Source of the DNA: Bacteroidota bacterium
Lineage (GTDB): Bacteria; Bacteroidota; Bacteroidia; Bacteroidales; VadinHA17
Length of the DNA: 39,287 nt
Direction of reading: 5' to 3'
Assembly (NCBI GenBank): GCA_012729475.1
Contig: JAAYDB010000029.1
Coordinates: 1 to 39,287 of the forward strand
Of the stretch, positions 1 to 39,287 are shown piece after piece. The stretch's first letter is position 1; each line of letters begins with the position of its first letter. A model generated the notes under the pieces. The model was not told the DNA's origin. It ran no database searches and saw only the letters and a list, made by a program, of their open reading frames with translations. The translations under genes and the position numbers were made by a program.

Positions 1-127
1 ATTCATAACCTTCTCCTTCCTTGGTTATAAAAAATATACCATATATTTAAAGTCTTGTCAAATAAATTATGATATTTTAAAGAAAATTTTATAAATATTT
101 TAAAAAACTTTTTAAAAAAGAAGCCCC
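1..127. repeat. Direct terminal repeat, left copy (circular-assembly overlap)
   Basis: Identical to the last 127 bases of the window. It holds the first two codons of the HNH gene, that gene's ribosome site, its promoter and part of the terminator T-run. The exact length of 127 fits a k-mer overlap on a circular or circularly permuted genome better than a biological terminal repeat, though a real short direct terminal repeat is not excluded. Confidence 0.95.
33..61 (-). promoter_or_regulatory. Sigma70-type early promoter upstream of the HNH gene
   Basis: On the minus strand: -35 TTGACA (56-61), 17-base spacer, -10 TATATT (33-38), preceded by TGG (extended -10). Predicted start is near position 26, just ahead of the GGAAGGAG ribosome site of the HNH gene, whose ATG is at 4-6 (= 39164-39166). 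It lies downstream of a terminator at 114-143, so it starts a new transcription unit, probably the first early one. Confidence 0.85.
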
Positions 128-143
128 CGCCGTAACGAGGGCT
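114..143 (-). terminator. Rho-independent terminator closing the leftward late transcript
   Basis: Minus-strand stem AGCCCTCG / CGGGGGCT with loop TTACGG, followed by TTCTTTTTT. The one G-U pair (C-A on the other strand) shows it is built for the minus strand. It insulates the early promoter at 33-61 from transcripts coming out of the late region. Confidence 0.85.
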
Positions 144-840
144 ATTTCGCCTTCAGCTAATCCCATCGAATTCGATGGGATTGGAAGGCTTTAGTGCAAC
201 CTGCCCCACCATGCCACATGGGTCTAATAAGCAGGGCAGTTCTCGGCAAGGTGATGTTATCACATCTGCTTTATCCTGACTTGAACCAGACTTGCCGATA
301 ATTTGTCCTCTTTACAAGGATACTTTTACCCCTTTTTGTCCTCTATAAAAGTCTACTAATGCGACCTTGTAACTCTGCGTCGCACTGGTGGATTATTGAC
401 TAACCCAACATCTACCTTTTATGTCGTAAAAGTAAGTTCACAGCCTACAAATGTTCACTAAATAGTGGACATTATTCACTAATTCCCCTTCCATGAGAAT
501 TACACTATATTGTTACAATTACACGGCAAAGTTGACATCTGCCGTTGGTTTGTCAACTATCTGGTAATTCCAGTTAGTTCCATTTTGGAAACAACTGACT
601 GGTAAGTTCTCATTTTGATACACGATAATTCCATTTTCTGGGTAGTATCATGGGTAGTATTGTGAGTATTTATCGCCCCTTTAGCGCTCCTTTAATGCCC
701 CATTAATTGGACACCTTCCTATCAACTCATCAATATTTCTTACAAGTTCGTTTTCCTTGACTTACAATAGCTTATTCTGTTTAAGTCAACCAACTGGCTA
801 TTATTGTATACACATTGGCTAATCTGTAAGCCTTTTTATC
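138..840 (+). ncRNA. Large structured RNA candidate, plus strand (about 0.7 kb)
   Basis: There is no credible ORF on either strand across this segment, yet it is full of paired elements: hairpin 158-183 (12-base perfect arms) on a GCCTTC/GAAGGC base (149-154/184-189); CTGCCC/GGGCAG (201-206/234-239) enclosing 209-221; a three-way junction closed by TCGGCAAG/CTTGCCGA (243-250/291-298) with arms 251-263 and 265-290; 322-328/346-352; 360-365/379-384; 387-393/410-416; 417-431; 450-473 (10 bp); 480-485/497-502; pseudoknot 523-558; 570-602 (10 bp); 616-621/645-650; 692-706; pseudoknot 757-802. Five G-U pairs (158-183, 390-413, 455-468, 575-597, 624-661) would be A-C clashes on the minus strand, and pseudoknot loop lengths fit only the plus strand. 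The 3' end is probably GGCT/AGCC plus TTTTT (817-837); 138-143 can pair with 829-834 to close the ends. A promoter is not clear. Size and phage setting recall GOLLD and ROOL; family membership is unproven. Confidence 0.7.
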
Positions 841-877
841 TGTTGTCAATTAATACTACAAATGAGGTATAGTTATA

Positions 878-1255
878 CTACAGATTTATCTTATCTCTAT
901 AACAGGCTTCAGCTACTTTTGCTAAATCATCAAGCGTTTTTGCTTTTTCAACTTCCTCATTATAAATTATCCCCAGTATATTAAAAATCACTGCTGATAA
1001 ATGATCCTCGTCCCTTTCACCCAAACGCCACTGCATAAAATGACGCATAGCACTTTCGATAAACCTGTCTGTCGGTATGCCTCTTTTCCAGTTATTTGGT
1101 GCATATTTTTTAGCCCCGTTGGTGTAATGGATAGCAACCCTTTTAAGTGCCTCTACGGGCAATAAATCCCACCTTATTTTATCCTCTGATGTGTCCCTTA
1201 CTGCCCCTGTCGGGTATTCCTGTCTTTTACCGCTGTCCTTTATTTTATAGTTCAT
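878..1255 (-). CDS. dATP/dGTP diphosphohydrolase-like protein (DUF5664 type)
   Basis: 125 aa. The pattern DSGKR near residue 7, GAVRD (17-21), KIRWDLLP (26-33), GAKKYAPNNW (47-56), SAMRH (68-72) and GERDEDHL (79-86) matches the phage family described as the N-terminal domain of dATP/dGTP diphosphohydrolases. The DEDH cluster and RH are the likely metal/nucleotide site. Role by inference: trims the host or phage dNTP pool. No PurZ-type gene is present, so there is no support for a 2-aminoadenine genome. The start overlaps the upstream deoxyribosyltransferase-like gene by 11 bases, which supplies the ribosome site, so the two are translationally coupled. Last gene of the leftward late operon. 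Confidence 0.75.
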   Translation of the reverse strand: MNYKIKDSGKRQEYPTGAVRDTSEDKIRWDLLPVEALKRVAIHYTNGAKKYAPNNWKRGIPTDRFIESAMRHFMQWRLGERDEDHLSAVIFNILGIIYNEEVEKAKTLDDLAKVAEACYRDKINL

Positions 1256-1571
1256 CTATTCCCTCATACAAAACAGGTATGCCTCTTTCATTGGCAACCC
1301 TTATTTCATTTTGCGTCCCTTTAGAATTTTCGCTATTTTCCAAAACATAGACACAATCGCTAACCACTAACCAGCCTAACGAATAATCCTGGATTTCCTT
1401 TAAGCTAATATCCTCGTGAAAGAAAAAATGATAATCCAGCCACGGGCAAAAGGGAATATACCCTTTTTTCAGTAACCTTGCAGAAACCTTAATACCCCTT
1501 TGCATGTTTTTAAATACTTGAATAACATTATCAGAGCTGTAGCTTCCTGCTACATAAACTCGTTTATACAT
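1245..1571 (-). CDS. Nucleoside 2-deoxyribosyltransferase-like protein (DUF4406-like)
   Basis: 108 aa. Rossmann-like pattern: N-terminal strand YVAGSYSS (6-13) with the nucleotide-binding start, a helix ending KKGYIPFCPWLDY (35-47), VSDCVYVLENSENSKGTQNE (70-89, the conserved acidic, Ser, Gly and Glu positions), then a helix and GIPVLY (97-102). This family swaps or hydrolyses the base of deoxynucleosides or their monophosphates. It sits between a metallophosphoesterase and a dNTP-diphosphohydrolase-like gene, suggesting nucleotide salvage. The specific substrate cannot be read from sequence. Confidence 0.75.
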   Translation of the reverse strand: MYKRVYVAGSYSSDNVIQVFKNMQRGIKVSARLLKKGYIPFCPWLDYHFFFHEDISLKEIQDYSLGWLVVSDCVYVLENSENSKGTQNEIRVANERGIPVLYEGIDEL

Positions 1572-1575
1572 AATT

Positions 1576-2772
1576 CTACTCCACCCAATATTTTTTCTTT
1601 CCGATATAAAACTTCTTATCGAAAAAAGTTATTGTTTCATGTCGTACCCTGTTAATCGTTCCGTCTTTGGCCAGCTTAAACTCCAGGATCATTCCACCCA
1701 GCATGGCCTGTATCTTCTTTTTCCGCATCCACCCTGTTTGATCCTGTGTGCAACCTATCTGATATGAATGAACCTCTCTCGGATAACACCATTCCAGTTT
1801 GTGAAAATGCCCCAGTATAAGTATTCTCGGCTTGTCTCCACCCTGGAAGCTCTCTACAATCTTCTGCGGGGTATAAGAAAAAGCATAAGCAGTACCGCCC
1901 CCTGGATGCATAATTCTTATCCAGCTTTCACCGCTTTCAATTCCTTTAAACCTTATGTCAGCTTCAATGTGTCCAATATATTCAAGATCGTCCCTTCCGG
2001 CCAATTTTGCTTTCATTTCAATATATTCGCCCATGTTGATTCTTTCTCTCTTGGCATACCAGCCTTCATGTTCATCAGCAGTAATAAACTTGGTTAAAAT
2101 TCCGTCTCTTTGGGGATATTCTTTAAGAAGATAATCAACTTGAGCAGTCAACCCAACTGTATGGACTTCAAATTTGTTTAAATTACATTCGCCGTCTACC
2201 ATGTTTCCGGCATGTAAAACTATCGGGATACCCTCATCTGCAAAAATATCGTATAAGCAGTTTAAGACATCTAATCTCTCGAATTTACTGCATAAGTGGG
2301 TATCCCCTATTAAACCAAATCTAATCCAGTCGCCTTTCCAATAATCCGGATTAAGACGTTTAACACCACCAGGAACGGTATGATAAGATAATTCATAACT
2401 GTCATTATTGTTGCTGTAGATGTTATATTTATCTTGCTTTAATTCTTCTATAATATTACGCACCTGATAAGGCAATAGCCCTGTTTTGTTGCTTATATTT
2501 TCTATTGATTGCGGTCCAATTTTCAGCAGTTTTATACAGGTATTATATTGATTCTTGTAATTATCAGGTTTTTGAGCTTGATACTTTTTAGCCTTTTTGT
2601 TGATATTAATAACCTTTGTATTATCAGCAGTCAGTTTTACATCTCTGTACACTTTACAGTCTTTGCAATATATTTTATATTTTCCGTTTTTCCTTCGTAT
2701 TTTATACTTTGTATTGTACCCGCCACACACAGGGCATTGCGGTCTCGGTCTTTGATTCCTTTTATTGCCCAA
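1576..2772 (-). CDS. Zinc-finger / winged-helix / metallophosphoesterase fusion protein
   Basis: 398 aa, TTG start behind AAGGTGATTAT. Three parts: a CxxC zinc ribbon (Cys13, 16, 36, 39); a small helical, winged-helix-like segment (about 75-115, ISNKTGLLPYQVRNIIEEL); and a calcineurin-like phosphoesterase domain (about 148-350) with GDTH (156-159), HAGN (187-190), DEHEGW (233-238), a lone His289 and GHFH (321-324). In typical members the second and third motifs are GD and GNHE; here they read GN and DEHE, so metal coordination may differ. The zinc and helix parts suggest DNA binding, so it may be a nuclease or phosphatase acting on nucleic acid. Lying in the lysis/late end is unusual for a replication-type enzyme. 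Confidence 0.75.
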   Translation of the reverse strand: MGNKRNQRPRPQCPVCGGYNTKYKIRRKNGKYKIYCKDCKVYRDVKLTADNTKVININKKAKKYQAQKPDNYKNQYNTCIKLLKIGPQSIENISNKTGLLPYQVRNIIEELKQDKYNIYSNNNDSYELSYHTVPGGVKRLNPDYWKGDWIRFGLIGDTHLCSKFERLDVLNCLYDIFADEGIPIVLHAGNMVDGECNLNKFEVHTVGLTAQVDYLLKEYPQRDGILTKFITADEHEGWYAKRERINMGEYIEMKAKLAGRDDLEYIGHIEADIRFKGIESGESWIRIMHPGGGTAYAFSYTPQKIVESFQGGDKPRILILGHFHKLEWCYPREVHSYQIGCTQDQTGWMRKKKIQAMLGGMILEFKLAKDGTINRVRHETITFFDKKFYIGKKKYWVE

Positions 2773-2795
2773 ATAATCACCTTCCCTTTCTTAAT

Positions 2796-2899
2796 ATGCC
2801 CCCGATTAGGAGGTATCTCGGGGGCATTGGTTTGCAGTAGAGAAAAATCCAATAGGCTTGGCAAAAACCCTACTGCTTGGAGGCCTGCTTATTCGCAGG
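2796..2899 (-). promoter_or_regulatory. Structured leader upstream of the phosphoesterase gene, with anti-SD loop
   Basis: Gene-free stretch with three stem-loops in series: CCTGC/GCAGG (2884-2888/2895-2899); GCAGTAG/CTACTGC (2834-2840/2870-2876) containing CCAA/TTGG (2849-2852/2858-2861); and a 10-bp stem ATGCCCCCGA/TCGGGGGCAT (2796-2805/2818-2827). On the minus-strand mRNA the 12-nt loop of the last stem reads GATACCTCCTAA, which contains the anti-Shine-Dalgarno core ACCTCCT. The phosphoesterase ribosome site lies about 15 nt downstream, so the loop could pair with it. There is no T-run, so it is not a terminator. Confidence 0.55.
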
Positions 2900-2908
2900 T
2901 TACTTTAT

Positions 2909-3130
2909 CTACTTTGGATATATAATCTTATACTCTGGCTCTGGAAATGTTTCCTTAATCAGCTTTTCTATCTGCTTTTTAGTCTTACTGTTCAGCTTTT
3001 GTTGTATATCAGCTGTAACCTTTTCTATGTATATGCTGTATCGTTTTTCCCTAATATACTTCCTGTATTTCTCATGATAATCCTCATCATATAACCCCAG
3101 TTTTTGAAACACTTTAGTCCATAACGGCAC
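2909..3130 (-). CDS. Small charged protein of unknown function after the holin candidate
   Basis: 73 aa from a GTG start without a good ribosome site. The frame stays open upstream to the stop of the preceding gene (3178), and that extension is Trp/Phe-rich and protein-like, so the true start may be further upstream at an unusual codon. Highly charged, with helical Lys/Glu segments and no membrane segment or known motif. Position after the holin candidate suggests a late accessory role only. Confidence 0.6.
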   Translation of the reverse strand: MPLWTKVFQKLGLYDEDYHEKYRKYIREKRYSIYIEKVTADIQQKLNSKTKKQIEKLIKETFPEPEYKIIYPK

Positions 3131-3177
3131 TAAAATAAACTTCTCTGTCCATGTTTCAGGCTTAAAGGTTATATCGC

Positions 3178-3441
3178 TTATGTAGGGTTTTCATTATGCT
3201 TAAATATCCCTATCAGGTTAAAGAAGCTCACTGCTATATCAATGACACTACCTGCTATGGAAAGCAATTTCTCTTTGGCTATTACGGTAATATTAAGCTG
3301 TGTATGAATTGCCCCGATTACATCTAATACTGCCTGTCTTTTTTCAGCCCCGAACCCTGGAGTTTCAAATTGCTTAATTAAGGTCAACACCAACGGAATA
3401 AGCCCTGTCAGTAACCCTAAAATCTCTAATATCTTATTCAT
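3178..3441 (-). CDS. Putative holin (two hydrophobic segments)
   Basis: 87 aa with excellent ribosome site GGAGGTGATTAA-ATG. Hydrophobic helix at about 4-24 (ILGLLTGLIPLVLTLIKQF), a polar middle, and a second hydrophobic segment at about 62-80 (LLSIAGSVIDIAVSFFNLIG), then a short polar tail. Size, topology and location two genes after the M15 endolysin are what a phage holin would show. Holins are too diverse for a motif, so the call rests on context. The 124-aa single-span protein and the tiny membrane proteins upstream are rival candidates. Confidence 0.6.
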   Translation of the reverse strand: MNKILEILGLLTGLIPLVLTLIKQFETPGFGAEKRQAVLDVIGAIHTQLNITVIAKEKLLSIAGSVIDIAVSFFNLIGIFKHNENPT

Positions 3442-3476
3442 TTAATCACCTCCTTTCCTTTAAAAAATCATGTAAA

Positions 3477-3674
3477 TTATTTTTTCCCCTGTAATCTTAA
3501 TTGAACAGTAGAAAAACAAGCATATTTTTCCCCATATAAATCCTCTAGTTTTTTCTTTAGCTTGTTATAATGTTTTTCATCTCCCGACATAGCCGTAAGT
3601 AATAAACTCCGTCTATTATTTTCATAGTTAAGCATAATCTCTGTTTTTTCATCATAGGTAAATAATCCGTTCAT
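3477..3674 (-). CDS. Small hypothetical protein in the lysis cluster
   Basis: 65 aa, ATG start behind GAGGGGGAAGAT, overlapping the endolysin stop by four bases, so it is co-translated with it. Charged, mostly helical, one Cys, no signal peptide or membrane segment. No family recognised. Its place between endolysin and holin candidate suggests a lysis accessory or regulator. Confidence 0.65.
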   Translation of the reverse strand: MNGLFTYDEKTEIMLNYENNRRSLLLTAMSGDEKHYNKLKKKLEDLYGEKYACFSTVQLRLQGKK

Positions 3675-4087
3675 ATCTTCCCCCTCAAAAACTTATTCAA
3701 ATCTGTTTCATTCCCCGAATAAACAGGCTCATTCCCGCCCTTAACAAGCCAATACTTTGACGGGTATGGCTTGACTATATCCAGATGTGTATGGTGGTCA
3801 TATATCCCTATACGAAAGCACCCCAGCTCATCTGCCAGATATGCCATAGTAACAGGATTGATCCTCGCTACTATATCCACCGCCAGCCCCTTCAGGTGCG
3901 GACTGTCCCAGTAGCCACCGACACGCCTGTTATATTCAGCACACCTTACTCCGCTTGTGATAAATATCGGTTCGCCATATCTGTCACGCAGTTGCTGTAG
4001 CTTTTCGACAAGCTCAAGTGAGATGTTAGACTTGCCACAGCACGGGCATTGGAACTCGGATAATTTAAAGTTTCGTGTTAGGTACAT
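3671..4087 (-). CDS. Peptidase M15 (D-Ala-D-Ala carboxypeptidase type) endolysin
   Basis: 138 aa. Hallmarks of the M15_3 group: ITSGVRCAEYN (43-53), SPHLKGLAVDI (62-72) with zinc ligands His64 and Asp71, and HTHLD (99-103) with ligand His101. Family enzymes cut peptidoglycan stem peptides. An N-terminal CPCC (14-17) resembles the FxCPCCG motif seen in many phage M15 proteins. There is no signal peptide, so export needs a holin. Ribosome site AAGGGG seven bases before ATG. It lies directly downstream of a strong promoter and terminator (4109-4238), so its expression may depend on read-through or anti-termination. Confidence 0.85.
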   Translation of the reverse strand: MYLTRNFKLSEFQCPCCGKSNISLELVEKLQQLRDRYGEPIFITSGVRCAEYNRRVGGYWDSPHLKGLAVDIVARINPVTMAYLADELGCFRIGIYDHHTHLDIVKPYPSKYWLVKGGNEPVYSGNETDLNKFLRGKI

Positions 4088-4108
4088 TTATTTGCCCCTT
4101 TTTTAAAC

Positions 4109-4148
4109 AAAAAAAAGCGTCCCCAAGGTATCGACCTTTAGGCACGCT
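4109..4148 (-). terminator. Rho-independent terminator just upstream of the endolysin gene
   Basis: Minus strand: outer stem AGCGT/ACGCT, inner pairs CC/GG, and an apical hairpin AAGGT-CGAT-ACCTT, followed by eight T. It stands between a strong promoter (4210-4238) and the endolysin gene, ending a transcript of about 95 nt. Confidence 0.85.
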
Positions 4149-4203
4149 ATTAATTTACTTTTTATACTTATCTCCGTATTCGTTTTTCAAAGTCCTCCAC
4201 TAC
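4109..4203 (-). ncRNA. Putative short RNA / attenuated leader before the endolysin
   Basis: Defined by a near-consensus promoter (start near 4203) and a strong intrinsic terminator about 95 nt later. The segment has no convincing gene. It can encode peptides of only about 10-11 codons (for example TTG-start MKNEYGDKYKK after GGAGG), so it might be a leader peptide rather than a free RNA. Either a small regulatory RNA or a transcription attenuator controlling lysis would fit. Confidence 0.6.
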
Positions 4204-4209
4204 CTTTTT

Positions 4210-4238
4210 ATAATAGCAAATTTTATTTTACTTGTCAA
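4210..4238 (-). promoter_or_regulatory. Sigma70-type promoter in the lysis cluster
   Basis: Minus strand: TTGACA (4233-4238), 17-base spacer, TATTAT (4210-4215), with TGC directly before the -10 (extended). Same layout as the promoters at 33-61 and 10102-10130. Confidence 0.85.
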
Positions 4239-4262
4239 GATAATTTATGTTATAATAAAAGT

Positions 4263-4637
4263 TTATGCCTTTTTTTGGACATTATCTTTCAGCTTGTCAA
4301 TTTCTTTCTGCATTTCTGCAATTTTAGGATTAGAACCGTTAAAAAACTCCGTCAACTGCCTGAACATAGCAAAAACTTCTTTCCATGTGTCCTTACTGCA
4401 TTCATCATGGTCTACCAGCTTTTTTGATATCTGGATTAATTTATCCGATATTTGAGCCTGTATTACCGTTATATCCTTATTGAGCCTTTTGTTTTCTGTA
4501 ACATTATTATCAATATCCTTTAACCTTCCCTCGAACAAATCCCACATCTTACGCACCAAGAATGTTGCAATCCAGAATATAAATATATAAGTGCCGTATT
4601 TGTAAATCACTTCTCCTGTAAGTCCTGTTAAATCCAT
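4263..4637 (-). CDS. Single-span membrane protein with coiled coil (spanin- or holin-like)
   Basis: About 124 aa. The start at the ATG giving MDLTG is chosen because it lies eight bases from GGAAGGG; an in-frame ATG three codons upstream is also possible. One membrane helix near residues 14-30 (YGTYIFIFWIATFLV), then a long polar, helical, heptad-like tail (about 40-124). A single N-terminal span with coiled-coil tail resembles inner-membrane spanins or haemolysin-XhlA-type lysis proteins. No sequence motif settles which. Upstream are two very small membrane ORFs, downstream the lysis promoter. Confidence 0.65.
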   Translation of the reverse strand: MDLTGLTGEVIYKYGTYIFIFWIATFLVRKMWDLFEGRLKDIDNNVTENKRLNKDITVIQAQISDKLIQISKKLVDHDECSKDTWKEVFAMFRQLTEFFNGSNPKIAEMQKEIDKLKDNVQKKA

Positions 4638-4651
4638 AGTCATCACCCTTC

Positions 4652-4723
4652 CTAAAAATGCAGTATTATCCCCAATAACATAATCCCAAAATAAACCACC
4701 ATTGCTATTAACAGATTATTCAT
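4652..4723 (-). CDS. Tiny membrane protein (23 aa)
   Basis: 23 codons, almost entirely one hydrophobic helix (LLIAMVVYFGIMLLGIIL). Ribosome site AGGAG is seven bases before ATG and the start overlaps the end of the preceding 47-aa gene by eight bases. Good translation signals and cassette position support a real gene; it may be a lysis accessory or pinholin-like peptide. It could also be non-functional. Confidence 0.5.
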   Translation of the reverse strand: MNNLLIAMVVYFGIMLLGIILHF

Positions 4724-4859
4724 CTCGATACTCCTGTGGAGGCGGGCATATCCCGCCCTTGCAGTCTATAACATCATTATCCAATCTGATAGATATTCCA
4801 ACACACAAAGCCAGTAAGCAAATAACGATAAATATAATCACTCTTGCCAGTAAGCTCAT
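4716..4859 (-). CDS. Small membrane protein with CxxxxC tail (47 aa)
   Basis: 47 aa behind GGAGTGATTATT-ATG. Hydrophobic helix at residues 3-22 (LLARVIIFIVICLLALCVGI), then an outside-type tail with two Cys (IDCKGGICPPP) that could form a disulfide. It follows the lipoprotein gene by 19 bases and precedes other tiny membrane genes. No family recognised; lysis-cassette or envelope role inferred from position. Confidence 0.6.
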   Translation of the reverse strand: MSLLARVIIFIVICLLALCVGISIRLDNDVIDCKGGICPPPQEYRDE

Positions 4860-4878
4860 AATAATCACTCCTCATATA

Positions 4879-5664
4879 TTAACTTCTCCATTCAAATAAT
4901 AATTTCCCCGTTACAGGTTCTCTTGCTACCACTTTAATCAGCTTGTAATTATCAGCCTGACTTGGCACATTCAAAGGTACAAACTTGTATATGATTTCCT
5001 CGAATGTATCAAAGCCGTTAGTCATTCCCAGAAATGAGTTGTTGCTGAAACACTTCCAGTTACTTTCAGGGCTTCGTTTTAAGATTGTGATAGCATGCCC
5101 TAGATTTTTCCACTGATACGAATTACTGACATCATTCCAGTATTTGCGTTTCCAGTAGACCTCTATCCACCAGACAAGCCAGTATTGAGAAAGCCTGTAT
5201 AAGTAATCACAATGGAAGCCTGCAAAGTCATCACAATCCCCTAAACCATGTTTGTCTATGACATACTCATCAGGCGGCGCCCAGTAATCAGCTGTGTTAA
5301 ATACTTCCAAATCGCTTGTCCATGTGAAAAACCATTTCCCATTTTCCTTATGAGTCAGCAACTTTGCTAATGTCAGTTCATCAAAGATGTCTTTCCTGTC
5401 CTCGTCAATCATAAAATTGATTATTTTGTTCTCATAGTCAAGCCACCTTGAGCTGTTGAAGTTCCTTATCTGCCAGTTATTCTTCTGGAAGTCAAAGGTC
5501 GGAAATGTTGCCCCAAAAGGATAGAATATATCCCACTTCGGCTTGTCAGGGTCAGGCTCTGGTTCAGGGTCTGGGTCTGGTTTGGACTTTCTGGTACAGC
5601 CCCCTATAAGAAATCCTGCTGTTATAAAAAATATAAATATTCCTATCAGCTGCCATAATTCCAT
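4879..5664 (-). CDS. Lipoprotein with transglutaminase-like Cys-His domain
   Basis: 261 aa, AAAGGAG before ATG. Membrane helix then lipobox LIGGC (Cys23), a linker of alternating Pro and acidic residues (about 28-41), then a soluble domain. GLGDCDDFAG (140-149) with Cys144 and GHAIT (189-193) with His190 match the Cys/His arrangement of bacterial transglutaminase-like cysteine proteases and amidases. Expected location: membrane-anchored, outside the cytoplasm. Possible roles are cell-wall hydrolysis, protein cross-linking or surface modification. A lipoprotein at the end of a phage structural operon is unusual; superinfection exclusion is another option. Confidence 0.65.
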   Translation of the reverse strand: MELWQLIGIFIFFITAGFLIGGCTRKSKPDPDPEPEPDPDKPKWDIFYPFGATFPTFDFQKNNWQIRNFNSSRWLDYENKIINFMIDEDRKDIFDELTLAKLLTHKENGKWFFTWTSDLEVFNTADYWAPPDEYVIDKHGLGDCDDFAGFHCDYLYRLSQYWLVWWIEVYWKRKYWNDVSNSYQWKNLGHAITILKRSPESNWKCFSNNSFLGMTNGFDTFEEIIYKFVPLNVPSQADNYKLIKVVAREPVTGKLLFEWRS

Positions 5665-5679
5665 AAAAAACTCCTTTAC

Positions 5680-7830
5680 TCAAACATTACTAAAGATAAA
5701 TAAAACATTCGTGGTTTCCCCAGTAGGTGAAGTTTCCTCACTTCCATAGGTTAACAGCGTATCCCAAAGGGAATCATAGGTTGCGGCAATCCATGCTGCG
5801 GAACGAAGGGTTGCGGATAGACGTACCTCATCTATTATCCCGTCAAAAATGGATGTTGCCGAATTAAAATCTCTTCCAAGATAATTAGCCCTGTCCTGTG
5901 ATACATCGGGGTCTCCTGTTTCATTTGCTGTCTGGACATTGCCTCCGTCTACATAAAAATACATATCAGTATTCGCCTTATCCCAGCCGCCTGCCAGATA
6001 CACGTACTGCCCTGTCGTATAATTTGTGTTATTGGTTACAAGCTGATAGCCACCGCCGTCATAATAATAATATTTCCATGTACTTCCAGCAGCGTTTGCC
6101 TCTATCCGTGCTATTCTTCCCTCTAAATCAACAATAATTGCTATTGCAGATTCTGAAGGCAATGTGTCTGCCTTGCAGATTGCCTCAACAGTATAATTAT
6201 CACCGCCAAGAGTATCAAAGGTATTATTAGAACCTATACAGATACCATCATCACTTCCGTCAAAGTCCTGCCCCTGCCCTACCTTGCCTGTGGCTTCTAT
6301 GGGTTCATTTGAGGCTTTTTTCGTGCCGTGATTGGCGTTGGAGGTGGAGTCGGCTACACGATAAACAGGTGCGTCGTAGGTGGTGTATTTAAGATTATCA
6401 ATCCATGTATTAGCAGATGTTCCGCCATAAACACCTATTATTTTTATCCCGTCATGAGCTGCTATTGTACAATTTGTAACAGTACCTTTATAATTTTCAT
6501 TAATCCAGTACATAGCTATATCATTAACTGCGTCAACATAAACTTTCACATGATACCATGTATTGACAGAACAAGCGGTTGAAGTGGGTAAATCCACCCA
6601 ACTAATGTTATTGTAATATTGAAATTTATTATTATATATCCTTAAAACATAACCAGGCTGACGAACAAGATAATTTCCTGTTGTATAAGCGTTTGAAGTT
6701 CGTACATCAAACTCCACTATTGAATAATTAGTAGTACCGCCTACATTTCTTACAAGTGTTGCATCAGCTAATACGGTACTTGCATCAGAAGCAAACTTCG
6801 CCGAATAAGTGCCTGTTTTGGCTTGGTCAGAAGCAGTAGCCACATCAGAACCTGCTGTGTATTCAGTTAAATTATTATCTTCAAAACCATCATCTAATTC
6901 ATCAGTTCCTGTTGGGTCAGGGTCATTCATGTGATACACAGCCTTAAAACTACTATCCCATACCGATTGTGCAGCAGTCCCGCCACTTTTGGAGATGTAG
7001 GTTGTGTTGTGGTCTGCTGTGTTGTCATAGTATAGATAGATGTCCGTATCAGTAGAACTTGATACAGTCCAGCCTGTTTTCGATACATGATAGATTGCCT
7101 TATTTTCGGATACATCAAATAATTCACAATCTGCATATAACTGTGTTACTCCGTCGGAGCTTGTAAAGGCTATTCTGTCAAAGTCCTCATCTGCGTCAAA
7201 TTCGGTGAAGACTTCCCCACCTTGACGAATAACGCCTGTGGCGTAGAGGGAAATAATTCCATTGGTGGTTGAAAACCCTTCATTTGTGCAATTTGTTTGG
7301 TTACCTTTCTTGTACCAATATTCTCCTCCTGAGTCCTTTTCAATACTACCGCCAGTGCAATAAACCCCTAAATAATCCCCTTCTTCTACGTCTAAATCAA
7401 CTGTAAAAGTCTGTTTACTTCCTGCTGTAACACTTCCAATTTCATAGCTGTCACGAGCAGTTAAATTATCTCCATCAGCAGAAAATGTTGCAGCAATTAC
7501 CCCTTCCATATCTATTCCTGCATAAATCTCTACAGATGTTATTTTTCCAGAAGCGTTTGCAGGATTTTCTTTGTTAATAATAGTGAAGTTACGTATGTTA
7601 ACATAAGCTACTCTATCAATCGCCTCTGCCCCAACATCAATATCTCCATAATTCCCTAAAAACACTGTTACAGGAAACCAAGATAAGTCAGCGTCTATTT
7701 TGGTGTGGTCTATGGTTATCTTTATTCGTTTGTCATAAGTGCCAAATAAATCACCAGCACTAACAGATAAGGTCAGTATTAATATTGCTAATATTACAAG
7801 TATCGGTTTTAGTAATCGTTTAAAATTCAT
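5680..7830 (-). CDS. Secreted/fibre-like protein with DUF2341 and LamG domains
   Basis: 716 aa from the ATG eight bases after GAGGG of the overlapping upstream gene. Signal peptide at 1-25 (ILVILAILILTLSVSAG). The following segment (YDKRIKITIDHTKID) opens a DUF2341-type beta domain, interrupted by an inserted beta-rich region and resumed near TDIYLYYDN. The C-terminal third (GQGQDFDGSDDGI, YTVEAICKAD, GIIDEVRLS) is a concanavalin-like LamG fold that binds sugars in other proteins. The middle has another jelly-roll-like stretch. By position a tail fibre or receptor-binding protein, but the signal peptide argues for export to the host surface. Confidence 0.7.
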   Translation of the reverse strand: MNFKRLLKPILVILAILILTLSVSAGDLFGTYDKRIKITIDHTKIDADLSWFPVTVFLGNYGDIDVGAEAIDRVAYVNIRNFTIINKENPANASGKITSVEIYAGIDMEGVIAATFSADGDNLTARDSYEIGSVTAGSKQTFTVDLDVEEGDYLGVYCTGGSIEKDSGGEYWYKKGNQTNCTNEGFSTTNGIISLYATGVIRQGGEVFTEFDADEDFDRIAFTSSDGVTQLYADCELFDVSENKAIYHVSKTGWTVSSSTDTDIYLYYDNTADHNTTYISKSGGTAAQSVWDSSFKAVYHMNDPDPTGTDELDDGFEDNNLTEYTAGSDVATASDQAKTGTYSAKFASDASTVLADATLVRNVGGTTNYSIVEFDVRTSNAYTTGNYLVRQPGYVLRIYNNKFQYYNNISWVDLPTSTACSVNTWYHVKVYVDAVNDIAMYWINENYKGTVTNCTIAAHDGIKIIGVYGGTSANTWIDNLKYTTYDAPVYRVADSTSNANHGTKKASNEPIEATGKVGQGQDFDGSDDGICIGSNNTFDTLGGDNYTVEAICKADTLPSESAIAIIVDLEGRIARIEANAAGSTWKYYYYDGGGYQLVTNNTNYTTGQYVYLAGGWDKANTDMYFYVDGGNVQTANETGDPDVSQDRANYLGRDFNSATSIFDGIIDEVRLSATLRSAAWIAATYDSLWDTLLTYGSEETSPTGETTNVLFIFSNV

Positions 7831-7831
7831 G

Positions 7832-8374
7832 TTATCCCTCAATCAAGGTAAGTGTGATAAGTCCTTTTATATCCTCTTTGGCTATGTATTGCTTTTTCTC
7901 ATAAAACCCTGTGGTCTTGTTTAAAATAAACTTTTCCACGATAGCAAATCGCTTGTCCTCAAATACCTGAACTTGCCTTAACAGGTCAGCCGATTGTTCG
8001 ATATAGGCAGTCAGTTTTTCGGTAAAGTCTATTGCCCCTTTGGTTATCTCTGTTGGGATTTCATCTTTGTAATAGGCTTTTTCCGTTTCCAGCCCTTCAT
8101 CAACTACGTAAAAATGGATATTACGATAGACTGCTGTGTTGTCATCTTTTACTTCACGGACATTAGCCAGATACCACTTACCGCCGTCAGCTTTTACTTC
8201 TTTAAGCTCAACCTGATTAACAGAGTCAACAAAACTTTTATTTTGGATATCCTGTAAGATTTCCTTCACATCAAAGCCGTCAGTAGGGTCAACAGTAATA
8301 ACTTCCTTTGTGTCCTGTGCTATTGCCACTAAGGGCATTAAAATAATCATTAGAATAATAAACAGTTTTTTCAT
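7832..8374 (-). CDS. Exported protein of unknown function
   Basis: 180 aa, AAGGAGATGATTAT before ATG. Clear signal peptide at 1-19 (LFIILMIILMPLVAIAQ) with cleavage after AIAQ, then a soluble charged domain without cysteines or known motifs. The pattern VKEILQDIQNKSFVDS and IHFYVVDEG suggests an alpha/beta fold. It sits between two other signal-peptide proteins of fibre type; a chaperone or accessory for those is only a guess. Confidence 0.65.
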   Translation of the reverse strand: MKKLFIILMIILMPLVAIAQDTKEVITVDPTDGFDVKEILQDIQNKSFVDSVNQVELKEVKADGGKWYLANVREVKDDNTAVYRNIHFYVVDEGLETEKAYYKDEIPTEITKGAIDFTEKLTAYIEQSADLLRQVQVFEDKRFAIVEKFILNKTTGFYEKKQYIAKEDIKGLITLTLIEG

Positions 8375-8386
8375 ATAATCATCTCC

Positions 8387-9856
8387 TTATTTAAAGTCTA
8401 ATCCAGCCATACAATACCAGTCAGTTCCGTCAAAATAGAATGTTACAATATCAGTTCCGCTTGATGTCAAAGTCGGTTCAGTTCCCCCTGGCCAGTAAAC
8501 ACTTCCAGTTTCAGCAGCCCAAGTTAAGGTAGCCAGTCCGCCATTTACAATTTTTAATAGATAATTAGCTACACCAACAGAAGTAGTATCTAAAGTTAAG
8601 GTCATGGTATTAGCGGTTAAGGTTACCTTCTGTTTTTGGTCTGTGGAAAAATCAATAGTGAAGTTAGTAGTTTTAGAGCCATTGTCTAATTCTTGAGTGA
8701 AACTTGCCCTGCCTATGCCAGTGATATTGTAATCACCCATAACAAAATTTCCACCAGCTTCTGGAGTGGTATCTTCAGAAACATTAGCTAATTTATTTCC
8801 CAAAGCAGTATTAAGGTCAGTCTGATTGCTTAAAGTTCCAGTTATATCGCCCCAAGCAACGCCAGTTATAAAACCTTCCCCGCTCCAATCACCCCAACCG
8901 TAAGCAGTATCCCAGTTAGTTATATCAGCAGTAGTTACAGAATAAACATCTGAAGCTGTAAATACAGGGTCAGACTCTGAAGTAAGGTAAGTTCCCAAAT
9001 CTGTAATATCGCTTTCGGTAAGTTCCGCAAACTCCAGAGCAGTTTCACCTGCGTTTACTTTGGGAAAATAACCTGCATAACCTGTATATGCTAACGGTGT
9101 ATCGGTAAGCCCAACAAAAGTAGTAACTCCACTTCCAGAACCTTCAGCCCAAGTTATAGCTCCAGTGGTATCATTCCAGAATAAGTAACGGTCAGCATCA
9201 GGGTCAGCGGGGAAATCGTTAAGGTCAAAAGCAGAAGCGTCTAAGGAAAATACTGTTCCTGTAAGGTCAAGTCCTGTTCCTGCTGTGTAAGTCGTTCCGG
9301 TATCCTCATCATCTGCTATAATCCATTTACTTGTGGCAATGTCATATTTAATAATTTTTCCGTCAGCAACTCCTGTAGTGTTGACATCGGATATGTCGTT
9401 TAGGGCAACAGTAGTCAAATAACCTGCTGCTGCATGGTCGCCCCAGCCGTAAGCTAAATCCCATTCGGTAGAATTATCAGTAAAGCCATAATCAGCAAGC
9501 AAACTTGTAAATCCAGGGAAATATTTATTAACTGAACCTTCTACAAGGTCATCTGTGTCAAAGCCTGATAAGTCGGTAATATAACCAAAGGCATCTATCT
9601 CAAGTTTTGTATAGTAGTCTGTAAGGTCAGCAGCTACAAGATAATCCGCCTCTATTGCCTCAATAGCTGTCTTATTATCCCAAATCAGTTGGTCTGCTAT
9701 CTCCATATAGGTATTGTATTGGTCATATTCATCTGTCCCGTACGCACCATATAAGGGAAGATAAAATATATCGTGAGATGTATAACTCCCTGTCTGTGCA
9801 AATACATTTAAAGCCATCAGAAATATTAAGGCAATAATCAATAATATTTTTTTCAA
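8387..9856 (-). CDS. Fibre-like protein with signal peptide
   Basis: About 489 aa. The start is taken at TTG, eight bases after AAGGAG as in other genes here; GTG (9865) or ATG (9862) three and two codons earlier are possible. An N-terminal signal peptide (ILLIIALIFLMALNVFAQ) is followed by long Asp/Thr/Gly-rich repeats typical of phage side fibres: AYGWGDHA and AYGWGDWS, the block FVGLTDTP...GYFPKVN...ALEF, and a beta-rich C-terminal domain (about 390-489). Predicted trimeric fibre or host-binding adhesin. The signal peptide is not expected for a virion fibre assembled in the cytoplasm. Confidence 0.7.
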   Translation of the reverse strand: MKKILLIIALIFLMALNVFAQTGSYTSHDIFYLPLYGAYGTDEYDQYNTYMEIADQLIWDNKTAIEAIEADYLVAADLTDYYTKLEIDAFGYITDLSGFDTDDLVEGSVNKYFPGFTSLLADYGFTDNSTEWDLAYGWGDHAAAGYLTTVALNDISDVNTTGVADGKIIKYDIATSKWIIADDEDTGTTYTAGTGLDLTGTVFSLDASAFDLNDFPADPDADRYLFWNDTTGAITWAEGSGSGVTTFVGLTDTPLAYTGYAGYFPKVNAGETALEFAELTESDITDLGTYLTSESDPVFTASDVYSVTTADITNWDTAYGWGDWSGEGFITGVAWGDITGTLSNQTDLNTALGNKLANVSEDTTPEAGGNFVMGDYNITGIGRASFTQELDNGSKTTNFTIDFSTDQKQKVTLTANTMTLTLDTTSVGVANYLLKIVNGGLATLTWAAETGSVYWPGGTEPTLTSSGTDIVTFYFDGTDWYCMAGLDFK

Positions 9857-9861
9857 TATCA

Positions 9862-10035
9862 TCACTCCTTATCCACTTTTGTATAAGTACTATCCGTTTT
9901 CTCTACTTTGTGATAAAAAAATGTTTCCTGAAACCAGTCAAAGAACCAGCCCAACTTGAACCAGCCCTGTCCTTTGGATTTATCCACTTTCGTATAAGTA
10001 GAGCTTGTTTTATCGGTCTTTGTATAATCTGCCAT
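9862..10035 (-). CDS. 57-aa protein with duplicated STYTKVDK ends and Trp-rich centre
   Basis: Short gene with AAGGATAAATT before ATG; its stop overlaps the start region of the next gene. The motif STYTKVDK occurs at residues 12-19 and 49-56, with a third degenerate copy at 3-9, flanking an aromatic core GWFKLGWFFDWFQETFFY (24-41). Amphipathic aromatic core between repeated polar ends suggests membrane-surface or fibre-tip binding. No family recognised. It is the first late gene to the left of the antisense insertion. Confidence 0.6.
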   Translation of the reverse strand: MADYTKTDKTSSTYTKVDKSKGQGWFKLGWFFDWFQETFFYHKVEKTDSTYTKVDKE

Positions 10036-10101
10036 AATTTATCCTTGTTTGAGTAAATTTTTAAAATATGGGCGTATTTTGAGATATTTCGGCTATTCCT
10101 G

Positions 10102-10130
10102 TTGACAACGCACCTTGTTTATGGTATAAG
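10102..10130 (+). promoter_or_regulatory. Sigma70-type promoter for the antisense small-membrane-protein pair
   Basis: Plus strand: TTGACA (10102-10107), 17-base spacer, TATAAG (10125-10130), with TGG before the -10 (extended). Predicted start near 10137, giving a leader of about 11 nt that is mostly the ribosome site AAGGGG of the first small gene. Confidence 0.85.
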
Positions 10131-10147
10131 GCAATAAAGGGGCAAAT

Positions 10148-10249
10148 ATGAATAACTACTGCAAAAAAGTTTGCCAGACTCTCAAGTTTGGTCTTGTCAT
10201 TTCTGCTGTCGGTTTGGTTATTCAATTTTTATGCTCCTTAATTCGATAG
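10148..10249 (+). CDS. 33-aa hydrophobic peptide, first gene of antisense pair
   Basis: ATG six bases after AAGGGG, immediately downstream of the promoter. A short basic head with two Cys (MNNYCKKVC) precedes a membrane helix (FGLVISAVGLVIQFLCSLI). It ends within the ribosome site of the next gene, so the pair is coupled. Small single-span peptides of this kind act as toxins, holins or exclusion factors in other phages; none is implied by sequence here. Confidence 0.6.
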   Translation: MNNYCKKVCQTLKFGLVISAVGLVIQFLCSLIR

Positions 10250-10259
10250 GAGGGTTGTT

Positions 10260-10460
10260 GTGATTTATCTAAAAAAGTTTTTTCAATTTATTGCCTTTGT
10301 ATCGTTTATAGTTTTAGTATTAAGTTATGGTGAAGACTATATGACAGGCGAATATTTTGGTTTATTTTATATTTCCACGACTATCAAAATTGCCTGTGCT
10401 GTAATATTCTTCATCTACCTTATGTCCGAAACTATGTATTATTTTGGCAACCGGAAATAA
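10260..10460 (+). CDS. 66-aa two-span membrane protein, antisense to the late operon
   Basis: GTG start five bases after a full AGGAGGG site. Two hydrophobic segments: about 7-23 (FFQFIAFVSFIVLVLSY) and 34-56 (FGLFYISTTIKIACAVIFFIYLM), short polar ends. It is one of only two supported genes on the plus strand, has its own promoter, and its stop is directly adjacent to the stop of the convergent 1521-aa gene with no terminator between. Layout matches a moron: a self-transcribed accessory gene set in a late operon. Function unknown; superinfection exclusion or lysis timing are candidates. Confidence 0.8.
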   Translation: MIYLKKFFQFIAFVSFIVLVLSYGEDYMTGEYFGLFYISTTIKIACAVIFFIYLMSETMYYFGNRK

Positions 10461-13400
10461 CTATTTAGTTGCCCTTTTCTTCTTAGTTGTTGTAGTTTTC
10501 GATCCTGTTCTTTTAGTCTTCGTTGTCTTATTTAATTCTTTTTCGTTTATTCTTCTATAATCTTTATAAAACAAACTTTCATCTAAACTCTTGTTTCCGT
10601 TAAGCCAGTCGGTAAAATCTTTATAAGCTAACGATCCTGGAATAAACAATTTCCATGCGTCTTTAATCTGCTTTTCCGCCTTTACCCTTTCCCAGTCATT
10701 ATATGCTGTTACATAATTTATTATCCCGCCAAATACCTGTCCTGCTGGTGAAACGATATTTGCATTTAAAGCTATTCCCCAAGGTAACAGATATTTATCA
10801 TAAGCATAATCGCCTAATTCTTTTAAACCATAAGTAATACCGGCAATTATTGCCAAACCCTTAATAGCGTTTAATCTGTCAATCGGTCTTAATAATTTTC
10901 CCCTTGATGTTCTTCCTGTGAATGTTCTTGTTATCATTTCTGGAACGTGTTTAAAGAAATAATTCAAAGACCAGCTTTGTAAACTAAAGGCAAGTCTTTT
11001 TATCTGTCCCCTGTAAATTTGTGGCATACCTGTTGCGTAGTATAACCATTGTGCATAAGCACCTGCGTCCTCTGCTTCAAGCAAAATATCATCTTTATTC
11101 CATAATAGTTTATCTAACGAAACGCCTTTTTCTTTGGCAAACTTTTCAGCATACTTATAAAACCTTGAGTTGGGATTTTCCGATAACTTAACCATTTCCT
11201 CTGCAAAATAAGCCCCTGTTTTCATAGATACACTTACATTACTTTTATGCGACCAGCCATAAGGTGCAAGTGCTTTTTCTTCAATGCTGAAGCCTTCTTT
11301 TGGTATATCCTCAAACCCCTGTTTAGTAGAGAGTTTCCAGAATTTAGAATTATCTATTAAATCTTTAATTCTTTTTGGAGTAGGCATTAACTGGGCTTTC
11401 AGGAAATATTTAGGCTGGTATAAATCCATAAGCAGTAATCTCTGAAATAAGTTTCTAATAATAAGTTTCGGTCTTGCAGCAATAGCCCCGCCCATCAATC
11501 CCCTTCTCATTATTCCCGATACTGCCTTAGCAGGATTGGTTACAATTCTTCCAAATGGTCTTAAAAAGAAGTTGATTAGTTCCGTTGGTGTTTTTACTAA
11601 ATTATTAAATAGATTATCTAATTCATCAGGATATTCAAATATGTCATATCTGATATAATCATCAATTTCTTTTCTGACACTTGCAGGTATTTTGTCGCCT
11701 AATGCGTTTAGTTTTGCTCTTAATATGCTGTAAGGCTGTGATAGGTATATATCCCTTAAATCATATCTTGACATTACTTTTAAAAGTTTTCCCAAGTCCT
11801 TGCTGAATACATCAGTTAATTCCTTACTTACCCTTCTTTCCATTTCAGTCGGGTTGTATATTTTTTTAGGCATATTTCTGCCTAACCAATACTTAACATC
11901 TTCAGGGAATGGATATTTTTTCTGAACTATCTGTTTTGCAAGTTCATCAAGAAAATGAGGAACATAGGCATTTAATTTTTTAATAGGATCAAGACCTAAT
12001 CTTTCACGGACTACATTAACATCGCTTAACATTTCATTAGTAAACTTACGCAATTTATTAAATATCTCTTTATCTTTATCGTTTAAATAATCCGGTGCTG
12101 TTTCATACTTGTCCAATAAATCCCTGAAATTAGCAACTCTTTCAGTTGGTTGGTTAAACACTTTCTTTTTAATCTTCTCAAATTTAGGTGCTTTCCTGTT
12201 AATATCTTTAATAGTATTATCTATAAAATTATTAGCATCTATCCCTTTTAAATAGGCTTCTTTTTTAGCTTCAGTAAGGTCTTTGACTAAACTCTCTACT
12301 CCCATACTTCTTAAAAGATGCTCTTTAGGTGTAACAAATTTAAAGATATTAGGTTCTTTAAACTGTAAATCTTCAAAGAAATCTTTAGGTACTATTTTAG
12401 TTGATACAGGAATAATAGGGGGTTCCCAAGGCTGTCTTTGAACAACCTGTTCAATAGCATATTTAAACTCTTCTATTTCATCAGGTGTCATTTTTTCTGG
12501 ATTAGTTTTGCCTGTCATGGCTTTTGCTAATCGTTTAAATCTGTTATCACTTATATTACCCTGTTTAGTTTTAATGATAAGCTTTCTGTCTTTACCAAGT
12601 GTTTTAACTTCCTGAACCTGTTCAGGTGTAGCTAATTGTTCTTCAGGTGCTTTTGTAACCTCTGAAATGACCTTTTGTGTTTCCTTCTGTGGTACTCTGG
12701 GAGCTTCCGAGGATTGTGAGGTAGTTGGCTTGGTGGCTAATTGCCCCCGTATAACCTTACCTAAATCTTCTCCATAATCAACTTCTATTGTTTTGTTTGG
12801 ATTTGCATTATATCCCTCACCTTGTTTTGTTATTTCAAAAATTATTCGGTAATCAGGATAGGTTTCTTCCAAAGAAGATATTTGTTTCTGATTAGGTATA
12901 ATCTTGCTTTCTATATATAATTTCTTTTCTCCACCTTCAACATTTGGTCTTAATCTTAATATACCTGTTGACGCTGCATCTTTTACATCAATACCCATTC
13001 GTTCTAATTCAGTATCATGTGGACCTACGACACCTCCACCAATTTTTCTTACTGATAAAATATCTCCATCTGTAGTTACATACCTTCCCTGATTTTTCCC
13101 TTCCCACCTGCCACCTTCAATATTGATAATAGGTTTAAGGTTTTTCTTTAAAGTATTATCAATCAACTCCCCCTTCTCCCCTTCACTTATAGGTGGTTCA
13201 GGTGCTTTCTGCGGGAGTGATACTTCCTCTTTAGCTATGGCTTCACGCTTGGCTTCAACGCCAGTGGGTTCTTTTCTCAAGTCAGGATAATCCTTTAATA
13301 CTTCCTCTGGCACTGGCTTGCCTTCTTTGAGGGCTTTCTGGATTGCTATTTTGTGTTGTTCTTCTGTTAAAAAAGGTGTTTTATTTCCCTTCAAATCTTT

Positions 13401-15026
13401 AAATTTTAATTGAGATATTTCATCTTTTGTTACTTCCCATAATTCCTTATCCTCTAATTTTTTTTCAGCAACTTCTGCTTTTTCAGTTTCAGTTATAGGC
13501 TTTTCCACTGCCTTTAAAAACTCACTTGCTAAAGCAGGTGCAGTATTTAACAACTGCTGTGTCACTTTTGATACTTGAACAGGGTCTAATCCTTTTACAA
13601 CATCAGCAGTAACCTTGCCTGTTTCAACAATCATTTTTGCTATCTCATCAGCAGGAAGTCCGCCATATAGTTTTCCGCCTTCCATAGCAAACCGTGGAGT
13701 GGTATAGGTAACATTCATTTTGCCCCTAATAACATCAATAGGCTTTAATCCAGCCTTGTTTAGTTCAGCAGTGATTTCTTTAAATGCCTTAACTGCTTTC
13801 GGGTCAGGATTAACACTTGTAGCTTTGCTCATTATTTCTCTGAACTGCTCTGGTGTAGCTATATTGGTTTTAGTTTTGATAGCGTCCATAACCTTTGGTG
13901 CAGTTTTGTATAACAATGAAATACTCTGTCCGCCCAGCATAGCCAACATACCAGACCATGTGATTGTTTCCATAGCATCCATAAAGGCATTTTCAGGCTC
14001 TACGCTGTCCAGTGCCTGATAAAGATTAACTGCTTCGGTAAGTTCGGGGTTTTTCTTGACAAAAGAGGTTAAAGTATTTGTAGGCTTCATTCCTTTTCTG
14101 ATTTCATCAGCAGGTTTCCCTGTAAGTTTTGACTGAATAGTGGCTATAATATCATAACTGTTAACCTGTTTCTTTCCCTGTTCTGATGCTTCTGTATATA
14201 CATCAGCCCTGAATTCTTTTAATGCTTTTGTTTCTTCGGGGTAAATCTTTTCTACTGCCCGTTGAGTTCCAATAGCTTTGGCAAGAGTTCCGAAAGGTGT
14301 ATCAGCTAATCTTTCAGGGTCTTGAGAAGTTCCGCCCCAGTAACTGGCATCATCAGTAGAGGTAAACTTTTCCTTTAACTCCTGTTCACGGGTCTTAGGC
14401 AATTCTTCCCCTGGCTTCATACTGCCCTGTAATCGTGAAGTATCCAAATAATCCTGATGCTGTTCCTGTGCCAGTTTATTCTGTGCCTCTGCTTTTTTGT
14501 TATATCTTTGAATATCCTTTTCGTAATTATCCCTGATAGTGTTATATTCCTTATAAACTTTCTTCTGCTGTTCGGTTTCGGTTTTTAGCTGGTCTACCAA
14601 TTTATTATGTTCTGTGCGTAATTTCTCATATTTTATTGATAAGTTCCATTTCAATTCTTCAGGGGCTTCCTGTAATTCAACTTCCAAATCATCTAATTGT
14701 TGCCCCAACTCCTGATAGCGTTTATAATTGGTTTCAATGGATTGATCGAGTGTAGAAAAGGTTTCCTCTGCTTTGGCAAGTGCCTGCTCTTTTTGTTTAA
14801 TGGTTTCAACATCTGGTATTTTTAAGGCAAAATCAAACTTACCTGTGTTACCTTCAGTTTTACTACCAGCACCAGCACCTATATTTGAAGTAACATTAGG
14901 GGATAATTCCTTTTTTTTCTTCTCATTGACTAAATCAGATAATCCCCAGCCACCGCCAAAACCAGAACCTAACTGCTCTTTTTCTTCTTCTTTTTTCTCT
15001 TTTAAGGCAAAATCGAATAATCCCAT
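10461..15026 (-). CDS. Giant internal (ejection) protein, 1521 aa
   Basis: Largest gene. Starts at ATG after TGGGGAA overlapping the upstream stop region. N-terminal repeat FDFALK (4-9 and about 64-69), long coiled coil about 70-210, low-complexity Glu/Lys/Pro linkers (about 520-620, 790-860), then a helical C-terminal half ending in hydrophobic helices (about 1385-1440) and a Lys/Thr-rich tail. Size, order after two other internal proteins and membrane-prone C-terminus fit podovirus ejection proteins (T7 gp16 type) that build a DNA channel across the envelope. I see no lysozyme or transglycosylase motif. A large polyvalent-protein origin for some domains is possible. Confidence 0.7.
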   Translation of the reverse strand: MGLFDFALKEKKEEEKEQLGSGFGGGWGLSDLVNEKKKKELSPNVTSNIGAGAGSKTEGNTGKFDFALKIPDVETIKQKEQALAKAEETFSTLDQSIETNYKRYQELGQQLDDLEVELQEAPEELKWNLSIKYEKLRTEHNKLVDQLKTETEQQKKVYKEYNTIRDNYEKDIQRYNKKAEAQNKLAQEQHQDYLDTSRLQGSMKPGEELPKTREQELKEKFTSTDDASYWGGTSQDPERLADTPFGTLAKAIGTQRAVEKIYPEETKALKEFRADVYTEASEQGKKQVNSYDIIATIQSKLTGKPADEIRKGMKPTNTLTSFVKKNPELTEAVNLYQALDSVEPENAFMDAMETITWSGMLAMLGGQSISLLYKTAPKVMDAIKTKTNIATPEQFREIMSKATSVNPDPKAVKAFKEITAELNKAGLKPIDVIRGKMNVTYTTPRFAMEGGKLYGGLPADEIAKMIVETGKVTADVVKGLDPVQVSKVTQQLLNTAPALASEFLKAVEKPITETEKAEVAEKKLEDKELWEVTKDEISQLKFKDLKGNKTPFLTEEQHKIAIQKALKEGKPVPEEVLKDYPDLRKEPTGVEAKREAIAKEEVSLPQKAPEPPISEGEKGELIDNTLKKNLKPIINIEGGRWEGKNQGRYVTTDGDILSVRKIGGGVVGPHDTELERMGIDVKDAASTGILRLRPNVEGGEKKLYIESKIIPNQKQISSLEETYPDYRIIFEITKQGEGYNANPNKTIEVDYGEDLGKVIRGQLATKPTTSQSSEAPRVPQKETQKVISEVTKAPEEQLATPEQVQEVKTLGKDRKLIIKTKQGNISDNRFKRLAKAMTGKTNPEKMTPDEIEEFKYAIEQVVQRQPWEPPIIPVSTKIVPKDFFEDLQFKEPNIFKFVTPKEHLLRSMGVESLVKDLTEAKKEAYLKGIDANNFIDNTIKDINRKAPKFEKIKKKVFNQPTERVANFRDLLDKYETAPDYLNDKDKEIFNKLRKFTNEMLSDVNVVRERLGLDPIKKLNAYVPHFLDELAKQIVQKKYPFPEDVKYWLGRNMPKKIYNPTEMERRVSKELTDVFSKDLGKLLKVMSRYDLRDIYLSQPYSILRAKLNALGDKIPASVRKEIDDYIRYDIFEYPDELDNLFNNLVKTPTELINFFLRPFGRIVTNPAKAVSGIMRRGLMGGAIAARPKLIIRNLFQRLLLMDLYQPKYFLKAQLMPTPKRIKDLIDNSKFWKLSTKQGFEDIPKEGFSIEEKALAPYGWSHKSNVSVSMKTGAYFAEEMVKLSENPNSRFYKYAEKFAKEKGVSLDKLLWNKDDILLEAEDAGAYAQWLYYATGMPQIYRGQIKRLAFSLQSWSLNYFFKHVPEMITRTFTGRTSRGKLLRPIDRLNAIKGLAIIAGITYGLKELGDYAYDKYLLPWGIALNANIVSPAGQVFGGIINYVTAYNDWERVKAEKQIKDAWKLFIPGSLAYKDFTDWLNGNKSLDESLFYKDYRRINEKELNKTTKTKRTGSKTTTTKKKRATK

Positions 15027-15027
15027 A

Positions 15028-16713
15028 TTAATTCCCCAATGCCTGTCTGGCTTTTTCTATATCTACGCCTGCTTTTTTAAGTTCTTCAATGTCATAATCA
15101 GCAAGGGTATACCCGCTTGCCTGTGCGTCATGGATAAATGCGTTGGTTTTGCTTTTGTTAATATTCCCTGCCCAGCTCCAGGGGATATTTTCCGTATTCT
15201 TAACAGGCTTCAATCCGCCTTTGTAACCTTTGCCCGGAGTAAGTGTTATAAACCTTCCCGCTTCTTCCGGAGATAGATATTCTTTAGGCAATAACTGCCC
15301 AGTCGCTTCATAATATTCTTTTGCCCCTTTTTCATATTCCTGATAAAGAAGGTTATATTCTGCTTCATCTTCAACAAATCCGTCTTCGTCAACAATATCC
15401 CCATCTTTAATGCCATAAGTCTTTTCATCACCAGTTAAGGCAAACTCATATATCTTTTTAGCCCGTTCATCTTTGGTAACAAAATTTATATTAGGGTCAG
15501 ATAAATCATACTTAACTCCAGCCTGTGCTAATACCCTGTCATAATCTTTAGTTGGGTCTAATAAATCTTTATTTATAGACTGAATAATAGAATAAGTTGG
15601 AGTGGTTTTGTTTGTCCCCTCTTCCCCTTGAGGTTTCATTTTGCTTATAGTTACGCTTCCCGAATCAGGGTTAGTCCCTGTTATCTCATAATCGGGGTTA
15701 CTCTGTATAAACTGCTGTGCTTTGGCAAGATTGCCTTCCCAACTTGCCTTGGCTGTGCCTGTATCGGTTTTTTCAGCAGTAAAGCTATAACTTAAATTTC
15801 CTGTAGTCGGACTGTAATTGGCACTTGATAACTTCATTCCATTTTGCTCTAATGTGGAAACAAGCTCGTTAATATCAACCTGTGGTTTTCCCTCTATTTC
15901 CTGTTTCCTGCTGAAGGTATAACCGCCGGTATTGGAGTTATATCCAGTTATTTCCATATCGGGATTGGACTGTAAAAACGCTTCAGGGTCAAATGTTTCC
16001 TGTTGCTGTTCCGTTTCCGGATAAAGTGTCTGCATAATATTCTTTGACAAATTAAAATCATTCTCAAACCTTGCCCTCTGGTCGGGGATTCCCTGTCCTA
16101 ATATCTGGTTTAAAAACTGTGTTGCAGCATCACCTAAAGACCTTTTCTTTTGCAATCTCTGCTCAAATAAAGAAAGAGTATTATCCCAGTTGACCTCTCC
16201 AGTGGGCAAGTCCTGAACAAACTTCATCAGTTCGTTAAATTCACTTATATCGGGTATCGTTTTTGATACAGTTCCACTCTGGGCTGTTTCGGGCTTTTCC
16301 TCTTTCATGGGAGCAGTAGCAGTAACAATTGATTTGCTTTCCAGTCCACCTGTCATGATTTCCTTCTTCTGCACCATACCCGCCTCATCGGGCTGTTTAA
16401 GCTCAAGACCACCTGTCATCAGCTCTTTCTGCTGAAGCATACCCATAGCCTTATCGGCAAACTGGGTAGCACCTTCAACATCTATCTTGTCAGCAGGTGG
16501 ATTGATGTTTTGCAATAGAATATCGGTCTGCTGGTTTTTAGCCTTGTCTATATCGGATAATGCAGCCTGTTGCCATTCGGTATCCCATTTCTTTTCCTGC
16601 CATTGTTTGTAGTTTTCCACAATAGCGGCTACAGTTCTCATTCTGTCCTGAAATATGTCATAAGGAGATTGCCCCGCTGCAAAAGGACTTCCTAACTGGA
16701 TTATATTAGCCAT
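15028..16713 (-). CDS. Internal virion / ejection protein, 561 aa
   Basis: GAAGGTGAACTT before ATG. Helical N-terminus rich in Gln and Lys (about 15-90), a near-duplicated LMTGGLE/IMTGGLE stretch (about 98-122), then two copies of an approximately 20-residue beta unit (QSNPDMEITGYNSNTGG and QSNPDYEITGTNPDSGS), and a C-terminal segment with PWSWAGN. No enzyme motif. Gene order between a 295-aa alanine/glycine-rich protein and the giant ejection protein parallels gp14-gp15-gp16 of T7-like phages, so it is called an ejection protein by position. Confidence 0.65.
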   Translation of the reverse strand: MANIIQLGSPFAAGQSPYDIFQDRMRTVAAIVENYKQWQEKKWDTEWQQAALSDIDKAKNQQTDILLQNINPPADKIDVEGATQFADKAMGMLQQKELMTGGLELKQPDEAGMVQKKEIMTGGLESKSIVTATAPMKEEKPETAQSGTVSKTIPDISEFNELMKFVQDLPTGEVNWDNTLSLFEQRLQKKRSLGDAATQFLNQILGQGIPDQRARFENDFNLSKNIMQTLYPETEQQQETFDPEAFLQSNPDMEITGYNSNTGGYTFSRKQEIEGKPQVDINELVSTLEQNGMKLSSANYSPTTGNLSYSFTAEKTDTGTAKASWEGNLAKAQQFIQSNPDYEITGTNPDSGSVTISKMKPQGEEGTNKTTPTYSIIQSINKDLLDPTKDYDRVLAQAGVKYDLSDPNINFVTKDERAKKIYEFALTGDEKTYGIKDGDIVDEDGFVEDEAEYNLLYQEYEKGAKEYYEATGQLLPKEYLSPEEAGRFITLTPGKGYKGGLKPVKNTENIPWSWAGNINKSKTNAFIHDAQASGYTLADYDIEELKKAGVDIEKARQALGN

Positions 16714-16726
16714 AAGTTCACCTTCT

Positions 16727-17614
16727 TTACTTTAATCCGCCAATAGCACTAACACCGCCCAATATATAATCAGCAGTTGTAGGCTCGTAATACTGCTGTG
16801 GCATATAATAAGTTCCATAATTAGCCATAGCACCCAAACCGCCTAATTGTGTAGCTAAATGCCCTGCCTGTAAATTGGCATTGGCAAGCTGTTCCTGATT
16901 GGCTATTTCAGTGTCATAGTTTGCAAGCGGACTCATTAATGATGTTCCGCTTAATGCCTTGCCTGCTACATCAGGCTGATACTGTGCATATCCCAATGCC
17001 TGTGAAACAGCGTTAGTCATTCTACCCCGTTCACTTTCGTAAAGGCTTCCCAGTGTCTGTAATGTCTTGGCATCTGCTATTGCCCTCATTTCACCTTCTG
17101 CTTTTGCCCCGACAGTAGAGGCAAGAGTTCCCCTTGTAGACTGCCCGTGTCTCAATACATCTGCTGATTTCTGTGTTGCTATGTCCGCTTCTTTTCTTAT
17201 CCCCTCATAATAAGGAGAAGTTAAAGGGTCATACTCGCCTGATAAAGTTTTTTGTATTTCACTCAATCCAGACGAATAAGCAGGGTTTTGAGTCGGGTCA
17301 TTGGCAAGCCCTGTCAGTTGGTCTAATATTCCCATGCCCTGCCCTAATAACTGCTGTCCTTCTGCACCCAATCCCTGTAAATTCACCTGCGGAGCATTAC
17401 CGCCGCAACTTCCGCCGCAACTCCCACTGCCACCTAAAAGCTGTTGCATTTGTGCTATCGCCCACTGGTTGGTAGGGTTTTCAAGTTGTATCGGCTGTTG
17501 GTCTGAAGTCTGGTAACCGCCTTTTTTCTTTTTTTTCTTTTCTTCCTGCTGGTCGGGATAACCATATATTGTCGCACCGCTTTCAGTTGTTCCTATTGGT
17601 GTCATACAAGCCAT
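16727..17614 (-). CDS. Internal virion protein, 295 aa, Ala/Gly/Gln rich
   Basis: GAGGTGGTTTAA before ATG, the site being formed by the last codons and stop of the GNAT-like gene. Lys-rich stretch (26-31), a CGGSCGG pair (65-71), then a long Ala/Gln helical region with ANANLQAGHL and a Gly-rich C-terminus (ILGGVSAIGGLK) that may insert into membrane. Composition and place match the gp14-type component of a podovirus ejectosome. No catalytic motif. Confidence 0.65.
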   Translation of the reverse strand: MACMTPIGTTESGATIYGYPDQQEEKKKKKKGGYQTSDQQPIQLENPTNQWAIAQMQQLLGGSGSCGGSCGGNAPQVNLQGLGAEGQQLLGQGMGILDQLTGLANDPTQNPAYSSGLSEIQKTLSGEYDPLTSPYYEGIRKEADIATQKSADVLRHGQSTRGTLASTVGAKAEGEMRAIADAKTLQTLGSLYESERGRMTNAVSQALGYAQYQPDVAGKALSGTSLMSPLANYDTEIANQEQLANANLQAGHLATQLGGLGAMANYGTYYMPQQYYEPTTADYILGGVSAIGGLK

Positions 17615-18046
17615 TTAAACCACCTCTTTCTCTATGATTGCATCAGTCTGAACAAATCCAAACTTTCTCTGAAATATTTCCGGCAACCTTCTTACATTGC
17701 CTACCATTTTCTTTATTCCAAACTGCCTGCATATCTCATATAAAAACTTCATTCCCTTTTTCCACAATGACGGATAATGAGGATCAATCCATACCCACTG
17801 GATATATAAAACACTGTCTATATACATCGGTGAGGCTGCGGCAGACAATACTGCACAGGCAATAATATCGCCTATACTGTTATAGGCAACAAACGGATAT
17901 ACCTTCTGGTTAACAAGTCCTGATTTCATATAGGCATAAAACTGGTCTGTGTTTGCCTCACTGTCCCATTCTTTTAACTTCTCACATATATTTGTCAGGT
18001 CATTATGGTTATAAGTAAGATAAAATTCCAACGGTTTTAATTCCAT
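17615..18046 (-). CDS. GNAT-like protein in the virion gene block
   Basis: 143 aa. Central strand VLYIQWVWIDPHYPSLWKKG (79-98) followed by a helix and the end strand MVGNVRRLPEIFQRKFGFV is the GNAT acetyltransferase pattern. The acetyl-CoA loop (Q/RxxGxG/A) is degenerate: here PSLWKKGM. T7-group phages have a GNAT-like gene at this place (gp13 region, an internal-protein assembly factor), so an assembly role may be as likely as enzymatic acetylation. Start overlaps the stop of the 55-aa gene (TAATG). Confidence 0.65.
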   Translation of the reverse strand: MELKPLEFYLTYNHNDLTNICEKLKEWDSEANTDQFYAYMKSGLVNQKVYPFVAYNSIGDIIACAVLSAAASPMYIDSVLYIQWVWIDPHYPSLWKKGMKFLYEICRQFGIKKMVGNVRRLPEIFQRKFGFVQTDAIIEKEVV

Positions 18047-18213
18047 TATTCTAAATCCTTTATCCTGTTCTCATGGTCTGATATATCGCCATACAGTGTT
18101 ATAATCAACTGCTGTAAGGCAAGGTTATACTGTCTTACAATCCTTTTTAACTCCTCGTTTTGTACATTGTTTTCATTGGGTAAGTTTGGTATGGAAGGTG
18201 TAATTCTCGGCAT
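18046..18213 (-). CDS. 55-aa coiled-coil protein between fibronectin protein and GNAT-like gene
   Basis: Starts at ATG inside TAATG of the upstream stop, behind GGGGGAGAG, and ends with TAATG of the next gene, so it is tightly coupled on both sides. Pro-rich head (MPRITPSIPNLPNENN) then one amphipathic helix (about 17-54). Likely a small virion or assembly factor. Sequence alone gives no family. Confidence 0.7.
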   Translation of the reverse strand: MPRITPSIPNLPNENNVQNEELKRIVRQYNLALQQLIITLYGDISDHENRIKDLE

Positions 18214-19970
18214 TATCTCTCCCCCTGAACGATATATTTAAAGATTGTCCCTAAATATCTAAACACATTATTGCCCATAAACTTGATTAAAAAATGCCTT
18301 CCCAGTTCATCAGGTGCTAAATGGGGTAAAACAATATCATCATCACCTGTCAATGACAGAGTTCCAATTTCCCGCCATGTGGTTTCATGGTCGCACTTTA
18401 TTGAAACAGTCATATCCCCTGCATCTTCTGTCCTGAAATAATTAAATAAGTCCAGCAACCTCTTTTTAAACACAAGCGAATTGCTTTCTGATAAATCTGT
18501 GGCTATAACAAAATATGCGTCATAAGGATAGTCAAGGTCATTATTCTCATCACCGTGCAGTTGTGAAACATAGCCTGAAATATCCCCTGTAAGCGTAATT
18601 AAAGTATTGCTCGGAGTATCACCTGATGCCGCTGTTTCCACTGCTATCCAGTCAGTATAGGTAGTTCCCCTTGCATTAGTGGCAAAAGCCCTTATCCAGT
18701 AATAGGTGTTAGAGCTAAGGTTTTCTATTGCAAGGTAAAAATCCCCTTCCTCGTAACTCCCAAGACTTTCGGTATTATTCCATGTAGCAACTTTAGTCAG
18801 TCCGTACTGGAAGCCTCTCTTATCAATAAGAACTCCGCCGTCATCTGAAATAGTTGCATTGGCTGTAAATTCATCTGAGAGAATATCTGTTGCATTATTA
18901 ATAGTAATAGTCGGATACTGTGCTAAAGTAGTATCATCATCACTTGAATAGGAATCGGAATAACCGCTGTTAGGTGCGCCAGTCTTGTAACTCCATGCCC
19001 TGTAATAGTAATGAGTTACCCTGTCTAATCCCGTATCTGAATAACTGTTGCCTGTGCCGAAATAGACCTCGTCCCCGTCAGCAACAGATGTCGGATAGCT
19101 TCCAACTTTGCGGATTATTTTAGTTTTTTCCGCCCCAGTGCCTTTAGTCCATGTCAGGTTAATCTGTGAGTCATCAACAACTGTACAGGCAAGCCCAGTC
19201 GGGGGATTTGGTTTGGTCATAAATGTAACTACATCACCATAGCCGTAACCTTTCGAGTTATGAGCATAAGCCCTGTAATAATATAATGTTGCGGGAGATA
19301 GTCCCGTAAGTGCTTTTGAGAATGTTCCCGCTGTGTAACTTCCGCCTGTATCTTCCTCTTTGTCATCTGTTACCAGCGGATTGCCAGTAGTGTTGTAGCA
19401 TATTCCTCTTTTGTCGGCATTTTCAACCCCAACATCGGTGATTTCCCCATTACCAGTAGCAGTTGTTTCTTCAACATTGGTTGCTGCATCAGTATCTACA
19501 AAAGGAATTGAGTCATAATCAATAACTACATACAACTGGGTACATCTTACATATAAAGAGCATAAAGCCTGTAATCTTACTCCGATAATCAGGTTATCTA
19601 TATCGTTCCAAGTCCATGCCAGAGATGTATCAGGGTTGGTAGTCCATTCTGCTGAATAAGACTGCCAGCCGCTTGACATATTCTGGTTGGAGTTATACCC
19701 GTAATCAGCCCCGCCAATTCTTATAAAAGGAGTGGCATAATCCCCGTCAATACCGCTACAGACTGCAACAACAGTAATCTTGTTTATAGTACCGCCGTGT
19801 ATTAAGGAATTATGATTGGGGATATAAAACCTGAAAGCCCTGTCAGAATCACCCAAAGCATAAGCAAATACATAGCTGTTAGAATAGTCAGGTGTTATAT
19901 CATCAACTCTTTTATAATAATTGTTGCTTCCTGAATAATCGGCATTCGGTCTTAATATTAATTGGCTCAT
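18213..19970 (-). CDS. Virion protein with fibronectin type III repeats, 585 aa
   Basis: AAGGTGATTAG before ATG. N-terminal beta domain (1-155, lectin-like look), then three FN3-type repeats: about 157-252 (TNVEETTATGNGEI ... GYGDVVTFMTK), 255-350 (PPTGLACTVVDDSQINLTW ... HYYYRAWSYK) and 355-450 (PTITINNATDILSDEFTANA ... TYYWIRAFATNARG), and a C-terminal domain ending FRYLGTIFKYIVQ. The YYYRAYA/YYYRAWS/YYWIRAFA strands are the FN3 signature. Position after the DNA-stabilisation protein suggests a tail or tail-surface component; FN3 units usually mediate weak binding to surface carbohydrate. Confidence 0.75.
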   Translation of the reverse strand: MSQLILRPNADYSGSNNYYKRVDDITPDYSNSYVFAYALGDSDRAFRFYIPNHNSLIHGGTINKITVVAVCSGIDGDYATPFIRIGGADYGYNSNQNMSSGWQSYSAEWTTNPDTSLAWTWNDIDNLIIGVRLQALCSLYVRCTQLYVVIDYDSIPFVDTDAATNVEETTATGNGEITDVGVENADKRGICYNTTGNPLVTDDKEEDTGGSYTAGTFSKALTGLSPATLYYYRAYAHNSKGYGYGDVVTFMTKPNPPTGLACTVVDDSQINLTWTKGTGAEKTKIIRKVGSYPTSVADGDEVYFGTGNSYSDTGLDRVTHYYYRAWSYKTGAPNSGYSDSYSSDDDTTLAQYPTITINNATDILSDEFTANATISDDGGVLIDKRGFQYGLTKVATWNNTESLGSYEEGDFYLAIENLSSNTYYWIRAFATNARGTTYTDWIAVETAASGDTPSNTLITLTGDISGYVSQLHGDENNDLDYPYDAYFVIATDLSESNSLVFKKRLLDLFNYFRTEDAGDMTVSIKCDHETTWREIGTLSLTGDDDIVLPHLAPDELGRHFLIKFMGNNVFRYLGTIFKYIVQGER

Positions 19971-19979
19971 CTAATCACC

Positions 19980-21275
19980 TTACACATAATAATCACAAAA
20001 ACACGAAATATTAACATCTTTCATCAAAAGCCATACTCCGTCTTTATAGACAATCACATAATTGTTCTCGTTGCTCTCAACAGGCAAAGCCCACATCATT
20101 TCCTTGTAATCCCTAACATAAGCCCCTCTTACCTTTTCCAGATAATCAGGCTGAATCTTATCCAGTATCTCGGTCTGTATCGGAGCAGAGATAGTTCCAA
20201 CGCCTTCCTGCTTAATCGTGTAATCACTGGCAAGATAGTACAAATTACCCTTGTCATCATTGACAACCGAGTGCATGGCTAAAAGCCCGAAACTGTCAGG
20301 TATTTCGTTATAATTAAAGTATTCAGTACCGGCAACAGGAAAGAACTGGACTTTCCCCCTGTCTTTGAAAATATACAAAATACTGTTGTAATAACCGAAA
20401 CCCTTTATTTTCCCCCTCTGCCCTATCCCGAAATAACCAACTTCACTGCCTGATACAAAATCCTCATCATTCAAGGCACTGATATATAATCCCTGTGCAT
20501 ACCAGCGGGCATCCTGGTCTAAGTACGGATACCCCAATACCAGCCTCGAATAATATTCTTTGGCAAACTTGGCCTTAGTGATACAGGTGCAGATATATAT
20601 TTTTTCCGTTGCAGCGTGAGTTATTGAGAGATTATCAACAAGCGTAACACTTACCCCTGCCTGAACAGTATTAACCTTGCCTACTTCCTCATTGGCATTA
20701 CCTTTGTCGATAATAATGACATCACCAGCCTCAAGTCCTGTTGTGGCTGCTACATTCAAAACCTTTTGTGATGCAGCACTCTCGGCATCCACTGTAGTAA
20801 CTTCTGTACTGTAACTTACCCTTACCCCGTATGGTGTGTCTAAAGGTGTAACACTTCCAGTCCCGCCCCAGACTAAAGGCAAATCGCTGTTGGGGGTCAA
20901 TACAACCTTGTCATTGAATATGCAGTAATCCCATGTATCAGCATCAGCGGCTAATTCGTACTTTTCATCTAAAGCACTTGCTGTTGTATTCCAGTGGTAG
21001 ATATGCTTTTTCGTCAATACCAGCAGATATAAGGTATTGGTAGACTCTTTGATATAGGGAACAAGATTCATTACAGGATTTCCGTCAGGAGTAACCACTG
21101 CTGCATCATTTTTGGTAAGGTAATAACTTCGCATTGGTCTGCGGTGTATCTCCCCGTCAGTCAGTACAACCTTGTCGCTGTCAGGTGTTACTGCTTCATT
21201 CAACAGTAATGACGGCACATTTTTAATTACTCCCTTTATCGGATTAGAGAATATTCCGAATGAAGTTTTAGCCAT
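19980..21275 (-). CDS. Tail-hub / packaged-DNA stabilisation protein, 431 aa
   Basis: 431 aa, starts MAKTSFGIFSNPIKGV. Beta-rich with repeated short strands (LVLTKKHIYHWN, YFGIGQRGKIKGFGYYNSILYIFKDRG, NLYYLASDYTIK) resembling the propeller/nozzle proteins of podoviruses (T7 gp12 or P22 gp10 type). Residues about 150-225 are an inserted beta module (TVDAESAASQKVLNV ... ATTGLEAGD) also found in the neighbouring 275-aa protein. Follows the adaptor gene, consistent with the tail stack order. Assignment is by context and fold pattern. Confidence 0.65.
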   Translation of the reverse strand: MAKTSFGIFSNPIKGVIKNVPSLLLNEAVTPDSDKVVLTDGEIHRRPMRSYYLTKNDAAVVTPDGNPVMNLVPYIKESTNTLYLLVLTKKHIYHWNTTASALDEKYELAADADTWDYCIFNDKVVLTPNSDLPLVWGGTGSVTPLDTPYGVRVSYSTEVTTVDAESAASQKVLNVAATTGLEAGDVIIIDKGNANEEVGKVNTVQAGVSVTLVDNLSITHAATEKIYICTCITKAKFAKEYYSRLVLGYPYLDQDARWYAQGLYISALNDEDFVSGSEVGYFGIGQRGKIKGFGYYNSILYIFKDRGKVQFFPVAGTEYFNYNEIPDSFGLLAMHSVVNDDKGNLYYLASDYTIKQEGVGTISAPIQTEILDKIQPDYLEKVRGAYVRDYKEMMWALPVESNENNYVIVYKDGVWLLMKDVNISCFCDYYV

Positions 21276-21283
21276 TATCTCTC

Positions 21284-21913
21284 CTAATACAAATCCTTAT
21301 ATGCTAAAGATTTTCTTTCTCTTTTTACCAGCGGTCTTAACAACGGATAGTCAATTCTGGAAAATATATTGAAATAATTGCCTGCATCATCTTTTAATTC
21401 CTTAGACAGACAATAATAAGCCTTAGTCAGCGTATAAAGGGCATTTCTGAATATATCTGAATAGTATCGGTCTATATTATCCACTGCATTGGTATCTACA
21501 TCATCTATTTCCTCTGATTCTGGAACATAAGCATTATAGTGAAGTGTTGCAGTATAAGTATTATCGGCAATCGGGTAAGGATACCAGAATCCCCCGTGCA
21601 TGGCAAAACAGTTCGGCTCGTCCCTGTCATCTTCATCTGTCCTTCCCGCAATCCTTTTTCGGTACTGATGCCATGTGATTTCCTCTAACGGCTTTTCATC
21701 TGTCAGGTGGATTGTCATTAACTTCCTGTAATCAGAAGGAAGGGAATAATAAACAGTTCCTGCGGTAACAGATACATTTGCCTCTATCCAGATAAAGTCA
21801 TCAGTAAGAGAGATATATTTCATAGCTGATAAAATATGCTCATCTATATCTGTTTCATTTCTGTTAAGTTCACTGTTTAAATGTGTTAAAATAGCGGCTT
21901 TGGTTATAGCCAT
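21284..21913 (-). CDS. Head-tail adaptor protein (tail tubular A / gp4 type)
   Basis: 209 aa. Begins MAITKAAILTHLNSELNR, a short helix bundle, then beta pattern YYSLPSDYRKLMTIHL (55-70), LEEITWHQYRKRIAG, a Tyr-rich strand (YPYPIADNTYTATLHYNAY) and a helical C-terminal part (FRNALYTLTKAYYCLSKEL). This is the usual layout of the phage adaptor that joins portal to tail nozzle in podoviruses. It sits directly before the nozzle-like gene. Confidence 0.7.
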   Translation of the reverse strand: MAITKAAILTHLNSELNRNETDIDEHILSAMKYISLTDDFIWIEANVSVTAGTVYYSLPSDYRKLMTIHLTDEKPLEEITWHQYRKRIAGRTDEDDRDEPNCFAMHGGFWYPYPIADNTYTATLHYNAYVPESEEIDDVDTNAVDNIDRYYSDIFRNALYTLTKAYYCLSKELKDDAGNYFNIFSRIDYPLLRPLVKRERKSLAYKDLY

Positions 21914-21925
21914 ATCATTTACCCC

Positions 21926-22753
21926 TTATCTTGTTAAGACATAATTGACTTCAGGTGAGCCTGTCCCCTGGTCTACAGGACTTGCTGTCGTTCCCGATTG
22001 CAGTTTTATATATGGCAATGCTGTCAGGGCATCTCTGATTTCCCCGTTCATGGTAATAACCTTGCTTGCAGCAACACTGGCTACACTTACATCACCAACA
22101 TCATCAGCTACAATAACATCGTTAAATGTTCCGTCAGGGGTATCACAAGCCTTAAAGGTTATAACGGCAGTAACCCACGTCGAGGGAAGGAATAAGGCTA
22201 TATCCTTGTAATGTGCTTTATCTATAACATTCGATAAACTGGCCATACATACCTCAACAACATCTTCTGTGCCTGTTTGTGCAACTGTTTCAGTAGCATC
22301 ATGGGTAAAGGCTAAATCCTCAACCATAGTCAAAGATACGCCAGATTGAATACTGTAAATGGTGTATGTTGCCTCATGGTCGCCCCCTTCATCAACAAGC
22401 ACCTGTTCACCTGCTACAAAACCAGTAGTTGCAGTAACGGCTAATACTTTTTGTTCGGCAGCACTTTCGGCATCAACAGTAGTATTAGCATCAACAGTAT
22501 GGTTATAGGTCAAATTGGTTTTAGACACAATCTTTACCCCTGCGTCAACGGAGTCAATAACAAATTCTTCTTCCCTTGCTGTGCCACGCCCGATAATTAC
22601 CCTGTCCGCTGCGGTAAAATTAGTAGTTGCTGCAACCGGTACATTCATCTGCCCTGCGGCTGCGTTATCGTCAATGGTGCTTCCTGTGGAATATACAGTC
22701 GGGAAGGCTATACTTCCCCTAACAGTCATATCATGGTCAGGAGTTCTGTTCAT
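21926..22753 (-). CDS. Virion protein built of repeated beta modules, 275 aa
   Basis: ATG within ATGA of the upstream stop. Two tandem, diverged modules of about 70 residues: STIDDNAAAGQMNVPVAATT (25-44) onward and TTVDAESAAEQKVLAVTATT (91-110) onward, each ending in a strand plus NLTYNHT or LAFTHDA. The C-terminal 110 residues are a different beta domain (DIALFLPSTWVTAVITFKAC). The same module occurs once in the 431-aa protein. A head- or tail-surface role is likely; no enzymatic motif. Confidence 0.65.
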   Translation of the reverse strand: MNRTPDHDMTVRGSIAFPTVYSTGSTIDDNAAAGQMNVPVAATTNFTAADRVIIGRGTAREEEFVIDSVDAGVKIVSKTNLTYNHTVDANTTVDAESAAEQKVLAVTATTGFVAGEQVLVDEGGDHEATYTIYSIQSGVSLTMVEDLAFTHDATETVAQTGTEDVVEVCMASLSNVIDKAHYKDIALFLPSTWVTAVITFKACDTPDGTFNDVIVADDVGDVSVASVAASKVITMNGEIRDALTALPYIKLQSGTTASPVDQGTGSPEVNYVLTR

Positions 22754-23217
22754 GATTTAATCACTTCCTTTTCTCTAATCTCCTTCAGAAGCTCATCTTT
22801 CTTGCGGTGGTATGTATCTATACCGAGTTCTTTGGCTTTTGACACAACTTCCTGATATTTGACAAGTTTAGCCTTCGGTTTAACAGTTTCGCCTTTTTCA
22901 CGGATAAGTTTTTCAAGGTATTCCTTCCGTATATTTTTGTAGTTGTTGCCTAACTCCATATCTATACCCAATTCCTTGCCTTTTTCCATTAATTGCTGTC
23001 CTTCTTCGGTAGCCTTCCAGTCAAGTTTCTTCGGGAACGGCTTATCGCTGAATTTATCAGGGTGCTTCTTCAGTTCCTCGATTACCTTCGGATCGTCGGT
23101 ATCACATACCCCGTCTACAAATACGCATAACCTTTTCTGGGAGAGGATTTTATCCCCTTCCTTAATCTGCTTGATTACCGAGTTAGGTTTGCGTGTTATC
23201 TTTGAGTAAAATCTCAT
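22750..23217 (-). CDS. Small structural-region protein with two HeH/LEM-like helix units
   Basis: 155 aa, highly charged. A beta-type N-terminus (QKRLCVFVDGVCDTD) is followed by two similar helical units: GKELGIDMELGNNYKNIRKE (about 80-99) and AKELGIDTYHRKKDELLKE (about 128-146), each with the KELGID start of HeH/LEM/SAP folds that bind DNA or protein. Placed between decoration-like and module-repeat virion genes, so a head-completion role is possible. Confidence 0.6.
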   Translation of the reverse strand: MRFYSKITRKPNSVIKQIKEGDKILSQKRLCVFVDGVCDTDDPKVIEELKKHPDKFSDKPFPKKLDWKATEEGQQLMEKGKELGIDMELGNNYKNIRKEYLEKLIREKGETVKPKAKLVKYQEVVSKAKELGIDTYHRKKDELLKEIREKEVIKS

Positions 23218-23245
23218 CTATTATCACCTTCTTAAAATAAAGTTA

Positions 23246-23264
23246 GGGGCAGTTTGCCTGCCCC
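23246..23264. other. Intercistronic hairpin GGGGCAG/CTGCCCC
   Basis: Perfect 7-bp stem with loop TTTGC in the gap after the decoration-like gene; followed on the minus strand by a loose T-rich run (AACTTTATTTT). Possible mRNA stabiliser or weak attenuator. The same arms occur at 34792-34816. Confidence 0.6.
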
Positions 23265-23271
23265 TGTGGAT

Positions 23272-23655
23272 TTATACGAGTTCAATAACCTGCACGGTAG
23301 CAGCGTGGTCGTTAGCCAGTTTCTTCCCTGTTGCAGGGGTGAGGGTCAAAACAATAGTACCTGAACTGGTCAAAAACCTTGCTACATCCTCAATCTGGAA
23401 AGCGGAGGTCTTATTCTCTACTGCGTTAAAGGTCTGTGCATCAGAAGCCCAGAACTCACTGCCAGCCCCTAAAGAGCAGACAACCGTTCCATTAGCAGCG
23501 GCAACAGTTACCAGTATCAGTATTTTCCGTCCCGCTTTGGTCGGGGTAATAGTAAAAGCCTCTGCTTTACTTGCAGTTGATTCAGTTGCGGCATCAGCGG
23601 CAAGGACTTTTACAGTATTAACTTCTAAAGTTACATTGTTACAAGATACAGCCAT
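23272..23655 (-). CDS. Putative head decoration / capsid accessory protein
   Basis: 127 aa from the ATG seven to eight bases after AAAGGAG (an upstream in-frame TTG overlaps that site and is rejected). Ala/Thr/Val-rich, all-beta pattern (FTITPTKAGRKILILVTVAAANGTVVCSL). It immediately follows the coat gene with a hairpin between, the usual place of a capsid decoration protein. No sequence family recognised. Confidence 0.65.
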   Translation of the reverse strand: MAVSCNNVTLEVNTVKVLAADAATESTASKAEAFTITPTKAGRKILILVTVAAANGTVVCSLGAGSEFWASDAQTFNAVENKTSAFQIEDVARFLTSSGTIVLTLTPATGKKLANDHAATVQVIELV

Positions 23656-23682
23656 GATATATACTCCTTTCAAAAACTTAAT

Positions 23683-23700
23683 GGGGAGCAGAAGCCCCCC
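23683..23700 (-). other. Intercistronic hairpin after the coat gene
   Basis: Minus-strand stem GGGGGGC/GCTCCCC with loop TTCT and one G-U pair, followed by ATTAAGTTTTTG. Weak terminator or RNA stabiliser that could set the coat-to-decoration ratio. Confidence 0.5.
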
Positions 23701-23706
23701 GCTAAT

Positions 23707-24522
23707 TTAGATTACAGTTTCAGTACTTTCAGTGAACGCACCTATGGCTAACTCATTAGGTTTGACAACCTTTGCCCCATAGACATGAAGTCCTTTAAGA
23801 GCATCACCGAAACGCTTTTCAGGTTTATAGGCTTCGGTTTCGATAATCTGTTCGGCATAAGCCACTGCCCCGTAAGAGCCTGCAAGTATAACAGTTGCGG
23901 CGTTCTGACCTGACTCATACAAATCGGGTCCGAGTACATTGGTTACAAATCCGTTGATATTGCCCTTCAAGTCCTGTGCGTGGTAAATACCAGCCAGTAA
24001 GAGCTTAGTTCCCATCCAGTGAGGCATGGTAATCCATCTCTGTTCTTTGGGTACTTCCGCTTCCTTCAATAACAAGTCCATTTCGGCAATGTTTGAGATA
24101 GCTGCTGTTACGTCAAGCGTTCCTTCAGTCGGTCCGCTTAAAGCGGCATTGGCTACCATAGTGTCATAGATGAACTTATCAGCTTCATCCTTCATCTTGT
24201 AAGCGGCTTTTCTGGTTGCCTCTTTCATTAAGGCGGAATTGCTCTGGATAGCATCAACATCATCAACAATAAAGTTGAAGTAATCAGCTTCGGTAATTCT
24301 GAGAGTTACCCCTGCATCAGTTAAGCTCTGCAAGGAAATATCGCCTCCGTCATATCTACCGATATCAATATCCCCTATTCCGCTGATATGAACGGCATCG
24401 CCTTGTCTTTTGATAGGTGCATCAATTTTGCATCGGCAGATTTTCCCGTATACATGGGATTTCTGCATCTCATCCATCATGGCGGCATTCCATAATTCAG
24501 GAATTGCGTTTAAAATAGCCAT
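23707..24522 (-). CDS. Major capsid protein
   Basis: 271 aa from the ATG (MAILNAIPELWNAAMMDE) eight bases after AAAGGAG; the in-frame TTG upstream lies in the ribosome site. The start, with helix PELWNAAMMDEM, then IDAPIKRQGDAVHISGIGDIDIGRY, LQSLTDAGVTLRITEADYFN and FIVDDVDAIQS, is the N-arm, E-loop and spine pattern of HK97-fold coat proteins of P22/podovirus-like phages; the C-terminal YGAVAYAEQI and GLHVYGAKVVKPNELA are typical closing strands. Preceded by scaffold, followed by decoration-like gene. Hairpins on both sides suggest separate mRNA control for high expression. Confidence 0.85.
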   Translation of the reverse strand: MAILNAIPELWNAAMMDEMQKSHVYGKICRCKIDAPIKRQGDAVHISGIGDIDIGRYDGGDISLQSLTDAGVTLRITEADYFNFIVDDVDAIQSNSALMKEATRKAAYKMKDEADKFIYDTMVANAALSGPTEGTLDVTAAISNIAEMDLLLKEAEVPKEQRWITMPHWMGTKLLLAGIYHAQDLKGNINGFVTNVLGPDLYESGQNAATVILAGSYGAVAYAEQIIETEAYKPEKRFGDALKGLHVYGAKVVKPNELAIGAFTESTETVI

Positions 24523-24601
24523 TTGTCTAACTCCTTTCAAAGTTCGTTAAAGTTTATAATTAGTGGTAAGTATCACATGATAGCTATTCCTTCCCTTTAA
24601 G

Positions 24602-24639
24602 CGTCTTGAAGTTAGACGAAAACCCGCTTAACCCAGCGG
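24602..24639 (-). other. Hairpin pair between scaffold and coat genes
   Basis: In the 134-base gap: CGTCT/AGACG (24602-24606/24614-24618) and CCGCT/AGCGG (24624-24628/24635-24639, minus-strand tail GTTTT). The second is a weak terminator-like element. No ORF fits here. Likely attenuator or coat-mRNA 5' stabiliser. Confidence 0.45.
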
Positions 24640-24656
24640 TCGGGTATTAAACAAGC

Positions 24657-25394
24657 CTATTCTTTCGGCTTGTCCCACTGCTTTTGGCTTTCTCTGATTT
24701 TGTCAAGGTTGGCTGTGATCCAGCCCGGAGTCTTACTCATCTTCTTGACATATTCCTGCGAGTAATAGCCACTCTTGGCGGCAGCGCTGCCCTCTAAACC
24801 TTCTTTAGAAGTAACTTTTCCGCTTGGCATATTCTGTTTGTATGCTTCATATCTTTTGGCAATAACAGGGTCTTGCAGTCCTACCTTATACGCCATTTCA
24901 CCAGGGTCGGGGTCGTTAAGGATAAGCTCCCTATACTTGGGGTTACGGGCAATCATTCGTTTAGTTCCCTCATTAACCTCTTCAAAACTTAACCCTTTTC
25001 CTGTCTTATCTTCGGTGTATTTGGCCTGTGCATCGATAAAGCTCTTATTGATACGCTTTTCCATCTGTGCTTTGGTTTCTTCCTGTTTCTCTTTGGTATA
25101 CATATCCATCAGCTTTTTCTCTACTTTTGCTATTTCCTTCTTCAGGGTGGCAACAGTCGCAACATCATCGGGGTCGCCTATGTTAGACTCTTTTTCGGCT
25201 AATTTAGCCTCTAACTGTGCAATCCTGTCCTCATACTGCGTTTCCTTTGCTGCCAGTCTTGCCTGTAATTCCTGTCTTGCCTGTGCTTCTCTCTGCTTGT
25301 CAGATAAAAGCCCCTTCCATTCACGTTCTGAATAATACTTTTCCTTTTGCCCTTCCTGGGTTTCCTCAGTTACTTCTTTAACTTCTTCTGTCAT
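24657..25394 (-). CDS. Scaffolding protein
   Basis: 245 aa, acidic N-terminus (MTEEVKEVTEE), long heptad coiled coil (about 30-130: RQELQARLAAKETQYEDRIA), a more compact segment with PKYRELILNDPDPGEMAYKVG, and a basic helical C-terminus (ANLDKIRESQKQW). Charge and length, and the place between portal and coat, are those of P22-type scaffold proteins that bind coat through the basic C-terminal helix. Confidence 0.8.
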   Translation of the reverse strand: MTEEVKEVTEETQEGQKEKYYSEREWKGLLSDKQREAQARQELQARLAAKETQYEDRIAQLEAKLAEKESNIGDPDDVATVATLKKEIAKVEKKLMDMYTKEKQEETKAQMEKRINKSFIDAQAKYTEDKTGKGLSFEEVNEGTKRMIARNPKYRELILNDPDPGEMAYKVGLQDPVIAKRYEAYKQNMPSGKVTSKEGLEGSAAAKSGYYSQEYVKKMSKTPGWITANLDKIRESQKQWDKPKE

Positions 25395-25425
25395 TTATTA
25401 GCTCCTGTTTTACATCTGGATAGAT

Positions 25426-25461
25426 GAATTTCATGCACTTGCCCCTGCATGAGGGGAATTC
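25426..25461. other. Intercistronic hairpin between portal and scaffold
   Basis: Stem TCATGCA/TGCATGA (25431-25437/25446-25452) extended by GAATT/AATTC (25426-25430/25457-25461), with four unpaired G on one side. No T-run. Possible RNase III site or mRNA stabiliser. Confidence 0.5.
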
Positions 25462-25466
25462 ACCTG

Positions 25467-27317
25467 TTATCGTTTGGCTAATCTTCTCTGTGTCGGTTGA
25501 GGCTGTTGCTGTTGCTGTTGCTGTTGCTGTGCTAACTGTGCCTGCATCTGTGCCTGTTGCTGTGCTAACTGTGCCTGCATCTGTGCCTGTTGCCTTAACC
25601 TTTCCAGTATTTCCTCTTTCTTTGGTAAATCAGAAGATTCAATAACAATATCAGGTGGAATAATTTCACCGTAAATCTTTGCCATATCAAGTAACATTTC
25701 AAAGTTGGCAAAGCGGATAGTCGGATTAGTCGGACTGGCTGATAATTCCACTCCGTATTTTCCTATCTTTCTGCTTCTTATAGCCTCTAATAGCTGGTCT
25801 ACATTCTGTTCTAACTTTGCCTCAGAAGCGATAGCCATCATCTCGGCAGTTGAGAAAGTATTGTTGTATCGGATTAAATCCACGATTGTTTCGGAATATA
25901 TTTTGTGGGAATATCCCACATTATCAAAAATAATTTCACTGCCTATCAATCCCTGATTAATACGCTGTCTGTCCTTAACTCCACTTTCAGAGGTCGGACC
26001 TTGTGCCAGCATATTCTGGTTGACTGAACTTATCTTGGTAGCGTCAAGCTCTGCCATTTCTTCTAATTTGACATGGCCCACTGACAGTTGTGTCGGTTGT
26101 ATCTTGGTTGGCGGTACTGACTTGTAATTGATTACAGGAGCAGGCTCGGTTGCCTGTGCTTCCAGCTCATCTCTGTCAGCCCCTTCTGTTTCGTGATTGA
26201 AGAATCCGCTGTTGACATCAGAATTAAGCAGATTCAAACTTTGTGAACGCCTCTTATTTTTCTCTTTCTGCGGGTCAATTAAGTTGTCTACAACGCCTAA
26301 ACAGTTTCCATTGACATAATATGGTACAAATCTTATTATCGGGAACTTGTTCATTTCCCCGAAAGGTCTTTCGATATGCTCTAATTCAATATCCCCCAGT
26401 GTAGTTGTGCAGTTCATAACTGGGATAATGTTTTCCCTGACTGCAAATATAGGCTGTCTACCTTCTTCCTCTGCCCTTCTGCGGTCTTTTTCAAGTACAA
26501 CCTTTAGCAAATCAAGTTTGCTCTTGTGTACCCTTGTATGGCTCATATTTATAGTGTCAATTAAAAAGGTAGCTTTCTCGTAATGTTTCCACCATGTTTC
26601 CCGGACTCTGCATTTAAACTGGTCTGGTGATACATCACTTCCGGGTATTTTAGTCTTATCCCTGTTATCCAAATCATCATATTTGAGATTGTCAATATCC
26701 TGTTTGCTCTTGGGATAGATGAGCTTAATCTGCTCCTTATCGCCCCAATAGGACTTGATAACATATTTCCCATAGTTCATGTCATATTTCTTGTTCTGCG
26801 GGTCTTCAACAATATCAAAAGGATCTTCCACATCTACTACTATTTCCCCGTTAAAGGGGTCATCATCATATTTAATGTCCAGTGATACAAAGCCTTTAGT
26901 TGAGATAATCCCGTCAAAGAACATGGCACTTCGTAAATACTGGGCATTAGACTGGTCTTCCACATGCTTGCATAGTTCGGTCAGTAATTCTGCAACAGGC
27001 TGTAATCCGCCTTTTTTCGGGAATACCTTAATATCCATGCCGTTTTGCCGTTCATAGCCTGTCAGAAGGTTAATAATCGGGAAGATGATATTCAGGGATA
27101 GGTGCATACGCTTCATTTCATCTAAAATGGCAATATCCCTTGCATCCCATTGTTTATCGCCCCCCATATAAAAGCCATAGTTACGGGTAGCCGCCTGAAC
27201 ATACTCAAACTGCCCTTTATAGCCTTCATCCCAGAAATCCTTAAGTTTAACTATCCTGTTGGTCTGTGTCTTGGGTTTAACGCCTACTGTTACCAATCCT
27301 GAATGTCCTTTTGGCAT
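25467..27317 (-). CDS. Portal protein (P22 gp1 type)
   Basis: 616 aa starting MPKGHSGLVTVG at the ATG eight bases after AAAGAGGT. The N-terminal wing/clip pattern WDARDIAILDEMKRMHLSLN, then IINLLTGYERQNGMDIKVFPK, FFDGIISTKGFVSLDI and DVEDPFDIVEDPQNKKYD are typical of P22-like portals; the C-terminal barrel helix is followed by a Gln/Ala/Met tail (about 585-616). The ring forms the DNA entry port at one capsid vertex and binds the terminase and adaptor. The C-terminus carries tandem repeats and may vary in length between relatives. Confidence 0.8.
   Translation of the reverse strand: MPKGHSGLVTVGVKPKTQTNRIVKLKDFWDEGYKGQFEYVQAATRNYGFYMGGDKQWDARDIAILDEMKRMHLSLNIIFPIINLLTGYERQNGMDIKVFPKKGGLQPVAELLTELCKHVEDQSNAQYLRSAMFFDGIISTKGFVSLDIKYDDDPFNGEIVVDVEDPFDIVEDPQNKKYDMNYGKYVIKSYWGDKEQIKLIYPKSKQDIDNLKYDDLDNRDKTKIPGSDVSPDQFKCRVRETWWKHYEKATFLIDTINMSHTRVHKSKLDLLKVVLEKDRRRAEEEGRQPIFAVRENIIPVMNCTTTLGDIELEHIERPFGEMNKFPIIRFVPYYVNGNCLGVVDNLIDPQKEKNKRRSQSLNLLNSDVNSGFFNHETEGADRDELEAQATEPAPVINYKSVPPTKIQPTQLSVGHVKLEEMAELDATKISSVNQNMLAQGPTSESGVKDRQRINQGLIGSEIIFDNVGYSHKIYSETIVDLIRYNNTFSTAEMMAIASEAKLEQNVDQLLEAIRSRKIGKYGVELSASPTNPTIRFANFEMLLDMAKIYGEIIPPDIVIESSDLPKKEEILERLRQQAQMQAQLAQQQAQMQAQLAQQQQQQQQQPQPTQRRLAKR
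25503..25594 (-). repeat. Gln-rich tandem repeats encoding the portal C-terminus
   Basis: A run of CTG/TTG-type units (25503-25530) encoding poly-Gln, then a 33-base unit twice in tandem (25524-25556 and 25557-25589) encoding AQMQAQLAQQQ. Prone to slippage, so length variants are expected. Confidence 0.85.
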
Positions 27318-27319
27318 GG

Positions 27320-27511
27320 TTATAGACCTCTTTCCTTGATCCACTGCTTATGTCGTAACTTAATATTGCGATAAAACATATTTGCAGTAGTAATCTGTAC
27401 TTTCATGTATTCCCCGCATTTATCGCAAGGCTGGTTATTTCTCTCTGCTACATTACATAGTTTTTCAGTTTCAGCCCCGCATTTGGGGCATTTAAGCTCA
27501 TAGATTGGCAT
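27320..27511 (-). CDS. Zinc-ribbon protein (FmdB type)
   Basis: 63 aa. MPIYELKCPKCGAETEKL and CDKCGEYMKV give two CxxC knuckles (Cys8, 11 and 29, 32) of the FmdB regulatory-ribbon type, followed by a basic tail (IKLRHKQWIKERGL). Its 3' end overlaps the portal ribosome site. Such small ribbons between terminase and portal occur in many phages; role unknown, perhaps in packaging or DNA binding. Confidence 0.8.
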   Translation of the reverse strand: MPIYELKCPKCGAETEKLCNVAERNNQPCDKCGEYMKVQITTANMFYRNIKLRHKQWIKERGL

Positions 27512-27519
27512 ATAAACTC

Positions 27520-28926
27520 CTATACGCTCATGGCTGAGCCATAAGACCTTTTTCTCCTGAATACATTCTTAAAATGCTTTTCCTCTCGTGTTTTTAACAC
27601 ATCAAATCCCTGTGCTTGCCTGATATTAATAGCTGCATATCTTGCAGCTGCCCCTGCGTGGGAATGTTCGTTGTCGTTCTCTGTTTCGGTGTAACGCTGT
27701 TCAAGTTTGTTATATTTCTTGCCCCATTTGCGTAAGTGGTCTAATCCTGCCTTGCATTTTGTCTGGTCAAACCTGCATAAGCCCAACAATCCCCTTAACG
27801 CTTCTACTCCATTTTCAAAGCTGGCAAAAGGTGTCTTGTTAAACAGTATCCCAACATCTTTAGCATGAGCTAATCTGCTTTTGGCTGCGTCTTCTGCTCC
27901 AATCATTTCCCTGTGTTGGATATCATGAGGAGCAAAATGCTTACCATACAGATACGGTTTATCCTGCAATACTTTAGCCCAATAGGTAAATGTCTTGGCT
28001 GTTGCTTCTTCGAAATCTATGAAACGTATTTCCTGCCCTACCTGCTGAACAAACCAGACTGACATGCTATCTTTTCTAATCCCTAAATCCCAATAGGTAT
28101 TGACTAAATAAGTCGGGTCATAAGGCAAATCTTCTATTCTTTCATTATCTTCTAATTCCTGAATTAACTTACCAACATAAGTTCCTTCTATCCCCTGTGA
28201 AAATGAGCAATAATATTCCTGCTGAACAAAATCCTCTGTCTGCCCTGTGGCAAGTTCTTCTTCTATGTCCGCCAAAGAGATTAAACGATAACCCTCGTGG
28301 TCGTAAGTGTCCTTGACAGTGTGCAAACACCGGAACCAGCGATTGTTCTTTGCTGTAATATCCCATAAGTCCTTAAAATGATTATTTCCATTTGGTGTAG
28401 ACTGAAAGATAGCCCAACCGCCATTTTTGAGCAATATCGGTCTAACTACATCCCATGCCCCCGGATGCTGTCTGGAATATTCACTAAAGATAATGCCCCT
28501 TGGGTTAGTTCCTCTCATAGCTTCATAACGATTGTTTTCTGTCCCTACAATCTGGAGCATGGATATATCACCAGTCCTGCTGTAAATACGGAACTTCATA
28601 TCGGTTGAGTTCGGCTTGGAAGCCAGTAATCCTTGTGGCAAATAGGTTTCTAAAAAGGTTTTCCCCTCATCAGTGTAGCCTTCCCAGAGTATCATTCGCC
28701 CCTGTTTTAAGGTCGGATAGACTAAAAAGTATAATCCAGGCTCTTGATACATCTGCTTGATAATCAAATTGATACACCTGATATCTTTCCCGCAACGCCT
28801 GTGGTCTACCCATATTCCACGCTTATAGCCATTTTCAAGCATATTAAAGCTCGGAACTTGCCAGTAATACGGCTGGAAATTATAGGGTATCTGTATTTTA
28901 TTTTTTGTTTGTGTTGCTGTTGTCAA
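27520..28926 (-). CDS. Terminase large subunit
   Basis: 468 aa, TTG start eight bases after AAGGA, overlapping the small subunit by 29 bases. Walker A HRRCGKD (42-48), Walker B GIIFSEY (144-150), coupling motif STPNG (176-180), nuclease acidic residues starting with YWDLG (278-282, Asp280) and the later PHDIQHRE. The ATPase pumps DNA into the prohead and the RNase-H-fold domain cuts concatemers. The Walker B Ser-Glu in place of the commoner Asp-Glu is noted. Length is typical for P22/podovirus-like enzymes. Confidence 0.9.
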   Translation of the reverse strand: MTTATQTKNKIQIPYNFQPYYWQVPSFNMLENGYKRGIWVDHRRCGKDIRCINLIIKQMYQEPGLYFLVYPTLKQGRMILWEGYTDEGKTFLETYLPQGLLASKPNSTDMKFRIYSRTGDISMLQIVGTENNRYEAMRGTNPRGIIFSEYSRQHPGAWDVVRPILLKNGGWAIFQSTPNGNNHFKDLWDITAKNNRWFRCLHTVKDTYDHEGYRLISLADIEEELATGQTEDFVQQEYYCSFSQGIEGTYVGKLIQELEDNERIEDLPYDPTYLVNTYWDLGIRKDSMSVWFVQQVGQEIRFIDFEEATAKTFTYWAKVLQDKPYLYGKHFAPHDIQHREMIGAEDAAKSRLAHAKDVGILFNKTPFASFENGVEALRGLLGLCRFDQTKCKAGLDHLRKWGKKYNKLEQRYTETENDNEHSHAGAAARYAAINIRQAQGFDVLKTREEKHFKNVFRRKRSYGSAMSV

Positions 28927-29299
28927 TAGGCTTTTCCTTTATTTCAGGTGGCGGCCCCTGTTGAATATAATGGACTACTTCAACCACATCTGGAACTTTG
29001 TGTTCTACGGTCTGCGTATTTGAATATTTATCTCTGGCACGATTAGTAAGAGTAAATTCTATTGCTTTTTGTATTCCACGCTTAACATTCTTTTTTAACT
29101 GTCCCTCTGCAAAATCAATAAAACTCTCATCTATCTCATTAATTTTTTCTTTAAATTTTTCATTATTTTGACACCATTCATAAAAGGTTTTTCTGCTTAT
29201 ATTAATAGCCTTGCATGCTTCACTTACATTCCCCATACTGTTATCGTATGCTTTTAAAAAATGTTCTTTTTGTGTTACCTTTGTAACCCTTCTACTCAT
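28898..29299 (-). CDS. Terminase small subunit (HTH type)
   Basis: 133 aa from ATG just inside the preceding gene. N-terminal helix-turn-helix MGNVSEACKAINISRKTFYEWCQ (22-44) followed by a helical oligomerisation segment (FKEKINEIDESFIDFAEGQLKK) and a Pro/Asn-rich tail. The pattern NVSEAC...ISRKTFYEW is standard for phage small terminase subunits that recognise the packaging start. It precedes and overlaps the large subunit. The pac site probably lies in or near this gene, but no specific repeat stands out. Confidence 0.8.
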   Translation of the reverse strand: MSRRVTKVTQKEHFLKAYDNSMGNVSEACKAINISRKTFYEWCQNNEKFKEKINEIDESFIDFAEGQLKKNVKRGIQKAIEFTLTNRARDKYSNTQTVEHKVPDVVEVVHYIQQGPPPEIKEKPIDNSNTNKK

Positions 29300-29474
29300 C
29301 ACTAATCACAACCTTAAAACTTTCTCCGATATATTTCTGCAACGCTATTACATGGACTAATTCACTTGCTGGTATATCTAATTTAATTCTTGCCCCGTTG
29401 CCCTGCCCGTCAATATTGATTGCAGATTGTATAGGTGGTAAACTTGCTATAAACTCAATTTTGTTTTTTGACAT
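29292..29474 (-). CDS. Small conserved phage protein before the terminase
   Basis: 60 aa, GAGGGTAATT before ATG. The pattern NIDGQGNGARIKLDIPASELVHVIALQKYIGESFKVVI is a small alpha/beta protein found near terminase genes in other phages. First gene after the early terminator, so it would head the late transcript. Function unknown. Confidence 0.75.
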   Translation of the reverse strand: MSKNKIEFIASLPPIQSAINIDGQGNGARIKLDIPASELVHVIALQKYIGESFKVVISDE

Positions 29475-29540
29475 AATTACCCTCTACTTATATAAGGTAA
29501 AGTTTTGGTGTGATATGTAGCATTTTGCAGAAAAATATTT

Positions 29541-29575
29541 TAAAAATAAAAAAACGGACTCAAAATAAGCCCGTT
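29541..29575 (-). terminator. Rho-independent terminator at the early/late boundary
   Basis: Minus strand: stem AACGGGCT / AGTCCGTT (8 bp with one G-U) with loop TATTTTG, followed by TTTTTTTATTTTT. It lies after the sigma-like genes and before the first late gene; no sigma70-consensus promoter follows in the 66 bases to the late gene, so late transcription needs read-through or a different promoter class. Confidence 0.9.
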
Positions 29576-29614
29576 ATTGAAATAATTTATACCAACCATA
29601 CATAAATGTATAGC

Positions 29615-29767
29615 CTAATTTTGAAGTATTTCCCTCAATTTTCCCAATGCCCTTTGTTTTATCCTGTTGACTGTTGTCCTGTGTATTCCCAGCATGACCG
29701 CTATTTCCCTTTCCAGATAGCCATAAAAATAATACAGATAGATGATTTCATATTCCCGCTCATTCAA
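29615..29767 (-). CDS. Sigma factor region 4-like protein (second half of a split sigma)
   Basis: About 50 aa from TTG (MNEREYEIIYLYYFYG...). The HTH YLEREIAVMLGIHRTTVNRI followed by KQRALGKLREIL is the region-4 fold that reads -35 boxes; ERE/L..YY at the start matches LPEREREVL..RY. TTG lies within TTTTGAATGA overlapping the stop of the region-2 ORF, behind AAGGTGGTGAT, so either it is a coupled second cistron or the two frames join by +1 shifting. The same frame stays open upstream (ATG at 29809 possible). Late-gene control is inferred from place. Confidence 0.65.
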   Translation of the reverse strand: MNEREYEIIYLYYFYGYLEREIAVMLGIHRTTVNRIKQRALGKLREILQN

Positions 29768-29990
29768 AACTATCACCACCTTTGCAGATGTCCTTGTACT
29801 TTTGTTCATCCCTGCAATATTTCCTGATGCCGTTACATACGCTTGTTTTGACATTCCTGACGCCTTTATTGTGTGCCTCGATAAGTAACATTACGCCCTG
29901 TTGGTAAATGTCATCAAAGCCGTGATGTTTGTATTTATAGCCCAGCCCCTTTAGAAAGTCCTGATACTCGCTTATTAGCTTTTCGTACAA
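29760..29990 (-). CDS. Sigma factor region 2-like protein (first half of a split sigma)
   Basis: 76 aa, TTG start directly after a TAA. FDDIYQQGVMLLIEAHNKG (25-43) matches region 2.1-2.2 (DLxQEGxxGLxxA) and VKTSVCNGIRKYCRDEQ (47-63) matches 2.3-2.4 (FSTYAxxxIRxxxRD), the core-binding and -10-melting part. No region 4 in this frame; it follows in the +1 frame. A strong AGGAGGT lies too far upstream for this TTG but suits a GTG (30003) that opens a 22-codon leader frame overlapping the beginning. Comparable division exists in B. subtilis SigO/RsoA and T4 gp55/gp33. ArpU/RinA-type regulators occupy the same place in other phages. Confidence 0.65.
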   Translation of the reverse strand: MYEKLISEYQDFLKGLGYKYKHHGFDDIYQQGVMLLIEAHNKGVRNVKTSVCNGIRKYCRDEQKYKDICKGGDSFE

Positions 29991-30029
29991 TTAAACTTCT
30001 CACTTTCTACCTCCTATCTCAAATTTATA

Positions 30030-30392
30030 TTACTTTTTGCAAGTCCTTTGTTTTTCTAAACTTCTTATTGCATCTACTACTCTATTTAATCTTGGTATAT
30101 CTTTATCACAATAAAATGATGCTGATAAACTATTACCGTATGATTCATAAATTGACTTTAATTCTACATAATTCCCAAATTTATCCTTTGATTTAGTAAT
30201 AATCAATTTACAGTTATGGGCATTTAAAAATGCCATTATTACCGGAAACTCTTTTTCTATAAGGTCTTTTTCTTTCTTTTCGTCTAATAGCCACTTATAC
30301 TCTTTGTATATTTTTCTGTAATGGAATAAACTATAAACTTCGTTTTTAATACAGTTTTTAATAATCACTTTCAGATATTTAGTATCAATCAT
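30030..30392 (-). CDS. Hypothetical protein, 120 aa
   Basis: Lys- and Tyr-rich helical protein (VYSLFHYRKIYKEYKWLLDEK) with an alpha/beta middle (FLNAHNCKLIITKSKDKFG) and no recognised motif. Ribosome site precedes ATG at the end of the VRR-NUC gene. Tight packing in the early operon supports it as real. Confidence 0.65.
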   Translation of the reverse strand: MIDTKYLKVIIKNCIKNEVYSLFHYRKIYKEYKWLLDEKKEKDLIEKEFPVIMAFLNAHNCKLIITKSKDKFGNYVELKSIYESYGNSLSASFYCDKDIPRLNRVVDAIRSLEKQRTCKK

Positions 30393-30393
30393 T

Positions 30394-30711
30394 TCACACC
30401 CCTTCCTTTATCAAATCTTCAACGTCCCTGACTAATAGATATTCCCCGCCGTGAGCTTCAATATTCTTCTGAAATTCTATTTGGGCGGGTGATTGTTTGC
30501 TTCCTCTGGCTGGTCTCTTACATTCGATAAATAGCACCCTGCCCTGCTTAATTGCAATAATATCGGGTATGCCCTTAAATGCACCCATACCTGCAAGGTT
30601 GTAGAAGTGAAACCAGCCTTTGAGTGATAGGTAGTCTTTAACTTGCCTTTTGACATCATTTTCGGTTATTTTGCGATTTAAAACCTTTGCCTTTACTTTA
30701 GTTTTAGTCAT
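30394..30711 (-). CDS. VRR-NUC domain nuclease
   Basis: 105 aa from the ATG after GAGGTGATA. Standalone VRR-NUC pattern: E18 in the first helix, KGIPDIIAI (46-54, Asp50), VLFIECKRP (59-67, Glu63 and Lys65) and SPAQIEFQKNIEAHGGEYLLV (74-94). This PD-(D/E)XK-type fold cuts branched or flapped DNA; phage versions are thought to resolve replication or packaging intermediates. Length is right for the viral single-domain form. Confidence 0.85.
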   Translation of the reverse strand: MTKTKVKAKVLNRKITENDVKRQVKDYLSLKGWFHFYNLAGMGAFKGIPDIIAIKQGRVLFIECKRPARGSKQSPAQIEFQKNIEAHGGEYLLVRDVEDLIKEGV

Positions 30712-30946
30712 TATCACCTCTTACTTTGCTTATTAATGTGCAAACTCTAATATCCAATTCCCTGACTAAATCCTCTAAATGGTTCATTTTTTTAGCATCG
30801 GTATATGTGCTATTCAGCTTAATCAATTCCTCTGCAATAATCTCAAGTGCTTTGGCTTTGCGAAACTCATAAATTGGTATTAAATCGCTTGGTTTTCTTT
30901 TATCGTCAACCCTTTTAATATTTTCCAGCCATTCTTTATTAGTCAT
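30704..30946 (-). CDS. Hypothetical helical protein, 80 aa
   Basis: Starts at ATG behind AAGGAG (MTNKEWLENIKRVDDKR); longer upstream frame lies inside the ligase-like gene and is rejected. Two long charged helices, no motif. Its stop overlaps the VRR-NUC start region, so it is coupled to it. Confidence 0.65.
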   Translation of the reverse strand: MTNKEWLENIKRVDDKRKPSDLIPIYEFRKAKALEIIAEELIKLNSTYTDAKKMNHLEDLVRELDIRVCTLISKVRGDND

Positions 30947-30959
30947 TGTTGCTCCTTTC

Positions 30960-31487
30960 TTACCAATATTCCGGTGGTGTCCTATATTCAGCATCCCTTG
31001 GCACGGTTTTAATCCCCATCATTTCAGCTATCTCACAAACTTTATCCCATTCCAGCCACCAACCGTCTATCCAAACATCAAATAATCTGAATGAATTTCC
31101 AGGATTGTAATCACCGCCACCTTTTTGGATTTTTGCACCATAGCCTTCACCATATAAACAAATTCCCCTTTCTGGTTCTTGCCCTTCACCGATAACTTTT
31201 TTAAATTTTTCTACTGTAAATATATCTTGTAATTTCTCAAGTAAAAATGTTGGCATCTGGGCATTGTCGGTTCTTCCTTTAAAAATTACCCGTTCTTCTT
31301 TGTACATCTCCAACTTTTTATCATAATCAGATGGGCTATAAATCACCCTTACATTAGTTCCGTCAATCTTTTCAGTAATAAGCCAATTATCAATCATTTC
31401 AAATTCTGGTAATCTTATTTTGTCAGTAACTTTAAAAGTATCTTTATCTCTTTCAAATAATGTTTCTATTTTTGGATACTTAATCAT
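30960..31487 (-). CDS. RNA-ligase-like nucleotidyltransferase, C-terminally short
   Basis: 175 aa. Motif I EKIDGTNVRV (39-48; Lys40 is the expected AMP acceptor), FKGRT (69-73), motif III LYGEGYG (111-117), motif IIIa FRLFDVWI (133-140). The protein stops at 175 shortly after TVPRDAEYRTPPEYW, without motif IV (EGxV) or V (KxK) that Rnl2-type ligases need for full adenylyl transfer. The next frame does not supply them and a clean ribosome site follows the stop, so this looks like a natural short form. It may bind or repair RNA in another way, or be inactive. Confidence 0.75.
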   Translation of the reverse strand: MIKYPKIETLFERDKDTFKVTDKIRLPEFEMIDNWLITEKIDGTNVRVIYSPSDYDKKLEMYKEERVIFKGRTDNAQMPTFLLEKLQDIFTVEKFKKVIGEGQEPERGICLYGEGYGAKIQKGGGDYNPGNSFRLFDVWIDGWWLEWDKVCEIAEMMGIKTVPRDAEYRTPPEYW

Positions 31488-31945
31488 TAAAAACTCCTTT
31501 CTTTATTTAGATTTTCTTTCAAATTACTATCCAATAACTTCTTTAACTCCTCTGGTGTATACAGCTTTCCAAGTTTGGTATGGTCAAAGTCTTCTCGTAA
31601 CAGCCCCCCATAGCTGATAATGGTGTTAATCTGTGCCATCCATTTGCGGGCAGTTTCCTTGTGGTAATCTCTTGGTTCGGGGAGCTTTACCCTTTTGTTA
31701 GAATCCTGGAGTGAGTATTCATAGAAGCGTTCCTTGACTTCTGATACTCGTGGGAAATATTTTAATTCCCCTGCAAGCTCAACCACCCTGACAAAATATT
31801 CTTCGGGGTAATCATAGAGGAATTTCCGCCATAGTGTTACTGTTGACGGCTCAAGTTTGCGGTTATATAATTCCTCGAAAGTGTTAATCATAATCTTAAA
31901 CTTTGCCTCTTTAGATTGTCTTTGCTGATTAAGCTGTAAATTCAT
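31487..31945 (-). CDS. Putative replicative helicase loader (G39P-like)
   Basis: 152 aa. N-terminal helical pattern MINTFEELYNRKLE, VTLWRKFLYDYPEEYFVRVVEL and KYFPRVSEVKERF resembles the SPP1 G39P helicase loader/inhibitor family (W..L.dyP.e....a......fPP...E). The C-terminal part is charged and probably binds helicase. It follows a lambda-O-like initiator and methyltransferase in one operon, the expected place for a loader. No DnaB-type helicase is encoded, so the host helicase would be recruited. Similarity is weak; call is inference. Confidence 0.6.
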   Translation of the reverse strand: MNLQLNQQRQSKEAKFKIMINTFEELYNRKLEPSTVTLWRKFLYDYPEEYFVRVVELAGELKYFPRVSEVKERFYEYSLQDSNKRVKLPEPRDYHKETARKWMAQINTIISYGGLLREDFDHTKLGKLYTPEELKKLLDSNLKENLNKERSF

Positions 31946-31949
31946 ACTC

Positions 31950-32759
31950 CTACCCCCTGTTTATGGTAAGTAATCCCATTTGAATATTTTTTAATATTTT
32001 TTCCTTTGCGTCTTTATAAACAAACCTGTCAATTTCAAATCCATAACTATTCCTATTCAGTTCAGCTGCTGCCCTTAATGTTGTTCCGCTTCCAGCAACA
32101 GGATCAATAACTACATCCCCAACATCTGTAAATAAACTTATTAATGTTTTGAGTAATGGAACAGGCTTTTGTGTTGGATGTATTTTTACCGTTTTATTAT
32201 CCCGAGGCCACTTCATCCAATTAAATATCATTCTTTTGTTATTATTGAATTTAGGCAACTTATCTCTATATAAAACTATTGCGTGTTCTGTTGCTCCAAC
32301 TATCCTCATATTTGCCTTCAATACTTGAGGGCTATAGTCTTTAATGAAAAATAAGGGGTAGCTATTAGCAAATCCATGTTTTTTGCCTACCTCAATCAAT
32401 GTTGGTATTTGCTCAAACGAACAAAATACTATCATTGCCGGAGCTTTATTTTTTTCTTTAGGCTCTTTAATTAACAAAGTGCTGCAAAAGTGCATATACT
32501 CATATAGGTTAAAATTCTTATCACTATTAAAGAATTGTTTACCTGCCATATCGCTTTCACCGTTTTTATTGTCGCCGTCAATATACCATTGCGGACTGCT
32601 TCCATAAGCGTTTATGCCAATGTTATAGGGTATATCTGCTATAACTAACTGTGCTTTTGGAATGTTATATTTTTTATAGTTTTGAAAATTATCGTGATAA
32701 AGTTCTGTTTTTATTTTAAGTTGTCTATCCTTATTTTCCTTTGCGGTCTGTAAATTCAT
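31950..32759 (-). CDS. DNA methyltransferase, N6-adenine / N4-cytosine type (beta class)
   Basis: 269 aa from the ATG behind AGGAGATAGT. Catalytic motif ADIPYNIG (41-48, DIPY in place of the usual DPPY) is followed by HPTQKP (194-199) and DPVAGSGTT (219-227), the SAM-binding motif; this order marks a beta-class enzyme. Orphan: no restriction enzyme nearby. Likely protects phage DNA against host restriction or marks replicated DNA. Target cannot be read. Overlaps the initiator gene end, so co-expressed with replication. Confidence 0.85.
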   Translation of the reverse strand: MNLQTAKENKDRQLKIKTELYHDNFQNYKKYNIPKAQLVIADIPYNIGINAYGSSPQWYIDGDNKNGESDMAGKQFFNSDKNFNLYEYMHFCSTLLIKEPKEKNKAPAMIVFCSFEQIPTLIEVGKKHGFANSYPLFFIKDYSPQVLKANMRIVGATEHAIVLYRDKLPKFNNNKRMIFNWMKWPRDNKTVKIHPTQKPVPLLKTLISLFTDVGDVVIDPVAGSGTTLRAAAELNRNSYGFEIDRFVYKDAKEKILKNIQMGLLTINRG

Positions 32760-32760
32760 A

Positions 32761-33486
32761 CTATCTCCTATCATTCATTACTTTCTCCATAAACTGCTCA
32801 TAGCCATTTTGGCTGTTATTAACAATTTTTTCCTTTTTCAAGTGGTATACATCCTGCCAGCAGTGAAAAATTGATTGTTCCATAATTTTAATTTGAGTAT
32901 CAATATCAGGACTTAATTTTTCCAATCTGGTTATTAACATAGACTCTGCTTTATCGGTCATTGGCTTCTTGATTTTATTCCTCATGGTTTTAAAATTTTT
33001 AAGGGTTTTGATAAACACATCGCCCTTTCTTTTGTATAGTTTCTTTTGTATAGTTTCTTTCTTTTCTTTTGTGTGTACCTGTTTGGGTAACAATTTTGTA
33101 CCTATTTGGGTAACTTTGTGTACCTGTTTAGGTAACTTTGTGTCCTGAATAGGTAACTTTTTTTCAGTTTTTTTTGTTACCTGTTTAGGTAACTTTTGCC
33201 ATTTTTCATAGTCTTTTTGAAACGATAATTTTTTCCCGTTTTTAACCAACATATTCCTATCCAATAATTTTTTGATAGTCCTGCTGACATGACTTCTGGC
33301 AATATCGGTCATCTCTGAAATTTGGGTTGTTGTAATCCAATCCTCTGTCTTATTCCAGCCATAGGTTTTCCGAAATATGGCAAATATAATTTGTATCTCA
33401 TAACTTGAAAAATAGGTTTTTGCCATAACCTCTAATAATTCATTTGCTATAGATGTATGTCCGTTTTCCTTTTGTGGATTTGCCAT
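32761..33486 (-). CDS. Replication initiator (lambda O-like), origin inside the gene
   Basis: 241 aa. The N-terminal block ENGHTSIANELLEVMAKTYF (7-26) and IIFAIFRKTYGWNK (33-46), then winged helix ITTTQISEMTDIARSHVSRTI (51-71), is the phage replication protein O N-terminal domain. The middle (about 95-140) is a Lys/Gln/Pro linker with repeats LPKQV and LPIQ encoded by the iterons. The C-terminal third (about 155-241) is helical and would contact the helicase loader. O-family proteins bind origin iterons and recruit DnaB through the loader, and the origin lies within the gene itself. Confidence 0.85.
   Translation of the reverse strand: MANPQKENGHTSIANELLEVMAKTYFSSYEIQIIFAIFRKTYGWNKTEDWITTTQISEMTDIARSHVSRTIKKLLDRNMLVKNGKKLSFQKDYEKWQKLPKQVTKKTEKKLPIQDTKLPKQVHKVTQIGTKLLPKQVHTKEKKETIQKKLYKRKGDVFIKTLKNFKTMRNKIKKPMTDKAESMLITRLEKLSPDIDTQIKIMEQSIFHCWQDVYHLKKEKIVNNSQNGYEQFMEKVMNDRR
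33000..33193. other. Replication origin candidate: five iterons beside an AT/pyrimidine tract
   Basis: Five copies of TACCTGTTTRGGTAAC-like iterons at 33076-33091, 33099-33114, 33121-33136, 33143-33157 (one base shorter) and 33178-33193; first-to-first spacing is 23, 22, 21-22 and 35-36 bases. Each is a near-palindrome GTTACCT-N4-AGGTAAC. Next to them lies a tandem 14-base repeat CTTTTGTATAGTTT (33029-33042, 33043-33056) and a pyrimidine tract up to 33072, a likely melting region. Same arrangement as lambda ori inside gene O. Confidence 0.8.
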
Positions 33487-33489
33487 CCC

Positions 33490-33717
33490 CTACCCCTTAA
33501 CCTTCTCCATTATCTTCTTCGTATCGCATAACATATCGAGCTTATTCAAATATAATGTTTGCCTGTATTTTTTCAAAGTCCAGTAGTCGCCTAAATTGAT
33601 TACCCCGAACTCCTTTAAACCCCTTATATAGCCTTTAACCTCATAATAGGCATCCATTAGGTTGTGATTTTCGTTATATATCGTGTCTATCCGTTTTTTA
33701 ACTTGTGATAAAATCAT
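33490..33717 (-). CDS. Small early protein, 75 aa, unknown
   Basis: Charged helical protein (KKRIDTIYNENHNLMDAYYEVKGYIRG) just upstream of the initiator gene. No motif. Kept because spacing to its neighbours and ORF density support a real gene. Confidence 0.6.
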   Translation of the reverse strand: MILSQVKKRIDTIYNENHNLMDAYYEVKGYIRGLKEFGVINLGDYWTLKKYRQTLYLNKLDMLCDTKKIMEKVKG

Positions 33718-33726
33718 TGATCCCCC

Positions 33727-33951
33727 CTATTCATTCGGTTCATATATATAATTCCCCTTATCATCAAGCCCTGTACATTTAAAGTCCTGTTTGCCCTTCA
33801 GCTCTGCCAATTCCTTCCATAGCTTGCAGTTTTCCTCGTGGAGGTCTTTGAGGGAGTCTATACAATGTCCCATAAAATCACGAACAAAAACATATCTCTC
33901 CCGTAGTTTATATTCTTTTAATATCTTTTCCATTTCCTCGATATTAGTCAT
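33727..33951 (-). CDS. Small early coiled-coil protein, 74 aa
   Basis: Starts at ATG (MTNIEEMEKIL) behind AAGGAGGCAGAAA; longer upstream codons lie in the preceding gene. Helical with HEENCKLWKELAELKGKQ heptads and a short beta tail (GLDDKGNYIYEPNE). The opening MTN resembles the start of the 80-aa gene at 30704. Function unknown. Confidence 0.65.
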   Translation of the reverse strand: MTNIEEMEKILKEYKLRERYVFVRDFMGHCIDSLKDLHEENCKLWKELAELKGKQDFKCTGLDDKGNYIYEPNE

Positions 33952-34159
33952 TTTCTGCCTCCTTATAATCATCATTCGTTGATATACTCATTAAACTCAA
34001 TATTTTTTCTATGGCAATTTTTAGGTTATATCTTGCCATTTCAATATCACTATCAAATTTTTTGTTTATTGAGTATTTATTTTTTATCCCTGATAGATTA
34101 TTATCTGCTTTTGTAATTATATTTAATGTTTCATTTAACTTATTAAAACTTGTTTTCAT
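33944..34159 (-). CDS. Small early protein, 71 aa, unknown
   Basis: Amphipathic helical protein (MKTSFNKLNETLNIITKADN) with no Cys or motif; its end overlaps the start of the next gene by eight bases, consistent with translational coupling. Confidence 0.55.
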   Translation of the reverse strand: MKTSFNKLNETLNIITKADNNLSGIKNKYSINKKFDSDIEMARYNLKIAIEKILSLMSISTNDDYKEAEND

Positions 34160-34170
34160 TCCCCACCTCC

Positions 34171-34386
34171 TTACTTATCTCCATACATAACTTCCATTCC
34201 ATAATCAATATCTGCCCAACTTCTGGCATCTTCAAAAGCATCTTTGTTTGCCTTTAATTTTATGTAGATACCTTCAATTTCTCTTAATGTTATTTCTTTA
34301 AATTTTATGTTTTTTCCCTTAATTCTTCTGTGTTCTCTTTTTACTAACTTTAAAAGTAAATCAGTTTCATTTTCTGTAAAATTCAT
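34171..34386 (-). CDS. Small early protein, 71 aa, unknown
   Basis: Basic helical start (MNFTENETDLLLKLVKREHRRIKGKN), then acidic end (DARSWADIDYGMEVMYGDK). Overlaps the stop of the upstream gene by four bases (ATGA). No family recognised. Confidence 0.6.
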   Translation of the reverse strand: MNFTENETDLLLKLVKREHRRIKGKNIKFKEITLREIEGIYIKLKANKDAFEDARSWADIDYGMEVMYGDK

Positions 34387-34766
34387 TCCCCGCCTCCAAG
34401 ATATTTTAGCTCTAATCCCTTAATTGTTTTTACCCAATCCTCTGGCGTTTCAAGACCTGTTGTGTATCCATCAATATGATATTTATTATTAAGTTTTGCT
34501 AATTTTGATATTCTTTCCCACATCCCCCTATACGCCTCATTTTCTTTTCTACACGCCTCATTAATCCCTTCCAGTTCCCATTTGTCTTTTCTCAGGGCTT
34601 TATTTTCTTTCTTCAGCTTCTTATTTTCGGCTTCAAGGGATTTGAGTAAATTAGAGATAGCCCTGCTTTGCTTATAAAAATCATTATCAGGTTTAACATC
34701 AGGCATAGAGCAGTAATACACATCATCAGCCCATTCGAACCATTTAATAGCTTCCTTAACTTCCAT
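34383..34766 (-). CDS. Early coiled-coil protein, 127 aa
   Basis: GGGAGGAAATAA before ATG. Starts with an acidic helix (EAIKWFEWADDVYY), then a strong coiled coil (about 44-77, LEAENKKLKKENKALRKDK), then a short C-terminal domain (YHIDGYTTGLETPEDW). No enzyme motif. Possibly a structural or regulatory oligomer. Confidence 0.65.
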   Translation of the reverse strand: MEVKEAIKWFEWADDVYYCSMPDVKPDNDFYKQSRAISNLLKSLEAENKKLKKENKALRKDKWELEGINEACRKENEAYRGMWERISKLAKLNNKYHIDGYTTGLETPEDWVKTIKGLELKYLGGGE

Positions 34767-34791
34767 TTATTTCCTCCCATTCCTTCTTTCC

Positions 34792-34816
34792 GGGGCAGCC
34801 CTTTATCGACTGCCCC
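34792..34816. other. Hairpin GGGGCAG/CTGCCCC in the 34767-34923 gap
   Basis: Seven-bp perfect stem, 11-base loop. The surrounding 157-base gap has AGGAGG then ATG-AAA-CAA-ACC-AAC-TGA, a five-codon frame; after the stop the same frame reads on as a hydrophobic stretch (LIALVIVIVLGAVDKGLP), suggesting a decayed small membrane gene. Nothing else is seen in the gap. Confidence 0.5.
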
Positions 34817-34923
34817 TAACACAATTACTATTACTAATGCTATTAAATCTGCATCACAGGTTAGATATATTCAGTTGGTTTGTTTCATAGGCTGTCCTCC
34901 TAAATTAGTTGCTATTAGCAATA

Positions 34924-35142
34924 TTAAGCGTTATATATATTAGTAGTATTAGTATCACTATTGATACTTTTTAGACTATACAATACTTCCCCCTGCCTAT
35001 AAGTGCCATTCTTCTCAAGCTCATCAATCACATTTACAGCCTTGTTTTCGTCAAGTTTGTGTAAATAGGTATCATTTATCACATCTACCAAAATATCGTT
35101 GTAGTAACGGTATATTCGCTTATTTGCTGGTTTCTTGGTCAT
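34924..35142 (-). CDS. Small early protein, 72 aa, unknown
   Basis: Basic head (MTKKPANKRIYRYYND), then VINDTYLHKLDENKAVNVIDELEKNG, a mixed alpha/beta pattern. Its start coincides with the stop of the upstream gene. No family recognised. Confidence 0.6.
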   Translation of the reverse strand: MTKKPANKRIYRYYNDILVDVINDTYLHKLDENKAVNVIDELEKNGTYRQGEVLYSLKSINSDTNTTNIYNA

Positions 35143-35534
35143 TATACTTTACCTATTCTTAATTTTTTGGATAATTCTTTTACAACATCTTCGTGCATTT
35201 TATTGGCAAGTTTATCTGTATGTTTGTTTAACTCATTTATAGCCCATTGACTATTAAAGTATATTTCCTTGCTTACATCTGCATCGTGATAATAATCATC
35301 ATTAGGTTTTGAATAAAAAGCCATAGTTTCATAAAATCTATTTGCCCCTATTTCTTGTTCCCATTTTTCTAATTTCCTATTGTTCTCCATTTTGTGTTGT
35401 GGCCAGTAATTTCCAACAGTTGAAACAACTATTTTTATATCACCATATTCTAACAAGGTATTTCTTCTAAATTTGCAATCATAGGAACAACAAAAATGTC
35501 CTGCCCAACCTCTTTCAGTCCTTTTTACTTTCAT
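35142..35534 (-). CDS. Conserved phage protein of unknown function, 130 aa
   Basis: The N-terminus MKVKRTERGWAGHFCCSYDCKFRRNTLLEYGDIKIVVSTVG is a pattern I recognise from replication regions of other phages and mobile elements; two CxxxC-type Cys (15, 16, 20) may bind metal. The middle has FYETMAFY and a Tyr/Asp cluster (PNDDYYHDAD). Next to the annealing protein, so possibly recombination-linked. Confidence 0.65.
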   Translation of the reverse strand: MKVKRTERGWAGHFCCSYDCKFRRNTLLEYGDIKIVVSTVGNYWPQHKMENNRKLEKWEQEIGANRFYETMAFYSKPNDDYYHDADVSKEIYFNSQWAINELNKHTDKLANKMHEDVVKELSKKLRIGKV

Positions 35535-35556
35535 ATCATCTTATCCTTTCTTCAGG

Positions 35557-35622
35557 GGACGGCCAGTCCGTCCATAACCAACCGCCCCCATCAATAAGAG
35601 CTGGGTCGATCAGCTCTTATTG
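35557..35622 (-). other. Two tandem hairpins at the 3' end of the annealing-protein gene
   Basis: First: CAATAAGAGCTG/CAGCTCTTATTG (35592-35603/35611-35622), a perfect 12-bp stem with a 7-base loop, containing the stop codon of the annealing-protein gene. Second: GGACGG/CCGTCC (35557-35562/35568-35573). There is no T-run after either, so they look like RNA processing or stability elements rather than terminators. Confidence 0.6.
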
Positions 35623-36599
35623 GCTACCTTTTCATTAAACATAGCAGGATCAAAATCGGTATTGCCTTCTTCCATACCCTCTGCAACTTCCTGGTCTATC
35701 TGTGTGCTTTCCTCATTTTCCCTTTTATCTCTTTCCCCTTCTATGCCCTTTTTATTATCACCAATCCACCAGCCTATTATTTCACTTGCCTTGCTACGGT
35801 CTAATTTGCCTTCACTATAAAGTTTCTGAATCTTATCTACTTCCTTTTTCTGTATCAGATGTGATTCAACTATGCCCTTTTTATGCTCTCCGTCCTTGTC
35901 ATAGCCAAATATCATATCAAGCTGTTTTTGTGTTGCAGGCTTGGTGTTGGTGGGTTTGGTAGTAGTATGATTATTGCCATTATTACCTTCAGACTCTACG
36001 TTATTGTTTGCATAATAATCTGGATTATCTTCAATGTCCTGTGTAAATATATCTGATAGACTGGCAATAAATAATGATACGTCTACCAATGCTCTCTTTT
36101 TAGCCATTTTAAGGATAGTATTTACCTGTGTAGCCATATCATCATTTGGTACTTTATACACCTTATAAGGTTTGCCATTTTTACTTATTCTGGTCTTACT
36201 AACCAAGTTTTCTTTTTTTAGGTTTGAAGGTATATCACTTTCAAAAACCCATCTGTAACGATATTTATCTTCCCAACTATTACAACTGCCTATACCTTGT
36301 GCTATTTCTTCATCACCATAAAAGATACGAGCTTTAATCTTGTAGAAAAATAATCCCTTTTCAAAATCTTCAACTTCACTTAACACATCAAAAAACGGTT
36401 TAAGGTTAAAAGTCCTTAATATTTTTTCACCACCGGATTTTAATAGTGTTGGTTTTGAGCCACACCCAGGAATAGTTCCATAATCAACTTTCTCAATAAG
36501 GCTATTCTTGATAATATCCTGGAATTGCTTAATTTTAGCCATTGATTTTTCTAATGCCTGTGGTGTTACATTATCTAACAAAATCATTTCATTACTCAT
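35610..36599 (-). CDS. Putative recombination / ssDNA-annealing protein, 329 aa
   Basis: Recognisable phage/plasmid family signature: VDYGTIPGCGSKPTLLKSG (38-56), GIGSCNSWEDKYR (102-114), and MATQVNTILKMAKKRALVDV (155-174) followed by SDIFTQDIED (182-191). The C-terminal part (about 195-329) is low-complexity (NNGNNHTTTKPTNTKP) then a helical SDIFTQ-independent domain ending in acidic residues, like SSB-type tails. It is coupled with a RecB/Cas4-like nuclease upstream, the pairing used by phage exonuclease/annealase systems. Biochemical role is inferred. Confidence 0.65.
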   Translation of the reverse strand: MSNEMILLDNVTPQALEKSMAKIKQFQDIIKNSLIEKVDYGTIPGCGSKPTLLKSGGEKILRTFNLKPFFDVLSEVEDFEKGLFFYKIKARIFYGDEEIAQGIGSCNSWEDKYRYRWVFESDIPSNLKKENLVSKTRISKNGKPYKVYKVPNDDMATQVNTILKMAKKRALVDVSLFIASLSDIFTQDIEDNPDYYANNNVESEGNNGNNHTTTKPTNTKPATQKQLDMIFGYDKDGEHKKGIVESHLIQKKEVDKIQKLYSEGKLDRSKASEIIGWWIGDNKKGIEGERDKRENEESTQIDQEVAEGMEEGNTDFDPAMFNEKVANKS

Positions 36600-36612
36600 C
36601 TTAAATTACCTC

Positions 36613-37281
36613 CTATTTATATTTATTTTTTAATTCTCTCTGTAAGTGATAAACTTCTGTTAATTTCAAAAATATTTTAGTTTCATCTTCCAGGTCTATT
36701 CTTTCCTTAACTTCAAACCCCTCTGTTTCATCTCTGCCTAATCGGAGTATTATATATCGCTTAGTTTCGTATTTGTTCTCTGTTAATAATTCCCTGTATC
36801 CCCCAAGTTGATAAAAATATTCATTATAGATAGCTTTTCCTGTCTTAAAATCAAGCAAGGTCAATATTCCATCTAAGTTACAATAGCAGTCCATAGTCCC
36901 GCCATATCTGTGTTTTTCAGAAATTAAAGGCTCTTCTATTAGAATAGGTTTAATATCATGTTCATCTTCCCATTCCAGGTATTTAAGAAAACAAGTTTCA
37001 GCTAAATCAATCTGCTTTTCGGTGTAACCAGATGTGTCTAACTCCTCACCTTTTAGATGACACATAACCATCTCATGTGCTAATGTTCCTATGTCTGCCT
37101 TGTCATCTCTATACTTCTTATAATCAATCCCTTTAGTGCCTAAATCCCAAGCCCAGTGGATCAACGCAGGTTTGCCTAAAATTCCCAATACTGTTGTAAC
37201 TCCAGGAACTCTTACTCCATCTTTAGTCTTATAGACTGTATGCACCTTGACTGATTTTCCGTTCTTTACTGCTGTTCCCAT
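36613..37281 (-). CDS. PD-(D/E)XK exonuclease, RecB/Cas4-like
   Basis: 222 aa from the ATG eight bases after GGAGG (MGTAVKNG); two earlier in-frame starts sit in the ribosome site. Catalytic set: GTLAHE (65-70), Glu116/117, RYGGTMD (125-131, Asp131), LLDFKTGK (142-149; Asp144, Lys146) and YQLGGY (157-162). No Cys cluster of true Cas4, so a RecB-type single-domain exonuclease. Probably degrades ends to make ssDNA for the neighbouring annealing protein. Confidence 0.85.
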   Translation of the reverse strand: MGTAVKNGKSVKVHTVYKTKDGVRVPGVTTVLGILGKPALIHWAWDLGTKGIDYKKYRDDKADIGTLAHEMVMCHLKGEELDTSGYTEKQIDLAETCFLKYLEWEDEHDIKPILIEEPLISEKHRYGGTMDCYCNLDGILTLLDFKTGKAIYNEYFYQLGGYRELLTENKYETKRYIILRLGRDETEGFEVKERIDLEDETKIFLKLTEVYHLQRELKNKYK

Positions 37282-37444
37282 TACCATTACCTCCAATTAT
37301 TTTTTTTAATAAACTTTCGCCTCTTTTAAAATCTCTCGGTGTTAAAAATGGTTTAGTAGCTCTTATCTCGTAAATTTTTTTAGCTGTTTCATAGTCAATT
37401 TGATATTCTCTCATCATGCCCCTTGCCAGTACTCTAATACTCAT
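37229..37444 (-). CDS. Small basic protein, 71 aa
   Basis: GGAGGTTAAGTT before ATG. MSIRVLARGMMREYQIDYETAKKIYEIRATKPFLTPRDF has a helix-hairpin-helix look (KIYEIRATKPF), followed by a Gly/Asn-rich basic tail. Overlaps the exonuclease start by about 53 bases. Might be a DNA-binding accessory of the nuclease. Confidence 0.6.
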   Translation of the reverse strand: MSIRVLARGMMREYQIDYETAKKIYEIRATKPFLTPRDFKRGESLLKKIIGGNGNGNSSKERKISQGAYSL

Positions 37445-37468
37445 AACTTAACCTCCATTAAATTATTT

Positions 37469-37663
37469 TTATAGGTCATCTTCCTTAAGTCTTTGATACA
37501 AGTTATCTGCATACATAAGCATTTTTTCCTTCTCGGTAGGTTCCTCGTCAACTTCCCAGTCAAATTTATGTTCATCACAAACTGTTGTCCATATTGAGCC
37601 TTTACAGTCGTCAGCAAAAGCACAGTTTAGACAGCTTCTATTTTCAGATAATGCAGTTTTCAT
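37469..37663 (-). CDS. Small Cys-rich (zinc-knuckle-like) protein, 64 aa
   Basis: Starts MKTALSENRSCLNCAF at the ATG six bases after GGAGG. CxxC (11, 14), then Cys20 and VCDEH give a possible metal site; acidic C-terminus (EEPTEKEKMLMYADNLYQRLKEDD). No known family. Confidence 0.6.
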   Translation of the reverse strand: MKTALSENRSCLNCAFADDCKGSIWTTVCDEHKFDWEVDEEPTEKEKMLMYADNLYQRLKEDDL

Positions 37664-37898
37664 TTTGCACCTCCGTATCATAAATAGCTTTTTTCTCTGT
37701 ATGGTTCAGTTCAAACCAGTCATCGATGTCATACCTTTTCATGAGGATCAATTTTTCCCTGAAGCATAAGTTGGCAAACCACCTGTCATATTTTTTGCTG
37801 TCCTCATTTTTTAATACTGCCCTTGTATAAGCTGTTTCATACCCCTTGTTTTCTTTCTCTAATTCCTCTATCTTTTCAGTCCATTTATTAACTACCAT
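37644..37898 (-). CDS. Small early protein, 84 aa, unknown
   Basis: GGAGGTAGGCAGAG before ATG. Charged helical protein (WTEKIEELEKENKGYETAYTR) with Trp/Asp pattern YDIDDWFELNHTEKKA; its 3' end overlaps the next gene and holds that gene's ribosome site. No family recognised. Confidence 0.6.
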   Translation of the reverse strand: MVVNKWTEKIEELEKENKGYETAYTRAVLKNEDSKKYDRWFANLCFREKLILMKRYDIDDWFELNHTEKKAIYDTEVQNENCII

Positions 37899-37941
37899 CT
37901 CTGCCTACCTCCTCCACACATTAATTTATCCATTATCCTGA

Positions 37942-38022
37942 CTATAAACTTGCACACAGCACAATCAGGAAATAGAATACAAAGCCCAAAATAGCCAACA
38001 AGAAAAGCCCAAAAATAAACAT
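37942..38022 (-). CDS. Tiny membrane protein, 26 aa
   Basis: ATG five bases after GGGAGG, the site lying across the stop of the regulator gene. One hydrophobic helix nearly end to end (FIFGLFLLAILGFVFYFLIV). Its size is below usual calling limits; good ribosome site and absence of another gene in the 126-base gap support it. Function unknown. Confidence 0.5.
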   Translation of the reverse strand: MFIFGLFLLAILGFVFYFLIVLCASL

Positions 38023-38024
38023 AA

Positions 38025-38606
38025 TTACCTCCCATTTCTTTTTACTCCTTTCACCCGGTAGTCAATATTTTCAATTACTCCGAGTTTTTTTAATTCTGAA
38101 ATTCCGTAATGTACTTGGTTTTTAGTTACCCCAAAATAATTTGCAATATCCTTATAAAACATACCCCCTTTAAACATTTCCAATAATTTGTCATTATGCT
38201 CAGTCCAGTCAAAACGTTGTGAACTACACTTATATTCTTTTAGCTTACGGGTATAGTTATAAACGGTAGCTTGTGTAATCTCCAAGTGGTTTGCAATCTG
38301 GTATACCCTGTAGCCCTGTTTGTACATATCGATAATCTTTTGCTTTGTTTCGTCGGTTAATCGTGTCCACCTTTTGTTGATTTCTTTTTTGTCTTTACGG
38401 TTTTTGATTTCGTTTTTGATATACCATTTCCTGTAAGGGCAAGTGCTTTTTTTGACTCCTCTGCAGGTTTTCCATTCTGCACACTCCGAGCAGAATAGAT
38501 GCTGTTCAGCTTTTTTGCCGTAAGCCTTAATTAAGTCATCTACCGTGCAAACCTGTGTGTTGTAGCTTTCTTTTACTTTATCGGTTTCAAGCTGTGTGAT
38601 TTCCAA
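38025..38606 (-). CDS. DNA-binding regulator: zinc knuckle plus two HTH motifs
   Basis: 193 aa, TTG start behind AAAGGGGG. Cys39, 42, 48, 56 (FCSECAEWKTCRG...CPYRKW) form a probable zinc site. Two helix-turn-helix units: about 84-121 (LTDETKQKIIDMYKQGYRVY, then QIANHLEITQATVYNYTRKL), resolvase/sigma-like, and 136-173 (KDIANYFGVTKNQVHYGISEL). First gene after the HNH unit, so a likely early transcription regulator. Confidence 0.75.
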   Translation of the reverse strand: MEITQLETDKVKESYNTQVCTVDDLIKAYGKKAEQHLFCSECAEWKTCRGVKKSTCPYRKWYIKNEIKNRKDKKEINKRWTRLTDETKQKIIDMYKQGYRVYQIANHLEITQATVYNYTRKLKEYKCSSQRFDWTEHNDKLLEMFKGGMFYKDIANYFGVTKNQVHYGISELKKLGVIENIDYRVKGVKRNGR

Positions 38607-38615
38607 ATTAACCCC

Positions 38616-38644
38616 CTTTTACTTTACATAATTATTTTTGACAA
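38616..38644 (-). promoter_or_regulatory. Weak promoter candidate for the early operon
   Basis: Minus strand TTGTCA (38639-38644), 17-base spacer, TAAAAG (38616-38621). The match is partial, but a start is needed because a strong terminator lies directly upstream. Confidence 0.35.
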
Positions 38645-38689
38645 TAAAAAAAACCGAGCCTGCTACCGTTTGGGCAGAGAGTCGGTTTT
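38645..38689 (-). terminator. Rho-independent terminator of the HNH gene
   Basis: Stem AAAACCGA/TCGGTTTT with inner CTGC/GCAG and an intervening loop, then nine T on the minus strand; T-rich also on the plus side, so it may act in both directions. The HNH stop codon lies inside the stem-loop. Confidence 0.85.
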
Positions 38690-39166
38690 AATTTTGTTTT
38701 TATTTAATTGTTCTTCTAACCATTTCCTTTTTTGAGGATTATTAATCCAGCCATATATAGTTGCTTTTGTTACACCAAAAATATTGGCAAGTTCCTTTAT
38801 ATCCTTACCATATATTAATTTATATTTTGTTGGGCGTCCTTTTATGGTATTTTCTTCTCCGTCTGTATTATGTAATGGTTCATGGCATTTTCTACATACT
38901 GCTAATAAATTATTTAATTCATGATTATTTTTGTTTCCATCTATATGGTGAACTATCATAGCTGGTTCTCCACAGATTTCACATTTGCCTTTTGTTCTTT
39001 TTAAAACTTCAATTCTTGCTCTTTTAAAATCTGCATGATTTGGATATTGAGAAGTACCGCCATTCCAACGAGGATTATTTTCACCAATCATTGCTTTTCT
39101 TCTACCCTCTCGAAACTCTTTATCTCTTTTGATTTTTCTATTAATTGTTTTTTGATATAAATTCAT
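38663..39166 (-). CDS. HNH homing-type endonuclease
   Basis: 167 aa, AGGAG six bases before ATG. The N-terminal part has a NUMOD3-like GENNPRWNGG (28-37). HNH core: CEIC (62-65), VHHIDGNKNNHELNNL (72-87; His73/74 catalytic/metal), CRKCH (91-95). The C-terminal DIKELANIFGVTKATIYGW (122-140) is a HTH. This combination is standard for phage homing or free-standing HNH nucleases. It carries its own promoter and terminator and sits beside the genome joint, with no sign of being in an intron. Confidence 0.85.
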   Translation of the reverse strand: MNLYQKTINRKIKRDKEFREGRRKAMIGENNPRWNGGTSQYPNHADFKRARIEVLKRTKGKCEICGEPAMIVHHIDGNKNNHELNNLLAVCRKCHEPLHNTDGEENTIKGRPTKYKLIYGKDIKELANIFGVTKATIYGWINNPQKRKWLEEQLNKNKIKTDSLPKR

Positions 39167-39287
39167 AACCTTCTCCTTCCTTGGTTATAAAAAATATACC
39201 ATATATTTAAAGTCTTGTCAAATAAATTATGATATTTTAAAGAAAATTTTATAAATATTTTAAAAAACTTTTTAAAAAAGAAGCCCC
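39161..39287. repeat. Direct terminal repeat, right copy
   Basis: Exact copy of bases 1-127; see that entry. Contains the start of the HNH gene and its promoter. When the contig is closed one copy should be removed. Confidence 0.95.
39193..39221 (-). promoter_or_regulatory. Early promoter, right-hand copy
   Basis: Same TTGACA-N17-TATATT as at 33-61, at the position that drives the full HNH gene in this linear view. Confidence 0.85.

Follow-up and report, generated by a model that had tools for sequence, protein, structure and literature searches.

A candidate large structured noncoding RNA in the longest gene-free stretch of a phage genome

INTRODUCTION

What does a phage keep in the longest part of its genome that holds no gene? 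The window analyzed here, the whole 39,287-nucleotide stretch of contig JAAYDB010000029.1 (GenBank assembly GCA_012729475.1), is a complete phage, and near its start lies a block for which a preliminary description proposed a large structured RNA that would be transcribed from the plus strand, opposite to the genes, and might be akin to GOLLD or ROOL. To our knowledge, phages encode only a few large structured RNAs, none of them with an established function. A further, unrelated one, if real, would suggest that phages have acquired such RNAs repeatedly, and it would offer a separate system in which to ask about their role in infection. The questions at this locus are whether the block specifies an RNA and from which strand.

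RESULTS AND DISCUSSION

A gene-free stretch between two operons

The first and last 127 bp of the contig are identical, and since this terminal repeat is exact, the genome corresponds to a circle of ~39,160 bp. Genes for the terminase large subunit (27520-28926), portal (25467-27344), tail and endolysin are present; essentially all supported phage genes lie on the minus strand, and a simple rule finds purine-rich ribosome-binding sites at 26 of 45. The ORF scan confirmed that the longest stretch devoid of a supported gene is the one described earlier: 7-877 has no ORF of at least 60 aa, and none of its frames encodes a recognizable protein. On the circle, this stretch sits between the stop of one minus-strand gene (878-1255) and the start of another (38663-39166). 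The main features, in the order of minus-strand transcription, are as follows.

878-1255, minus strand: dATP/dGTP diphosphohydrolase N-terminal-like gene (PF18909, E = 6e-21), the last gene of the late operon, upstream of the block
803-830, minus strand: weak promoter-like site CTTACA-16-TACAAT (9 of 12 consensus bases, chance level), a possible promoter of a minus-strand RNA
144-840, probably minus strand: structured ORF-free block, proposed body of a large noncoding RNA on the basis of its lack of ORFs, fold z and purine skew
122-143, minus strand: intrinsic terminator AGCCCTCGTTACGGCGGGGGCT + TCTTTTTT from the terminator scan, where both the RNA and the late operon are proposed to end (3')
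33-61, minus strand: strong promoter TTGACA-17-TATATT (11 of 12 consensus bases) of the next operon, just past the terminator
38663-39166, minus strand: HNH-like gene (PHROG HNH endonuclease matches), first of the next operon, its start codon at 39166 being position 6 on the circle

The upstream neighbor shares 90% DNA identity with part of one gene in viral contig L005 (5001-5225), a phage that is otherwise unrelated and whose contig ends inside its copy; such identity despite the different phage background indicates that gene 878-1255 moves between phages. One relative of the phage backbone was found in a Limnochordia bin. The window itself is one contig of a draft genome, and a 16S search aimed at identifying the host turned up no 16S gene in that bin.

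The block is predicted to fold densely

The dense folding predicted for 138-840 was borne out at the sequence level. The fold z was -6.98 on the plus strand and -4.20 on the minus strand (100 dinucleotide shuffles), beating every shuffle on both. When the long 5' hairpin was left out, the remaining 192-840 still gave -4.66 and -2.60, respectively (100 shuffles each). As controls, we used 42 tiled 649-nt windows from the same phage, for which z averaged -0.1 on the plus strand (sd 1.1, lowest -2.5) and -0.3 on the minus strand (sd 1.3, lowest -3.5); 192-840 scored -5.1 and -2.1 in that run. Thus, on the plus strand the block stands well outside the controls even when the long hairpin is omitted, whereas on the minus strand it does so only with the hairpin, 192-840 lying inside the control range. 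Segments of the block folded singly reached only -0.7 to -2.6, and because each is only mildly unusual, the signal is spread over the block. Watson-Crick complementarity is strong and strand symmetric (z without G-U pairs, -4.4 and -5.2), and pairs predicted with confidence numbered 166 on the plus strand versus 128 on the minus strand.

At least a dozen stems and one three-way junction, as in the preliminary description, were recovered as confident predictions. The elements of the block are listed below.

149-189, either strand: predicted long stem-loop GCCTTC...GAAGGC around a 24-bp perfect palindrome, AATCCCATCGAATTCGATGGGATT (159-182)
201-239: predicted stem 201-206/234-239 with inner hairpin 209-221 (plus strand), or a 10-pair stem 239-230/210-201 with three G-U pairs (minus strand)
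243-298: predicted three-way junction of 243-250/291-298, 251-255/259-263 and 265-273/282-290 (plus numbering)
312-434: candidate pseudoknot, 312-319/365-372 with 321-329/426-434 and 345-351/416-422, from complementarity
450-473, strand unassigned: predicted ten-pair hairpin
493-613: predicted multibranched domain closed by 493-501/605-613, with stems 517-526/561-569, 530-537/551-558 and 570-579/593-602
757-789, strand unassigned: predicted hairpin of ~13 pairs near the high-coordinate end

Read on the minus strand, the last arm of the junction at 243-298 carries a sequence, GGUUCAAGUC, that looks like a T-loop. For the pseudoknots proposed earlier, complementarity gives candidate helices, with nine perfect pairs in 321-329/426-434 and eight pairs in 312-319/365-372; the candidate at 312-434 competes with a hairpin at 350-365/379-394.

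Transcription signals and the strand of the RNA

We favor the minus strand, that of the genes; this preference is a judgment and not a computed figure. It is tempered by composition-controlled folding energy, which favors the plus strand, by 2 to 3 z units (more in one run) and at every boundary tried. The plus-strand reading, in which the same kind of large RNA would run against the genes from the AT-rich 40-135 to ~840, is judged less likely and, taken by itself, is somewhat improbable, although it is the alternative that survives best. Besides the better fold z, it gains from its larger number of confident pairs and from the behavior of 14 reference stretches (rRNA, RNase P RNA, ROOL and ICP1-type RNAs), in most of which the sense strand has the better z. 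The exception is the ICP1-type RNA of phage eugene 12A10, where the antisense z is better by 1.6 units, so the plus-strand advantage of the block is real but not decisive. The sense fold z of ROOL is only -1.3.

The preliminary description had argued for the plus strand from five G-U pairs in the stems. When stems were sought with G-U and A-C given equal treatment, the block yielded 9 G-U versus 4 A-C, in the direction claimed, yet on sense E. coli 16S and 23S rRNA and RNase P RNA the same count comes to ~1:1, so it has no power to tell the strands apart and lends the plus-strand reading no support. Nor is the opposite bias confined to the minus-strand terminator, as had been stated: minus-strand helices 239-230/210-201 and 715-709/700-694 each contain three G-U pairs.

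Transcription signals point to the gene strand. The only terminator-like site in 1-1300 is 143-122 on the minus strand, directly bordering the block; the scan gave none on the plus strand. The helix 138-143/829-834, proposed earlier as possibly closing the ends, shares an arm with the minus-strand terminator. The best plus-strand promoter-like site has only 9 of 12 consensus bases. A plus-strand RNA would moreover be run through in antisense by the late operon up to 143-122. For an RNA on the minus strand, the 5' end would lie somewhere in 797-877.

Base composition argues in the same direction. Unpaired bases in the minus-strand fold (A, 0.48; G, 0.20) resemble those of the sense strands of rRNA, RNase P RNA, ROOL and ICP1-type RNAs, whereas those in the plus-strand fold (A, 0.27; G, 0.04; U, 0.41; C, 28%) resemble the antisense strands and are unlike the sense strand of every reference. 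Read on the minus strand, the block has a GC skew of +0.17 and an AT skew of +0.14. The corresponding values at fourfold-degenerate sites (n = 3,772) are -0.11 and -0.01; since these sites show no purine skew, that of the block does not reflect a mutational strand bias of the phage. Coding sequence overall has skews of +0.15 and +0.16, like the block, which fits a minus-strand reading of both, with the caveat that a purine skew is shared with the coding strand in general and that other short gaps vary widely.

Searches for known families and relatives

All 4,227 families of Rfam 15 were run against the window at the gathering score and against 1-1300 at E values up to 10; nothing reached the gathering score in the window, and nothing credible appeared in 1-1300. 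The possible membership in GOLLD or ROOL was not borne out: the covariance model of ROOL (RF03087) found no match, although the same scan detects ROOL in the Lactobacillus salivarius plasmid pMP118 at 130 bits, and the models of GOLLD and OLE, for which there was no such positive control, were likewise silent. GOLLD and ROOL often lie near phage tRNA genes, a frequent rather than strictly required association; ARAGORN found no tRNA genes in the window. A search for ROOL in 198 genomes of the phylum was negative, and uninformative, since the controls were silent too.

Searches for DNA relatives of the block among phages, plasmids, 60 relatives, 35 viral records and 393 genomes of the same order returned only short chance or palindrome matches. 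One recurring match (query 429-464), in RhuM-like genes with 9 aa shared, was dismissed as coincidence inflated by palindromes on both sides. Exact-pattern scans of viral contigs gave chance matches, which BLAST did not extend, the last set lying inside long open frames. No relative of the neighboring genes or of the phage backbone extended into the RNA region. The nearest phage, L054, whose portal is 74% identical, is present only as a fragment, which apparently stops short of the region. Covariance models R1 (192-300) and R2 (493-613), each built from a single sequence and so reaching only fairly close relatives, matched nothing other than the window itself in searches of 1.18 Mb of viral DNA and of sets of 295 and 395 genomes.

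Comparison with large RNAs of other phages

The closest likeness is to Vibrio phage ICP1, a phage without tRNAs whose most abundant transcript is an ORF-less RNA of ~0.8 kb (PMC7567579). Both loci have an ORF-less gap (~1 kb in ICP1) among genes of the same strand, then an intrinsic terminator and then a TTGACA-type promoter; in ICP1 the terminator is AAAACCTCGCCATTGTGCGGGGTTTT, and it and the promoter that follows are on the gene strand. The two are also alike in size, in the composition of unpaired bases on the gene strand and in the absence of tRNAs from the phage. The window thus has the ICP1-type layout, an ORF-less gap on the gene strand that ends in an intrinsic terminator, the strand of the RNA itself presumably being that of the genes. 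The ICP1 RNA was detected by RNA-seq, whereas that of the block is predicted from the sequence. In sequence and structure, neither BLAST nor a covariance model matched the block to ICP1-type RNA: model R3, covering one 170-column ICP1-type domain, gave a best score of 9.2 bits in 1-900 (246-280, minus strand), which is not significant.

Diverged relatives of the ICP1 RNA occur in other Vibrio phages, some of them beside tRNAs. The ICP1 RNA and its relatives lie at the following places.

L242, 14098-15108, minus strand
L244, ~1330-2200, plus strand
L243, ~1015-1830, plus strand
L245, ~700-1640, plus strand

From the terminator and the covariation of the gene-strand fold, we infer that the ICP1 RNA is read with the genes. 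Of the 37 pairs in the 170-column domain, 10 differ at both positions with pairing preserved, a count from two sequences only. No Rfam family matches the ICP1-type RNA, so this large phage RNA seems to form a class not yet registered.

GOLLD is a large RNA (over 800 nt) found in phages and prophages, with levels that increase during lysis, and both GOLLD and ROOL form RNA-only cages (PMC12286853). The block resembles GOLLD as a large phage RNA, ROOL in size (~540 to 660 nt) and in its phage or mobile-element setting, and OLE in belonging to the ~600-nt size class. It differs from all three in having no Rfam match, from GOLLD also in the lack of a tRNA island and from ROOL in that its phage has no tRNAs.

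A proposed RNA of the late operon strand

We propose, with moderate confidence, that the region specifies a large structured noncoding phage RNA of ~0.70 to 0.75 kb, read with the genes and ended by the terminator at 143-122. The earlier proposal of a large structured RNA thus survives as the best explanation of the region, separated from the plus-strand reading and from GOLLD or ROOL membership. Transcription would enter from the late-operon end or from the weak site at 830-803 on the minus strand and run from ~840 to 144. The transcript would end in two adjacent hairpins, the palindromic 189-149 and then the terminator 143-122, before the promoter of the next operon. Once free, the RNA may fold into several hairpin and junction domains and accumulate late in infection as a stable scaffold, possibly a multimer, rather than as a message. 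It is presumably made and stable; the block is a single sequence, for which we found no homolog. By analogy in size, setting and layout, its function is most likely like that of GOLLD, ROOL and the ICP1 RNA. More tentatively, it might be the first known example of a large ornate phage RNA class of its own, with no sequence relationship to GOLLD, ROOL, OLE or the ICP1 RNA, and it might form its own RNA-only or RNA-protein particle in late infection. The layout itself yields a search rule: 0.6 to 1.2 kb without an ORF on the gene strand, an intrinsic terminator and then the next promoter.

The same signals would also fit a ~735-nt structured 3' untranslated region of the late operon that stabilizes or regulates the mRNA in cis, given that the only terminator comes this far after the last late gene and that the block has no good promoter of its own. 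We consider this unlikely: usual phage 3' ends are far shorter than ~735 nt, and the ICP1 and ROOL precedents are discrete RNAs.

It is less probable still that the block acts as DNA, as a site for packaging or replication with many inverted repeats. The 24-bp perfect palindrome and the strand-symmetric complementarity are what such a site might show, and packaging sites often have HNH genes nearby, as the block does. Its structure, however, consists of many different stems over 0.7 kb rather than iterons, it ends at an intrinsic terminator, and a likely origin lies elsewhere: repeats of GTACCTGTTTxGGTAAC at 33080-33200, with a plus-strand fold z of -6.5, sit inside a gene like that of phage replication protein O (32761-33486) and are likely a lambda-type origin with iterons inside O. 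Equally improbable is a nonfunctional or decaying sequence with chance hairpins, for although only one sequence is known and its segments are only mildly unusual singly, no frame bears a trace of a decayed gene and the whole block stands out on the plus strand even when the long hairpin is removed.

Other structured regions

Structured gaps also occur in other viral contigs. In L071, a 1,161-nt ORF-free region (6695-7855), ~0.8 kb upstream of a terminase gene 40% identical to that of the window, has long imperfect hairpins and extreme fold z values of -12.3 and -6.9 on the two strands (10 shuffles). No Rfam family matches this region, a further candidate for a large structured RNA or a DNA element. 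A largely ORF-free structured region of ~1 kb in L094 (7495-8563; also in L095, 1-500, and in L170) lies upstream of terminase between divergent operons, with z of about -6 on both strands (800 nt). Gaps in L078 and L076 were set aside as local repeats on reading.

Within the window, a match to the ribosomal protein L20 leader at 29540-29660 on the minus strand (21 bits against a cutoff of 58.7; E = 0.08) is probably due to chance. The second-longest gap by a 70-aa rule, 9866-10460, is probably coding, as on its minus strand there seem to be small ORFs in which a YTKVDK motif recurs. The protein encoded at 30960-31487 on the minus strand carries an RNA_ligase Pfam domain (PF09414, E = 1e-15) and could be an RNA or a DNA ligase.
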